From Akkermansiaceae bacterium (GTDB taxonomy: Bacteria; Verrucomicrobiota; Verrucomicrobiia; Verrucomicrobiales; Akkermansiaceae), in assembly GCA_022510805.1 (NCBI GenBank), contig JAFLSS010000004.1, positions 1 through 64,000 on the forward strand: DNA of 64,000 nucleotides, written 5' to 3'. The first letter of the stretch is position 1. Each line of letters begins with the position of its first letter. Positions 1 through 64,000 of the stretch are shown here, one piece after another. Below the pieces are notes generated by a model. The model was not told the origin of the DNA. It ran no database searches and saw only the letters and a program-made list of their open reading frames with translations. Position numbers and translations under genes: made by a program.

Positions 1-142
1 CGGCCTCCAGTATATCAACGCCGGTTTCTCTTAATACTTCCAAAGCTGCTATCTCTGCCGAAGTAACAGCTGTCCCTGTCACGGCGTAGCCTTGTAAAGG
101 CGTAGCCGGAAGCTCCTCTTTTTTGCTTGGGTTAGTTTTCAT
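1..142 (-). CDS. hypothetical protein, N-terminal fragment truncated by window edge (MKTNPSKKEELPATPLQGYAVTGTAVTSAEIAALEVLRETGVDILEA...)
   Basis: Open frame from ATG (rc of cat 140-142) to window edge; no family recognised. Confidence 0.5.
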   Translation of the reverse strand, partial: MKTNPSKKEELPATPLQGYAVTGTAVTSAEIAALEVLRETGVDILEA

Positions 143-146
143 GGTG

Positions 147-341
147 GTTACGTATTCTTAATCCGCAATGCAAGCCAAAAAATCACACTCTAGCAAAAAA
201 TTATGAGTAAGGCTTTTAAGCCATTCGTATGCTAGGAGGCAGAGCCTACAAAGAGTAGATAAATTTATCTGCTTGTCAAAAAATCACTAACTGAAAATCA
301 ACAAATGAGGGCAATATAGGCACGGATTAAGAATCCGTATA
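147..341. mobile_element. putative MITE-like non-autonomous element (inverted termini, internal hairpin, flanking ATGGTG direct repeats)
   Basis: GTTACGTATTCTTAATCCG (147-165) versus reverse complement of 323-341 (TATACGGATTCTTAATCCG): 16/19 match; ATGGTG at 141-146 and 342-347; internal arms ctagca 190-195/tgctag 230-235 and ggctt 211-215/aagcc 218-222. Confidence 0.35.
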
Positions 342-462
342 ATGGTGCATATTGCAACATGGTTCGCGTTATATCTGTGTTGTTCTTCCGTTCACTTGTG
401 GGTGATGGTGGGCATTTCAAGGTGTGATGGGTTCTGTGGTTGCTGTAATTTATTTAGATCAC

Positions 463-1170
463 ATGAAGATGGAGATTCGACAGTTTTTGGCTTCTTTTGC
501 GCTTGGTGTATGTTCTGTATGTATGCTGTTGTTTCCCGGGGGGATGGTTGCCTTCGGCGAGGAAGATGGCGATGGTCTTCATACGGAGGGGCCTCTGTTC
601 TCCTCGGCCTTAGAGGTGCGTCAGATCTTTCAGATGGGAAAGGTGACCAAACTTGTATATCATATTCGCTCCTATACGGGAGATGGTCAGGGGATTGACC
701 ATGCAATTTCTTATGTTCCGCAAGGCAAATGGGGGAAAAAGTGTATATATGGCTACAAGTTCTATGAGCTTGACGTGGGGCGGTCTCTTATGAGCGGTTT
801 TTTTGTTACCTGCAAGAAAGCAAAAGACATTTATATTGTGTATTCAATATTTTGCAATCCAGGTAAACTGGTAGAAGTGCAGATGGAGGAGTTCAAGGTG
901 ATCGACAATGCTGTTTACAGCAAGACGGAGGGTTCTTTGGGGGGTGATGCATATTCAACGCCATGGTATTTATACGCAATTAGTCAGGATGAAATAGATG
1001 ATATGATTCGGTCGATTGCCTCCTTTGAGAAAAACGAAGAGGATAAAAAGAGGATGATATCATTTTCTAAATGGATAGCTCGAGCGTTCATGGATTCGGG
1101 AGAAAAGGGGGTCATGAATGCTATAAAAAAATCAAAGAAGTATACTTTCTCTGCTGCTTCTAAGCATTAA
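463..1170 (+). CDS. hypothetical secreted protein
   Basis: ORF with signal-peptide-like N-terminus MKMEIRQFLASFALGVCSVCMLLFPGGMVAFG from internal ATG 463; low-GC codons. Confidence 0.6.
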   Translation: MKMEIRQFLASFALGVCSVCMLLFPGGMVAFGEEDGDGLHTEGPLFSSALEVRQIFQMGKVTKLVYHIRSYTGDGQGIDHAISYVPQGKWGKKCIYGYKFYELDVGRSLMSGFFVTCKKAKDIYIVYSIFCNPGKLVEVQMEEFKVIDNAVYSKTEGSLGGDAYSTPWYLYAISQDEIDDMIRSIASFEKNEEDKKRMISFSKWIARAFMDSGEKGVMNAIKKSKKYTFSAASKH

Positions 1171-1225
1171 AGGCGGTTGTGGCATGAGTGTCTGCATTTT
1201 TTAGAACATATTGATTTTGAGGTAT

Positions 1226-3535
1226 ATGAATAAAAATAGAGTTGTGTTTTTACTGGGAGTTGTCCTTTTGGTGTCTGCTTTGATGGGGTACGTGTTGTGG
1301 GACAGAAGTGGTGCTACTGAGTGGGATAAAGCTCAGGAGTTGCTGAAGGAGAACCAGTATGAATTGGCGGTTGTGGAGTTGAGGAAAGCCATAGCAAAAG
1401 GGAAATCTGATGCTATGGTTTGTCTTGGCGGCCTGTATGAGGAGGGAAAGGGGGTTAATAGAAAAATGAAATCGGCGGTAAAATATTATCGACTTGCTGC
1501 CGAGAAGGGGAATGCGCAAGGTCAGTATCATTTAGCGGTGTGCTATTTGAATGGCAAGGGTGTAAAAAAGGATGAAGGTGCGGCTATGAAGTGGATTCGC
1601 CAGGCTGTGGATAAGGGGCATGCCGGGGCGCAGAGTCAATTGGGCCTTTGCTATTTGACCGGAACCGGTGTCCCGAAAGATTCTGCAACGGGGATTAAGA
1701 TGATTCGCAAGGCTGCGAATCAGGGAGATCCTGTGGCTCAGCTCCATCTTGGCGATTGTTATTACGGTGGGGTAGGGATAGCAAAAGATGAAAAAAAGGC
1801 TGTGAAGTGGTATACCAAAGCTGCAGATAAGGGGGATGCTGCTGCATGGGTCAGACTGGGCAAGTGCTATATGAAGGGGCATGGAGTGCCCGTAGATGAA
1901 GCGGAGGCTGTGGAATATTTCCGCAAGGCGGCGGCTCGGGGGGATGCTGAAGCGCAGAGTCAACTGGGTTACTGCTATGGCAATGGCCGTGGTGTGTCTT
2001 TAGATCATGGTGAAGCTTTGAGGTGGTATCGCAAGGCGGCGGAGAATGGTAATCCTGAAGGTCAATGTGGTTATGCCAATTACTTTTATTTGGGGCTGGG
2101 AGTGGAGAAGAATTATGCAACTGCTATCAAATGGTTCCGCAAGGCGGCAGATCAGGATTATGCCGAAGCGCAGGTTCTGCTCGGACGATGTTATAATTAT
2201 GGAGAAGGGGTGCCGACGGATCATGTGGAGGCTGTAAAATGGTATAAAAAAGCGGCAAAACATGGCGATGCCAACTCGGAATATATGCTTGGGTTTTCAT
2301 ATATGAAGGGGGAAGGTGTGTCAAAGGATGCAGCAGAAGCGGTACAATGGTTTCGCAAGGCTGCGGAACATGGTCATGCAAGTTCTCAGTATGTGCTCGG
2401 GCGTTGCTATGAAAAGGGGCTGGGGGTTGCTCAGGATCTTGCAGAAGCCCTAAACTGGTATCTCAAGGCCGCCGAGCAAGACAGTGCGGTTGCTATGTAT
2501 CGGTTAGGGCTATGGTATGAAAAGGGGGTGGATGGGAAGAAGGACCCGGCTGTAGCGATAAAATGGTTTCATATGGCGGCAGAGCGCGGTGATGATGATG
2601 CTCAGTTTACGTTGGGCGTTAAATATGACACAGGAGAAAATGTGCCGCAAGATTCGGCAGAAGCGGTAAAGTGGTATCGCAAGGCGGCGGAGCAAGGACA
2701 TGCTTCTGCTCAGTATGCGCTCGGTCTCTCATATGAAAAGGGGGACGGCGTGCCAAAGGATGCAGCAGAAGCCGTGAGGTGGTATCGGAAAGCAGCGGAG
2801 CGCGGTATTGCGTATGCTCAGTGTAGCCTCGGCACCTGTTATGCATTGGGGCGGGGCGTGACGGAAGATGCTGCGGAAGCCGTGAGGTGGTATCGGAAAG
2901 CAGCAGAACAGGGGGATGCTGAAGCGCAGAATTATCTTGGCGTCTGTTATAGCTCTGGCGATGGAGTGCCAAGGGATTATAATGAAGCAGTAAAATGGTG
3001 CCGCAAGGCGGCGGAGCAAGGCAACGCTGCAGCTCAGAGCAACCTTGGATATTACTATGCGGAGGGAAAAGGTGTGGCACAGAATGCCTCAGAAGCTGCA
3101 AAATGGTACCGCAAAGCAGCGGAGCAAGATTATGAACGTGCTCAGGTAAGGCTTGCTGATTTATTATATGATGACAAGAGAAACTATGTTGAAGCAGTAA
3201 AATGGTACCGCAAAGCCGCAAACAAAGGGAATAGTCATGCTCAGGTCATGCTTGGGTTTGCATATGGTGCAGGGAAAGGGGTTCCTCAAAACAATGTAGA
3301 ATCGGTAAAGTGGTTTCGGCTGGCTGCCGAGCAAGATGAGGGTATGGCTCAGTACTGGCTTGGTTATGCTTATGAGCATGGAGATGGGGTCGCAGAGAAT
3401 CTTGCAGAGGCGGTTCAATGGTATATTAAGGCGGCAGTTAATGATAATGAAGCTGCTATCACTCGCCTCAAAAAGATGGGGACTTATGAGCCCTCCGTCA
3501 TTGAAGGGATGAAAAGGCTCAAACGCAACAAGTAA
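1226..3535 (+). CDS. Sel1-like repeat protein with N-terminal membrane anchor (about 20 repeats)
   Basis: 36-aa repeats of type A(E/A)AVKWYRKAAEQGxAxAQxxLGxxYxxGxGVxxD; N-terminal hydrophobic segment VVFLLGVVLLVSALMGYVLW. Confidence 0.9.
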   Translation: MNKNRVVFLLGVVLLVSALMGYVLWDRSGATEWDKAQELLKENQYELAVVELRKAIAKGKSDAMVCLGGLYEEGKGVNRKMKSAVKYYRLAAEKGNAQGQYHLAVCYLNGKGVKKDEGAAMKWIRQAVDKGHAGAQSQLGLCYLTGTGVPKDSATGIKMIRKAANQGDPVAQLHLGDCYYGGVGIAKDEKKAVKWYTKAADKGDAAAWVRLGKCYMKGHGVPVDEAEAVEYFRKAAARGDAEAQSQLGYCYGNGRGVSLDHGEALRWYRKAAENGNPEGQCGYANYFYLGLGVEKNYATAIKWFRKAADQDYAEAQVLLGRCYNYGEGVPTDHVEAVKWYKKAAKHGDANSEYMLGFSYMKGEGVSKDAAEAVQWFRKAAEHGHASSQYVLGRCYEKGLGVAQDLAEALNWYLKAAEQDSAVAMYRLGLWYEKGVDGKKDPAVAIKWFHMAAERGDDDAQFTLGVKYDTGENVPQDSAEAVKWYRKAAEQGHASAQYALGLSYEKGDGVPKDAAEAVRWYRKAAERGIAYAQCSLGTCYALGRGVTEDAAEAVRWYRKAAEQGDAEAQNYLGVCYSSGDGVPRDYNEAVKWCRKAAEQGNAAAQSNLGYYYAEGKGVAQNASEAAKWYRKAAEQDYERAQVRLADLLYDDKRNYVEAVKWYRKAANKGNSHAQVMLGFAYGAGKGVPQNNVESVKWFRLAAEQDEGMAQYWLGYAYEHGDGVAENLAEAVQWYIKAAVNDNEAAITRLKKMGTYEPSVIEGMKRLKRNK
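2768..2904 (+). repeat. near-identical DNA-level direct repeats inside the Sel1 array (29-nt identity at 108-bp spacing)
   Basis: gaagccgtgaggtggtatcggaaagcagc at 2768-2796 and 2876-2904. Confidence 0.8.
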
Positions 3536-3738
3536 TATCACTAAGCTGAGGGAATGTGTTCCTGATCGGGCTTATACTATGGTGTTTCCCGCTGCGGCTC
3601 GGCTGGTCGGATAGGGGGGGCGGTAGGCAATGCCGGGTTTTGCTGTGACGGCGGGGCTTGGTTATATGAGTCGCTTGTGGTGAGCTAATTGCCGGGTGTG
3701 TGCGGAGTAAGCTGTTGATGATGAGGCGGGAGGCATGA

Positions 3739-3760
3739 CAGCATTTTGTGCGAAATGCTG
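3739..3760. other. perfect 8-bp stem, 6-nt loop hairpin upstream of the 3840 gene
   Basis: cagcattt tgtgcg aaatgctg. Confidence 0.5.
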
Positions 3761-3839
3761 CACTTTTGTGTCATTGAGTGGGGGAATTGCGTTTTGTTCT
3801 TGATATGTAACTATGTGTTTGCTAAAGAAGGAGGACACG

Positions 3840-4141
3840 ATGTGCTATGGAGATATGAAGAAACCGCAGCAGGGAGGAGAGGAGAAAAAGCGCCGGGAGG
3901 CTGGAACAGTGCAGATTCACTTGCCGTGTGATGCGAAGATGGCGGCAGATATACAGCTGCTGTGCCGGCGCAATTTGATTCGACCTTCGCGGCTGCTGTT
4001 GTATGCGACGGAGAATTTGGTGGAGTATCTGCTGCGCGGGGTGGACTGCTCGAAGCTGCCGCCGCTGCCGGAGAAGAAGACCGGGCGGCGGCGGCGTACG
4101 GGGGGCGGGCGCCGGGGGCAGGGTGCGCCGGAGGAGGAGGC

Positions 4142-4145
<4 letters not shown>
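3840..4145 (+). CDS. small hypothetical protein with strongly basic Arg/Gly-rich C-terminus
   Basis: AAGGAGG Shine-Dalgarno just upstream of ATG 3840; tail KKTGRRRRTGGGRRGQGAPEEEA; stop overlaps the dnaE stop. Confidence 0.6.
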
Positions 4146-7684
<3,539 letters not shown>

Positions 7685-7842
7685 AGCAGAACGGCGTTTA
7701 TTCTACACGATCTGCCTGCTTTTGTCAGCTCCAATCTATGGGGGGCTGCTGCGGGGCGCCGGCGGCAGGTGGGCGGGCTGCTCGATAAGTGGCTGAGGGT
7801 GAGGAGGTGGGCGCGCGCCGGCTGTGCCGAGGGGCGGGGTGG

Positions 7843-10434
7843 TTAAAATTGGCGTGGGGTGCGCTCGAGGATGAGGCGGAAGCCCACGGTGGGGTTGCGG
7901 TCGTTCTCCGGGCGTGGGGTGCGGCTGCCGGAGGAGAGCTGGCTGGGGCGGAAGGAGGTGTAGTCTCCCCCGCGGGTGACGCCATAGCGCCGGAAGGAGA
8001 AGCCCGGGGGGCCGCCGTATTCATCGCTCACCCATTCCTGCACGTTGCCGCTCAGGTCATAGAAGCCCATGCTGTTGGGTGCAAAGGAGCGCACGGGGGC
8101 GGAGAAGGGGAAGCCGTCCGTGTAGCTTTCCAGCACGTATTGCCGGGAGACGTAGTGGAGGGCGGAGGAGTCCGAGTAGTTGCCGAAGCGTGCCGGCGGC
8201 GGCCAGCTGAGGCCCCAGGGGAATTCGGGGGTGGCGCTGGCGCGGTGGTATTGCTGGCGCTCGTAGGGCGTGCGGCCTTTTTCGTCCTTGAGGCCCACGA
8301 GGAGGCTCCACTCCTCATCTGTGGGGAGGCGGTACTCATCTGTGGGGCCGATGAGGCCGGCCTCACGCTCTTGGGCGGTGAGCCAGGTGGCAAAGCTTTC
8401 TGCATCGCTGCGCGAGACGCAGACGACGGGGTGATCCCCGCTTTGGACGAAGTCTGTGGGCGGGGGAGTGGGGGCGCCGGTGGCGGCGACAAAGGCGTGG
8501 TAGTCCGAGACGCGCACCTCAGTGGCGCCGACCATGAGAGAGGGGCGGAAGGGGCGGAAGGAGAGGCCGAGGCTGTTGACCCACTCGGTGTCGAAGGACA
8601 CGGAGTTGTTGGGTTTCAACTGCACGTTGATGCTGAGGTCCTTGGTGGAGAGGCCGCTGAAGCGTTCGGTGGCGTAGCCGGGTTTGCGGATTTCGAGGAA
8701 ATAGGGAGCGAGCGGCACGCGCACCCCCTGCAGGGGGGTGATGCCGATGGGGCGCCCGTTGAGCAGGACGGTGGCGCCGGTGGGGTGGGAGTGCAGGGTG
8801 ATGGGGGTTTTCTGGACTTGTTTGGTGGTGAGCCTGTAGGCGCACATGTCAGTGCCGGAGGCGGTGCCGTCCTCAGGGATGGCGGCCAGCGAGTGGTCAC
8901 GGCCGATAAAGCCCTGGTTCATGCAGAGGCGCGTGAGCCACAGGGTGTAGGCGCTGATGCCGGCAAATGTGGTGCGCACGAGTTCGGTGCCGGGGATTTG
9001 CTCGTAGGGGATATTGCCGACAGAGGTGTCGCTGTGGAGGAAGGTTTCGAATTGGCGGAGGGTGACCGGGGAGACGGCGCGGTGGGTGGCGCCGGTGGGT
9101 TTGTAGGTGGTGCCGAGGGCATCTTGCCAGTCGGTGTGCTGGCGGGGGGGGCGGTAGGGGCGGAGGTGGCCGCCGAGGGCGAGGATGTCCTGCCGGGGAA
9201 CTTTGCCGCGCACCTCATAGTCGGCGTAGCCATCTTTGCGCAAGATGAAGGAGAGCTCCCGCCCGGGCTGCACATCGACCGGGCCGTAGGGGGTTTCATC
9301 CACATAGCGGCCGTCTTCAGTGTAGATGGAGGCGCCGGCGGGGACGGAGGAGATGAAGAGCTGGCTGTGCGCGGGGGCGGAGTCATCGCGCGCGGCAAAG
9401 AGGGCTTGGTAGGCATTTCCCAGGCGGGTGCGCAGCCCCTGCGGCAGGAAGAACCAGCCGGTGAATAAGACGGCGGCGCAGCTGAGCCCGAACAGCGGCC
9501 ACACCCACCAGCGGCGGGGGGCGGCTTCTCCGCCGCGGCTGCGGTGGCCCGGGGCGTAGTGGCGCAGGGAGTCCAGGCGGTCGGCAAAGTCTTGGGCGGT
9601 GACGATGCTTTCTTTGTTCACCAGGGGCTCGGCTGCGGCGCAGATGATTTCATTGAAGGCGAGCCAGCGGCGGTGGGAGGAGGGATCGGGGATGCTGGTG
9701 GGGAGCTCCGGGAAGTCGAGGCGGTCTTTGCCGGTGCTCATTTCGTAGAGGACTTTGGCGAGGGCGTAGACATCTGCCCGCGGGGTGCCGGCGCCCTCCG
9801 GCGGGGTGTAGCCCTGGGTGCCGACAAAGCTGCGGTTGCCGCCGCCGCGCGCCACGGAGCCGGCGTCTGCCAGCTTGGCGCAGCTGTTGACAAAGACGAT
9901 GTTGGAGGGCTTGACATCACGGTGTGTCAGGTCGGCCGCGTGCAGGCCATCGAGCGCGTGTGCCAGCTGGCTGCCCACTTCGAGCACGTAGTCGAGGGGC
10001 ATGGGGTTGTGGGTGTAGAGCTCCATGACGCTCTGGAGCGTGCGCGGCACGTAGCTGAGCGGGTCGATGTAGATGCCCGTGTAGGCGTCATCTGCCAGCT
10101 CCATCACGTAATAATAGTACGGGAAATCGCCTGTGCTTTGGCCCACGTGCAAGATGTGCACCACGCCGGGGATGCCGCGCGCCACGGGTTCGTAGTGCAG
10201 GATGCTCTCGAACTCGCGCACGTAGGTTGCCTCGTCCTCAAAGTCTTCTCGCCACACTACTTTGACGGCGCGGAAGGCGCCGGTGACGGAGCGCGCCAGC
10301 CACACTTCTCCGTAGGCGCCGTTGCCGATGAGGCGCAGGATCTCATGATCCGGGACATCGGGGCGCAGATCGCGGCGCATGCGCGGGCGGCGCGAGGCGC
10401 CGGGGCCGCCGGAGGTGGTGCGTGAGAGGGGCAT
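7843..10434 (-). CDS. serine/threonine protein kinase with PEGA domains and C-terminal SUMF1/FGE-like domain
   Basis: IGNGAYGEVWLA P-loop, AVKVV, HRDVKPSN, LADAGSV (DFG variant), two PEGA-like segments, GFYDLSGNVQEWVSDEY and GVTRGGDY motifs. Confidence 0.88.
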   Translation of the reverse strand: MPLSRTTSGGPGASRRPRMRRDLRPDVPDHEILRLIGNGAYGEVWLARSVTGAFRAVKVVWREDFEDEATYVREFESILHYEPVARGIPGVVHILHVGQSTGDFPYYYYVMELADDAYTGIYIDPLSYVPRTLQSVMELYTHNPMPLDYVLEVGSQLAHALDGLHAADLTHRDVKPSNIVFVNSCAKLADAGSVARGGGNRSFVGTQGYTPPEGAGTPRADVYALAKVLYEMSTGKDRLDFPELPTSIPDPSSHRRWLAFNEIICAAAEPLVNKESIVTAQDFADRLDSLRHYAPGHRSRGGEAAPRRWWVWPLFGLSCAAVLFTGWFFLPQGLRTRLGNAYQALFAARDDSAPAHSQLFISSVPAGASIYTEDGRYVDETPYGPVDVQPGRELSFILRKDGYADYEVRGKVPRQDILALGGHLRPYRPPRQHTDWQDALGTTYKPTGATHRAVSPVTLRQFETFLHSDTSVGNIPYEQIPGTELVRTTFAGISAYTLWLTRLCMNQGFIGRDHSLAAIPEDGTASGTDMCAYRLTTKQVQKTPITLHSHPTGATVLLNGRPIGITPLQGVRVPLAPYFLEIRKPGYATERFSGLSTKDLSINVQLKPNNSVSFDTEWVNSLGLSFRPFRPSLMVGATEVRVSDYHAFVAATGAPTPPPTDFVQSGDHPVVCVSRSDAESFATWLTAQEREAGLIGPTDEYRLPTDEEWSLLVGLKDEKGRTPYERQQYHRASATPEFPWGLSWPPPARFGNYSDSSALHYVSRQYVLESYTDGFPFSAPVRSFAPNSMGFYDLSGNVQEWVSDEYGGPPGFSFRRYGVTRGGDYTSFRPSQLSSGSRTPRPENDRNPTVGFRLILERTPRQF

Positions 10435-10563
10435 GTGCGGGGGTTATTATACAGCCAAAAGGGGGAGATGGCAAGGGCGGTCTCACGCCGGGGGGAGGCA
10501 GGCGCGCGGGCTGCCGGTTTCTCTGCCCGCGCGGGAGGCTGTGGCGCGCGCGGGGTGGGGAGA

Positions 10564-12942
10564 TCAGGGGCGCGAGGCGGCTTTGACGGGGGTGAAGCTG
10601 CCTTCACCGCGGGTGCGCAGGCGGCGGGGCTCAGGGCGCTTGACTTTGAGCTCTACCATGCCGGAGCGTGCGCGCATGCGGATGGTGCTGAAGAGGGCGG
10701 GGTCCCACTCATGGCCGGCGCCGGCGGGGGAGGGCTCTGCCACAGCATCCACGGGGGAGGCGGTGATTTTGGTGACTCGTTCTTGGAAAGCGGCTGCCTG
10801 CTTGTCGCTGCCGGGGGAGGTGGGCAGCTGTTGCGGAGCCGGCGGCTGGGGGTCATCTGGCTTCAGGCGGCGGGCTTCATCTTCCGGCTTGATGGTGGCC
10901 ACGAGGTCGGCGCCGGGTTTTTTGACATTGTCGGGGTGCTGGCGCAGGTAGGCCTCAAAGTCCGGGTCCGGCATGGAGCCGTTGCGCACGGCGCGGTCAT
11001 AGGAGCGGGCGGCCTCGGGCACGCGGTTAGTTTCGGCGTAGAGGCGGGCCATGTTGTAGTGGGCATCTGCCAGCTCGGGGCGGATTTTGACGGCGGCGGC
11101 GTAGTGCTTGAGCGCGTGGTCATAGGCGCCCTCGATGCCTTCGATATTGGCCAGGTAGAAGAAGGCCTCCGCGTTGCCGGGGTCGAGCTGCACGGCGCGT
11201 GCAAACATTTTCTGCGCGTCCTGCATCTGCTCGCGGCGGTAGAAGGAGATGCCGGCGAGGTAGTGGGTGATGGCGACTTTGGGGGAGAGCCTGGCGGCGC
11301 GGGTGAGGTATTCGGAGGCTTCTTCGTTCTTGCTGTTGTAGAGGAGGATGGTGCCGAGGTTCACGAGGCCGGCCACATTGTCGGGCTGCAGGTCATAGAG
11401 GGTGAGGTAGAGCTGCTCGGCGGAGATGTAGCGGCCTTTGGAGAAGGCGGTGTTGGCGAGGCCGACGAGGGTGTCGACCTCGAGTTTGCGGCGGGTGGCC
11501 TCGGTGGCTTCGGGGTTGTCGCGCGCGCTGGTGTTGCGCACGTCTTCGAGCACCTTGAGCTCTTCTTCCGTGAGGGCTTCCGGGTCTTCATCCTGCATTT
11601 TTTGGATGATGTTGATCACCTCCGGGTCAGCGTTTTTCATGGCGCGGTAGGTTTCAAACAAGAGGCGGCGGCTTTCTTCTTGGATGGCGAGTTTGCGGCG
11701 CTGTTTTTCGATGAAGGCGCGCAGCAGTTTGTTTTCTTGGGCGAGGGCGGGGTCCTGCGCGGGCTGCTCGGCGCGGGAGGTGAGCTCAGCCTCCATGTTG
11801 TTGAGCTGCTGGGTGAGCTCGGAGACGCGGCGGCGGAAGCCCATGTTTTCATCGTAGATGCTGCTCATTTCATCGCGCAGGCGAGCGGCTTCGGCGCGCG
11901 CTTCTTCCAGCTGGTGGGCGAGCACGGCGTTTTCATCGCTGGCGCCGGATTGCATGGCTTCCAGCTCGCTGATGCGCTCGCGAGCGGTTTTGAGCTGCTC
12001 GGCCAGGGTGAGGTTTTGGTCGAGGAGGGCTTTGGTTTTTTCCGGGCTGTTGAGCTCGACGATGGCGCGCAGTTTTTCGTTTTCGATCAAGAGGCTGTCG
12101 CGCTCGCGCTCCACGCGGTTGAGGGATTCGAGCACCTCTGCCAGGCGGGTTTCGAGTTCGGCGACTCGGTTCTGCGATTCGTTCAATGAGGATTCGGCGG
12201 CGCGGTAGCGGTTTTGCATCTCGCCCAGGCGGGCTTCGAGGGATTGGTAGAGAGTGTTGCTTGTTTTGCGCTCGGTTTCGATCAGCTTGCGCTCATCTTG
12301 CAGCGCTGCGTTGAGTTGGTCGTAGCGTTTTTTGTATTCTTCCCGGGTGATCTTCTCAGCCTGAAGTTGTTTTTGGGCAGCGAGGAAGCGCTCGTTGAGC
12401 TCGCGGTAGGCCTGGGCGATGCGGCGCACTTCTTCCTGAGCGGTGGCGAGCTGGTGGTAGAGCTTGGGGTCGGTGGTGGCGTAGTTGGGCAGCCGGGCGG
12501 GGCGGTAGTTGGTGTTGCTGAGCGGGTCATCCGCCAGGCCGGTTTCGGCATGGGTGGGGATGCCGGGCACGCGCGAGGTGGGCACGTCTGACTTGCCGGC
12601 TTTGCTGCGGTAGATGGACATGTTCTCAGCGAGCAATTTGCGCTTGAGGCGCACCATGTTGCTGTTCCAGTCCGGGTAGTCGCGCACGAGGGTGGCCAAG
12701 AGCCGCTCTGCCTGCTGGCCTTTTTGGAGGGCGGCGTTGTAGCTTTGTTTGGCTGCGAGTTTTTCTGAGTCGCTGATGAGGAGGTAGGCCGCGGAGTAGA
12801 TGGAGTCCGGGTACTCGCCGGCGCGCTCACGGGGGGCGGCGCCGGGCTGCTGGCCGGTGTAGTGGCTCCCCTGCGCCTGCACGCCGGGGGCGAGCAGTGC
12901 CAGCATGCCTGCGGTGAGCAGGAGGTGGTGGAGGCGGGCCAT
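10564..12942 (-). CDS. secreted coiled-coil/TPR repeat protein
   Basis: Signal peptide MARLHHLLLTAGMLALLAPGVQAQ, long coiled coil, then TPRs; upstream part of the ORF lacks protein-like character, so start set at 12942. Confidence 0.8.
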   Translation of the reverse strand: MARLHHLLLTAGMLALLAPGVQAQGSHYTGQQPGAAPRERAGEYPDSIYSAAYLLISDSEKLAAKQSYNAALQKGQQAERLLATLVRDYPDWNSNMVRLKRKLLAENMSIYRSKAGKSDVPTSRVPGIPTHAETGLADDPLSNTNYRPARLPNYATTDPKLYHQLATAQEEVRRIAQAYRELNERFLAAQKQLQAEKITREEYKKRYDQLNAALQDERKLIETERKTSNTLYQSLEARLGEMQNRYRAAESSLNESQNRVAELETRLAEVLESLNRVERERDSLLIENEKLRAIVELNSPEKTKALLDQNLTLAEQLKTARERISELEAMQSGASDENAVLAHQLEEARAEAARLRDEMSSIYDENMGFRRRVSELTQQLNNMEAELTSRAEQPAQDPALAQENKLLRAFIEKQRRKLAIQEESRRLLFETYRAMKNADPEVINIIQKMQDEDPEALTEEELKVLEDVRNTSARDNPEATEATRRKLEVDTLVGLANTAFSKGRYISAEQLYLTLYDLQPDNVAGLVNLGTILLYNSKNEEASEYLTRAARLSPKVAITHYLAGISFYRREQMQDAQKMFARAVQLDPGNAEAFFYLANIEGIEGAYDHALKHYAAAVKIRPELADAHYNMARLYAETNRVPEAARSYDRAVRNGSMPDPDFEAYLRQHPDNVKKPGADLVATIKPEDEARRLKPDDPQPPAPQQLPTSPGSDKQAAAFQERVTKITASPVDAVAEPSPAGAGHEWDPALFSTIRMRARSGMVELKVKRPEPRRLRTRGEGSFTPVKAASRP

Positions 12943-12979
12943 GAGGAGGGGGGCGCTTGAGGCGCCGGCGCATGAACTT

Positions 12980-13015
12980 ATTTCCCGGGGGCAGGGTGGC
13001 CTGCTCCCGGGAAAT
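12980..13015. terminator. very strong hairpin between the 13043 and 10564 genes (terminator or mRNA processing/stability element)
   Basis: atttcccgggggcagg gtgg cctgctcccgggaaat: 16-bp stem with one mismatch, 4-nt loop; no T-tract on the minus strand. Confidence 0.45.
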
Positions 13016-13042
13016 GAAGAATAAGGTTCGTGTGGCAGGGGG

Positions 13043-13468
13043 TTAGGCCTGCTGGGCGGGGGCCTCAGTGGGCACCTGGATGAGGCGCAGCGGTGTGCGG
13101 GTGATGAGCTCACCATCCAGCGTCACGTCCACAGAGTAGCTGCCGGCTTTGTCGAAGCGCAGCCCCTGGAAGTTCATGATGAGGTTGCGGGTCATGAAAG
13201 AAACGCCCTCAGGCAGGTCCACATGCAGGTCACCGACGATGGGCATGCGCTCCTGGTCGATGGGGGTGCCGTTCTCATCGACGATCGAGATGGCGAGCTT
13301 GTGGTCACCGGCGTCCTCGGGCACCAAGCAGATGCGCAGAGCGAGGGAGCACATGGGGTGCACGACGGGGAATTGGCGGGCAAAGAGCGTGTCAAACGCG
13401 CCCTGCACGCAAAGCTTGCCCTGATAGTCGGCGGCGTAATCGCAGAGAACTGAAACTTGAGTATCCAT
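13043..13468 (-). CDS. conserved hypothetical protein (resembles DUF6941-type proteins)
   Basis: MDTQVSVLCDYAADYQGKLCVQGAFDTLFARQFPVVHPMCSLALRI; family from memory. Confidence 0.65.
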   Translation of the reverse strand: MDTQVSVLCDYAADYQGKLCVQGAFDTLFARQFPVVHPMCSLALRICLVPEDAGDHKLAISIVDENGTPIDQERMPIVGDLHVDLPEGVSFMTRNLIMNFQGLRFDKAGSYSVDVTLDGELITRTPLRLIQVPTEAPAQQA

Positions 13469-13613
13469 ATTGATGAGTTATTTTATCGTCCTTGGGTATG
13501 ATGCTCTTTCCTTTTTCGGGAAAAGGAATGTTGCTTTCCCCTTTCTACCATAAGTCTTGGAAGAAGCAAGCATAAAGTGCGGGATGACGCGCGTTTTGTG
13601 AAAAATGGCTTGA

Positions 13614-14831
13614 TCAGCCGAGTCTGCCGGCGAAGTCCCGGTAGCCAAAGGCGCGCACGGTGTCGCAGTGGCCGCCCGGGCGCTGCAGCACGATGTCCGG
13701 GTGGGGCACGCCGTTGAAATGGGTGGTCTGCACGAGGGTGTAGTGCGTCATGTCATCAAGCACGAGTGTATCGCCCACCTGAAGTGGGGCGGGGAAGGAG
13801 TAGTCCCCCAGCACATCACCCGCGAGGCAGGTGGTGGCGCCCAGGCGGTAGGTGTGCGCGTGCTGGCCGGGGGTGCCGGCGCGGGTGTAGGATTCGCCGG
13901 GGAGTTGCACGGCGGGGAGGGCGCCGCCGGGGAGTTGCACGGCGGGGAGGGCGGGCTGCTGCAGGGCGAAGACGTCCGGCCGGTAGGGCATGCTGAGGAC
14001 ATCCGGCATGTGGGCGGTGACGCTCACGTCGAGGATGGCGTGCCGGTAGCCCAGGGAGTCAAAGATGTCCAGCACTTGGGCGCGCAGGACGCCGGTGTGC
14101 ACGCACCAGGCCTCACCCGGTTCGAGGAAGACTTGCAGGTGCGGGAAGCGCGAGCGGATGCTGCGCACGAGGGAGATGAGGGCGGGGCGGTTGTACTCCG
14201 GTTTGGTGATCCAATGGCCGCCGCCCATGTTGAGGTAGCGGATGGTGGGGGAGGCCATGAGGTGGCCGCAGGTTTGCTCGAAGGCGTGGTAGGTGGCCAC
14301 CAGGTCTTCTGCGCCTTGTTCGCAGAGGGTGTGGAAGTGTAGGCCGGAGATGCCGGTGAGGTCTGCCGCGGTGAGGTCTGCCGCGGGGATGCCGAGCCGT
14401 GAGCCGGGGGCGCAGGCGTCGTAGATGGCGGTGTGGCCGGTGGAGTAGCAGGGGTTGATGCGCAGGCCGAGCCGGAGCTCGCCGCTCTGTACGCGCGGGT
14501 GCGCCAGGCAGGTGGCGCGGTGGCGCTGCCACTGGGGGAGGCTGTTGAAGTCGATATGATGCGCGAACTCCAGAAGCTCTGCGAGATCTGCCGCCCGATA
14601 TGCGGGGGAGTACACGGCGATGTGGCCGCCGAAATGCTCTGCTGCCAGGCGCGCTTCATACAGGCCGGAGGCGCAGCACCCGGCGGCATACGGCCGCAGG
14701 TAGGGGAAGCAGGAGGTGCTGGCGAAGGCTTTGAGTGCCAGCAGCATCTGCGCGCCGCTTTCCTGTGCGATGCTGTGGAGGATGCGCGCGTTGCGCTCGA
14801 GCGCTTTGGCGGATATGAGAAAGCAGGCCAT
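13614..14831 (-). CDS. nspC: carboxynorspermidine decarboxylase
   Basis: ALKAFASTSCFPYLRPYAAGCCASGLYEARLA, HFHTLCEQ, FLEPGEAWC; fold-III PLP decarboxylase signature. Confidence 0.88.
   Translation of the reverse strand: MACFLISAKALERNARILHSIAQESGAQMLLALKAFASTSCFPYLRPYAAGCCASGLYEARLAAEHFGGHIAVYSPAYRAADLAELLEFAHHIDFNSLPQWQRHRATCLAHPRVQSGELRLGLRINPCYSTGHTAIYDACAPGSRLGIPAADLTAADLTGISGLHFHTLCEQGAEDLVATYHAFEQTCGHLMASPTIRYLNMGGGHWITKPEYNRPALISLVRSIRSRFPHLQVFLEPGEAWCVHTGVLRAQVLDIFDSLGYRHAILDVSVTAHMPDVLSMPYRPDVFALQQPALPAVQLPGGALPAVQLPGESYTRAGTPGQHAHTYRLGATTCLAGDVLGDYSFPAPLQVGDTLVLDDMTHYTLVQTTHFNGVPHPDIVLQRPGGHCDTVRAFGYRDFAGRLG
13895..13954. repeat. 30-bp tandem duplication within nspC (two copies)
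   Basis: cgccggggagttgcacggcggggagggcg[c/g] at 13895-13924 and 13925-13954; encodes LPAVQLPGGA-LPAVQLPGES. Confidence 0.85.
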
Positions 14832-14864
14832 CTCGCGTGGTGGTGGGGGCGGGGGAGGCGGGGA

Positions 14865-15962
14865 TCAGGATGCCGGCGCTTCCTCAGGGGCTGCGGGTGC
14901 AGCAGCGGGGGCGTCAGGGGCAGCGGGGGCGGCTGCTGCGGCGGCTTCTTCTTTCAGTTTTTTATTTACTGATTTGATGGAGGGCTCAAGCTCGCGGAGG
15001 TAGCGCTGGGCCTGGGCTTGGAGAGAGCGGGAGGAGGTTGCTTGGCGCAGGCGCTGCGCGAGGTTGGCGGCCAGAGTCCACGCAGCTTGGGCTTGGCGCA
15101 GCTGGCCGCAGCGGCTCTCGAGGTTGCCGAGTGCGGAGAGGAGGCGGATGTATTGGATGGACATGCCGCCTTTGAGGTGTTTCATGCGTGTGGCCAGAGT
15201 GTGGCCGCGCTGGAATGTTTCGCGCGCTTCCTCGGGGTCATCGGCGTATTGGAGGCACTCGGCCAGGCAGCGGTAGGAGCTGAGCACATCTTCGGCGGCG
15301 CGCTCCAGCTCCGGGCCGGGGTTGAGGGGGAGGGGCTGCCCTTGGTCGGGGGCGAGTTCGTTGAAGATTTCTTCGTCGATCTTGAGTGCTGTTTCGTAGT
15401 AGGGCTGGGCCGCTGCGGCTTTGTTTTGCATCAGGAGGCAGGAGGCGGTGCCGTTGGCAATGGCGCTGCGCAGGCGGCGCCCGGTGATGCCGGTGCGGAT
15501 ATCTGCGGGCAGGTTTTCCCAGTTTTTCAGGGCGGTTTGGTAGCCTTCTGACGCTTTGGCGTAGGCGCGCAGATTACGCGCTGAGTCAGCGAGGAAGATG
15601 CTCAGCCTCACGCGCAGGGGGAGGTCGGCCCCCTTCTCTTCGAGCTTGTTGTAGTAATCCTCGAGGCGGGAGCGCATGCCGCGCACCTCTTCTGTCCACT
15701 CCGGCTGGGTTGCCAGGTGGTTCACTTTTTCACCCACGGTGAAGATCATGTAGTCAAGCAGCTCATTCCGGGCATCATTTTCTTGGGCGGTGGTGGCTGC
15801 CGGCTTGGCGGGGGCTTCCTTGGCGGATGATTGGCTGCCGGTGAGGGATTTCCACCAGCCGGGGGTGGATTCATCGCTGCAGGAGGTGGCGACAAGGGCA
15901 CAGGCCAGCCCGGCGAGTGCCAGAGGCGAGGACAGGCGGAGGGAAGAGGGGCGCAGTTGCAT
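14865..15962 (-). CDS. TPR-containing lipoprotein, hypothetical
   Basis: Lipobox-like ALVATSC; helical TPR-like repeats (ASEGYQTALKNWENL, AAAQPYYETALKI); Ala/Pro-rich C-terminus. Confidence 0.7.
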   Translation of the reverse strand: MQLRPSSLRLSSPLALAGLACALVATSCSDESTPGWWKSLTGSQSSAKEAPAKPAATTAQENDARNELLDYMIFTVGEKVNHLATQPEWTEEVRGMRSRLEDYYNKLEEKGADLPLRVRLSIFLADSARNLRAYAKASEGYQTALKNWENLPADIRTGITGRRLRSAIANGTASCLLMQNKAAAAQPYYETALKIDEEIFNELAPDQGQPLPLNPGPELERAAEDVLSSYRCLAECLQYADDPEEARETFQRGHTLATRMKHLKGGMSIQYIRLLSALGNLESRCGQLRQAQAAWTLAANLAQRLRQATSSRSLQAQAQRYLRELEPSIKSVNKKLKEEAAAAAAPAAPDAPAAAPAAPEEAPAS

Positions 15963-16026
15963 GATTCTATTCTAGGCCTAAGCGGTGGATGCGTCAAGCG
16001 CATTCTCCTCTTCTGTGGCTCTGCAT

Positions 16027-17292
16027 TTATGACAGCGTGCGGCGCGTGACGATGTAGACCTTGTCGCCGCGTCGAACTTTTTGCGGTATAGCGACTAAGG
16101 CCACGCTGCCCTTGGGCGCCTGCGGCACGGCGCATGTTTCCCCGGCGGGGGTGTCGCAGCGGACTTCGGCAACGCAGTGGCGGATGACTCCTGTGGTGGT
16201 GCCGGTGATTTCGATGCAGTCACCCGGGTGCAGCGCGCCGGCTTCGAGCCGCAGCTCGGCCACGCCGACTTGGGCATACCAGCGCTGCACCCGGCCGAGG
16301 TGTTGCCGCTGCTCAAGCGCCAGGCTGTTGGAGCGGCCGCTCCAGGTGTCCCAGTCTTCTCCCAGGTAGTAGCCGCCGTGCCAAAAGCTGCGGTTGAATA
16401 CGCAGCGCAGGCGCTCTTCCCAGGCGGCCACGCGCTCAGGGCTGCAGGACTCACCGGCGGCGTAGGCTTGCGCGGCTTCTTTGTAGACGGCGGTGACGGC
16501 GGAGACATAGGCCTCTGAGCGGCCGCGGCCTTCGAGTTTGAAGACGGCGATGCCGGCGGCGATGAGCTGGTCGAGCACGCGGATGGTGCAGATGTCTTTC
16601 GGGGACATGACGTATTGGTTGTCAATGTCCATGGCGAAGCCGGTTTCGGTGTCGGTGACGGTGTAGCGGCGGCGGCAGAGCTGGAAGCAGTCTCCGCGGT
16701 TGGCGCTGTGGTTGTGCGCGGTGAGGCTCATGCCGCACTTGCCCGAGATGGCGATGCAGAGGGCGCCGTGCGCGAAGATTTCGACGCGGACGAGTTGGCC
16801 GGAGGGGCCGCATATCGACTCTCGGCGGATGCCTTCGATGATGGCGCGGATCTGGCTGAGTTTCAGCTCTCGCGCCAGCACCACTACATCGGCATATGCT
16901 GCATAAAAGCGCACGGCTTCCAGGTTGCACACGTTGGCCTGCACGGATACATGCACCTCCAGCCCCAGGCGCCGGGCGTGGGTGATGACGGCGAAGTCTG
17001 CCGCGATGACGGCGTCCACCCCTGCTTGCTTGGCCAGGTGGAGCAGGCGCTGCATGGGCTCCAATTCCCGGTCATACACGACGATGTTGCAGGTGAGGTA
17101 GGCTTTGGCGCCGCAGGCGTGGCACAGGCGCGCGACTTTGGGGAGGTCTTCCTCGCGGAAATTGGCTGTGGCGCGCGCGCGCATGTTGAGGTCCCCCACG
17201 CCGAAATAGACGCTGTCAGCCCCGGCGCGCAGGGCTGCTGCCAGGGATTCGAAGGAGCCGGCCGGAGCCATGATTTCGACATCGGGTGCCAT
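16027..17292 (-). CDS. U32 family peptidase-like (YegQ/TrhP/RlhA superfamily)
   Basis: EIMAPAGSFESLAAALRAGADSVYFGVGDLNMRA, FAHGALCIAISGKCGMS, NRGDCFQLCRRRY, KDICTI. Confidence 0.9.
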   Translation of the reverse strand: MAPDVEIMAPAGSFESLAAALRAGADSVYFGVGDLNMRARATANFREEDLPKVARLCHACGAKAYLTCNIVVYDRELEPMQRLLHLAKQAGVDAVIAADFAVITHARRLGLEVHVSVQANVCNLEAVRFYAAYADVVVLARELKLSQIRAIIEGIRRESICGPSGQLVRVEIFAHGALCIAISGKCGMSLTAHNHSANRGDCFQLCRRRYTVTDTETGFAMDIDNQYVMSPKDICTIRVLDQLIAAGIAVFKLEGRGRSEAYVSAVTAVYKEAAQAYAAGESCSPERVAAWEERLRCVFNRSFWHGGYYLGEDWDTWSGRSNSLALEQRQHLGRVQRWYAQVGVAELRLEAGALHPGDCIEITGTTTGVIRHCVAEVRCDTPAGETCAVPQAPKGSVALVAIPQKVRRGDKVYIVTRRTLS

Positions 17293-17363
17293 CTTTGCAG
17301 GGGGGGTGGTGAGCTCAGCGGCAGATCTGCCCGCGTGTGCGCGCCTCCGGGGAGGAGGGGGGA

Positions 17364-19259
17364 TCAGACGAGGCCGCGCAGGAGCAGCTCGGCGTTGTTC
17401 TGCGTTTTGTTGATGTTTTTGAGCAGCAGAGACAGCGCTTCCCAGCCGGGGTGCGTGGCGAGCTGGCGGCGCAGCTGCAGGACACGCGCGAGCTCGTCCG
17501 GGTGGTACAGGCGGTCGTCATTGCGCGTGCCGCTCTGCGGCAGGGAGATGGCCGGGAAGATGCGGCGCTCTGCCAGCTCGCGGTCGAGGCGGATTTCCAT
17601 ATTGCCGGTGCCTTTGAACTCCTCGAAGATGATCTCATCCATGCGAGATTCTGTTTCCACGAGGCAGGTGGCGATGATGGTGAGGCTGCCGCCCTCTTCC
17701 ACATTGCGCGCGGCGCCGAAGAATTTGCGCGGTTTTTCCATGGCCTGTGAGTCGAGGCCGCCGGACATGGTGCGGCCGCCGGAGGCGTGGGCGTTGTACC
17801 CGCGGGCGAGGCGTGTCAGCGAATCGAGCAGCAAGATCACGTCCTTCCCCTGCTCCACGAGGCGGCGGGCGCGCTCGAGCACCACATCGCTCAGCTGCTC
17901 ATGGCGGCGTGAGTTTTCATCGAAGGTGGAGGCGAAGATGGGCGCATCCACAGTCTCTTCAAAATCTGTCACCTCCTCAGGGCGCTCATCGAGCAGCAGC
18001 ACCAGCAGCTCGGCTTCGGGATAGTTGGCGCGCAGGGATTTGGCGATGCTTTTGAGCAGCACTGTCTTGCCGCCGCGCGGGGGCGCCACGACCAGGGCGC
18101 GCTGCCCCATGCCCAGCGGCGCCACGAGGTCCAGCAGGCGCATGGCCGGGGATTTGATGTCGACATTCTCCAGAATGAGCCGCTGTGTGGGGATGAGCGC
18201 GGTGAGCTGGTCGAACTCTTTTTTCTGCACGAAATCCTGCGCCGGCACGCCCTCTATCTCCACCACTTCTGCCGCGGTGAGCATGCCCTCGCTGCGGCGG
18301 CCGCTCGCGCGCAGGCGCACTTTTATCATGTTGCCGGGGCGCAGGCTGTGGCGCTCGATGAGGTCATGCGGCAGGAGCACATCATCCTCACCGGGGCGGA
18401 AGCTGTATGCTGCCGAGCGCAGGACAAGCTGCTTGGGGTAGCGGTTGGCGTCGATCACGCCGGAAGCGAAGACTTGGTTGCCCTCAGAGAGGTAGACCCG
18501 TGCCAGGCCGGCCACGATTTGGCGGCGGGTCATGTTGCTCGACAGTCCTTTGGCGGAGAGGCCGGTGGCCATTTTTTGGAGCTCGTGGAAAGGCTTGGAG
18601 CCCAGTTCGTTCATATCCACCACCACTGCCTGGGCCTGCATGGCCTTGGCATCGTGCTCCAGCTCGGCGCGGAAAAAGCACTCCACTTGTGCGCGCAATT
18701 GCTCGGGCGTGCCCTCATTCCAAAAGACGCAATGCGCGCCGGCGATTTTTTCTTCCGTGGGGGCTTGGGCGCGCATGAAGCCCTCTGCCACCTCGGCCGG
18801 CACGTTGTCACGCGCCATGAGGCGCTGCCGCTGGGTTGCCGGGGTGAGCGCCACCGTGCAGATCTTGTCCGCCGGGAAGGCGGCATTCTTGCTCTCAAAG
18901 TAGAGCGGGATGTCGGCCAGGAAGGTATGCACCTTGCCGCTTTGGCGCGCCTCTGCCTGTGCCTTGAGGCATTGCTGGGTCAACTTGGGGTGGATGATTT
19001 CCTCCAGGCGCGCGCGGCCCTCGGGGTTTGTGCACACGATGTGGCGCAGGAAGTCTTTATTGACAGCGCCCTGCGCATCCAGAGCCTCAGGGCCGAATGC
19101 CGCCACGAGATCACGCGATAATTTGCCGCTCGCGTGCAGCTCAGCCACGGCGGCATCGCAATCAAAAACCACCACACCCTCTCCGCCCATATCGCGGAGC
19201 ATCCCGACCACCATGGATTTGCCCGATGCAATTCCTCCTGTTACGACAATAACTTTCAC
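17364..19259 (-). CDS. coaE-rho: fusion protein: dephospho-CoA kinase (N-terminal) + transcription termination factor Rho (C-terminal)
   Basis: Single 631-aa frame: GGIASGKS CoaE P-loop and TQRQRLMARDN, then RhoN, RNA-binding, and ATPase APPRGGKT, DERPEEVTDF, FFGAARNVEEGGSLTIIAT, FKGTGNMEI; GTG start. Confidence 0.95.
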   Translation of the reverse strand: MKVIVVTGGIASGKSMVVGMLRDMGGEGVVVFDCDAAVAELHASGKLSRDLVAAFGPEALDAQGAVNKDFLRHIVCTNPEGRARLEEIIHPKLTQQCLKAQAEARQSGKVHTFLADIPLYFESKNAAFPADKICTVALTPATQRQRLMARDNVPAEVAEGFMRAQAPTEEKIAGAHCVFWNEGTPEQLRAQVECFFRAELEHDAKAMQAQAVVVDMNELGSKPFHELQKMATGLSAKGLSSNMTRRQIVAGLARVYLSEGNQVFASGVIDANRYPKQLVLRSAAYSFRPGEDDVLLPHDLIERHSLRPGNMIKVRLRASGRRSEGMLTAAEVVEIEGVPAQDFVQKKEFDQLTALIPTQRLILENVDIKSPAMRLLDLVAPLGMGQRALVVAPPRGGKTVLLKSIAKSLRANYPEAELLVLLLDERPEEVTDFEETVDAPIFASTFDENSRRHEQLSDVVLERARRLVEQGKDVILLLDSLTRLARGYNAHASGGRTMSGGLDSQAMEKPRKFFGAARNVEEGGSLTIIATCLVETESRMDEIIFEEFKGTGNMEIRLDRELAERRIFPAISLPQSGTRNDDRLYHPDELARVLQLRRQLATHPGWEALSLLLKNINKTQNNAELLLRGLV

Positions 19260-19436
19260 ACAGCCCTTTTACCACGTTTTCTGATTCATATCAAGCCGAA
19301 ATAGCGCCAAGGGCAACTCGCCGGGGGTGGCTGAGGGGGCGGCTCTGCCCGGGTGGGGGGCGCCGGCGGCGGATTCTGAGGCAGAAGTGTATTATGGGCT
19401 TGATTTTATGGGGAGAGTGGTGTAGAGTGTTTGTGT

Positions 19437-20003
19437 ATGAAAGCGCTGTTTCTTAGTTTCCTTGTTTTGTTTTTAATGGTGAGTGTGGTGCCGGCTCAGG
19501 AAGGAGCGGAGGAGGATACGACTCCCAAGCCGTCCAAGACGGTGAAGAAAGATAAAAAGCCGGCGGCTGTGGTGGCGACTGCGCTGCGCAAGCTGAAGTA
19601 CAGCGGCAGCAAGCCCAATGCTAAGGCGAAGTTTTACATCTTCCTGCACTCGGCAAGCTATTGCCCGCCCTGCCGGGAGGAGATGCCGGGCATTGCCAAA
19701 GAGTACTCCAAGATGAAGACGGCCGGGGTGGAGCTGGTGCTCTTCTCGCATGATGCGGCGGAGGCTGATACGAAGGCGTGGCTGAAGTCCGAGAAGGCGA
19801 AATTCCCGGTGGTGATGATTTCTGCCAACAAGGAGAAGACGCTTGAGAAGGTGCCCGGCTATGGCAAGGTGGAGGGTATCCCGCATGCGGTGATTTTGGA
19901 TGCAGAGGGGAACCAGATCATGGAGGGGCATGGCGCCATCGTGAAAGAGTGGGCTCAATATGCCGTGGAGAAGAAAGAGGACAACGCGGCAGAGGAGGAG
20001 TGA
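19437..20003 (+). CDS. secreted TlpA-like thioredoxin-fold protein
   Basis: Signal peptide MKALFLSFLVLFLMVSVVPAQ, redox motif CPPC (SASYCPPCREEMP), cis-Pro GIPHAVIL. Confidence 0.85.
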   Translation: MKALFLSFLVLFLMVSVVPAQEGAEEDTTPKPSKTVKKDKKPAAVVATALRKLKYSGSKPNAKAKFYIFLHSASYCPPCREEMPGIAKEYSKMKTAGVELVLFSHDAAEADTKAWLKSEKAKFPVVMISANKEKTLEKVPGYGKVEGIPHAVILDAEGNQIMEGHGAIVKEWAQYAVEKKEDNAAEEE

Positions 20004-20041
20004 CCCGCGGGCGCTCAATGCGTATTTTCAGTATTTTATGC

Positions 20042-20070
20042 TTGACCCTATGGGCGCCGGCGCGTATGCT
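20042..20070 (+). promoter_or_regulatory. sigma70-like promoter for the DUF362/polyferredoxin genes
   Basis: TTGACC (20042-20047), 17-bp spacer, TATGCT (20065-20070), about 70 bp before the ATG at 20139. Confidence 0.5.
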
Positions 20071-20138
20071 GGTTGATACTGAGGGGAGTCTCAGGTAGTA
20101 ATCTTAATCATCATTTCTGACGAACAACGATAACGGCT

Positions 20139-21077
20139 ATGCAACGACGTGATTTTCTCAAGATGGGCTTTGGTGTGGGAGCGGCTTTTTCGCTCGAGAC
20201 ACTGAGCGGTTTGTTCCCTGTGGCGGCTGCCGCAGAGGCGCCTGCTGCCGGCGCGGCTGCGGCGGGCACGCCGGCTTTGGTGGCGGTGCGCGGTAACTCG
20301 CGCGTGGCCATGCTGGATGCGGCGCTGGAGGCTCTGGGCGGCATCAGCGCTTTTGTGAAACCGGGGCAGACGGTGGTCATCAAGCCCAACTGCGCTTGGG
20401 ATAAAGGGCCGGAGCTGAGCGCCAACACGCACCCGGATCTGGTGGGCCGCGTGGTGAAGCTGTGCCGAGAGGCCGGCGCGGCGCGTGTGGTGGCTTTTGA
20501 CCACTCGTGTGATGCATGGCAGCGCGTGTACCGCGTGAGCGGGATTCAGGAGGCGGTGGAGAAGAACGGGGGGGAGATGCTCAGCGGGGCGGATGAGGGG
20601 ATGTACCGCGAGCACGCTAACCCGCAGGCGCGCAATCTGAAGAGTGCCAAGGTGCACAAGGCTATTCTGGATTCGGATGTCTACATCAACATGCCTGTGC
20701 TCAAGCACCACGGCGGCGCCCGCATGACGGCTTGCATGAAGAATGCGATGGGGCTGGTGTGGGACCGCGGCTTTTTCCACAGTCATGATTTGCACCAGTG
20801 CATTGCCGATAGTGTGTTGCTGCGCAAGCCGGATCTCAACATCCTCGATGCGTTTGCGCCCATGCTGCGCAATGGCCCCAAGGGCAAGGATGAGAATGAC
20901 CTCATCAGCACGAAGGCTCTGCTGGCCGGCACAGATATTGTGGCTGTCGATGCGGCGGCGTCCAAGCTGCTCGGCAATGCCGAGGGTGAGGTGCGCCACA
21001 TTGACCTGGCGGCGGAGATGGGGCTGGGCGAGAAGGATTTGTCGAAAGTGGTGATCAAGCGTATCACCTTGACCTGA
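20139..21077 (+). CDS. DUF362 domain-containing protein with Tat signal
   Basis: MQRRDFLKMGFGVGAAFSLETL Tat motif; VVIKPNCAWDKGPELSANTHPDLVGRVV; MPVLKHHGGARMTACMKNAMGLV. Confidence 0.85.
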   Translation: MQRRDFLKMGFGVGAAFSLETLSGLFPVAAAAEAPAAGAAAAGTPALVAVRGNSRVAMLDAALEALGGISAFVKPGQTVVIKPNCAWDKGPELSANTHPDLVGRVVKLCREAGAARVVAFDHSCDAWQRVYRVSGIQEAVEKNGGEMLSGADEGMYREHANPQARNLKSAKVHKAILDSDVYINMPVLKHHGGARMTACMKNAMGLVWDRGFFHSHDLHQCIADSVLLRKPDLNILDAFAPMLRNGPKGKDENDLISTKALLAGTDIVAVDAAASKLLGNAEGEVRHIDLAAEMGLGEKDLSKVVIKRITLT

Positions 21078-21092
21078 TAAGCTGCTGCCGCC

Positions 21093-22859
21093 ATGTGGAG
21101 AGCTGTTCGCATAGTGTCGGCGCTGGTGGTGCTGGTGTTGTTTGTCGCGAGTTTTATCAACCTGACAGACCGCGAGCTCGCGGAATGGGAACTCGCGGTG
21201 CAGCAGGTGCAGCTGGTGCCGGCGCTCATCCGGGCGCTCCGGGGGGTGGCCGGTGCGGCTTGGGTGCTGGCGGGGCTGCTGCTGGTGACTCTGGTGTTTG
21301 GCCGGGTGTACTGCTCGTTCCTCTGCCCGCTGGGTATTCTGCAGGATGGGGTGATCCGCCTGCGCCGGGTGGTGGATGCTCTGCGGGGGCGCCGGCGCAA
21401 GGGCGCCGCAGTGCGCTATGCGCCGCCGGTGCCCTATGTGCGCAGCGTGGCGCTGGTGCCGGTGATTTTATTGATTGTGTGCTCCTCGGTAGCGCTGCTC
21501 GTGTGGCTGGATCCGTATACGCTGGCGGCGCGATTTGCGGCGGCGGTGCTCAACCCGCTGGCGGCAGAGCTGGCGCGGCTGGTGCCCGGCGCTGATGTGT
21601 CGGCGCCGAGCTGGGGGCGCTATGGCTGGGTGGGAGTGCTGGTGGCGGCCGGGGTGATCATGGTGCCGCTGGGGATGGCCTGGTGGCGCGGGCGCTTGTA
21701 CTGCAATACGGTATGCCCGGTGGGCGCGCTGCTGGGGCTGCTGTCCCGCCGGCCGCTGCTGCGCTTGGGGATGTCCCCTGACTCATGTGTGCGCTGCGGG
21801 CAGTGCCTCAAGGTGTGCAAGGCCAACTGCATCGACCTCAAGCACCACCGCGTCGACACGTCGCGCTGTGTGAACTGCTATGACTGCGTGTCTGCCTGTC
21901 CGCACGGCCTGCGCCCGCGGCTCACGAATCCCTTCCGCCGGCCGGCGGGTGCGGAGCGCGCGGAGGCGGCGCCGGCTGAGCCTGCTGCACCGCGGGCAGG
22001 GGCATCGCGCCGGGCGTTTATGGGCACGCTTGCATGCGGGGTGCCGGCGCTGCTGGCGGCTTGCGGGGAGAAGCGGGCGGAGGAGGTCTCCGGCAACCCG
22101 GCTGAGCAGGGGGACAACGCTGCCCGCGCTGCCACACCGCCCGGGAGCCGGCATGTGGACCGCTTTTTGGACCGCTGCACCGGCTGTGGTTTGTGTATTT
22201 CTGCCTGCCCGACTCGGGTGCTGCAGCCGGCCACCATGCAGCATGGTTTCCGCGGGGTGATGAAGCCGCATTTGGATTTCAGCAAGGGCTTCTGCAATTT
22301 TGACTGCAATATCTGCTCGACGGTGTGCCCGGAGGGTGCCATCCTGCCGCTGGAGCTGGCGGAGAAAAAGAAGACGCAGCTGGCGCTGGCGGCGTTTGAC
22401 CGCAGCCACTGCATCGTGCAGCAGAGCCACACGGAGTGCGGCGCGTGCACGGAGCACTGCCCGACTAAGGCGCTCGACACGCGCGAGGAGCAGTTCCCCC
22501 GCTGTGAGGCGGAGAAGTGCTACGCCTGCCATGCCTGCGTGGAGACTTGCCCGAAAAAGGCGATCTCGCTGGAGACGGCGGCGGATGGCTCGGCGCGGGT
22601 TGTGATCAACAACAAGCTGTGCATCGCCTGCGGCAAGTGCGCGCGGGTGTGCCCCTCAGGCGCCATGACGGTGACTCGCCTGCTCATCCCCACACTCTCG
22701 CCGGAGCTCTGCATCGGCTGCGGCGCGTGCTTCTACGCATGCCCGGCGCGGCCCACGCGCGCCATGCAGCTCACGCCGCGTGCGCGGCATCTGGAGGCGC
22801 AGGTGCGCCGCGAAGCACCGGCGGAGAATCCTGTGTCGGAAGAGGAGTTCCCCTTCTGA
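21093..22859 (+). CDS. membrane polyferredoxin: NapH/YccM-like domain fused to a multi-cluster 4Fe-4S ferredoxin through an internal Tat/lipobox-like segment
   Basis: CSFLCPLG, CNTVCPVG, then CVRCGQCLKVC, CVNCYDCVSACP, CTGCGLCISACP, CNFDCNICSTVCP, CGACTEHCP, CYACHACVETCP, CIACGKCARVCP, CIGCGACFYACP; internal SRRAFMGTLACGVPALLAACG. Confidence 0.92.
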   Translation: MWRAVRIVSALVVLVLFVASFINLTDRELAEWELAVQQVQLVPALIRALRGVAGAAWVLAGLLLVTLVFGRVYCSFLCPLGILQDGVIRLRRVVDALRGRRRKGAAVRYAPPVPYVRSVALVPVILLIVCSSVALLVWLDPYTLAARFAAAVLNPLAAELARLVPGADVSAPSWGRYGWVGVLVAAGVIMVPLGMAWWRGRLYCNTVCPVGALLGLLSRRPLLRLGMSPDSCVRCGQCLKVCKANCIDLKHHRVDTSRCVNCYDCVSACPHGLRPRLTNPFRRPAGAERAEAAPAEPAAPRAGASRRAFMGTLACGVPALLAACGEKRAEEVSGNPAEQGDNAARAATPPGSRHVDRFLDRCTGCGLCISACPTRVLQPATMQHGFRGVMKPHLDFSKGFCNFDCNICSTVCPEGAILPLELAEKKKTQLALAAFDRSHCIVQQSHTECGACTEHCPTKALDTREEQFPRCEAEKCYACHACVETCPKKAISLETAADGSARVVINNKLCIACGKCARVCPSGAMTVTRLLIPTLSPELCIGCGACFYACPARPTRAMQLTPRARHLEAQVRREAPAENPVSEEEFPF

Positions 22860-22952
22860 GCCGTGGGTGGCTGCGGGTTGGGGGGACATTTGGTGAGCCG
22901 GGGTTGCTTTGGCATGGACAAGTGAGCGTTTTTGTGGTACAAGGAGAGTCGT

Positions 22953-23921
22953 ATGAGAGCGGGCATAGATCAACTCCTGTGGGTGGTGCTGCTGGCCGGT
23001 GGGGCCTGGGCGGCAGGGGCGGAGCTGCGCCCGGAGGCGGGGGTGGTGGAGGGGATGTATGTGCAGGCGCGCGCGATGCTGGAGGATAAGACAATCCGCG
23101 ATGTGCAGGGCGTGCAGGAGATGCTTGAGCAGTGTGATGCCTGCGGCCACGAGGCGGCGCGGCTCTTGCTGCTGGATGTGTATGAGGGCACGCGCAAGGG
23201 AATTGAGGCGGCGCCCGAAAAAGCATTCCGCCTGGCCGGGCGCATGGCGGAGACCAAGCCTGCGGCCGGGGAGGGCGCTGAGGCATCAGCGGCGCGCAAG
23301 GAGGCCATGTATCGCCTCGCGCTGTATTATGAGCACGGGACCGGCTGCCAGGCGGCGCCGGAGAAGGCGTATTACTGGATGCGCCGGGCTGCGATGGCGG
23401 GCTTGCTCAAGGCGCAGGTGGAGCGCGCGCGCTACCTGATGAATGGGGTGGGGCATGAGCCCGCGCCGCGTGAGGCGCTCAAGCTGCTGCTCTGGGTCAA
23501 CACCCGCGATCCCGACACGCCGAATCTCTTTTTTTACCTCGGTCACGCCTGCATGAAAGGCATAGGGCTGCCGCGCCCGAATGTGCGCATGGCGGCGCGT
23601 TTTTTCGAGATGGGGTTTCAGCGCCGTGATGCCCGCGCCACCAACAACCTGGCCACCATGTATGAGCTCGGTATCGGCGTGTCGAAAAATACCCGCACCG
23701 CGCTGCGCCTCTACAAGTACGCGGCGGATTGGGGCTGCAGGGATGCCTCTGCCAACATGCAGCGCTTGGCTTATAAGACGGATAGTGAGCAGCGCTACTC
23801 TGCCTCGTGGCAGCAGCGCGTGGGACACGCCGGGCTGCGCGTGATACGGGCGCTGCCGGTGGCGCCTGTGCTGCGCGACTGGTTGTCGGTGCCCTTTAAT
23901 CGTATGGCCTCAGAGTCATGA
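22953..23921 (+). CDS. secreted Sel1-repeat protein
   Basis: AAGGAGAG before ATG 22953; signal peptide MRAGIDQLLWVVLLAGGAWAAG; Sel1 repeats ALYYEHGTGCQAAPEKAYYWMRRAAMAG. Confidence 0.82.
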   Translation: MRAGIDQLLWVVLLAGGAWAAGAELRPEAGVVEGMYVQARAMLEDKTIRDVQGVQEMLEQCDACGHEAARLLLLDVYEGTRKGIEAAPEKAFRLAGRMAETKPAAGEGAEASAARKEAMYRLALYYEHGTGCQAAPEKAYYWMRRAAMAGLLKAQVERARYLMNGVGHEPAPREALKLLLWVNTRDPDTPNLFFYLGHACMKGIGLPRPNVRMAARFFEMGFQRRDARATNNLATMYELGIGVSKNTRTALRLYKYAADWGCRDASANMQRLAYKTDSEQRYSASWQQRVGHAGLRVIRALPVAPVLRDWLSVPFNRMASES

Positions 23922-24844
23922 ATACTGCTGCGCGACAGGCTGTGGAGTATGCTGCGCGGGAGCTGGGTTTTTCAGGGCTGGGGGTGGCGCAGGCGGGGGC
24001 GGATCAGGGGAGCTGCTTGCAGGACTGGGTGCGGGCGGGGATGCACGCTGACATGGGGTGGGTGGAGCGCCACCTGCCTGTGCGCCGGGATCCGCAGCTC
24101 CTGCTGCCCGGTGTGCGCAGTGTGATCATGCTCACTTATGAATACCCGCGCTCGGATGCGCGGCAAGCGCGCGGGCAGGTGGCGCGCTATGCTCAGGGGG
24201 AGGACTACCACAAGCTGCTGGCCGGCAAGCTGGCGGATTTGGACGAGACGCTGGCGTTTTACGGCGGGGAGCAGCGCTGCTTCAGTGATTCCGGGCCGGT
24301 GAGTGAGCGTTTTTTTGCGGCGCAGGCCGGGCTGGGCTGGATTGGCCGCAATGGGCTGCTGGTGCGCTTGCGCGGCGGGTCGTTCTGTTTTCTGGCCAGT
24401 GTGCTCACCACGCTGGAGCTGCCGGTGGATGCGCCCATGGCCGGCCACTGCGGCCGCTGCCACCGCTGCGAGCAGGCGTGCCCCACCGGGGCGCTCCGCG
24501 ATGGCTGCTGTGATGCGCGCAAGTGTCTCTCGTACTGGACCATCGAGGCCAAGTCAGAGGCGCCGCCCGGCATACGCGCCGCCCAGGGGGAGCGCATCTA
24601 CGGCTGTGATGCCTGCCAAGAGGCGTGCCCGTGGAATAGCCTGCCTCCGGCCGGCCGGCCGGATCCGCATTTGCTGATGCCGGCGCGTGTGGCGCGGGCT
24701 TCTGCGCAAGAGTTGGCGGCGCTGCCGGAGGGGGAGTTTGAGGCGTTGTTTGCGGCTTCTCCCGTGCGCCGGATAGGCGCGCCGCATTGGCGCCGCAATC
24801 TCGCCGCTCTTTGCCCGGATGCGGGCTCGATTCCTTTTGCTTGA
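23918..24844 (+). CDS. queG: epoxyqueuosine reductase
   Basis: SDSGPVSERFFAAQAGLGWIGRNGLL, CGRCHRCEQACPTGAL, CLSYWTIE, CDACQEACPWN; ATGA overlap with upstream gene. Confidence 0.95.
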   Translation: MNTAARQAVEYAARELGFSGLGVAQAGADQGSCLQDWVRAGMHADMGWVERHLPVRRDPQLLLPGVRSVIMLTYEYPRSDARQARGQVARYAQGEDYHKLLAGKLADLDETLAFYGGEQRCFSDSGPVSERFFAAQAGLGWIGRNGLLVRLRGGSFCFLASVLTTLELPVDAPMAGHCGRCHRCEQACPTGALRDGCCDARKCLSYWTIEAKSEAPPGIRAAQGERIYGCDACQEACPWNSLPPAGRPDPHLLMPARVARASAQELAALPEGEFEALFAASPVRRIGAPHWRRNLAALCPDAGSIPFA

Positions 24845-24878
24845 ACATGATGACTCACTTAACACTCCAATACAATAT

Positions 24879-25682
24879 ATGCTCATAATTCACTTCCTCT
24901 CGTTTCTTCCTCTCGCGCAGATGGACTATTACCACATGTCGTCCGCTTACCAGCACGGCAGCAGCGGCTACATGCCGGCGTATGATACGTACACCTTGTT
25001 CGGCCTGGGGCTGCTGGTGCTCATGGGGATTTTCGGCTCGGTGGTGCAGAGTAGAATGATGTCGCGCATGCGCCAGTATTCTGCAGAGCCCGCCCGCCTG
25101 AGCGGCGCGCAAGTGGCGCGCAAGATGCTGGATTCCTATGGCTTGTATGACGTGGAGATCACGCATGTGCGCGGTCAGCTCACGGACCATTACAACCCGG
25201 CCAACCGCACAGTCAACCTGAGTGATACGGTGTATTCCGAAGCTTCGGTGGCGGCGGCAGCTGTGGCGGCTCATGAGTGCGGCCACGCGGTGCAGCACGC
25301 CAAGGCCTACCCCTGGCTGGGGCTGCGCTCGAGCCTTGTGCCGCTGGTCAACATCGGCTCCCGGCTGGGGCAGCTGCTGCTCATTGTGGGCTTGGCGCTG
25401 GCGGCAGCGGGCTCCGGCACCACGGTGGCGTGGGTCGGCTTGGCACTCTTTGGGTGCACGACTCTCTTTGCCCTGGTGACTCTGCCGGTGGAGTTCGATG
25501 CCTCGCGCCGCGCGCTGGCGTGGCTGAGCAAGTCGGACGAGGTGTCGCCGGTCATGCACGCGCATGCAACCTCTGCCCTGCGCTGGGCGGCCATGACATA
25601 TGTGGCAGCGGCGCTGTCCTCCATCGCCATGCTGCTCTACTATGCGCTGATGCTTCTGAACCGCGGGAACTCGCGCGATTAA
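24879..25682 (+). CDS. zinc metallopeptidase (YugP-like membrane protease)
   Basis: AAHECGHAVQHAKAYPWLGLRSSLVPL HEXXH-type motif plus transmembrane segments; start uncertain (24879 or 24921). Confidence 0.88.
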   Translation: MLIIHFLSFLPLAQMDYYHMSSAYQHGSSGYMPAYDTYTLFGLGLLVLMGIFGSVVQSRMMSRMRQYSAEPARLSGAQVARKMLDSYGLYDVEITHVRGQLTDHYNPANRTVNLSDTVYSEASVAAAAVAAHECGHAVQHAKAYPWLGLRSSLVPLVNIGSRLGQLLLIVGLALAAAGSGTTVAWVGLALFGCTTLFALVTLPVEFDASRRALAWLSKSDEVSPVMHAHATSALRWAAMTYVAAALSSIAMLLYYALMLLNRGNSRD

Positions 25683-25719
25683 TGCCTCTGCCCCCACCCG
25701 GCCTTATTTCCCCCCCCCT

Positions 25720-25998
25720 ATGAATCGGCAAGATCTCCTGCTGCGCATTCAGCAAGCCCTGGGCGGCACGGCCACCCGCGGGGCGGCAGAGCAGGCGCTG
25801 GACGCTGTGCTGCGCGCGGTGCAGGCGGGGCTGCTGGAGGAGGGGGAGGTGAAGCTGGCCGGGTTTGGGGCGTTTCGCATGCGGCAGGTGGCGGCGCGGC
25901 GTTTGCTGCTGCCCGGCAGTGGCCGGGAGGTGAAGCTGCCGGCGCGCAGGGAGCTGCGCTTCACCCCCTCGCCTCAGACACGCCGCAAGCTTTCATAA
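25720..25998 (+). CDS. HU/IHF family DNA-binding protein
   Basis: Divergent HU fold: MNRQDLLLRIQQAL...VLRAVQAGLLEEGEVKLAGFGAFRMRQVAAR. Confidence 0.8.
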   Translation: MNRQDLLLRIQQALGGTATRGAAEQALDAVLRAVQAGLLEEGEVKLAGFGAFRMRQVAARRLLLPGSGREVKLPARRELRFTPSPQTRRKLS

Positions 25999-26059
25999 AC
26001 TTGCAGTAGGACACAAAAACGACTTTTCACAACGCTCCGAATAGGCCATGATAGAGGAC

Positions 26060-26629
26060 ATGAGGTTGCTTCCATTTGTTGTGTGTTTGTCGGGAGCTCT
26101 GCTTGTCGGCTGTGATGATGCTGACGAGGAGACGCCGCCGCAGCCCCCGCCGCTTGCAGAGGTGGCAGGGCCGGCGCGCCCTGCTCCCAATCCGCAGAGG
26201 GAGTCTCTGAGTATCAGCAATAAGAAAAAAGCGGCGCTTCCCTCATTCAATGCCGCGCCTCGCTTCAACCGCTACAGCCTCTACAATGGGGAAGATATCC
26301 GCCAGGTGACGGGGGTCTCCGGCCGCACGCTCTGGCTGTGTTTCACTGCGCCTTGGTGCCCACACAGCAAGGCAATGATCCGCGAGCTCAAGATCGTGGC
26401 GCAGGAGGAGAAGGGCACGGTGCAGGTGGTTGAGGTGAATGCGGATGCCTACATGGCATTGGCAGAGGAGTTCGACATCACCAAAGTGCCCACCACCTTT
26501 ATCTATACGGAGGGGGTGAAGCTCGACAAGATTGAGGGCGCCTACAATGCCGCCAGTCTCCGGCGCTTTCTGCACGACACGCTTGCGAACAAAAAGAACC
26601 TCGAAGCACCCCCTCCCCCGTTTCCTTAA
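26060..26629 (+). CDS. thioredoxin-fold lipoprotein with monothiol WCPHS motif
   Basis: Lipobox ALLVGC; LCFTAPWCPHSKAM; KVPTTFIY cis-Pro. Confidence 0.8.
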   Translation: MRLLPFVVCLSGALLVGCDDADEETPPQPPPLAEVAGPARPAPNPQRESLSISNKKKAALPSFNAAPRFNRYSLYNGEDIRQVTGVSGRTLWLCFTAPWCPHSKAMIRELKIVAQEEKGTVQVVEVNADAYMALAEEFDITKVPTTFIYTEGVKLDKIEGAYNAASLRRFLHDTLANKKNLEAPPPPFP

Positions 26630-26647
26630 CCCGTTCATATTCCTACC

Positions 26648-27622
26648 ATGCGATTTCTCACCGGATTACAACCCAGCGGTCAGCTCCACATCGGCAATTA
26701 CTTCGGCGCCATCCAACCGGCCGTGGAGTTGCAGCACAAGGGCGAGGCTTTTTATTTCATCGCCAATTACCACGCCATGACAACCATGGAAAGCGCCGAG
26801 AAGCTGCGCGAGAATACGCGCGGGCTCGCGGTGGATTTCCTGGCATGCGGGCTGGAGCCGGACAAGGCGGTGTTCTTTGCGCAGTCCGCGGTGCCGGAGG
26901 TGAATGAGCTGGCGTGGATACTTTCGACAGTGTGCCCCATGGGGCTGCTGGAGCGCTGCCACTCCTACAAGGAGAAGATGGCGCGCGGGATAGCGGCTTC
27001 GCATGCGCTTTTTGCCTACCCGGCGCTTATGGCGGCAGATATTTTGCTCTATGATTCGGATGCGGTGCCGGTGGGCAAGGATCAGAAGCAGCACTTGGAG
27101 GTCACGCGTGACCTGGCCGGCAAGATGAATGATCTCTTCGGCGAGGGGCTTTTTAAGCTGCCGGAGCCTATTATCAGTGAGGTGACGGCGGTGGTGCCCG
27201 GGCTGGATGGCCAGAAGATGAGCAAGAGCTACGGCAATACGCTGCCGATTTTCGGCGAGGAGAAGGCGCTGCGCAAGCTGATTAATAAAAAGGTGGTGAC
27301 AGATGCGACGCCGCTTGAGGATCCCAAGCCGACGGAGGGGTCCATCATCCTGGCGCTCTACAAGCTTTTTGCCACGCCGGAGCAGTATGCGGAGATGGTG
27401 GCGGCGCATGAGCGCGGCGGTGTGGGCTACGGGCAGTTCAAAAAGGAGCTTTTCGAGTCGTATTGGGAGTTTTTCCGCCCGGCGCGTGAGCGCAGAGAGT
27501 GGATTTTGGCGCACCCGGATTATGTGGACTCCGTGCTGGAGGCCGGTGCGGAGAAGGCGCGCGGGGAGGCGGCCAAGACGCTGGCGCGTGTGCGCGCGGC
27601 TGTGGGGCTCAGCTGGGTGTGA
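26648..27622 (+). CDS. trpS: tryptophanyl-tRNA synthetase
   Basis: TGLQPSGQLHIGNYFGAI, VPVGKDQKQHLEVTRDLA, GQKMSKSYGNTL. Confidence 0.97.
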   Translation: MRFLTGLQPSGQLHIGNYFGAIQPAVELQHKGEAFYFIANYHAMTTMESAEKLRENTRGLAVDFLACGLEPDKAVFFAQSAVPEVNELAWILSTVCPMGLLERCHSYKEKMARGIAASHALFAYPALMAADILLYDSDAVPVGKDQKQHLEVTRDLAGKMNDLFGEGLFKLPEPIISEVTAVVPGLDGQKMSKSYGNTLPIFGEEKALRKLINKKVVTDATPLEDPKPTEGSIILALYKLFATPEQYAEMVAAHERGGVGYGQFKKELFESYWEFFRPARERREWILAHPDYVDSVLEAGAEKARGEAAKTLARVRAAVGLSWV

Positions 27623-27633
27623 GGCGCCCCCTT

Positions 27634-29187
27634 TCAGGGCTGCTGGGCGAGCCACTCGCAGAAGCGGGTGGCCCACGCGCGTGAGATGCCCGGCAGGGCG
27701 GCCAGCTCATCCGGCCGGGCGGTGCGCAGGCGCGCCAGGCTGCGGAAGCTTGCCAGCAGGAGTTCCTTGCGCTTGGGTGTCATGCCGGGGTAGGCATCCA
27801 GCCGGCTTTCGCGCACGCGTTTGCGCATCAGCAGCTCGTTGTAATTGTTGGCAAAGCGGTGTGCTTCATCGCGGAGGCGCTGCAGCAGCCGCAGCGCCCC
27901 GGAGTCACGCTGCAGCACGAGGGGCTCTGCCCGGTGGGGGAAGTAGATCTCCTCATCCCGCTTGGCCAAGCCCACCACGGGCATGTCCCCGAGGCCGATT
28001 TCCTGCAGCACGCGCAGCGCGGTGCTCAGCTGCCCCTTGCCGCCATCCACGACCACGAGATCCGGCACGGTGATGGGGGCGCGCCCCTCTGCGCCCAGCT
28101 GCTTGAGCCAGGCGTAGGCGCTCATGCCGGCGGGTTTGTCATAGAGGGCGCGGCTCTCACCCAAGATGCGGGAGTAGCGGCGGCGGACGACTTCCAGCAT
28201 GGAGGCGAAGTCATTTTGCGTGTCGACGCTGCGGATGCGGTAGCGGCGGTAGGCTTTGTTGTCCGGCCGGCCGTGGGTGAAGCGCACCATGGAGGCCACG
28301 ATGTGGCTGCTCGAGAGGTTGGAGATGTCAAAGCACTCCATCACCTCCGGCGGGGAGATGCCGAGGGCGCCGGCGAGTTCTGCCAGGTCAGCCTCGGGGT
28401 TGACGGTGCCGGGGAGATCCGGCGCGCGGCGGGTGAAGCGGCGCGCGGGCTCGAGGGTTTTGAGGATGTTTTCCCGCACGTCGCGCAGGCGGGCGGCTTG
28501 CTCAAACTCGAGGGCTTCGGCCGCGGCTTGCATCTCCTGCGTCAGCGCGTCGAGATGCTCGCGCACGCCGTGCCCCTCGAGCAGGCCGAGCGCTTCGTCA
28601 AAGCAGGCGCGGTAGGCCTCCTGCGAGATCCGCCCCACGCAGGGCGCCGAGCAGTGGCGGATGATGTCATCATGGCAGTGGCGGTACTCCTCCTCGCCGG
28701 GGTTGCGGGCGGTGCAGCTGCGCAGGTGGAAGCGGTGGTTGAGCCACTCGATGGTTTCTTTGAGCGCGGTGGAGTGAACGAAGGGGCCGATGTAGCGCGC
28801 GCCGTCATCCTTGCGCAGCCGCACGAGGCAGAAGCGCGGCAGGGGCTCTTGGCGCGTGGCGCGCAGGAGCAGGTAGCGCTTGTCATCACGCAGCTGCACG
28901 TTGTAGTGCGGGCGGTATTCTTTGATGAGCTTTTGCTCCAGCAGGAGGGATTCTTGCTCATTGCGCACCTCGTAGTAGTCAAAGTCCTCAATGGCGGAGA
29001 TGAGGGCGCGGGTTTTGCTGTTGTCGAGGGTGGCGCGGGAGGGGGAGAAATAGTTGGCCAAGCGGCGGTGGAGATCCTTGGCTTTGCCGACGTAGATGAC
29101 TCGCCCGCCCTCGCCTTTCATCAGGTACACCCCGGGGGTGTGCGGCGTGCTTCGCCATTTCTCTTTGAGATTCACCCCTGCTGCCAT
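27634..29187 (-). CDS. uvrC: excinuclease ABC subunit C
   Basis: GIY-YIG TPGVYLMKGEGGRVIYVGKAKDLHRRLANYF; ECFDISNLSSSHIVASMV; DLVVVDGGKGQLS; C-terminal HhH. Confidence 0.94.
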   Translation of the reverse strand: MAAGVNLKEKWRSTPHTPGVYLMKGEGGRVIYVGKAKDLHRRLANYFSPSRATLDNSKTRALISAIEDFDYYEVRNEQESLLLEQKLIKEYRPHYNVQLRDDKRYLLLRATRQEPLPRFCLVRLRKDDGARYIGPFVHSTALKETIEWLNHRFHLRSCTARNPGEEEYRHCHDDIIRHCSAPCVGRISQEAYRACFDEALGLLEGHGVREHLDALTQEMQAAAEALEFEQAARLRDVRENILKTLEPARRFTRRAPDLPGTVNPEADLAELAGALGISPPEVMECFDISNLSSSHIVASMVRFTHGRPDNKAYRRYRIRSVDTQNDFASMLEVVRRRYSRILGESRALYDKPAGMSAYAWLKQLGAEGRAPITVPDLVVVDGGKGQLSTALRVLQEIGLGDMPVVGLAKRDEEIYFPHRAEPLVLQRDSGALRLLQRLRDEAHRFANNYNELLMRKRVRESRLDAYPGMTPKRKELLLASFRSLARLRTARPDELAALPGISRAWATRFCEWLAQQP

Positions 29188-29296
29188 AGGCCGCTAGTAT
29201 AGCACAGGATGCGGCGGTGTGCAAGCGCCCGCGCGCAGAGAGTGGCACGGCGCCGCAGGGGTGCCGGTTCTCCACGCGCGGGGTGTGCGCGCGGCA

Positions 29297-30889
29297 TCAC
29301 ATATTCACCTGAAAGAGCGGTTTGTTGTGCTCGGCATCGAGGATGGCGAACGCCTCACGGTGAATGGAGGGGTCTGAGCGGAAGATGAGGCGGCCGGCGC
29401 ATTGGCGCTCCAGCTCTACCAGGAGGTTGGCATCTTCATTCTTGAAGCGGGAGAGCACGCTGCTGTTCACCACCACGACCATGTCACCCACGGTGTCGCG
29501 GTATTTCAGGATGGTGGCTTTGAGCTGGCGCTGGATTTCCACGCTCATGGTCATCACGCTCTTCACGCGGCCGCGGCCGTGGCAGTAGGGGCAGTGCTCA
29601 TTCACGTAGTCGAGCAGGGATTCGTTGATGCGCTGGCGCGTCATCTCCATGAGCCCGATGGGCGTGATCTGCATGACCTGGGTCTTGGCCTTGTCGCGCT
29701 TGAGCGCGTCCTTCATGGCTTTGTAGACGGCTTGCTGGTCCTTGCGGTGGCGCATGTCGATGAAGTCCACCACGACGAGGCCGCCGATGTTGCGCAGGCG
29801 CAGCTGGCGCGCGATTTCACGGGCGGATTCGAGGTTGGTCTCCAGGATGGTCTTGTCGAGATCCTTGTTGCCCTTGTTGCGGCCGGTGTTGATGTCGATG
29901 GCGATGAGCGCCTCGGTTTCGTCAATGACGAGGTAGCCGCCGCAGGGCAGGAGCACTTGGCGCTGGAAGGCTTCGTTGATTTGCTTTTCGATGCCGAGTT
30001 CCTCGAAGATGGGCTGCTTGCAGGGGTAGTATTGGATGTGGCGCTTGGAGCGGCGGGAGATCTTGCCGGCGATCTCCTGCATGCGCAGGGTGGTTTCCTG
30101 GTTGTCGCAGACGATGTTGTCCACGTTGTCGGTGAGGAAATCGCGCGCGGTGCGCTCGATGAGATCCGGCTCGCGGTACACGCAGTGCGGCTGGCGCGAG
30201 GCGGCAAACTTGGCCTCTACCTCTTTCCACTGCTCGAGCAGCATGGCCAGGTCACGCACAAAATGGCGGAAGCGCTGCCCCTGAGCCACTGTGCGCATGA
30301 TGATGCCCATGCCCTCCGGCACGTTGAGTTTCTGCACGATCTGGCGGAGGCGCTGGCGCTCTTTCGGGTCGTCGATCTTGCGGGAGATGCCGAATTGATC
30401 TGTAAAGGGCATGAGCACAATGTAGCGCCCGGCCAGCGAGATGTTGGTGGTGACGCGCGGGCCTTTGGAGCTGATGGGGCCTTTGGTGACTTGGACCATG
30501 ATCTCGGAGCCGATGGGGTAGATCTCCGGGATGTCTTTGCTGGTGATCTTCTTTTGCTGGCGGCGGGGGCGCCCTTCTTTGTGGATTTCCTCGAGTGAGG
30601 CATCCAGCGCCAGGGGCAGGGCATCCCAGAAGTGCAGGAAGGCGTTCTTCTCGTAGCCGATGTCGACAAACATGGCCTTGAGTCCTTGTTCGATGTTGCG
30701 AACGCGGCCTTTGAAGATGCCGCCCACGATGTTGTCCTCGCCTTCGCGCTCGATGCTATACTCCTCGAGCACGCCATCCTCCAATAATGCTACCCGACGC
30801 TCCAATTTCTCGGAATTGATCACGATCGTGGTGCCCTCTCCGGGGTTGCACTGGCCAAACCCCAGAAAGCGTTTAACTGTGTTCATCAT
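29297..30889 (-). CDS. ribonuclease E/G family protein
   Basis: S1-like GGIFKGRVRNIEQGLKAMFVDIGYEKNAFLH, IDINTGRNKG, Zn-link CPYCHGRGRV; ATG 30889 preferred over TTG 30907. Confidence 0.93.
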   Translation of the reverse strand: MMNTVKRFLGFGQCNPGEGTTIVINSEKLERRVALLEDGVLEEYSIEREGEDNIVGGIFKGRVRNIEQGLKAMFVDIGYEKNAFLHFWDALPLALDASLEEIHKEGRPRRQQKKITSKDIPEIYPIGSEIMVQVTKGPISSKGPRVTTNISLAGRYIVLMPFTDQFGISRKIDDPKERQRLRQIVQKLNVPEGMGIIMRTVAQGQRFRHFVRDLAMLLEQWKEVEAKFAASRQPHCVYREPDLIERTARDFLTDNVDNIVCDNQETTLRMQEIAGKISRRSKRHIQYYPCKQPIFEELGIEKQINEAFQRQVLLPCGGYLVIDETEALIAIDINTGRNKGNKDLDKTILETNLESAREIARQLRLRNIGGLVVVDFIDMRHRKDQQAVYKAMKDALKRDKAKTQVMQITPIGLMEMTRQRINESLLDYVNEHCPYCHGRGRVKSVMTMSVEIQRQLKATILKYRDTVGDMVVVVNSSVLSRFKNEDANLLVELERQCAGRLIFRSDPSIHREAFAILDAEHNKPLFQVNM

Positions 30890-31068
30890 TTTTGAAAAGA
30901 CTGACAAAATTTCAAAGATTAGGTTTACCTTTAAAAGGGGGTGAAAGGAGCCGCCTGCCGCGCGGGGTGCGGAGTGGCTGAGCTTTCACATGGGTGCCTC
31001 GCCCACAGGGTCCGAATGAGGTGCTCATGGGTGAGGCGCGGATGAGGTTGAACCGGGGGAAGCGGTGG

Positions 31069-32091
31069 TTACTCGTTGTTGCTGAACAAGGCGTCGCTTT
31101 CCTGCAGGCACTTGCCGGTGCCCTCGGCCACGGCGCTCAGCGGGTCTTCCGATATCATGATCGGCAGGCCTGTCTGCTCATGCAAGAGGTCGCTGAGGCC
31201 TTTGAGCAGCGCGCCACCACCGGCCACGGTGATGCCCCGTTCATACAAATCGCTCGCCAGTTCCGGCGGGCAGTGGTCGAGGGTTTGGCGCACGGCGTTG
31301 ACAATGATATCCAGCTTATCCTGCAGGGCTTCACGCACTTCGATGGAGCGCACGGTCACCGTCTTGGGCAGGCCGGTGTCGCGCGCGCGGCCGCGCACCT
31401 CCATCTGCAGCTCTTCCTGGAGCGGGTGAGCTGAGCCGATGCGGATCTTGATATCCTCAGCGGTGCGGGAGCCAATGAGCAGGTTGTGAGCCGTTTGCAT
31501 GTGGCGCACGATGGCTTCATCCAGCGCATCGCCGCCGCATTTTTCGGATTGGCTGTACACGATGCCCGAAAGGGAGATGATGGCCACCTCTGTGGTGCCG
31601 CCGCCGATGTCGACAATCATGTTGCCTAACGGTTCGGAAACAGGCAGGCCGGCGCCGATGGCGGCTGCCATGGGCTCCTCAATGAGTTGCACATAGCTTG
31701 CACCGGCGGTGGCGGCAGATTCTTCGATGGCGCGCCGCTCCACCTCGGTGATGCCGGAGGGGTGCGCGATGAGGATGCGCGGCCCGCGCAAGCTCTTGTG
31801 CTGGATGGCTTTTTTGATGAAGTAGCGCAGCATGTTCTCCGCTACGTCGAAATCTGCGATCACGCCGTCTTTGAGCGGGCGGATGGCGACAACACTACTG
31901 GGGGTGCGCCCAAGCATGCGCTTGGCTTCCTCACCCACTGCGACCACCTTGTTGCCTTTCATGGCGACAACGGATGGCTCACGGAGCACAATGCCCTGGT
32001 TCTTAATGTAGATCAGGGTATTGGCTGTGCCGAGGTCGATCCCGATGTCATGCGAGAACATCCCGGCGATTTTCTTAAAAAATTGAAACAT
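31069..32091 (-). CDS. mreB: rod shape-determining protein MreB
   Basis: [49 protein letters not shown]. Confidence 0.97.
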
Positions 32092-32189
32092 TGTAAAAGG
32101 TTGAGTAAACTGGGATTAAACGGGTCGGATGCGCTTCTGCACGCCGGTGCTCCACCCTCCGTTTTACGGGATGAGCACTGCTGAGCTCC

Positions 32190-32232
32190 GCGTGTAGAGA
32201 GATGCGATTTTTTTCTGTAAAAAACTACACGC
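32190..32232 (-). promoter_or_regulatory. hairpin at the predicted 5' end of the mreB leader
   Basis: gcgtgtag (32190-32197) / ctacacgc (32225-32232), perfect 8-bp stem. Confidence 0.4.
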
Positions 32233-32243
32233 ATCCGCGCGCC

Positions 32244-32272
32244 AGTATAAAAATTACGCAGATGGTTGTCAA
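32244..32272 (-). promoter_or_regulatory. near-consensus sigma70-type promoter for mreB
   Basis: Minus strand TTGACA (rc 32267-32272), 17-bp spacer, TATACT (rc 32244-32249). Confidence 0.7.
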
Positions 32273-32360
32273 GCTCATAATGCGCAGGTGACTCAAATTC
32301 GAGATAATTGCCGGTTTTGGTTCAGCGGCTGCGGGGTGGTATGAGGGGGGGGTGGGGGTG

Positions 32361-34064
32361 TTATTCGGCGGAGGGTTGGGGCTCTTGGCCGGTGAGCCGG
32401 GCGCGGGCGGCGCGGCGCTCACGCGTGACTTGTTCTTCTGTGGCGCCGAGATTGCGCAGCAGGTGGCTTGTCATGGAGAGCGCGACTTCTTCCTCCCCTG
32501 AGAACACGGATTCGGCGCCGTCCCGGCGCAGGGCCTGGGCGTTGCGGATGTAGGTGGTGTAGGCCATGATGCCGATGCCGGAGTTGATGCTCTTGGCCGC
32601 AGTGGCGATCTCCTTGGCCGGGGCGGCGGAGGAGGTGATGATGATGGCGCGTGCTTGCTCGGCCCCGGCCATGCGCAGGATGGAGCGCAGGCGGGCATCG
32701 CCATGCAGGGCGATGATGCCTTGCTTCTTCAGGCGGGTCACGGTGTCGATGTTCATTTCAATGACAACGACTTCTACATCATACCCGGAGAGGATGGAGG
32801 AGAGGATTTCGCCGCAGGGGCCATAGCCCACGACGATGACGCGGTGGCGGTCTTCGACCGGGGCGGGGATGTGCTGGTCACTGCTGTCGACCCCGATGCC
32901 GCGGTCCTCAAATACTTTGACAAGCTGGGGGACGAAGCGGTAGAGGGCGGCGTTGAGGGTGATGGTGATGATGGCGGTGCCGGTGATCACATTCACCGCG
33001 TAGTCCGGGAGCAGCTTGTAGGTGCCGGCGATGAGGGCCGCGAGGATGAAGGAGAACTCACCCACTTGTGAGAGGGAGGCGCTCACCAGCAAGGCCATGC
33101 GGCCGGGCCGGCGCAGCAGGCGGATCACGATGTAGGCGGCCAGCGGCTTGGCGAGGAGGGTGAGCAGGATGGCGCACAGGGCCAGGGGCCAATGCTCCAG
33201 CAGCTCCAGGGCTTTGAATCCCATGCCCACGGATACGAAGAAGAGCACGGCAAACGCATCGCGCATGGGCAAGGCGTCGCTCGCGGCGCGGCTGGCGAAT
33301 TTGCTTTGGCCGACAACCATGCCGGACAGGAAGGCGCCGAATTCGAGTGAGGCGTTGAAGACTTCGGCGGAGAGCACGGCGATGCCCAGCGCGAAGACGA
33401 GGACGGCGAGGGTGAAGAGCTCATCACTGGTGCTGCGCGAGACGTAGTTGAGTACTTTGGCGATGACCATGCGCCCCACAAAGGTGACGCAGAGGATGAG
33501 TAGGGTGAGCTTGATGGCCATCCACCCCAGGGCGGCGCCGAGGGTTTGCCCGCTGTCGCCGAAGAGGACGGGCAGCAGCACGAGGAGGATGATGGTGAAG
33601 ATGTCTTCTACCACGAGCCAGCCCAGGGCGGTGTGGCCCGCCGGGGTCTGGAGGACTTTGTTGTCAGCCAGCACGCGGGTGAGCACCACGGTGCTCGACA
33701 CGCACATGCAGATGCCGAACAGGGCCGCGCTCAGCCATGTGGGGGAGTCCACCAGCCAGTAGTAGCCGAGGGCGCCCAGCGCGGCGCGCACGAGCATGCA
33801 GACGATGGCGCCCGGCACGGCGACTTTCTGCACGGCGAGGAGGTCTTTGAAGTGGAATTGCAGCCCCACGCCGAAGAGCAGGAGCACCACGCCGATGTGG
33901 GAGAACTCCTCGACCACGTGTTCCTCTACCGGCACGCCCCACCACGGCTGCGCGGCCAGGATGCCGGCGAGCAGGTAGCCCACGAGCGGGGAGAGCTGCA
34001 GCTTCTGCGCGAGTACGCCGAAGATGAGTGCGAGCGTGAGGCCGATGGCGAGTGTGAAGATCAT
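32361..34064 (-). CDS. cation:proton antiporter with C-terminal TrkA-N domain (KefB-like)
   Basis: LSPLVGYLLAGILAAQP, ELGAFLSGM-like EFGAFLSGMVVG, Rossmann VIVVGYGPCGE. Confidence 0.92.
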   Translation of the reverse strand: MIFTLAIGLTLALIFGVLAQKLQLSPLVGYLLAGILAAQPWWGVPVEEHVVEEFSHIGVVLLLFGVGLQFHFKDLLAVQKVAVPGAIVCMLVRAALGALGYYWLVDSPTWLSAALFGICMCVSSTVVLTRVLADNKVLQTPAGHTALGWLVVEDIFTIILLVLLPVLFGDSGQTLGAALGWMAIKLTLLILCVTFVGRMVIAKVLNYVSRSTSDELFTLAVLVFALGIAVLSAEVFNASLEFGAFLSGMVVGQSKFASRAASDALPMRDAFAVLFFVSVGMGFKALELLEHWPLALCAILLTLLAKPLAAYIVIRLLRRPGRMALLVSASLSQVGEFSFILAALIAGTYKLLPDYAVNVITGTAIITITLNAALYRFVPQLVKVFEDRGIGVDSSDQHIPAPVEDRHRVIVVGYGPCGEILSSILSGYDVEVVVIEMNIDTVTRLKKQGIIALHGDARLRSILRMAGAEQARAIIITSSAAPAKEIATAAKSINSGIGIMAYTTYIRNAQALRRDGAESVFSGEEEVALSMTSHLLRNLGATEEQVTRERRAARARLTGQEPQPSAE

Positions 34065-35374
34065 GAGATGACGCGTGTCCAGAGGGCTTTGAGGTAGCGC
34101 CCCTCGGGGTAGGTGGAGAGGTAGGGGTGATCCCAGCCGGGGCCGCTGGTTTCGAGTATTTGCAGGCGGCGGCCGAGGCGCTGCGCGGCGTGGATGACGA
34201 TGTCCTCAAAATCCGGCACGGAGAGTAGGCCGGAGCAGGAGCAGGTGACAAAGAGGCCGCCGGGTTTGACGCACTGGAGGGCCAGGGTGTTGAGGTCGCG
34301 GTATTTTTTGATGCCCTCGGCGCGCTCTTCATCACGGCCGAGCACGAGTTTGGGCGGGTCGAGCAGCACGGTGTCGAACAAGCGGCCGTTGCGCACCATC
34401 TGCCGCGCGTAGGTGAAGGCGTCTGCATGCACAAAGTCAATGCGCAGCGGGCCCTGGCGGGAGTTGATGTTGGCATTGCGCTTGGCCATGGCGATGGCGT
34501 TTTCATCCAGATCCACGGCGGTCACCTCTGCCGCGCCGCCCAGCAGCTTGGCGTAGATGGAGAAGCCGCCGGAGTAGCAGCAGAGGTCCAGCAGGCTCTT
34601 GCCGCGCACGAGGCGGGAGAGCTTGAGGCGGTTGTCCCGCTGGTCGCAGAAGAAGCCGGTTTTGTGGCCGCGCTCGAAGTCCACTTCGAAGTTCACGCCG
34701 TTCTCCATGATGCGCACGCGGCGCACGGGCGGGCTTTCGGGGGCGGTGGCGGGGTCGATGCCTTCCATGCGCGCGATGGCGGGATCCACGCTCACGACAT
34801 GGCGCGAGGTGCCGCAGAGTTCATGCAGCAGGGGGAGCCACGCGCCCAGGCGTTGCCACGCGCCCAGGGTGCTCACCTCAAGGCTCAGCACGTCATTGTA
34901 GCGGTCCACGATGAGGCCGCCCAGGCCGTCGGAATCGCCGTGCACGAGCCGGCAGGCGTTGGTGGTGTCAGAGAGCAGGGAGTGGCGCCACTCAACGGCG
35001 CGGCGCAGGGTATCGCCCAGGTCTGCCTCGGTGAGGGGGGCGCCTCCGTGGCGGAGCATGCGCAGGGGGGTGCGGCTGGCGGGGTTCCAGAAGCCGGTGC
35101 CGAAAAACTCTCCGTTTTTGTCGTAGACGTGGATGAGGCAGCCCGGGGTGGCGCCGGGGGAGGCGGCGCCGAGCATGCGGGGGAATACGGCGGGGTTGTA
35201 GGTGAAGTATTTCAGCTGTACCCAGGGCCGGAGCCAATGATCGCTGCCGGCGGGGGGCGCTTTGGGGGCGGCCTGTGCGCCGGGGGAGGAAACGCGGCGC
35301 GTGGTGGGCGGCGCGGCCTCGCTGGTGCTGCGGCGGCGGGGGCGGTGTCCGGGCTCTGGTGTCCTGTAGCTCAC
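34061..35374 (-). CDS. rlmI: class I SAM-dependent rRNA methyltransferase (RlmI-like)
   Basis: N-terminal PUA-like region, KTGFFCDQRDNR, LLDLCCYSGGFSIYA, LLDPPKL; GTG start; ATGA overlap with next gene. Confidence 0.88.
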   Translation of the reverse strand: MSYRTPEPGHRPRRRSTSEAAPPTTRRVSSPGAQAAPKAPPAGSDHWLRPWVQLKYFTYNPAVFPRMLGAASPGATPGCLIHVYDKNGEFFGTGFWNPASRTPLRMLRHGGAPLTEADLGDTLRRAVEWRHSLLSDTTNACRLVHGDSDGLGGLIVDRYNDVLSLEVSTLGAWQRLGAWLPLLHELCGTSRHVVSVDPAIARMEGIDPATAPESPPVRRVRIMENGVNFEVDFERGHKTGFFCDQRDNRLKLSRLVRGKSLLDLCCYSGGFSIYAKLLGGAAEVTAVDLDENAIAMAKRNANINSRQGPLRIDFVHADAFTYARQMVRNGRLFDTVLLDPPKLVLGRDEERAEGIKKYRDLNTLALQCVKPGGLFVTCSCSGLLSVPDFEDIVIHAAQRLGRRLQILETSGPGWDHPYLSTYPEGRYLKALWTRVIS

Positions 35375-35405
35375 GGGGGTATTTTACGCGTGGAGTGGGG
35401 GTGTG

Positions 35406-36026
35406 TCAACCTTGCAGCGCGTCGGCGCTGGCGCTCAGGGAGCTGCGCAGGCTGAGCGCGGTGAGGAGGGCGGAGAAGCGGGCGTAGTCGTGCTCGCGGT
35501 CGGCGCTGGTGAGGAGGTATTGGTACTCGCTGCGGCGGGCGTCTTCCATGGCGGCGTTGCGCAGGCGCAGCAGGATGGTGTCCTCACTGTCCGTTTGGCG
35601 GCCGCGGAGCCGGGCTTCCAGCTCTGCGGGCGGCACGTGGATGTAGACATCGGCATAGGCGCGGCGGATGGTGGGATGCGGGCAGGTGCGGATGCTGGCG
35701 GCTCCCTGCACGTCGATATCCATCACCACGTTCTGCCCGGCTTCGAGCAGGCGCACCACCTCTGAGCGCAGGGTGCCGTAGGAGTTGCCGTGCACGCTGG
35801 CGTGCTCGAGGAATTCTCCTGCGGCGACTTTGGCGGCGAACTCCTCGGGGGTGAGGAAGTAGTAGTCCACGCCGTGTTGTTCTCCCGGGCGGGGGGCGCG
35901 GGTGGTGCAGGAGATGGAGTAGCTGGTGAGGCCGGCGGATTCGGCGCGGCGGCAGAGGGTGGTTTTGCCGGAGCCGCTGGGGCCGGAGACGATGAGCAGG
36001 GTGCCTAGCATGGGGTTATTCGACAT
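35406..36026 (-). CDS. gmk: guanylate kinase
   Basis: LLIVSGPSGSGKTTLCRR, TTRAPRPGEQHGVDYYFLTPEEF. Confidence 0.97.
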   Translation of the reverse strand: MSNNPMLGTLLIVSGPSGSGKTTLCRRAESAGLTSYSISCTTRAPRPGEQHGVDYYFLTPEEFAAKVAAGEFLEHASVHGNSYGTLRSEVVRLLEAGQNVVMDIDVQGAASIRTCPHPTIRRAYADVYIHVPPAELEARLRGRQTDSEDTILLRLRNAAMEDARRSEYQYLLTSADREHDYARFSALLTALSLRSSLSASADALQG

Positions 36027-36891
36027 TTTGAACTTGTTCGCGGATTTTTTCGAGTTCTGTTTTCGCGGTGACCACGAGTTGGGTCAGGGCGGCGCTGTTG
36101 GCCTTGGTGCCGGTGGTGTTGAGCTCGCGGAAGATTTCTTGGCAGAGGAAGTCGAGCGTGCGGCCCACGGGGTCGCCGCTTGTGCAGTACTGCTCAAACT
36201 GGTCAAAGTGGGAGCTGAGGCGCGAGAGTTCTTCGCTCACGTCGCAGCGGTCAGCAAAGAGGGCGATCTCTTTGAGCAGGCGCTCATCATCCATGGGCAC
36301 GTTGATCCCGCTTTTGGCCAGGCGGGTCAGCATGGTCTTGCGGTAGTTCGCCACGGTGCCGCCTGCCTCCTGCAGCATGGCTTCGCGGAGGTGGCGCAGG
36401 GTCTGCACCCGGGAGAGCAGCTCCTCGCAGAGGTGGGCGCCTTCGCGGGCGCGCATCTGGCAGAAGTGGGTCATGGCCTCGCGCAGGGCGGGCTGCAGCG
36501 CTTCCCAGGCTTCATCTACGGTGGTGGTGGTCTCGGCGCTGTCTGTCAGGATGCCGAGTCGCACGAGGCCATCGAGGGTGGGGGTGACCTCAGTGCCGAG
36601 TTCGCGGCTCACGGTGCTGAGCTGCTGGCTCAGGGCGTGGAGTTTTTCGGCGTTGAGGAAGAAGGGGCATTTCTTGGAATCCGGTTCTTGCGGGGAGATG
36701 TGGATGGTGATGCGGCCGCGGGAGATCATGGGGGTGATGAATTCGCGGATGCGGGGTTCAAGGGCGACCCAATCTCGGGAGATGAAGATGCCGATTTCAA
36801 CTTGTTTGCGGTTGATGCCGCTGATTTCGACGCGCAGCTGCTTGCCGGCGAGGAGGGCCGTGGCCGCGCCAAATCCTGTCATGCTGTTCAT
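36016..36891 (-). CDS. YicC/YloC family endoribonuclease
   Basis: MNSMTGFGAATALL, EISGINRKQVEIGIFI, EELSRLSSHFDQFE, GRTLDFLCQEIFRELNTTGTKAN. Confidence 0.95.
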   Translation of the reverse strand: MNSMTGFGAATALLAGKQLRVEISGINRKQVEIGIFISRDWVALEPRIREFITPMISRGRITIHISPQEPDSKKCPFFLNAEKLHALSQQLSTVSRELGTEVTPTLDGLVRLGILTDSAETTTTVDEAWEALQPALREAMTHFCQMRAREGAHLCEELLSRVQTLRHLREAMLQEAGGTVANYRKTMLTRLAKSGINVPMDDERLLKEIALFADRCDVSEELSRLSSHFDQFEQYCTSGDPVGRTLDFLCQEIFRELNTTGTKANSAALTQLVVTAKTELEKIREQVQNVE

Positions 36892-37865
36892 AAGGGGGAG
36901 GTGCCGATGATTTGGGTGAAGCGAGCATCGAGGATGAGTGCCTCGTGCACATTGAAGCTGATGTCTTTGCGCAGCTGCTCCACGGCTTTGAGCCGGAGCA
37001 GCAGGTCCGGCACCGGGCGCTTGGCCAGCTCGCTGAGCACGGGGGTGACGGGCTGTGTATCCGGCGCGTGGGAGGCGAGCAGGACGGCCTGCCCGAGGCA
37101 GAGGGTGATGAGCTCAAGCAGCTGCAGGCGCACGCCCAGGTATTCAGTCTCGATCATGGCGGCGGCGGTGTCTTTTTGGCGCGCCTCCCAGTCGCGGATA
37201 TCTGTGCCTTCTGCGATGGCTTTGGCCTCGCTCTTGATGGCGCCGTTGATGCGCTCGCTGATCTCCTCCCGGTATTGGGTGAGCAGCTCTTGAAAATCTG
37301 CCCGCAGCGCGAGGGCGGCCAGGTCAGTGCCAAAGTGCTGCAGCGCGGACTCGAGCGCGGGCAGGAAGCGGCGCTGGGCGTCTGTCAGGCGGGCGGCGGC
37401 GGGGCCGAGCTCTGCCATGTCCAGCCGGATGCAGCGGGAGAGAATGGTGGGCAGCAGGCGGCTCGGCAGCTCGGTGATGAGGATGATGAGGGTCTGCGGC
37501 GGGGGCTCCTCGAGGGTTTTGAGGAAGGCGTTGGCTGAGTCGTCCGACAGGCGGTCCGCCTCAAGGAGGATGACAAGTTTGGTCTCTCCCTCCGGGGCGC
37601 GCAGGGTCAGGAAGGGCTCCACGCTGCGCACGGCGTCGATGGTGATGCTGCGGATTTTGGAGCCCGGGCGCACGATGCGGCACATGGGGTGGCGCAGGGT
37701 ATCCAGGCTTTCGGCGCGGGCGCCGTTCAGGTATTCCGCCAGGGCGAGCGCCAGGCGGTGGGTGCCGCTCTCAGGGCTGCCCGTCACCAGCAGAGCGTGC
37801 GGCAGGCGCCCGCTTTGGTGCGCGTTTTTCAGCAAGCTGAGCGCCTGGTTCAGGGCAAAGGGCAT
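36888..37865 (-). CDS. holB: DNA polymerase III subunit delta' (HolB-like), Walker A degenerate
   Basis: GRLPHALLVTGSPESGTHRLALALAEYL, IRSITIDAVRSVEPFLTLRAPEGETKLVILLEADRLSDDSANAFLKTLEEPP. Confidence 0.88.
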   Translation of the reverse strand: MPFALNQALSLLKNAHQSGRLPHALLVTGSPESGTHRLALALAEYLNGARAESLDTLRHPMCRIVRPGSKIRSITIDAVRSVEPFLTLRAPEGETKLVILLEADRLSDDSANAFLKTLEEPPPQTLIILITELPSRLLPTILSRCIRLDMAELGPAAARLTDAQRRFLPALESALQHFGTDLAALALRADFQELLTQYREEISERINGAIKSEAKAIAEGTDIRDWEARQKDTAAAMIETEYLGVRLQLLELITLCLGQAVLLASHAPDTQPVTPVLSELAKRPVPDLLLRLKAVEQLRKDISFNVHEALILDARFTQIIGTSPL

Positions 37866-37877
37866 GGCGGGTGCGGG

Positions 37878-38990
37878 TCAGTCGTTATCAGGGTAGGAGC
37901 CGAGGATGATGAGCTCTGCCGTGTTGTGCCGCAGCGCCTCGAGGCATTCCTTGAGGGGGGAGGCGGTGTGGTGCCCTTCTACATCTGCAAAGAAGAGGTA
38001 GCGCCAGGGGGCGGAGGGCATGGGGCGCGCGTTGAGGCAGAGCATGTTGATGGAATACTGGTGGAAGATGTTGAGCACGGCTGCCAGTTTGCCGGGGGTG
38101 TGGTTCACGCTGAAGGCGAGGGAGGTGCGGTCCTTCCCCGTGGGGCGGGTGCCCTGCTTGCCGACGATGACGAAGCGTGTCGTGTTCGAGAGGTCGTTCT
38201 GCGCGGTTTCGCTCAGCATGTGGAGTTTGTAGATTTTTTCCAGCATGGGGCTGCCCAGGGCGGCGGTGTGGCCGGTGGTGTCAGCGGCGGCCAGTTGGGC
38301 GGCGGCGGCGGTGGAATCTGCCGGCACGCGCCGTGCCTGCGGGCAGTGCTTGCTCAGCCAGGTGCTGCACTGCTTGAGTGCCTGGGGGTGGGAGGTGATG
38401 GTGTGGAGCTGCTCCGGCGGCAGCGGGGCGGCGGCGAGGAGGCAGTTGTGCACGGGCTGCTTGATCTGGGAGCAGATGCGCACTCCTGTGTCGCGCATGA
38501 GGGGGTCGAGTGTCTGGGAGACAAAGCCTGCGATGCTGTTTTCGATGGGCAGCATGCCGTAGTCTGCCTGGTTGCTTTCCACGGCGTGGATGATGGCTTC
38601 AAAGGTGGTGCAGGCGAGGAAGGTGACCTCGTTGCCGAAGCGGTTGTAGGCGGCTTGGTGGCTCCAGGTGCCCTCCGGGCCCAGGTAGGCTACTTTGAGG
38701 CCGCCTTCCACTTTGTAGGCGCTGCTGATGATTTGGCGGTAGATGTTGTGGATGGATTGCCGGGCGGTATGGGGGTTGACCAGCGGGGCGCTCGGCTGTG
38801 CGGTTTCGCACAGGGCGGTGAGTTTTTGGCTCATGGCGGCCTCGCGCTCAGGGGCATAGAGGGGGAGGTTGCGCTTGCGCTTGTATTCGCCCACAAGGGC
38901 TACTTGCTGCATACGCGCCACAAGGAGGCGCACGATTTCGCGGTCGATGCTGTCGATTTCCGCGCGTATGTCATCGAGTTCTGCTGCCAT
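37878..38990 (-). CDS. pheA: bifunctional chorismate mutase/prephenate dehydratase
   Basis: CM domain DDIRAEIDSIDREIVRLLVARM; AYLGPEGTWSHQAA, LPIENSIAG, ATTRF-like NTTRFVIVG; ATG 38990. Confidence 0.93.
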   Translation of the reverse strand: MAAELDDIRAEIDSIDREIVRLLVARMQQVALVGEYKRKRNLPLYAPEREAAMSQKLTALCETAQPSAPLVNPHTARQSIHNIYRQIISSAYKVEGGLKVAYLGPEGTWSHQAAYNRFGNEVTFLACTTFEAIIHAVESNQADYGMLPIENSIAGFVSQTLDPLMRDTGVRICSQIKQPVHNCLLAAAPLPPEQLHTITSHPQALKQCSTWLSKHCPQARRVPADSTAAAAQLAAADTTGHTAALGSPMLEKIYKLHMLSETAQNDLSNTTRFVIVGKQGTRPTGKDRTSLAFSVNHTPGKLAAVLNIFHQYSINMLCLNARPMPSAPWRYLFFADVEGHHTASPLKECLEALRHNTAELIILGSYPDND

Positions 38991-39124
38991 GTCAGGGGTG
39001 ATGATAGCACAATGCTGCCGGGTTTTCAATGCTTGATTTCTCTCTGCCTGCGGATCTGCCCGTGGGGGGTGGGTGGCAGGGGTGGGGGGCTTTGTCTCTC
39101 CTTTCGCTTGCCGGGGTGGCGGGG

Positions 39125-39436
39125 TCAGCGGTGCGCTTTTTTGCGGAGGGTGGTGATGCGCTGCTCCATTTTGGGGCGCAGGTGGGTGGTGATGTAGTCA
39201 AACCCTTGGGCGAGGCCGCCTTGTTTGTAGGCGGTGCCGATGCGGGCTTCCACGGCGGTGGCGTTGCCGATGAGGCGCAGGAATTGGTTGGAGGTGAGCT
39301 GCATGAAGAGTTCGCCATCCATGGTGCCGTGGTTCATTTGCAGGATCCACTCGCGCACGTAGAGCGCGAGCACGGCATCCCCGATCCACGCATCCGCGCG
39401 GACGGCCGGATCCAGGTCAGGGGGGAGGTGGGACAT
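39125..39436 (-). CDS. Mini-ribonuclease III-like protein (RNase III domain, no dsRBD)
   Basis: DAWIGDAVLALYVREWIL matches the RNase III IGDAV signature; VEARIGTAYKQGGL resembles the second RNase III motif; 103 aa. Confidence 0.75.
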   Translation of the reverse strand: MSHLPPDLDPAVRADAWIGDAVLALYVREWILQMNHGTMDGELFMQLTSNQFLRLIGNATAVEARIGTAYKQGGLAQGFDYITTHLRPKMEQRITTLRKKAHR

Positions 39437-39480
39437 GGGGGATTCTGGGAGGTGGTGGTGGGGAGAAGGCGGCACAGCAT

Positions 39481-39544
39481 CCGGCGGGTCGGGTGGTGGG
39501 GGAGGAGGTCCTCTTTTCCCCCCCGGGTGGGCCCGACCCGCCGG
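39481..39544 (-). terminator. long GC-rich hairpin just downstream of the giant autotransporter gene
   Basis: Perfect 13-bp arms ccggcgggtcggg (39481-39493) / cccgacccgccgg (39532-39544), with further G-run/C-run complementarity in the loop. Confidence 0.65.
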
Positions 39545-39553
39545 GGTGTAGGG

Positions 39554-42500
39554 TTAGAAGCTGAATCTGTAACCCGCTGTGGCGTTGAGGCCGGTGTAGC
39601 CGCTGCGGACCTCGAGCGAGGTGTCCACGAACACGCTGCCGCTGGAAGCGCCGAGCGGAACAGTGAGGCCGGCGCCGAGCTCCACACCCACGGCGCCCAC
39701 TCTGGCGCTCTCCACCTCAGCCTGCACGTTGGCGCCATTCACCAGGGCGTTGGTGGCGGTGCCGGAGCGGTCGCCCGCGTCCAGTTTCACGAGGGCGCGC
39801 GCTTCGAGGATGGAGGTGCGGTTGTAGGCGTTTTCACCCACGATGGCCTGAGCCCGAGCGCCCAAGCCGAAGGTGACCACATCGTGCGAGATGTCGCCCA
39901 CGCGCAGGCCGGCATCACTGCCGGACTCCGTGTAGCCCGAGATGGTGGCGTGTGTGATCTGGGTGTTGAAGACCGTCTGCAGGATGAAGGTGCCCTCCGT
40001 GTTCATGACGTGGGCATAGCCTACTTCATACAGGGCGCCCAGGGCGAAGCCGCTGGTGTTGCCGAGGGTCTTGTAGCTGCCCAGGGCGTGGTCGACGGTG
40101 CGGTTGAGGGTGACATCTGCCACGCCGCCGGACACGATGAACGTGTGCAGCCAAGCGCCGCTGGCATGGCGGGCAAAGGCGGTCAGGTAGGTGGTGTCCA
40201 GGTTGCCCGTGGCGCGGTCTGCCGCCTCGGGTTTGAGGTCACCATACATGGCCGAGATCGCGAGCCCGATGGTCGTGTTGCGGTCCCAATCCGTGTCGAT
40301 GCCCACCGTGCCGCCCCAGCTGGAGAGGGAGTAACCGGGGGCCAGGCTGTTCGCCTTGGTCTTGAAGTTGCTGCCCTCGGCGTTGATCCACATGTGGTAG
40401 ATCTGCTCGGAGCTGTCGTACACCTCATATGAGGGTTCGGCCGCCATGGTGGTGGTGCGGTTGCGGATGGTGCCCAGCTGGCGCTGAATATCATGCGCCA
40501 GGGCGCTGCCCAGCACGCTCACAGAGGCGCCTGCGCCGGCCGCGAGGGTGCGGCTCATGGCGGCCTCATCTCCGCTGTAGTAGAGGGCTGCCAGGGCGCT
40601 GGTGACTTTGTAGAGGTCAGAGTTTTCATCCTCGGACATGCGGTCCCAGGCGGCGGATTCCGGGCTGCTGGCTGCCCAGAAGAGGGTGGCGCCGGCGCGG
40701 GCGTTCTTCTCCATGTTGGGCAGTTCGAAGCGGTTTTCGGTGATTTCGCGCACTTGGAGTTGCAGTTTTTCCTGGCGGATGCGCAGATCTGCCGCTTCAT
40801 AGTGGAGGAAGGGCACGCCCTGCAGGGTGATATCCAGGCTGTGCAGCGCTTTATCATTGGCTGACTTGCCAACCTGCGCCAGGGTGACCCAGCCGTCATT
40901 TTCGATGAGCTGGCCGCGCCCGGTGGATTCGATGACAAACTCTGCCGGGCTTTCCACGGTGAACGAGTCGGCCTTGAAGATGCTGCCGGCGTAGTCGGTG
41001 TCGAGCCGGTAGGTAGTCTTGGAGCCGGCCGCGAGCGTGATGTCCTGGAAGTAGGTGTAGCTGCGGTTGCCGGACACGTCGATGGTCAGGTCACCGCTGT
41101 TGACCAGGCTCCAAGCGGCGCTCACGCTCGTGGTCACATTGTCCAGGATCAGCCGGCCCTTGGCAGCCACATTCAGCGTGCCGCCGCCCATGCCCATGCC
41201 CATGCCATCCCCGGCGAGCTCGCCGGAGAAGGGCTCGCCATTGGAGCCGGTGATGGTGAGCACGCTGCTTTCATAGCCGCGCAGGGTGCCCTTGCCGCTG
41301 AAGCTGTTCACGCTGTTTTGGGTGGAGTTGCGCAGGTCGAGCAAGCTGTCGGAGGCGAGCTTCAGGTGCACATTGTCCAGTTGCTGAGAGTTCGGCCCGC
41401 CGGTGAGGGTGAGCTGGGCATCCTGCCCCACGGTCAGCACACCTGTGCCATCTCCGCCGGTGAAGCGGGTGGTGCGCAGCTCATTGGAGCCTTCAGTGAG
41501 CACGAGCTCAGCCTCTTTGGTGAGGATGATGTGGTTATCCGTGCCGGAGTAGGCAGCGCTGCTGCTCTCGGTGATGGTGGTGATGCTGGTCTTGGTGCCG
41601 TTGGTCAGGGTGAGGCCGCGTTTTTCATCGGCAGCCGCCGGGGTGGTGTAGTTGAACACCAGCGCGTTGATGCTGTTGTCCGAGCCGCCCTGCAGCACGA
41701 TGCTGCCCTCTGCCAGCACCACATCGCCGGAGGCTTTCAGACCGCCCTGGCCGGTTTCAGCACTGCCGATGCTCAGCGTGCCGCTGCCCATCTTGCGGAT
41801 GTCGACCCCCGGATCGGAGGTGATGGTGCCCTTGAAGGTGGTGTCCATGCCATTGGCCTCAGCGGGGTCAAGGCCGGTGTCCATGTGGTTGTCCAGGATC
41901 ACAGTCACGCGGTCCATCTCGGGGTAGTCGCTGCCGTTGTGCAGGCCGAGGGAGGAGTTTTCGAGGCCGACGAGGTTGTGGATGACGCCGCCGCCGAGCT
42001 GCTGCTCGTTGGCAGTGGCGCCATTTTCAGCCGTGGCGGCACCGGTGAGGGTGAGGTCCAGCGAGTTGTTCTTGCCCACCACAGTGGCGCGGAATTGATC
42101 CAGCTGGCCGTAGCCGCTGTCAAAGGCGCCCACGGTGTCCTTGAATTCGGGGTGTGACTCGTCCACGATGTACACATCCGTGATCTTGCCGCCCAGGCGG
42201 ATGCTGCCGCCCTCCACGCCTTCGATTTGCAGGCCCACATAGAGGAGCAGGCGCAGGTAGCTGCCGCTGCTGTACACGATGTCGTTCCACATGCTGTCAT
42301 TGAGCGTCAGGTTGCCGCCTTGCAGCACGTAGAGGTAGCTCGGGTCAGTGCCGTCGATGCTGCGGTCCGTGAGCAGCTTGAAGAAGCCCTCCTCAGAGAA
42401 GTCCAGCACGAAGCTCGGGTCTGCCGGGTCACCGAGATCCCGCACCACCACATTGCCGCCCACGGTCTGAATCATGGCGGAGTTGCCGCTGCCGGCGGTG

Positions 42501-45500
42501 GCGGTGGAGCCCATGTTTTTCTCGCCGAAGCGCATGGTGAGGTGGGTGTTCTTGCCGCCCACGGTGATATTGCCCGCCACGTTGGTGAGTTGGCTGTGGG
42601 CTTCCAGGTAGATGTTGTCAAACATGCTGCCCTGGGTGCGGCCGGCATCCACGAGGGTGCCCTGCAGCTCGCCGTTCGCATCCAGCCATGTGCGGGTTTG
42701 CACGTTGAGGTGGGCGCTTCCCTTGGCGGTGATGGCGCTGCCGAGCGTGCCGGCTGTGAGCACGAAGTCGCCATCGCCGCGGAGTTCACGGCCTTGCCAC
42801 AGGCCGTTCATGACTTCGCCGTTGAGGTTCACATAACCCAGGCGGATGCCGGCGGCGCCTGCATGAGTGATGAGGGCGCCGGTGGCCTGTTTGTCGCCGG
42901 TGAGGATGAGCTCTCCCGCGCCCTGGTTTTCCAGGGAGGTCTGGCTGCCCCACTCGTCATTGCCCACGCTGCCTGCCAGTACGACTTGGCTCGCGTAGTC
43001 GAAGATGAAGAGGCCATCACCCGCGAGGGTGGTGTTGACCACGGCTTCGGTCACATAGCCCGTGGCGGGGTCTGTGGTGTGGGTGCCCACCTGGTCCCCG
43101 CGCAGGGTCCAGGATGAGGTCACGCTGCCGGTGCCGCGGTTGCCCATGGCAACGAGGGTGCCCGTGAAGCCGGAGATATCATTGCTCTCGATGGTGTGGT
43201 GGAAGTACTTGTTGCTGCCGGCGGCTTCTGCTGCCACCAGGGTGCCTTCGCCCACCAGTTTGTCGGTCTTGAGGGTGATGCCGGCGTTGGTTTCCAGCGT
43301 GGTGCGCGCGGCATCATAGCCGCCCAGGTAGTTCACGTGCTCCACTTCCACCGAGGCGGTGGTGATGGTGGAGGAGGCGTCATCTGCCAGGATGAGGTGG
43401 CGGCCGGCGAGCCAGAGGTTGGTGTTCTTGCCACCCAGGGCTTCTGCCGAGGCGGCGTACACGGTGTTCACCACGTCCTTGGCGCCGCTGCCCACGAGCC
43501 GGATGCTGCCGCTAAAGCCGCTGTTGTTCGCGTACAGGAGGTAGGGTGCATTGGTGGCGGCGGTGAAGGTGAGGCCGCTGTTGTCCTCGGTGCCGATCTG
43601 GGCGGTGCCGCCCGCGCGGTTGATGTCGGTGAAGGGGCTGTTGATGCGCATCACGGCATTGGTGCCCTGAAGGCTGAAGCCCACCGTGGCGCCCTCACCC
43701 ACATGGATGTTGGGCATGTCCAGCGTGGTGAGGCTGCCCTCTGCCGCGTGCAGCGCGTAGAGGAGGGTGCCATCTGTGGCTTTGATGCTGCCGCTGATCA
43801 CAGGGGCGGCTTCTGTTTCCTGCCACTCGACAAGCAGGGTGCCGCTGCCGGATTTCTCCAGGCCGGTCTCGAGCGCGAGCTTCACGCCGGAGTTGTTCGC
43901 GCGGGTGGCATCTGCCGTGCCCCAGCGGGCGTAGCTGCCCTCTGCCACCTCTGCGATCTCTGCCGCGGTGGCGAGGCCGAGCTGATCTGCCGTCGGGTCG
44001 CCCACGCGGATCCTGACGATGGCGGGCTTGTTGCTGCTGTCCTTGCTGGTTTCAGCATCCACGAGGGAGCTCAGGTCGCTCCGCACGATGACTTCTTCTG
44101 TATCTGCCGTGACGGAGTAGCCGAGCACGCCGCCCTGGAAGGCGATCTTGGTGGCGGTGGCGGCCTCGGTGATGAGGGCTTCTTCATGCGCGAGCATGAG
44201 GGTGCCGCCGTCCTTGAGCTGCACGGTATCCAGGCGTGTGTTGGCGAGCTGTAGGGTGAGCTCGGCTTCATAGCCCGCTTTGCCGCCCACGGCGAGGATG
44301 CCGCTCAGGTTCAGGCCGCCGGTGGTGGCATCTTTTTGCACGAAGGTGTAGGTGCCGCCCTCCACATACACATTGCTCGGGGTGAGCGTGCCGTCCAGCT
44401 GCACCACGCCGCCGTTGGCATCTGCCCCGGAGGCGGTGAAGTACACATCGCTCCCATTGGGGGAGTCGGTGTTGGTGGTGTTCCAGTTGGAGGAGTCGTC
44501 GGACCAGATGCCGTCTTCGGCGGTGTCATCTGTGCCGCCCCAGATCCACTTCTCTGAGGCCGTTTCGTGCACGCGCAGGTAGAGCTTGTTCTCACGCACC
44601 AGCAGCTCGAGCTCCAGGGTGGGATCTGTCAGGTGCTCCTTGCTGAAGGCATCCACCTCTGCATCCGAGAAGGCGAACATGTCGCGGGTGATGTCATCTG
44701 CCAGGCCGCTGGCCAGGTAGTAAGAGCCCAGCTGCAGCTGCTCGTCTTTCCCCATGATGAGCTCCAGGCCGATGCCGCCTGCCGCCGCGGTCAGTTGGCA
44801 ATCTGTGCCGGCTTGCAGGTAGGCCAGGGAGGAGTTGTTGGCTTTGCGGCCGGAGAGGTTGAAGGCAAGGCCGCCCTCAAGGCTTTGGGACTTGCCCAGC
44901 ACCAGCTCACCCGCCTGCACCACGATCTTGCCGGTGTAGGCGCCGCCGGTGTTGTCCTTGAGGCCGTTGGCGATGCTCAGCAGGCCGCCGCCTGTCTTGG
45001 TGAAGGTGTCGCCGAGCACTTCCAGCCCCGTGGCGGAGGCGATGTTGGCCGCGCCCACTTCTGTGTTCACCTCCACTTCGTTGAAGTGCGTGTAGTTCAC
45101 CTGCTCATTGGCTGCGGCGTTGGCGCTGAGGATATTCAGGCGTGCGCGGTCCACAGAGGCTGTGGTGTCGCCGCCCTCGTAGCCGCCGGAGATGGTGAGC
45201 ACAGTATTCCCCTCGGGGGAGAAGACGATGTCATCCGTGAGCACCACTTCCGTCTCCGCGGTGTGTGCGGTCACGCCATCCTCCAGCTTGCCGGCGGCGT
45301 ATACATGGCCGCTCAGGGTGCCGCTGTAGAGGAGGACGCTGATGCTGCCCTGCTGATTGGTGGTGGTATCTCCCGCCGCCATGTAGCTGCCGCCATACAC
45401 ATTGCCCGTGATGGTGGGGGTGGCGGTGGTGGTGTCGCCCTCTGCCAAGAGGGTGCCGATGATGACGGAGGAGGTGGCTTGCTCTGCCTGTGCGGCGTCG

Positions 45501-48500
45501 GCATGCGCGCTGCCCTGCAGGTAGTGGCCGCCGAAGATGCTGCCTGAGACCTGTGCCGCCCCGACGATGCTCACGGACGTGGTGCCCGCATGGGCGGTGG
45601 AGTCGGCGCTGTTGGCTGCGGCATAGTGGCCGCCCACGAGGGTGCCGCTCACGCTGCCGCCGGTGATTTCGAGGCTGCTGCCGGCTGCCGTGAGGCTCAG
45701 CCCGCTGCCGGCCAGGTAGCCGCCGCCGGCGAATACGGCGTCCGCGCCGCCCACGGTGGCCTCCGTCAGGGTGACCCGGCTGGACCCGGTGAGCTCTGCC
45801 GAGCCGCCGGAGCCTGCCAGGTAGCTACCGCCGGCCACCACGCCGCCGGTCAGCGAGACATCGGCGCCGGTGAGGCTCACGCTGCTTTCGGTGGCGGAGG
45901 CGTGGCCGCCATCGGCGAAGTCGAGCTTGTCACCGCCGATGATCAGCACCTCCTCACCAAAGCTGCCGCCGGTGATATCCACCTGCGAGCCGCCGGTGCG
46001 TGTGAGCTCGCCGCTGAAAGACTCTGCCAGGCTGCCGCCCACAAGATCACAGCTGTAGCTGCCGCCGCGCACACTCACCAAGCTGTTGCCCCGGTGGGTG
46101 ATGCTGCCGGCGCTGCCTGTGGTGTAGGAGCCGCCTGCCACTCCGGCGCGGAAGTCACCGCTGCGCAGCTCCACAGAGCTGCCGCCGGTGAAGGTGGCCG
46201 AGCGTCCGGCCGCGGCATTCTCCAGCCAGAAACCACCCGCCACGAGCCCCGTGTAGGTGCCGCCCGCGAGGGTGATGACCGTATCCCCCATAAACTCGCT
46301 GGTGCCGGTGTCGCCCGCCACGCTCTGCACCCGGCTGGCGCCTGCCACTCCGCCGGAGAAGACAATGTCATTGCCCGCGGTGACGCGGATCCACGCATGC
46401 CCTTCCTCAAAGGAGTCACGGCGCGAGGTGCTGCTGCCCGAGGCCGCCACATAGTTGCCGCCCACCAGCGCCTTGGCGAACTCCCGGTTCGCATCCGGCA
46501 GGGGGGTGCCGGAGTCAGGGTCCATCCCGTAGTCGCTGAGGTTGATGATGATTTCGCTGTTGCCGCGGAAGATGGCCGCGCCGCTCTGCTGCGCGAGCTC
46601 AGTGTGCACCCAGGCATTACCGCCCACAATGGCGGTGAAAGCCGCGCCACGCGAGCTCCCGCCGATGGAGATGCCCGGCAGCGTGGCCGGGGCGGCCACA
46701 TTGCCCAGGGCGCAGTAGATGAAGATGCTGGAGTCACCCTCAAAATTGTAGTAGCCGGAGGCGCTGGCATGGCCTGTCAGCGCGCTGCCGCCCACAATAC
46801 TGCCCGGCAGCTCACCCCCCATGAAGGAGATGTAGGTGTTGCCGCGGAAGGAGAGGCTGCCGTTGGTCACATGGTTGGCACCCACGATGTAGTCCACCCG
46901 GCCGTCCTCGACCTGCAGGTGCGTGTTGCCCAGGAAGCCGCCCTCTCCCGCCGCGTGGCTCACGCCGGAGGAGGCGCCGACCAGCAGGTGGTAGTGCGTG
47001 TCCGCATCGGCGGGGTTCATGTAGATGTAGCTCTCACGCGCCACCCAGGTGGGGGCATCGGTGCCGGTGTACAGCTGCCCGCCGAGCACGGCTGCGTTCT
47101 CCCCGCCGCCGCCCGTGAGCTGGATAAGCGTGCGCGCGCCGCCCTTGTCATACGCTGAGTTGACCAGCGCCAGCGCATTGGCGTCAAACCCGCCATTCTT
47201 GGACAGAGTCTCGTCATAGCTGTAGTAATCCAGCTCATCCATCTTCGGCCCCTGGCTGTATTCCTTGGAGCCCCAGTTGGAGTCCCACGGCAGGTTCGAG
47301 TCCGTGAGGGAGCGCGTGAGCACTAGGTACAGCTCATTATCGCGCCATTGGAGTGTCCAATCGCGCGCGCCGAGCTGCCCGCCATCTATGGAGAGCAGGC
47401 TCTTGAGGCGCGCCACATTGTCCTTGGTGCCCGTGCCCACGATGCCCAGGTAGTAGCCATCTTGCAGCGCCTGCGCTGCGATCTCGTCCACATTCAGCGC
47501 GAGGTGCAGGCTCTGCTCAAGGATCTGGCTCACATCGAGCGTCAGGTATGAGTCATCATTCGTGTAATACAGCGTGGCCGCGCCGCTGAGCGCCAGGCCG
47601 GAGAAGTCATCCAACCCGCCGGCGCCGATGCCCAGATCACCGTTGTATTTCATGTACAGGGTGCCGCCGTTGGTGATGGTGAGGCGGTTGAGGAGGAAGC
47701 TGCCGCCGCCGCGCTTGCGGAAGTTATCACTCGCGGCGCCGGCTCCCAGCACTTCCATGCTGCCGCTCATGCCTGTGCTCTGCGAGATCTCGCGGATAAA
47801 GACGCCATACGTGGTGCGCAGGCCGATGGGGGTGCCCTCCTCGCCCACGGCGCCGGTGATCAAGCCGTTGTAGTCGTAGATCTTATCGACGGTGAAGCGC
47901 TGGTAGTGGTTGACTGTTGTGCCGGTGATGGCGGAGATATCCAGATTCCCGTCGCCGGTGAGATTCGTGAAGCCCAGCACTTGGCCGCCCGTGGCCGCGG
48001 CGGACCAGTTGATGTGGTCGGTGGTGTCCTTGCCGTTCACAGTGAGGGTGCCCAGCGTGAGGGCGATCGTGTTGGCGCCGCTCCCCGTCAGGGCGATGGT
48101 GCTGCCTCCCCCTATGCTCACATGCGTGCCGGAGCCGGTCCATGAGCCCACCATCCCCAGATTCAGCGTGCTGGCGCCCTCCAGCGTCAGGTCATTGGTG
48201 GTCAGGCGGCCGTTGACTGTGAGCACGCTGGCATCTGCCAGGCTCACGGCGCCGGTGCGGTTCACCAGCTCCCCATTCACCACCATTTGGGCGCTGTTGA
48301 TCATGCGCAAATCTCCCGCCACGGTGAGGGCGTTGTCCCCGCCGCCTGCCTTGCCCACGGTCACATGCCCGGCGTCCACGGTCATCTGCCCGTGCACAGA
48401 GTTTGCCGCGCCATTCGCGCTCAGTGTGCCTTCTTGCACGCTGAGGTCCAGCGTGGAGAGGGCTCCGGTGACACTCAGCTTGCTCCCCGCGCCGGTGATG

Positions 48501-51142
48501 CTCGTGCTTCTCTGGTAATTGCTGATACTGTCGTAGTTATTCAGCTCGCCGTTCACATTCAGCGTGCCGCCGCCCACATGCAGATCGCCCGCCTTGTAGG
48601 CGCCGATGCTCTGGGTGTAGGTGCCCAGCTTGGTGAGGTGCAGGCGCGTGGTGTTGCCTCCCGTCCATCCGTGGTGGATCTCCGGCGTGTAAGTGTGCGC
48701 CTGCGTGTCGTTGCTCTTCAGCGTCAGCGTGATACCGGCTGAATTCGTGCCGGAGGTGCCGCTGGCGGCCTCACCGGCGGTGCCCTCCAGCCATGCGATG
48801 GTGGTATCAGCGCCCGCGAGGAACTTGGCCGTGCTGCCGTTAAGCTTCACACCCACGCCAGCCCAGGTGGAGGTGGCGCTTTCTGTAATGTATGACTGCG
48901 CTTGTCCGGCGTTGATCTGCAACACACCGGTGCCGGACACGCTGCCTCTGAACTGCATGATGCCGCTGCCGTCAAAGGTCAGCGTGCGGTTGGCGCCGAA
49001 GTTGAAATCTCCCGCCGTCAGATTCAGCGTCTTGTTCGCTGCCACAAAGATTGTCGCGTTATTATCCAGCGTCACACCCCAAGGAGTCCCGAAAGTGACA
49101 GCGCCAGTGCCGCCTTCCACATGCAGCGCGCCGTAGCCGTCGCCGGTGGTTGCGGCGCCGGTGCCGGCCAGGTGCAGCGTCTGCGTAGAGCTGCCGGATG
49201 GGGCTATATCGTTGGCTCCCAGCCACAGGTTACCGCCGGATTGGACTACGATGTTGGAGACTCTTGCGAGTCTGGTGCGGCCACCATAACCATTACCATT
49301 GGTAACGATTTGCAGCCTCCCGCCATTGCGGATCTCGAGGGTGCCCAGCGTCCCTGAGTTTGTCAGGAATTCCAGATTGGCGGGATAAGTATTAGAGCTG
49401 CCATTAGTGAAAGTCACCGCATCAATGACCAGCTTACCGGCGCCGGACACCTCGCCGCCAGTCCACGAGGTGGTATTGAGCACAAATTCTGTCCCGGCGT
49501 TTACGATGACATTCCCCATGGTGTGCGTGCCGGTGCCCTCCAGCGTGACACTGGTATTCTTCCCGGAGATGGTGAGGCCGTTGGTGAGGGAGATATTCTT
49601 GTTCCCGCCTCCCATGGACAGCGAGCCGCCGGACACGGTAAGAGTGGTGGCTGAGGAGAGTGCGCCGTTGATCGTGGCAGAGGCGGCGCGGAACTCCGCA
49701 CTGCCCGTACCCTGAATCGTGAGATCACCATCCAAAATCACAGTATCCGCCGCCACCGCCGAAGACCACAACAACTTACCCGCCTCAATCGTGATATCGC
49801 TGGATAAATCATTCGGGTACCATTCAGCATTAGTTGTCGGGCAATAATATGTATGAAATGCGCCGGCAAATTCCTGAGTCCCGTCACCTCTCTTGATCAG
49901 GTGGACATTTGACGGCACCATAGAGCTGTATTCACCAATATCCAGATCTCCATAGTGGATCACATCAGATGTCTCGTCTGATTGCCCCGGTGTGCGGGTC
50001 ACATTCAGCACCAGCGTGCTGGATCCTTGACCTTCAAGCATTAGCGACATATCGATGTCCATCCCCTCGAACATATCACTCCCTGTCGTAATCTTAGAGA
50101 AAGGCTTGCCGGCGTTCGCCTGATCGGGGTTGCTGTTAGCTGTGCCATTCAGGCCATTAATTGTCAGCGTTTGATCCTCACCAATAAACAGGATGACATT
50201 ATCAAGGGCGAGATTGCCATTAAGAGTGCCACCGCTTAATAGGGCGAAGCGGTGGTGATCATTCGCTCCGTAGCCGCGGCGGACACACAGGTCGCCATTG
50301 CCGGATATCTCCCCGTGAATACCCAAGCTGCCGGAGCGCCCGGCAGTTGGGCTGCCTTGGAAGGCGATAATAGCGCCATCCTCATCAATGGTCAGAGAGC
50401 CGAAAAATTCGACATATTGAGCGATACGTAACGCCGCATTATTCAGCCCTGCCTCATTAGCTGCAGAATTGGTCACATTGGACTTGCCGATGATCAGATT
50501 GCCGTAAAGACCATTTGGGTTAGTAGTCTGAGAAAATAGCCCGCTGTCATAATCTGCAGTACCTGTGAACCAAAGCTGAGAATTCTCGACATAGATATTT
50601 CCGATGTTGCGGTTCAGGACGTTGGCTTCATTGATGCGAATGAGGCCGGTGTCTTTGAAATAAACATTCTCAAAGGCATCAACGTAGTTAATCTGCTTGA
50701 ATGCAGGATTCATCTGCGTGATGACAATGGTGGCCGCAGCGACATCGCTGTTCTCGCCCTTAAGGCTAGAATCTGCGAGGATTCTGAAGTTATCGCCGTT
50801 GTCGATCAATACAAAAGAATTTTTGGTAGCAGTCGCCGTGTTTTCAGTAAACGATGAAATCGTATCCCAGTTGGTACCCCCCGGAGGATCGAGGGCGAGG
50901 GGTGCGGGGGAGTCGGCAGAGAGGGAGACGAGAGAGGGGAAGGGGGAAAGCTCATCATCTTCGGCGTCCTCATCGTCAACAAAGGTGAGGGAATCTGCTG
51001 CTTCAGAGGCGTGGGAAAGGAGGAAGGAGCAGAACGCAGCAGAGGCAAAAACGCCGGAACCCAAAGAGAGCGAGGGCAGCGCGAGGGCGGCGAGGCAGGC
51101 CAAGAGAGCTTTGCGGAGAGATGAGGGGAGGTGAAGCTTCAT
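39554..51142 (-). CDS. giant type V autotransporter (beta-helix passenger, C-terminal beta-barrel)
   Basis: Signal peptide MKLHLPSSLRKALLACLAALALPSLSLGSG; repetitive beta-strand/GG-rich passenger; WIWGGTDDTAEDGIWSDDSSNWNTT autotransporter-associated motif; barrel ending in GLNATAGYRFSF. Confidence 0.95.
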   Translation of the reverse strand: MKLHLPSSLRKALLACLAALALPSLSLGSGVFASAAFCSFLLSHASEAADSLTFVDDEDAEDDELSPFPSLVSLSADSPAPLALDPPGGTNWDTISSFTENTATATKNSFVLIDNGDNFRILADSSLKGENSDVAAATIVITQMNPAFKQINYVDAFENVYFKDTGLIRINEANVLNRNIGNIYVENSQLWFTGTADYDSGLFSQTTNPNGLYGNLIIGKSNVTNSAANEAGLNNAALRIAQYVEFFGSLTIDEDGAIIAFQGSPTAGRSGSLGIHGEISGNGDLCVRRGYGANDHHRFALLSGGTLNGNLALDNVILFIGEDQTLTINGLNGTANSNPDQANAGKPFSKITTGSDMFEGMDIDMSLMLEGQGSSTLVLNVTRTPGQSDETSDVIHYGDLDIGEYSSMVPSNVHLIKRGDGTQEFAGAFHTYYCPTTNAEWYPNDLSSDITIEAGKLLWSSAVAADTVILDGDLTIQGTGSAEFRAASATINGALSSATTLTVSGGSLSMGGGNKNISLTNGLTISGKNTSVTLEGTGTHTMGNVIVNAGTEFVLNTTSWTGGEVSGAGKLVIDAVTFTNGSSNTYPANLEFLTNSGTLGTLEIRNGGRLQIVTNGNGYGGRTRLARVSNIVVQSGGNLWLGANDIAPSGSSTQTLHLAGTGAATTGDGYGALHVEGGTGAVTFGTPWGVTLDNNATIFVAANKTLNLTAGDFNFGANRTLTFDGSGIMQFRGSVSGTGVLQINAGQAQSYITESATSTWAGVGVKLNGSTAKFLAGADTTIAWLEGTAGEAASGTSGTNSAGITLTLKSNDTQAHTYTPEIHHGWTGGNTTRLHLTKLGTYTQSIGAYKAGDLHVGGGTLNVNGELNNYDSISNYQRSTSITGAGSKLSVTGALSTLDLSVQEGTLSANGAANSVHGQMTVDAGHVTVGKAGGGDNALTVAGDLRMINSAQMVVNGELVNRTGAVSLADASVLTVNGRLTTNDLTLEGASTLNLGMVGSWTGSGTHVSIGGGSTIALTGSGANTIALTLGTLTVNGKDTTDHINWSAAATGGQVLGFTNLTGDGNLDISAITGTTVNHYQRFTVDKIYDYNGLITGAVGEEGTPIGLRTTYGVFIREISQSTGMSGSMEVLGAGAASDNFRKRGGGSFLLNRLTITNGGTLYMKYNGDLGIGAGGLDDFSGLALSGAATLYYTNDDSYLTLDVSQILEQSLHLALNVDEIAAQALQDGYYLGIVGTGTKDNVARLKSLLSIDGGQLGARDWTLQWRDNELYLVLTRSLTDSNLPWDSNWGSKEYSQGPKMDELDYYSYDETLSKNGGFDANALALVNSAYDKGGARTLIQLTGGGGENAAVLGGQLYTGTDAPTWVARESYIYMNPADADTHYHLLVGASSGVSHAAGEGGFLGNTHLQVEDGRVDYIVGANHVTNGSLSFRGNTYISFMGGELPGSIVGGSALTGHASASGYYNFEGDSSIFIYCALGNVAAPATLPGISIGGSSRGAAFTAIVGGNAWVHTELAQQSGAAIFRGNSEIIINLSDYGMDPDSGTPLPDANREFAKALVGGNYVAASGSSTSRRDSFEEGHAWIRVTAGNDIVFSGGVAGASRVQSVAGDTGTSEFMGDTVITLAGGTYTGLVAGGFWLENAAAGRSATFTGGSSVELRSGDFRAGVAGGSYTTGSAGSITHRGNSLVSVRGGSYSCDLVGGSLAESFSGELTRTGGSQVDITGGSFGEEVLIIGGDKLDFADGGHASATESSVSLTGADVSLTGGVVAGGSYLAGSGGSAELTGSSRVTLTEATVGGADAVFAGGGYLAGSGLSLTAAGSSLEITGGSVSGTLVGGHYAAANSADSTAHAGTTSVSIVGAAQVSGSIFGGHYLQGSAHADAAQAEQATSSVIIGTLLAEGDTTTATPTITGNVYGGSYMAAGDTTTNQQGSISVLLYSGTLSGHVYAAGKLEDGVTAHTAETEVVLTDDIVFSPEGNTVLTISGGYEGGDTTASVDRARLNILSANAAANEQVNYTHFNEVEVNTEVGAANIASATGLEVLGDTFTKTGGGLLSIANGLKDNTGGAYTGKIVVQAGELVLGKSQSLEGGLAFNLSGRKANNSSLAYLQAGTDCQLTAAAGGIGLELIMGKDEQLQLGSYYLASGLADDITRDMFAFSDAEVDAFSKEHLTDPTLELELLVRENKLYLRVHETASEKWIWGGTDDTAEDGIWSDDSSNWNTTNTDSPNGSDVYFTASGADANGGVVQLDGTLTPSNVYVEGGTYTFVQKDATTGGLNLSGILAVGGKAGYEAELTLQLANTRLDTVQLKDGGTLMLAHEEALITEAATATKIAFQGGVLGYSVTADTEEVIVRSDLSSLVDAETSKDSSNKPAIVRIRVGDPTADQLGLATAAEIAEVAEGSYARWGTADATRANNSGVKLALETGLEKSGSGTLLVEWQETEAAPVISGSIKATDGTLLYALHAAEGSLTTLDMPNIHVGEGATVGFSLQGTNAVMRINSPFTDINRAGGTAQIGTEDNSGLTFTAATNAPYLLYANNSGFSGSIRLVGSGAKDVVNTVYAASAEALGGKNTNLWLAGRHLILADDASSTITTASVEVEHVNYLGGYDAARTTLETNAGITLKTDKLVGEGTLVAAEAAGSNKYFHHTIESNDISGFTGTLVAMGNRGTGSVTSSWTLRGDQVGTHTTDPATGYVTEAVVNTTLAGDGLFIFDYASQVVLAGSVGNDEWGSQTSLENQGAGELILTGDKQATGALITHAGAAGIRLGYVNLNGEVMNGLWQGRELRGDGDFVLTAGTLGSAITAKGSAHLNVQTRTWLDANGELQGTLVDAGRTQGSMFDNIYLEAHSQLTNVAGNITVGGKNTHLTMRFGEKNMGSTATAGSGNSAMIQTVGGNVVVRDLGDPADPSFVLDFSEEGFFKLLTDRSIDGTDPSYLYVLQGGNLTLNDSMWNDIVYSSGSYLRLLLYVGLQIEGVEGGSIRLGGKITDVYIVDESHPEFKDTVGAFDSGYGQLDQFRATVVGKNNSLDLTLTGAATAENGATANEQQLGGGVIHNLVGLENSSLGLHNGSDYPEMDRVTVILDNHMDTGLDPAEANGMDTTFKGTITSDPGVDIRKMGSGTLSIGSAETGQGGLKASGDVVLAEGSIVLQGGSDNSINALVFNYTTPAAADEKRGLTLTNGTKTSITTITESSSAAYSGTDNHIILTKEAELVLTEGSNELRTTRFTGGDGTGVLTVGQDAQLTLTGGPNSQQLDNVHLKLASDSLLDLRNSTQNSVNSFSGKGTLRGYESSVLTITGSNGEPFSGELAGDGMGMGMGGGTLNVAAKGRLILDNVTTSVSAAWSLVNSGDLTIDVSGNRSYTYFQDITLAAGSKTTYRLDTDYAGSIFKADSFTVESPAEFVIESTGRGQLIENDGWVTLAQVGKSANDKALHSLDITLQGVPFLHYEAADLRIRQEKLQLQVREITENRFELPNMEKNARAGATLFWAASSPESAAWDRMSEDENSDLYKVTSALAALYYSGDEAAMSRTLAAGAGASVSVLGSALAHDIQRQLGTIRNRTTTMAAEPSYEVYDSSEQIYHMWINAEGSNFKTKANSLAPGYSLSSWGGTVGIDTDWDRNTTIGLAISAMYGDLKPEAADRATGNLDTTYLTAFARHASGAWLHTFIVSGGVADVTLNRTVDHALGSYKTLGNTSGFALGALYEVGYAHVMNTEGTFILQTVFNTQITHATISGYTESGSDAGLRVGDISHDVVTFGLGARAQAIVGENAYNRTSILEARALVKLDAGDRSGTATNALVNGANVQAEVESARVGAVGVELGAGLTVPLGASSGSVFVDTSLEVRSGYTGLNATAGYRFSF
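45250..46870 (-). repeat. degenerate passenger-domain repeat block (about 35-45 aa units with GG(S/N/H)Y/GGSY cores)
   Basis: IVGGSALTG, IVGGNAWV, LVGGNYVA, VAGGFWLE, VAGGSYTTGS, LVGGSLAES, VAGGSYLAGSGG, FAGGGYLAGSGL, LVGGHYAAA, FGGHYLQGS, YGGSYMAAG. Confidence 0.7.
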
Positions 51143-51228
51143 CGCAGTAAATCGGAGAAAGATTGAAACAGCTGGCCGCACTGCAACACACGCAGGGCAG
51201 GGCCGGCTGGCGAGTGACGGTTAGCCCG

Positions 51229-51256
51229 ATTATCCCATAATCCCCTCAACACGCAA
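51229..51256 (-). promoter_or_regulatory. possible promoter of the giant autotransporter
   Basis: Minus strand TTGCGT (rc 51251-51256), 16-bp spacer, GATAAT (rc 51229-51234). Confidence 0.3.
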
Positions 51257-51355
51257 GCAAAAAAACCGGATTTCAGAGAAAAAGTGCCGGGGAGGGAGAG
51301 AGAATAAGTTATTCAACGGGTGGGGGGTAGGAAGGAGTCAGCAAGGGGAAGCGAT

Positions 51356-52549
51356 ATGACGACAGGAAGACTACGAGAAAAGATACGGGCGCTGCTGGTG
51401 TATGGGTGGGGATATATGGGGACGCTGGCGGCGATGGGGCTGCTGATCGGGGTGCTGGGGATGGGGATCTACCACGCCTGCACCCGAGATGCGGAGTACC
51501 AGGCGGTGCGCTACTTCGGCGGGGTGTTCAACCATGCGGGAGCTGCGCTGCCCACGGGGCTGGATGAGATGAGCCGCGAGGCGGCGCACGCCACGCCGCA
51601 CTTGCGCTTTGAATACGGCGAGGGCGGGCGCCTGGAGCGGCTGGTGCACTACAGCGCAGAGGGCAGCCCCTCCGCTATGCCGGGCAGCCGGGTGTGCGAG
51701 CAGCGGCTGGAGTATGACGGGGCGGGGCGGCTGGTGCGCAAGAGTAATTACTCAGCCACGGGGGCGCCGGAGGCAGATGCGGCCGGGGTGCACGCGCAGG
51801 TGTTTGCCTATGATGCCGCCGGCCGCCTGGTGCGCCGGGAGTACCGCGACCGCGCGGGGCAGGCGGTGGTGCCGCGCATGCCGGGGTATGCTGTGGAGGA
51901 GCGGCGCTATGATGAGGGCGGGCGCTTGCTGAGCAAAGAGTATTTTGATGGCCGGGGGAACCCCATCACCAATGCGCGCGGGGAGCGGCGCGTGGTGTAT
52001 GTGTATGATGATGCTCACCACTCGGTGACGCGTACCAACTACATCAACAACCGCCCGGCGGATGATGCGCAGGGGATTGCCTGTGAGCAGAGTTTCCGCA
52101 CGGAGGATGGCCGCAGCTGTGTCACGACGTGGTTTGATGCGTCCGGGCGCCACACGCACCACCCCGCCAGCGGCGCGGCCTGTGTGCTGCGCGAGAGCTC
52201 ACGGGATGGCACGATGCAGCGTGAGCGCTACTGTGAGGAGGGCGGCGCGCCCTGCCGCAGCAAGCCGACTGTGGCGGAGCGGGTGGTGCGCCTCAACCCG
52301 CAGGGGCTGGTGGAGTGGGAGTGTTTTCACGATGCGGATGGCTTGCCCTGCCTGAGTGAGGCGGCCGGTTATGCGGAGCGGGTGTGTGAGTATGGGGCGG
52401 ATGGCGCGACGCTGACGCGGGAGTTTTACTGGGATGCCGCCGGCAACCCGAGTGAGTGTTATGAGAAGCGCCACACGTCTACCCCCCACGGGGCTTATGC
52501 TCTGGCGCTGCATACGGATGGTAGCACGGAGCTGAGGCAAGAGCACTGA
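51356..52549 (+). CDS. membrane-anchored YD/RHS-like repeat protein, hypothetical
   Basis: TM segment GYMGTLAAMGLLIGVLGMGIYHAC, then repeats such as LEYDGAGRLVRKSNYSATGAP, FAYDAAGRLVRREYRDRAGQ, RRYDEGGRLLSKEYFDGRGNP, CEYGADGATLTREFYWDAAGNP. Confidence 0.78.
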   Translation: MTTGRLREKIRALLVYGWGYMGTLAAMGLLIGVLGMGIYHACTRDAEYQAVRYFGGVFNHAGAALPTGLDEMSREAAHATPHLRFEYGEGGRLERLVHYSAEGSPSAMPGSRVCEQRLEYDGAGRLVRKSNYSATGAPEADAAGVHAQVFAYDAAGRLVRREYRDRAGQAVVPRMPGYAVEERRYDEGGRLLSKEYFDGRGNPITNARGERRVVYVYDDAHHSVTRTNYINNRPADDAQGIACEQSFRTEDGRSCVTTWFDASGRHTHHPASGAACVLRESSRDGTMQRERYCEEGGAPCRSKPTVAERVVRLNPQGLVEWECFHDADGLPCLSEAAGYAERVCEYGADGATLTREFYWDAAGNPSECYEKRHTSTPHGAYALALHTDGSTELRQEH

Positions 52550-52563
52550 GCGGGCGGGCATGA

Positions 52564-52603
52564 AAAGCGGCGCTCCTTCCCACACGGGCGGGGGCGCCGC
52601 TTT
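52564..52603. terminator. bidirectional terminator-like hairpin between convergent genes
   Basis: aaagcggcgc (52564-52573) / gcgccgcttt (52594-52603), perfect 10-bp stem with A-flank/T-flank. Confidence 0.7.
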
Positions 52604-52609
52604 CTGCGC

Positions 52610-52633
52610 GGAGGAGGCGGGGGGGCCTCCTCC
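52610..52633. terminator. second GC hairpin in the same convergent intergenic region
   Basis: ggaggaggc gggggg gcctcctcc, perfect 9-bp stem. Confidence 0.5.
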
Positions 52634-52653
52634 CTGAAATGGGGGGTGGGCTC

Positions 52654-53919
52654 TCAGGACTGCCGGGTGAGGGCGGCGGCGAGCTCCCCTGCCTGCAGCT
52701 GCTGCGAGGTGCGGGAGGCGAGGTGCTTGAGCTCGACGGCCGGGAACTCCGCGCCGATGACGGCGGCATATGTGGCGCCGAGTCGCTCTGCATGCCGCAG
52801 CTGCTTGGCCAGCTTGGCGGGGGCGAGCGGCAGGTCCACGCGGAGGCCGGCCTCACGCAGGGAGGTCGCTACGCGCAGCATCTGCGGCCGCATTTCCGGC
52901 GCGGCCAGGGCGAGGAAGACATCACACGTGTTGGGCTGCAGGGCGGCATCGCGCAGGGCGCGGGCGGCGGGGCAGCTGTCGATGAGGTGCGCGATGACGG
53001 CATCTCCCATGGCAAAACCGGTGGCGGCCATCTTCACCGAGCCGTCGGAGAGGGTTTCGACGAGGCGGTCATAGCGGCCGCCGCCGGCCACGGCGCGCAG
53101 GCTGTGGGCTTTGTCAAAGATCTCAAACACGAGCCCGGTGTAATACGCCAAGCCGCGCACCACGCAGAGATCCAGCTGCACATAGTCCGCCAGACCCCGC
53201 GCTTGCAGGTCTGCCAGCACGGCGTCGAAGCGCGGGGAGATGCCGGCGGGCGGGTTTTGGATGAAGGAGACAAGTTCCTCACGCGTGAGTCCGAAGGCGG
53301 CCAGCTTCTCGCTGCAAACCTCCGGGCGGTCACGCTCATATTTATCAACCACGGAGAGGAAATCCGGCGTGCGCTCCTCCGGGATGCCGTGATCAGCCGC
53401 AAAGCGCAGCCACACCTCGCGGTCGCTCACGCGCACCACAAAGTCATCTGCCGTGAAGCCCAGCTCACGCATGCAGTCAATGGCCAGCGCCAGCAGCTCG
53501 GCATCTGCCCCCTCACTGCCCTCACCCAAGATATCCGCATTGAACTGCACGAACTCGCGCAGGCGGCCTTTTTGGGGTTTTTCATAGCGGAAGCAGGAGC
53601 CGATCTCATACCACTTGAGAGGCTTGTTGTAGTCCAGGTGGCAGGCGGCGACCATGCGGCCGAGGGAGGCGGTGAGCTCCGGGCGCAGGGAGATATCGCG
53701 CTCGCCCTGGTCCTTGAAGCGGAAGAGTTGGGTGGGCAGCTCGCCGCCGGATTTTTTGAGGTAGAGCTCTGTGGGCTCTACTGTGGGGGCCTCCCATTCG
53801 ACAAATCCATAGCGTTGTGCCACAGTGCGCCACACGCCAAACAGATAGGCACGCATGGCAAACTCTCGCGGTGTAAAATCACGAAAACCCGGAAGCGGTT
53901 GATAATGTGCGTCTGACAT
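52654..53919 (-). CDS. hisS: histidyl-tRNA synthetase
   Basis: LPGFRDFTPREF, EIGSCFRYEKPQKGRLREFVQFNADILG, VARGLAYYTG-like VVRGLAYYTGLVFE; ATG 53919. Confidence 0.95.
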   Translation of the reverse strand: MSDAHYQPLPGFRDFTPREFAMRAYLFGVWRTVAQRYGFVEWEAPTVEPTELYLKKSGGELPTQLFRFKDQGERDISLRPELTASLGRMVAACHLDYNKPLKWYEIGSCFRYEKPQKGRLREFVQFNADILGEGSEGADAELLALAIDCMRELGFTADDFVVRVSDREVWLRFAADHGIPEERTPDFLSVVDKYERDRPEVCSEKLAAFGLTREELVSFIQNPPAGISPRFDAVLADLQARGLADYVQLDLCVVRGLAYYTGLVFEIFDKAHSLRAVAGGGRYDRLVETLSDGSVKMAATGFAMGDAVIAHLIDSCPAARALRDAALQPNTCDVFLALAAPEMRPQMLRVATSLREAGLRVDLPLAPAKLAKQLRHAERLGATYAAVIGAEFPAVELKHLASRTSQQLQAGELAAALTRQS

Positions 53920-54128
53920 AGAAAAATCCGATGGGGCGCTTTTGGCCACAATCCGCCGCTGATTATACGCAAGCAGCCCCCCGGTGTCAAGAAGGATCCC
54001 CGCGCCGCCCGCGGGCTGACGCATTATGGGCATGCCGAGCAGAAGGTTGGGCCGGCTCCACCTCTTGCGGGGGGATGGCGCGAGCGGGGCTCTCCCATGC
54101 GCGCGCGAGCGGGTGTTTATTTTTTTTG

Positions 54129-54156
54129 TTGACAGGTCGCATAATTGCGATAATAT
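54129..54156 (+). promoter_or_regulatory. near-consensus sigma70-type promoter upstream of the CD225 gene
   Basis: TTGACA (54129-54134), 16-bp spacer, TAATAT (54151-54156), ATG at 54190. Confidence 0.65.
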
Positions 54157-54189
54157 AAGGCTTATCCATAACCAACCAAATTATTACCT

Positions 54190-54438
54190 ATGCCTCAAAA
54201 ACCCGATAATTACTTAGTGTGGTCGATTCTCGTCACGGTGCTTTGCTGCTTGCCGGGCGGTGTTTATGCTATTATCAAATCGACTTCTGTTGATAGCGCA
54301 TACAACGCCGGCAATTATGAATTGGCGGAAAAGAACGCTGCTGAAGCGAAGAAGTGGTGCATCATTTCGGCCATCGTTGGCGCTGTTTTAACCGTCTTTG
54401 TTATCCTGATTCAGGTGGTGGCTATTGCTGCCAGCTAA
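54190..54438 (+). CDS. CD225/dispanin family small membrane protein
   Basis: LVWSILVTVLCCLPGGVYAIIKSTSVDSAYNAGNYELAEKNAAEAKKWCIISAIVG two-TM dispanin pattern. Confidence 0.9.
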   Translation: MPQKPDNYLVWSILVTVLCCLPGGVYAIIKSTSVDSAYNAGNYELAEKNAAEAKKWCIISAIVGAVLTVFVILIQVVAIAAS

Positions 54439-54474
54439 GAGTTTTTCTGCGCGGCTTTGATGCCTGAATGACAC

Positions 54475-54529
54475 GCGCTGCAGTGTGTTGCCGCACGAGG
54501 CGGCATGCACCTGCAGCGCAGTTTTTTTT
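54475..54529 (+). terminator. strong intrinsic terminator between the CD225 and DUF2752 genes (possible attenuator)
   Basis: gcgctgcag (54475-54483) / ctgcagcgc (54511-54519), inner tgccgc (54489-54494) / gcggca (54500-54505), then T8 at 54522-54529. Confidence 0.85.
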
Positions 54530-54541
54530 GTAGGTTGCGCG

Positions 54542-54946
54542 ATGCGAGGTTTTACTTACCGCCGGTTGTGGCTGGTGCTGGCGACTATTGTGGTGCTGCT
54601 GGTGCTGCTGGGCGCTGTGCTGAGCCCGGAGGTGGCGGCGCGCTGGGTGTCGCAGATATCCCCCGGCTGCGTGTTCCGGCGGGTGACGGGGCTGAGCTGC
54701 CCCGGCTGTGGGGGGACGCGGGCGCTGCTGGCGTTTTTGCGCGGGGATTGGGCGGCGGCTTGGCAGTATAATATGCTGCTTTGGGTGTCTCTGCTTTTGC
54801 TGGCGGAGGAGTATGCGCGCCTGCTGTGGGCGGAGTTGAATGGCTCTGAGCGGTGGAGTGACTCGCGCTGGTATCCGCTGCTTTTGCGCGGGTATGCTGC
54901 GGTAGTGGTGCTCTGGATGATTGGGCGCAATATTTGGGGCGTCTAG
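54542..54946 (+). CDS. DUF2752 domain-containing membrane protein
   Basis: GCVFRRVTGLSCPGCGGTRALLAFLRGDWAAAWQYN. Confidence 0.88.
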   Translation: MRGFTYRRLWLVLATIVVLLVLLGAVLSPEVAARWVSQISPGCVFRRVTGLSCPGCGGTRALLAFLRGDWAAAWQYNMLLWVSLLLLAEEYARLLWAELNGSERWSDSRWYPLLLRGYAAVVVLWMIGRNIWGV

Positions 54947-54956
54947 CCGGGGGGGC

Positions 54957-55793
54957 TCACCAGCCGAGTTTGGCGCGCAGGCGGGTGGCGTAATTGCTGC
55001 CGGGCAGGGAGAGGAGGCGCAGGGAGAGGGCGGCTTTGCGGATGGTGAGGGTGTCCTCCAGGGCGATGGAGTGGGTGGTGCGCCCATCCAGCGAGTAGAT
55101 GAGGGATTCCCCGGCGCGGCCACGGCGCTCACGCGGGCGGATGGTGATTTCGACGTCTTCCGGCAGCACGACGGAGCGGTTGGTGAGGCTGTGGGGGCAG
55201 ATGGGGGTGAGGCACATGACACCGGCGGAGGGCCAGAGGAGGGGGCCGCCGGCGGAGAGGGAGTAGGCGGTGGAGCCTGTGGGGGTGGCCACGAGGACGC
55301 CGTCGGCATGGTAGCGGTTGAGCAGCTCGGTGTTGAGCTCTACGTCCACGTCCACCATTTTGCCGGTTTGGGCGCGCATGATGGCGACTTCATTGAGGGC
55401 GAGCTGGGGGGTGGACTCGGCGCCGCTGCGGGTGACTTGGAGCATGGAGCGCTCCTCAACCATGAAGGCGCGTGTGTGGATGGCTTCGAGCAGGGCTTGC
55501 CACTCATCCCGGCCGCAGGAGCTCAGGAAGCCGAGGTGGCCCATGTTGATGCCGGCTACCACACAGCCGGCGCGCGCGGCTTCCTCGGCGATGCTGAGGA
55601 TGGTGCCATCCCCGCCCAGGCAGAGGAGGAGGCCGGGCATGGCGCCGGCGGCGGTGAGTTCCTCACGGCTGTGGTGGCAGGTGTGGCTGATGCCGCGGCG
55701 GCGGCACTCTGCCGCGAGCTGCGCCAGCGTGTGCGCGCACTCACCGGTGGGGTGCGGCGCGAGCAGGCCGATGCTGAGCGGTGCGGTGTGCAT
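54957..55793 (-). CDS. nadK: NAD kinase
   Basis: LLLCLGGDGTILSIAEEAARAGCVVAGINMGHLGFLS; DGVLVATPTGSTAYSLSAGGPLLWP. Confidence 0.95.
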   Translation of the reverse strand: MHTAPLSIGLLAPHPTGECAHTLAQLAAECRRRGISHTCHHSREELTAAGAMPGLLLCLGGDGTILSIAEEAARAGCVVAGINMGHLGFLSSCGRDEWQALLEAIHTRAFMVEERSMLQVTRSGAESTPQLALNEVAIMRAQTGKMVDVDVELNTELLNRYHADGVLVATPTGSTAYSLSAGGPLLWPSAGVMCLTPICPHSLTNRSVVLPEDVEITIRPRERRGRAGESLIYSLDGRTTHSIALEDTLTIRKAALSLRLLSLPGSNYATRLRAKLGW

Positions 55794-55822
55794 GCGTGCC
55801 GGCGGGGATGAGGGGGGGGAGG

Positions 55823-56731
55823 TTAGCGCTGCTCGCGCACGATTTCGGTGCCGATGCCCTCCGGCGTGAAGATTTCGAGCAGGATGGTGTGCGGCAGGCG
55901 GCCGTCAATAAAGTGCACCTTGCGCACGCCGGCATTCAGCGCGTCCACAGCGCTTTTCACCTTGGGGATCATGCCGCCGGAGATGATGCCTTTGTCGATG
56001 AGCTCGAAGGCTTCTTTGCGGTTGATGCTCTTCACGATCTCGGACTTGTCGTTCGGGTCGAGCAGGAGGCCCGGGACATCGGAGATGTAGATGAGCTTGA
56101 CGGGTTTGAGCTCGCGCGCCAGGGCGGCGGCGGCCAGGTCGGCATTCACATTGAGCGCTTGGTGGGTGCCCAGCTCGCGCGCGAGCGGGGAGATGACCGG
56201 GATGAGCTGCAGGGAGAGGGCTTCTTCGACGCGGGAGAGTTGGCAGCCGATGACTTGGCCGACCATGCCGAGGTCGAGCGGGTTGCCCTCTGCATCTTTT
56301 TCCAGCAGTTTTTCGCCCACGAAGACGGAGGTGCCGGGGATGCCCACGGCGGAGCCGCCGTGCTGGCGGATCATTTCAACGAGGTCGGGGTTGATGGTGC
56401 CGGAGAGGGTTTTTTCGACGATGTTGATGGCCTCCGGGGTGGTGACGCGCAGGCCGTTGACGAAGCGGGCCTCGAGGCCGGCATCAGCCATGGCTTTGGA
56501 GATGGCTTTGCCGCCGCCGTGCACGACGACGATTTTCATGCCCATGGCCTCGAGCACGACGATGTCGCGCATGAGGGATTTGACGAGGGAGGGGTCATCC
56601 ATGGCGGAGCCGCCGAATTTGATCAGGATGGTCTTATCGCGGTAGGACTGCATGTAGGGCAGGGCCTCGATGAGGATGTTGGCCTTGTGGATTTCTTGCT
56701 CCGGCTGTTCGACTTTGCGCGTGGCGATCAT
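55823..56731 (-). CDS. argB: acetylglutamate kinase
   Basis: TILIKFGGSAMDDPSL, IVVVHGGGKAISKAM, GGMIPKVKSAVDAL. Confidence 0.96.
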   Translation of the reverse strand: MIATRKVEQPEQEIHKANILIEALPYMQSYRDKTILIKFGGSAMDDPSLVKSLMRDIVVLEAMGMKIVVVHGGGKAISKAMADAGLEARFVNGLRVTTPEAINIVEKTLSGTINPDLVEMIRQHGGSAVGIPGTSVFVGEKLLEKDAEGNPLDLGMVGQVIGCQLSRVEEALSLQLIPVISPLARELGTHQALNVNADLAAAALARELKPVKLIYISDVPGLLLDPNDKSEIVKSINRKEAFELIDKGIISGGMIPKVKSAVDALNAGVRKVHFIDGRLPHTILLEIFTPEGIGTEIVREQR

Positions 56732-56740
56732 GGTGGGGTG

Positions 56741-57739
56741 TCAGATGTAGCGTTTGATTTTGAAGATGACGAGGGGGAGGACTGCTGCAATGAGCATGAG
56801 CAGCAGGGAGAACCAGAACCCCCATACCGTGTCGAGGAAGGGGATGTATTTGTAGTTCATGCCGAAGACGCTGGCGATGAGGGTGGGGGGCAGGAAGACG
56901 ACGGAGGTGATGGTGAAGACTTTCACGATGTCGTTCTGCTCGATGTTGATGAGCCCCAGCACGGCGTCGAGCATGAAGTTGATCTTGTTGGAGAGGAAGG
57001 AGGCGTATTCTGACAGGGAGTTCACGTCACGCATGGCGGGGCGGAGCGGGGTGTACAAATTCTCCGCGCTGTTCAGGCATGAGCTTTCATTGCCGGCGTA
57101 GGTGATGAGGCGCAGCAAGTTCACCAGCGCGTCACGCTGGCGGGTGATGAGGTCACCCACGCGGCCGAGCTCCTCAAGAGCATCACGCAGGTCTTCGGTG
57201 TCCGGGTCATTGTCACGCAGGCTGCTGTTGCGGGTGCGGCGCTTGCCGAACACTTTTTTGGAAAGGGTGTCCAGCTCGGTGCCGAAGCGCTCCAGCACGT
57301 CTGCCTGGCGGTCGACAAGAGCTTCAATCAGGCCGATGAAGACGAGATCCCGGTTGGTGTCATTCTTGCGCAGCAGGGAGTGCGAGAACACGCGGAAGGA
57401 GTAGGAATCCGTGTGGCGGACGGTGATGAGGGTGTTGCCTTTGAGGATGAAGGTGATCTCGGAGATGGTGGGGGTGTCGGTCTCCACGCGTGAGAGCACG
57501 GTGGTGGTCATGAATCGGGCGTCATCCTCGTAATACAGGCGGGAGGTGGCCTCAATTTCGCGCATGTCATCCTGCGTGGGCATGGCGATCTCGCATATTT
57601 CCTCAGCGTAGCGGAGCTCGTCCGCATCAGGTGTCAGCAGGTCCAGCCAAAAGATGGCTTCTTTTGGGATGTCGTGGTCATGATCAAGCCCGACCATGCG
57701 TGAGATGCCCTGCGCTGACTGTGTGTATATGCGAATCAT
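56741..57739 (-). CDS. corA: CorA family magnesium/cobalt transporter
   Basis: FGMNYKYIPFLDTVWGFWFSLLLM with the C-terminal GMN motif; ATG 57739. Confidence 0.93.
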   Translation of the reverse strand: MIRIYTQSAQGISRMVGLDHDHDIPKEAIFWLDLLTPDADELRYAEEICEIAMPTQDDMREIEATSRLYYEDDARFMTTTVLSRVETDTPTISEITFILKGNTLITVRHTDSYSFRVFSHSLLRKNDTNRDLVFIGLIEALVDRQADVLERFGTELDTLSKKVFGKRRTRNSSLRDNDPDTEDLRDALEELGRVGDLITRQRDALVNLLRLITYAGNESSCLNSAENLYTPLRPAMRDVNSLSEYASFLSNKINFMLDAVLGLINIEQNDIVKVFTITSVVFLPPTLIASVFGMNYKYIPFLDTVWGFWFSLLLMLIAAVLPLVIFKIKRYI

Positions 57740-57874
57740 AGCTTCCGATGCGTTGAGGTGGAGACCCATTCATGCGGTGAAGCGGCACAGCTCCTTGCGG
57801 ATTTTACTCTTTTTTTTCTGCTAAGGCAAGCCCGCAATGCGGCGCGGCACGCAATAAGGGGGTGCGGCAGCGGG

Positions 57875-58744
57875 CTAGGGGGTGGTCCAGCGGCGGATGA
57901 TTTCTGCCGCTCGGGGGGATTGCTGCTGCATGTCGCGCTCGATATCCGGGAGCCAGGGGCGGATGAGGTTGCCGCTGAGGGTGAGGCAGAAGTAGAGGAA
58001 GAAGGCTACGATGAGGCGTGTGGTGACTGTGGAGCGCTGCTGCATGATGGGCAGGGTGGCCGCGGCGATGTCCCAGGGCATGAAGTTGCGCCGGCTGTGG
58101 CGGCGGTAGCAGAGCAGGAGGGTGATGAGGTTGAACGGGGGGAGCATGCAGCCCAGGCCGATCACGTAGACAAGGTAGCTGCGCAGCAGCATGGTGCCCA
58201 AGCCCGGCCGCTTGCGCAGGCTGGCCAGCCGGATGCCGAGCCAGTGTTTGCCCGGGGTGGTGCCGATGATGGTGAACAGCAGGGCTTCGATGGCGGGGTA
58301 GGGCAGCCAGAAGAGGGGGGCGCTGGGCAGGTAGAATGGGCTGTAGGGGAGGTCGAGGCAGCGGAGGATGCTGAGGGTGGTGATGGCGTAGATCCCCATG
58401 TCGACAGCGCGCGCGAGGAAGCGCGAGGAGGCGCTCGGGTTGAGGAGGGTGTTGAGGGTGGCTCGGCGCTGCTGCTGCTCTGCTGTGGGGGCGGCTGCGG
58501 GGGCGGCGGGGGCCGGGGGGATGGGCGGCAGGCCGGGGGGTGTTTCTACTGCGGGTTCCTCTGCTTCTTGGGGGGTGAGGAAATCCCGCAGGGCGGGGAG
58601 TTCACGCAGGGGGAGCCAGCCTGAGCAGCCGGCGTGCCAGCCCGGCGTGTCTGCCGGCAGGTCACCGAGGCGCACAAGGCTGATGATGTCGGGTGCGGTG
58701 GCGGGGCCGCGGCGCCGGCCGTTTTCTATCCAGTAGATCTGCAT
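57875..58744 (-). CDS. GYF_2-like domain + RDD family membrane protein
   Basis: MQIYWIENGRRRGPATAPDIISLVRLGDLPADTPGWHAGCSGWLPL; ASSRFLARAVDMGIYAI, GTTPGKHWLGIRL. Confidence 0.85.
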   Translation of the reverse strand: MQIYWIENGRRRGPATAPDIISLVRLGDLPADTPGWHAGCSGWLPLRELPALRDFLTPQEAEEPAVETPPGLPPIPPAPAAPAAAPTAEQQQRRATLNTLLNPSASSRFLARAVDMGIYAITTLSILRCLDLPYSPFYLPSAPLFWLPYPAIEALLFTIIGTTPGKHWLGIRLASLRKRPGLGTMLLRSYLVYVIGLGCMLPPFNLITLLLCYRRHSRRNFMPWDIAAATLPIMQQRSTVTTRLIVAFFLYFCLTLSGNLIRPWLPDIERDMQQQSPRAAEIIRRWTTP

Positions 58745-60393
58745 TAGTTGGAGCGCAGGGCTTTTGAGGGGTCTTGACGGGAGATGAAGAAGGCGGGGAT
58801 GACGGAGGCGATGGTGACCATGAGGAAGGCTTGCAGAGCCTGCCGCGCGAAGGTGCCGGGGGTGAAGGCTGCCGGCAGGGTGATGCCGTGTGCTTCCATG
58901 GGGAAGGGGTCCATGTCCATGGCGGCCATGGCGGCTTGGATTTCGAGGCGGTAGTGCAGCACCAGCAGGGCGAGCCCGACGCCGAGGATGGCGCCGCCCA
59001 GGCCGATGATGATGCCCTGCCAGGTGAAGATGCCCATGATTTTGGCCGGGGTGGCGCCCAGGGCTTGCAGCACGGCGATCTCGCGCTTGCGCTGCATGCT
59101 CATGGTGAACATGACGGCCATGATGCAGAAGCTTGCGATGAGGGAGATGATGGAGAGGACAAAGCTCATCATGGTGCGCTCATTGGCGATGAGGTGATAC
59201 CACTGCTCATAGCTTTTTGTCCAGGGGATGACTTGCCAGTAGAGGCCGGAGGGGTAGGACTCTGAGGGGGTGTTCAGGTTGGGCAGGAGGGTGCGGATGC
59301 GGGCTTCGAGTGCGGCGGTTTGGTTGGGGTCAACGGAGCGGACGCAGAGGCCCATGATTTCATTTTTGCCGTTTGAGCCGTAGCCGACGATGTCCTGCGC
59401 GATGGGGAGCGGCAGGTAGATGTGGGGCCCGGGCATGTTTTCGGGCGCTTGGTAGATGCCCACCACCTCAAGATCCATGGGCATGACCATCTCGGTGATG
59501 CTTTTCACGGCTTTGCCGTCTTCGCGGTCGCGATCCAGCTCTGCGAGCTCGGTGGCGCGGGTGAGCCAGCGCTGTTTTTCCTCAGCGGTGAAAGGCAGGC
59601 CGAGGTGGTCACGCGCTTCGTCATAAAAGGCGTAGAGGGCGTCCCGCTCGCTGAGGCGCAGCTTGGCGGTGTCAAATGACTCGATGCGCTGCATGAGGGC
59701 GCGCAGGGTGGCGGCCGGCACGCGCTCCCCTGTGGGGGTGGTTTCCGCCTGGGCGAATGTGTTGCGCAGGCTGTCCAGGAAGGCGGGGTCCTCGTGGGTC
59801 TGCAGGGGGGCTTGGATCATGCTGTAGACGGCGGCGATCTCATCTATGCTGCCCACGGGGGTGAGGTGCAGCTGGTCCCCGAGGCTGAGGCCGAGCATTT
59901 GTGCGGTGGTGGCGGAGATGACGCATTCCTGATTCAGCCCGTCACCGAAGTCGAACGTGCCCTCTTTGAGCATGGGCAGCAGGGCGTCGAGCTGCGGGCG
60001 GTTGTGGGGCTCAAGCGTGGTGAAATGCACCGTCATGCGGGCGTTGTTGCCTTGCGCAAAGGCTTCATTTTCCAGCTGGGGGTACACGCTGACCACGCCG
60101 GGCAGCGCGGAGATCTTGTCACGCAGCTCCGGCCAGTGGGTGTCGTCCTCGGTGAGGGTGCGGGGGTTCAGCCCATCATGCCCGGTGATGATGAAGTGTG
60201 GGGTGAAGGCGAGGCCGCGTGTTTCCATCTCCTTCTGCAGGCCTTCCATCACGCTGAGCACGACGATGAGTACCATCACCCCCAGTGCGACGCCGCCCAG
60301 GCAGATGAGGGTGATGATGGAAAACATGGTGCGCAGTGGGTTCAGGTATCTCACTGCGAGCATGAGGCTCAGGTTGCGGCGGAGGGCTTTCAT
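58744..60393 (-). CDS. FtsX-like ABC transporter permease (LolC/LolE-type)
   Basis: LAVRYLNPLRTMFSIITLICLGGVALGVMVLIVVLSVMEG; KREIAVLQALGATPAKIMGIFTWQGIIIG. Confidence 0.9.
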   Translation of the reverse strand: MKALRRNLSLMLAVRYLNPLRTMFSIITLICLGGVALGVMVLIVVLSVMEGLQKEMETRGLAFTPHFIITGHDGLNPRTLTEDDTHWPELRDKISALPGVVSVYPQLENEAFAQGNNARMTVHFTTLEPHNRPQLDALLPMLKEGTFDFGDGLNQECVISATTAQMLGLSLGDQLHLTPVGSIDEIAAVYSMIQAPLQTHEDPAFLDSLRNTFAQAETTPTGERVPAATLRALMQRIESFDTAKLRLSERDALYAFYDEARDHLGLPFTAEEKQRWLTRATELAELDRDREDGKAVKSITEMVMPMDLEVVGIYQAPENMPGPHIYLPLPIAQDIVGYGSNGKNEIMGLCVRSVDPNQTAALEARIRTLLPNLNTPSESYPSGLYWQVIPWTKSYEQWYHLIANERTMMSFVLSIISLIASFCIMAVMFTMSMQRKREIAVLQALGATPAKIMGIFTWQGIIIGLGGAILGVGLALLVLHYRLEIQAAMAAMDMDPFPMEAHGITLPAAFTPGTFARQALQAFLMVTIASVIPAFFISRQDPSKALRSN

Positions 60394-60444
60394 GTAAAAA
60401 AGGGGGGGATGGGGGGAGAGGGGCGGCGGCGGGTGCGCGCTCAG

Positions 60445-60475
60445 CGCTGCCTGCCGAGGGCCGGCAGGCGCAGCG
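60445..60475 (-). terminator. hairpin downstream of pfkA1 (possible terminator/processing site)
   Basis: cgctg-cctgccg (60445-60456) / cggcagg-cg-cagcg (60462-60475), stem with a 2-nt bulge. Confidence 0.4.
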
Positions 60476-60495
60476 GGTGGTGTGGTGGGGCGGGG

Positions 60496-61578
60496 TTACT
60501 CATCGCCAAAGGAGATGCCGATCTCCTTGGCGGCTTCGATGAGCTGGCTCTTTTTGTCGACGAGGTGCAGCTGGCGCACGGCTTCTTCGATGGGCATGCT
60601 CACCATTTCATTGCGCAGCAGAGCCACGGTGTCGCCGAATTTGTTTTCTTCGATGAGGTCGATGGCCTTGGCGCCGCAGCGCACGCCCAGCACGCGGTCG
60701 AACGCGATGGGGGAGCCGCCGCGCTGCACGTGGCCGAGCACGCAGTAGCGGGTTTCAATGCCGGTGATGGTCTCGAGCTTGGTGGAGAGGAAGGAGGCGA
60801 TGCCGCCCAGGCGCACCTCACCCACGGTTTCTTCATCCAGCGTGAGCAGCTTGCCGCCGATTCGGGCGCCCTCACTGACCACGACGATGATTTCTCGCTG
60901 GCCCAGGGCTTTGAGGAGCTCGACCTTGCGGACAATTTCTTCCAGTTTGAACTCGATTTCCGGCAGGAGGATCACATCTGCACCGCCGGCGATGCCGCCA
61001 TAGAGGGCGATCCACCCTGCGTGGCGCCCCATCACCTCCACGACCATCATGCGCTGGTGGGAGTAGGCGGTGGTGCGCAGGCGGTCCAGGTTGGCGCTGA
61101 CGATGGAGACGGCGGTCCAGAAGCCGAAGGTGTAGTCCGTGGAGCCCAGGTCGTTGTCGATGGTTTTGGGCACGCCGACGATGGGCAGGCCGATGTGGCG
61201 CAGCTCCAGCCCGATGGTCTGCGAGCCGTCACCGCCCACGACAATGAGGGCGGAGAGGCCGAGGCGCTCTACAGTTTCCTTGCTGCGGCGCAGCACGTCA
61301 TCTGCAATTTGGAGCTTGCCGCCCACGCCGCTTTTCACGGTGAAGTTACCCTTGTTGACAGTGCCGAGGATGGTGCCGCCCAGGGAGCGGATGTTGTGGC
61401 AGTTGGCCGGGGTGAGGATGCGCCAGCGTTCGTTCTCCGGGGTGGAGAGGAGACCCTCAAAGCCATCAAAAAAGCCGTATACAGTCCAGCCGCGGGCAGA
61501 GGCAGCCCCCACGGCGCCCTCGATGACTGCATTGAGGCCGGGGCAGTCGCCGCCGGCGTTGAGTATGCCTATGTTCAT
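60496..61578 (-). CDS. pfkA: 6-phosphofructokinase (canonical active-site motifs)
   Basis: MNIGILNAGGDCPGLNAVI, VVGGDGSQTIG, PKTIDND, EVMGRHAGWIA, LGHVQRGGSP. Confidence 0.95.
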   Translation of the reverse strand: MNIGILNAGGDCPGLNAVIEGAVGAASARGWTVYGFFDGFEGLLSTPENERWRILTPANCHNIRSLGGTILGTVNKGNFTVKSGVGGKLQIADDVLRRSKETVERLGLSALIVVGGDGSQTIGLELRHIGLPIVGVPKTIDNDLGSTDYTFGFWTAVSIVSANLDRLRTTAYSHQRMMVVEVMGRHAGWIALYGGIAGGADVILLPEIEFKLEEIVRKVELLKALGQREIIVVVSEGARIGGKLLTLDEETVGEVRLGGIASFLSTKLETITGIETRYCVLGHVQRGGSPIAFDRVLGVRCGAKAIDLIEENKFGDTVALLRNEMVSMPIEEAVRQLHLVDKKSQLIEAAKEIGISFGDE

Positions 61579-61591
61579 GGGGAAGGGGAGG

Positions 61592-62575
61592 TTATCTCGG
61601 GAGGGTGATGAATTTGTTCGGGTTGGAGTAGTCGTCAGACTCCAGCCATTCTTCCCAGGCTTTCCAGCTGTCGCGCAGCAGGAGGTTGGCGATCTTGTAG
61701 CGGCTCTCAGAGGAGTGGGCGCCGAGCACGACGATGAGAAGGCGCTGCGGGTAGGTTTCCAGCTTGCCGGTGCGCGGGTTGCGCAGCTTGACGGATTGGC
61801 GCGTGGCAGAGAGGATGAGGCAGGCGCCGGCGGTGGTGGAGCGAGCGGCGCGCACACCCTCTACGCCCGGGGTGCTGAGCATGTTGTTGGAGTTGATGAT
61901 GGTGACCGTGCGCGTGCCGTTGACGGAGGCCACGTAGCTGCGCAGGGAGCAGATGCTGCGGAAGCTGGGCTTGAGCATGGCGTACATGCCGAGTTTGGCG
62001 ATGTCGTGCGTGTCGGACTGGGTGATGATGGCGCCGCTGGAGCCCTTGAACCACGTGGAGCGCATGCCGATGGTGCGCGCCATCTGATTCATCTGATTCA
62101 CGAAGGCGGTCTCAGGGTCAGAGGGGTCGATGGTGGAGCCGCAGGCGTATGCCAGGGTGGCGGCGCAGGCGCTGTCATCCCACATGATGGCGGAGTGCAG
62201 CGCATCGCGCAGGGAGATGCGATCTCCCGGGCGCAGGTGCAGCAGGTTGGTCTGCGGCCAGCGGCAGGCGGAGGCGGGCACCACGAGGATGCGCCCGGTG
62301 TCGATGTGGCGCGCGTTGATCCAGTCGATCACCACGAGGGCAGTCGCCACGTTGGTGAGCATGCCGATGGGGCGCAGCTCATTGGGGTTGCCGGTGTAGA
62401 GCACGCGGCCGGAGTAGGCCTCAAGCGCCAGGTAGCTCGGGGTGCGCTGCGTGGGCGGCGCGACTCGTTCTACACCGGTGCAGGCTACCATGCTCACGAG
62501 GGAAAGGAGGCTGAGCCCGGCCAGGCGGGCGGCGCGGCGGATATTGCGGATTTGGGTCAGGATGCTGTGTGTCAT
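61592..62575 (-). CDS. D-alanyl-D-alanine carboxypeptidase (S11) homologue, lipoprotein, predicted catalytically inactive
   Basis: Collinear with PBP5-type S11 domains, but SxxK->MLTN, SGN->WDD, KTG->RAA; lipobox SMVAC. Confidence 0.85.
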   Translation of the reverse strand: MTHSILTQIRNIRRAARLAGLSLLSLVSMVACTGVERVAPPTQRTPSYLALEAYSGRVLYTGNPNELRPIGMLTNVATALVVIDWINARHIDTGRILVVPASACRWPQTNLLHLRPGDRISLRDALHSAIMWDDSACAATLAYACGSTIDPSDPETAFVNQMNQMARTIGMRSTWFKGSSGAIITQSDTHDIAKLGMYAMLKPSFRSICSLRSYVASVNGTRTVTIINSNNMLSTPGVEGVRAARSTTAGACLILSATRQSVKLRNPRTGKLETYPQRLLIVVLGAHSSESRYKIANLLLRDSWKAWEEWLESDDYSNPNKFITLPR

Positions 62576-63720
62576 GCGGATGTTTCGTCAGTAGAAGTGG
62601 ATGAGGTGTGGTCAACGCTGGAGATGCTGCCGGGGGCGCGGTCACCGAAGATGATGCCTAGGTCACGCGCGGTGCGCACGAGCTGGCTGTCAGCGTGGAT
62701 GATGCGCGGCGCGGCGATGGCTTCTTTGATGGGGACGCTGCCGACATTGAGCCCTTGCAGCACGACTGAGCGGCCAAATTGGTTTTGCTCGATGAGTTTG
62801 ACGGCTTCGACTCCGAAGCGCAGGCCGAGGATGCGGTCAAATGCGCAGGGGCTGCCGCCGCGCTGGGTGTGGCCGAGTACGCAGTAGCGCGACTCGATGC
62901 CCACGCGCTCTTCGAGTTCGTGGCAGAGGCGGTTGCCGATGCCGCCCAGGCGCTCGTTGCCGTTGTCTTTGTTGCGCACGGTGATGAGCTGGCCGTTGAG
63001 GCGGGCGCCCTCGGCCACCACGACGATGATCTCCCGCTGGCCGGCTTGTTTGCGGGCTTTGATGCACTCGACTACGTGGTCGAGCTCAAAGGGGATTTCC
63101 GGGATGAGCACCACATCTGCCGCGGAGGAGATGCCGCTGTGCAGGGCGATCCAGCCGGAGAGGTCACCCATGACCTCAATGACCATGATGCGCTGGTGCG
63201 CATTGGCCGTGGTGCGGATGCGGTCTATGGATTCTGTGACCACGGACACAGCGCTCTGGAAGCCGAAGGTGTAGTCCGAGGCGGGGCAGAGGTCGTTGTT
63301 GATGGTCTTGGGGATGGAGATGACGGGCAGGCCTTCCTCGGAGAGGAGGCTGGCGGTGCGGGCGGAGCCGTTGCCGCCGATGACGGCGAGCGCTTGCAGG
63401 CCGAGGGCGGTGATGGTTTTTTTGGCTTTGGCCATGGTGGTGGGCTCCACTTGGGCGCGGCCGAGTTTGTTCACCCGCACGGCGAAATTGCCGGTGCTGG
63501 TGGTGCCGAGGATGGTGCCGCCATGGGCGCGTATCTTGTGGGTGCCCTGGGGGGTGAGCAGCTCGTAGCGCCGGCCGCTCTCGATGGGCAGCAGTCCTTC
63601 AAAGCCATCGTGGAAGCCGATGACGCGCCAGCCGCGCTTGTATGCCGCGGAGACAAAGCCTTCGATAACTGCATTGATGCCGGGGCAGTCGCCGCCGGAG
63701 TTGAGGATGCCGATAATCAT
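62572..63720 (-). CDS. 6-phosphofructokinase paralogue with degenerate active site
   Basis: MIIGILNSGGDCPGINAVIEG and LGHTQRGGSP kept; GGNGS, PKTINND and EVMGD replace GGDGS, PKTIDND and EVMGR. Confidence 0.92.
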   Translation of the reverse strand: MIIGILNSGGDCPGINAVIEGFVSAAYKRGWRVIGFHDGFEGLLPIESGRRYELLTPQGTHKIRAHGGTILGTTSTGNFAVRVNKLGRAQVEPTTMAKAKKTITALGLQALAVIGGNGSARTASLLSEEGLPVISIPKTINNDLCPASDYTFGFQSAVSVVTESIDRIRTTANAHQRIMVIEVMGDLSGWIALHSGISSAADVVLIPEIPFELDHVVECIKARKQAGQREIIVVVAEGARLNGQLITVRNKDNGNERLGGIGNRLCHELEERVGIESRYCVLGHTQRGGSPCAFDRILGLRFGVEAVKLIEQNQFGRSVVLQGLNVGSVPIKEAIAAPRIIHADSQLVRTARDLGIIFGDRAPGSISSVDHTSSTSTDETSA

Positions 63721-63742
63721 AGGTTGATGAAGGGGGGGGTGG

Positions 63743-64000
63743 TTAGTGGGCGGGGGTGGGGGCCGGGATGGCGCCGAAGCAGTGCGCGCAGTTCCAGAGG
63801 GCGCGCGGGTGGTGGAAGAATGATTTCCAGATGGAGCCTTTCAGGCCATTGGCCGGCGAGCCGTCGCGCTCACAGTAGCCATACCACTCACCATGCCGGT
63901 GGTCTTGCAGGTGGGTGAATGACCAGTCGTGAATGCGCTGGTGCCACTCGGCGTATTTTTCATTGCCGGTCATGGTGTAGGCCAGCGCGGTGCCGATGAG
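63743..64000 (-). CDS. AGE/N-acylglucosamine 2-epimerase family protein, C-terminal part (truncated by window edge)
   Basis: WYGYCERDGSPANGLKGSIWKSFFHHPRALWNCAHCF; frame open to the window edge. Confidence 0.8.
   Translation of the reverse strand, partial: LIGTALAYTMTGNEKYAEWHQRIHDWSFTHLQDHRHGEWYGYCERDGSPANGLKGSIWKSFFHHPRALWNCAHCFGAIPAPTPAH

Follow-up and report, generated by a model that had tools for sequence, protein, structure and literature searches.

PSE, a phosphofructokinase (PFK) gene of an Akkermansiaceae bacterium, encodes a protein in which selection has held the sugar site and not the reaction site. This follows from a frozen fructose 6-phosphate (F6P) pocket and a diverged donor/catalytic pocket in its orthologues. 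The reading favoured here, with a probability of roughly 0.5, is that PSE is a dead PFK-A paralogue that binds F6P and acts as a regulatory subunit in mixed oligomers with CAN, the active-type PFK encoded nearby. Judged from sequence comparison, PSE is probably a sugar-sensing regulator instead of an enzyme.

Gene arrangement and host genome

The features of the locus are listed in Table 1. Positions are those of the window, i.e. the whole 64,000-nt stretch of DNA that was analysed. The sequence-only reading of this DNA placed the paralogue two genes downstream of PSE, and this is correct; a single S11-family gene lies between them, and its ATG overlaps the PSE stop codon (ATGA). The remainder of the AGE gene and a nanA-like lyase gene are on the same contig, beyond the window.

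The host genome (2.2 Mb, 96.75% complete) shows two Pfam PFK matches, PSE and CAN, both inside the window, and no PPi-type PFK gene was found in this genome. PSE and CAN may be its only PFK-A genes. The two proteins display 53% identity.

Table 1. Genes of the locus and variant codons of PSE.
Feature	Position	Strand	Description
Putative pseudo-phosphofructokinase (PSE)	62572–63720	(-)	382 aa, ATG start, PFK-A fold, N103/N127/D171
Active-type phosphofructokinase (CAN)	60496–61578	(-)	360 aa, GGDGSQTI / PKTIDND / MGR
S11 (D-Ala-D-Ala carboxypeptidase family) protein	61592–62575	(-)	327 aa, SxxK/SxN/KTG motifs all lost
AGE (N-acylglucosamine 2-epimerase) family gene, 3′ end only	63743–64000	(-)	22 bases upstream of PSE
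AAC = Asn, PSE residue 117 = E. coli 103 (GGNGS)	63370–63372	(-)	codon read on DNA
AAC = Asn, PSE residue 141 = E. coli 127, catalytic base (PKTINND)	63298–63300	(-)	codon read
GAC = Asp, PSE residue 186 = E. coli 171 (MGD)	63163–63165	(-)	codon read on DNA

Variant residues and family membership of PSE

Residues are numbered by alignment to E. coli PfkA (NC_000913 b3916). It had been claimed from the letters alone that D103, D127 and R171 are replaced by N, N and D in PSE. The codons and the E. coli alignment confirm this, and CAN has GAC, GAC and CGC, i.e. D/D/R, at the same positions. The LGHTQRGGSP motif ascribed to PSE is also present.

PSE is a member of the PFK-A superfamily. It matches the Pfam PFK profile (PF00365) over profile positions 2–277 of 277 with 318.4 bits (cut-off 30.9), and its AlphaFold2 model displays a standard PFK fold (pLDDT 87.7, pTM 0.85), with 3pfk and 1pfk as best PDB matches (target-normalised TM-score 0.92–0.93). 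The C-terminal tail, at about positions 363–382, is charged and clade-specific; it is predicted to be disordered and is of low confidence in the model. A profile search gave no DNA-binding or other additional domain in PSE. TIGR02483 is the best-scoring NCBIfam for both proteins (361 bits for PSE and 363 bits for CAN, cut-off 430.55). NCBIfam cut-offs proved useless as an activity test: PSE and CAN both fall below that of TIGR02483 and both pass PRK03202.

Conservation in Akkermansia

All 76 Akkermansia genomes were searched, and the PFK regions were then taken for comparison. PSE orthologues number 58 and belong to a single Akkermansia clade from the guts of herbivores and birds; these data are metagenome-assembled genomes (MAGs) sampled from one genus. 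The closest named relatives of PSE are in uncultured Akkermansia MAGs from the gut of rabbit, goat, sheep, cattle, water buffalo, deer, horse and chicken. Relatives of the A. muciniphila and A. glycaniphila type are without a PSE gene.

Position 127 is Asn in 58/58 orthologues. Position 171 is Asp in 55 and Asn in three, and Arg is thus lost in every one, while position 103, a Mg/donor position, shows N (32), S (16), G (5) or D (5). The 103/127/171 combinations are N/N/D (32 orthologues), S/N/D (16), G/N/D (5), D/N/N (3) and D/N/D (2). With positions 127 and 171 fixed in their changes and position 103 variable, PSE is defined by D127N and the loss of R171, and D103 is subject to drift. The orthologue alignment that had been proposed as a check therefore bears out the changes at 127 and 171 and shows D103 to be variable. 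The equal weight given earlier to D103N finds no support, since the PPi-type PFK of Akkermansia carries N103 too, as does an Omnitrophota PFK that is canonical in other respects. D103N was dropped as a sign of inactivity because N103 occurs in otherwise intact PFKs, and the case for a pseudoenzyme rests on D127N.

The fixation of D127N in all orthologues places the variant residues of PSE beyond chance. A sequencing or assembly error is ruled out, as MAGs assembled independently in several studies, and from several hosts, share these substitutions. Strain-specific decay with intact D/D/R orthologues, which the sequence-only reading had named as a case that would speak against a pseudoenzyme, is excluded by the 58 orthologues. 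The PSE frames (~340–400 aa) are open and without stops in 58 species-level genomes. The median Nei-Gojobori dN/dS is 0.124 for PSE and 0.091 for CAN (dS is close to saturation in the 221 genome pairs). PSE is under purifying selection.

The PSE signature is in no other sampled Verrucomicrobiota PFK. A degenerate DNA pattern for PKTINND is absent in the other sampled genera of the order (387 genomes), where the one match (G357) lies in an unrelated frame, and it gave no match outside Akkermansia in 241 genomes of the phylum.

Sugar pocket and donor pocket

The residue lists for the two pockets are those of the E. coli enzyme and agree with the reviews. At the ten F6P-contact positions, the 58 PSE orthologues show one conservative exception in 580 cells (mean entropy 0.01 bits), and the consensus equals that of CAN at 10/10. 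T125, R162, M169, E222, R243, H249 and R252 are each found in 58/58. The twelve donor/Mg/catalytic positions of PSE have a mean entropy of 0.45 bits and a consensus equal to CAN at 5/12, as against 0.02 bits in CAN itself. The whole-protein means are 0.41 bits (PSE) and 0.28 bits (CAN). Donor-pocket positions 72, 103, 107 and 172 vary freely in PSE, and the loop after positions 127–129 has a one-residue insertion in 58/58 (NNDLCxxSD in PSE vs. DNDLxxTD).

In E. coli PFK, R243 reaches into the F6P site of the neighbouring subunit. R162 likewise extends to the F6P of the neighbouring subunit (PMC12203962). Both arginines are kept in every PSE orthologue.

Operon context

The order nanA-like lyase / AGE epimerase / PSE / S11-like / CAN is found in 15/15 widely mapped PSE loci (the nanA-like and AGE families are assigned by profile alone, with scores below the equivalog cut-offs). 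The PSE-to-CAN spacing is 959–1096 bases in 55 genomes. A lyase and an epimerase of the nanA and AGE families lead from sialic acid to GlcNAc, whose breakdown gives F6P.

The order is nanA-AGE-S11-PFK in A. glycaniphila and in two further genomes that lack PSE. PSE is accordingly placed exactly between AGE and S11 of a pre-existing operon. The order S11-PFK is found in an A. muciniphila-type genome (G001) and in members of other genera.

The S11-family protein of the window has GMLTN in place of SxxK, WDD in place of SxN and RAA in place of KTG. Its homologues in most other Akkermansiaceae keep motifs of the SLTK/SDN/KTG type. The A. muciniphila clade shows SxxQ (or SxxH), and the PSE clade shows GMLxN together with WDD. 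None of the Akkermansia examined keeps the catalytic Lys, and in 55/57 PSE-clade genomes the catalytic Ser is lost as well. The S11 protein is thus an apparent second conserved pseudoenzyme of the same operon. Its N-terminus resembles a lipoprotein signal, which makes direct contact with a cytoplasmic PFK unlikely.

The active copy and the origin of the pair

The donor motif of CAN, GGDGSQTI, matches GGDGSxxI, with I at position 108 in 55/55. GGDGSxxI is the motif of ADP-dependent PFK-A (PMC11609450), and on the presence of this motif CAN is predicted to use ADP as donor. The A. muciniphila-clade orthologues of CAN have Thr at position 108. Most of the E. coli effector-site residues are not kept in CAN.

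An ATP-type PfkA (PATIDND) and PSE are never found in the same genome: among the 76 Akkermansia, PfkA is present in 17, PSE in 58, and neither in one incomplete genome. This exclusion represents one clade split, not repeated events. In a PMSF tree PSE, CAN and the A. muciniphila/A. glycaniphila PFKs form separate groups, all nested within Akkermansia, and the duplication is therefore Akkermansia-specific. PSE branches first, before the split between CAN and the A. muciniphila PFKs, with weak support (88/76), and the AU test does not reject the alternative of a PSE+CAN clade (p 0.15). Dating of the duplication from the tree was dropped on account of these two values. The A. muciniphila lineage may have lost PSE or may have lacked it from the start.

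Proposed function of PSE

D127 serves as the general base in PFK and is conserved across the family (PMC12203962; PMC11609450), with no known exception among active PFK-A (PMC11609450). The changes fixed at 127 and 171, together with purifying selection, support the view of PSE as a pseudoenzyme, and PSE very probably lacks meaningful PFK activity. It is also probable, with somewhat less confidence, that PSE binds F6P or an analogue. In the C-half of eukaryotic PFK, catalysis and the donor site were lost and the sugar pocket became the effector site for fructose 2,6-bisphosphate (PMC12203962). Loss of D127 together with a frozen sugar pocket has this same pattern, and for that reason PSE is taken as a putative non-catalytic, F6P-binding subunit. 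Assembly with CAN, raised as a possibility in the sequence-only reading, has about even odds; it would be the most economical reading of the conserved linkage and of the inter-subunit arginines that are kept. The regulatory or sugar-phosphate-sensing role suggested in the sequence-only reading finds indirect support in the frozen F6P pocket, in the diverged donor pocket and in the operon shared with CAN and sialic-acid/amino-sugar genes.

In the proposed mechanism PSE would have lost phosphoryl transfer, with the general base at 127 and the Arg at 171 gone and the donor/Mg pocket drifted, and would still bind F6P or a close analogue. PSE and CAN, made from the same operon, would form mixed oligomers in which the dead F6P site of PSE is an effector site. 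F6P from sialic-acid/amino-sugar breakdown would then set the activity of the CAN subunit via PSE. With D changed to N at the base, PSE may retain some activity, and the operon may bring its genes together for expression alone.

A dead PSE could also bind F6P or a related sugar phosphate and work alone as a homo-oligomer, e.g. as a sensor for a regulator or for an enzyme of the operon, and not as a subunit of CAN. A frozen F6P pocket is expected equally in that case, and a homo-oligomer that keeps both subunit-crossing arginines could bind F6P. The clade-specific charged tail could be a partner-binding element, and the degree of identity between PSE and CAN leaves room for separate assemblies. 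However, the linkage with an active PFK is invariant and PSE carries no DNA-binding or other added domain, and a sensor of this kind appears rather unlikely.

That PSE is still an enzyme, i.e. a slow PFK, or a kinase or phosphatase that relies on another base, donor or sugar phosphate, is less likely again. The fold is intact, the gene is under selection and substitution of D103 is tolerated in other PFKs; moreover, migrated catalytic residues are described for some proteins classed as pseudoenzymes (PMC10211241). Against this, D127 is without known exception in active PFK-A (PMC11609450), and D171, the only acidic residue newly gained close to the site, is not a required replacement base, since 3/58 orthologues have N there. 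The freely variable donor-pocket positions also argue against a reaction at this site.

A decaying duplicate without function, to which the lost catalytic residues and a dN/dS slightly above that of the active copy might point, is refuted by the orthologue set, with open frames in 58 species-level genomes, a dN/dS of ~0.12 and an invariant F6P pocket.

The reading of PSE as a regulatory subunit of CAN can be extended to a two-gene PFK, in which a dead F6P-sensing subunit controls a possibly ADP-dependent active one. This would be an independent, unfused counterpart of the eukaryotic regulatory half, placed in a sialic-acid operon, and would take the place of the ATP-type PfkA, an allosteric enzyme, found in the sister clade. 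The extended form is offered tentatively.

Relation to known phosphofructokinases

The presence of two PFK genes in one bacterium is known from Borrelia and other genomes, and the parallel drawn with PSE and CAN is one of gene number. No report of a bacterial pseudo-PFK was found in the open-access literature.

The C-terminal half of eukaryotic PFK-1 is, like PSE, a duplicated PFK unit in which the donor/catalytic pocket was lost and the sugar pocket kept. Rabbit muscle PFK displays parallel losses in the alignment: the TIDND motif reads TVSNN, and MGR is replaced by MGG. In eukaryotic PFK-1, however, a single fused chain carries the regulatory and the catalytic half, whereas PSE is a separate gene, paired with CAN by the operon. 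The two are of independent origin, since PSE is nested inside the Akkermansia PFKs.

The yeast PFK alpha/beta hetero-oligomers are an example of assembled paralogous subunits (PMC12203962), an arrangement that PSE and CAN may share. Each yeast subunit has an N-terminal catalytic half, and in this PSE differs. PSE shares its fold, length, K124, G104 and F6P site with the “group 3” mixed 40-kDa PFK-A (TIGR02483; cyanobacterial ADP-PFK-A, PMC11609450). It is unlike that group in having N127, D/N171, the donor motif GG[NSGD]GSA.T and the one-residue loop insertion.

Eukaryotic PFK regulation arose when one duplicated half gave up catalysis and its sugar site became a switch. If the favoured reading is true, the same trade would have been made in a bacterium as two independently expressible proteins, with close relatives lacking PSE for comparison. 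This would bear on how the entry of sialic-acid-derived carbon into glycolysis is controlled in a mucus-associated gut genus. It is also a warning that, where a genome is annotated with two PFKs, this locus may supply just a single functional enzyme.

Other PFK variants

A third PFK type in Akkermansia, the PPi type, is ~420 aa long and shows NGGNDS / PKTIDND / MGR (L090 in G060, L091 in G048). The Omnitrophota PFK with N103 (L207) has 47% identity to E. coli PfkA, and its remaining catalytic residues are intact. In the family Akkermansiaceae, one PFK (L245 in G083) has GGEGS, with E at position 103, and intact PKTIDND and MGR. A PFK from KSB1 (L206) has PKTIDKD, with K at position 128.
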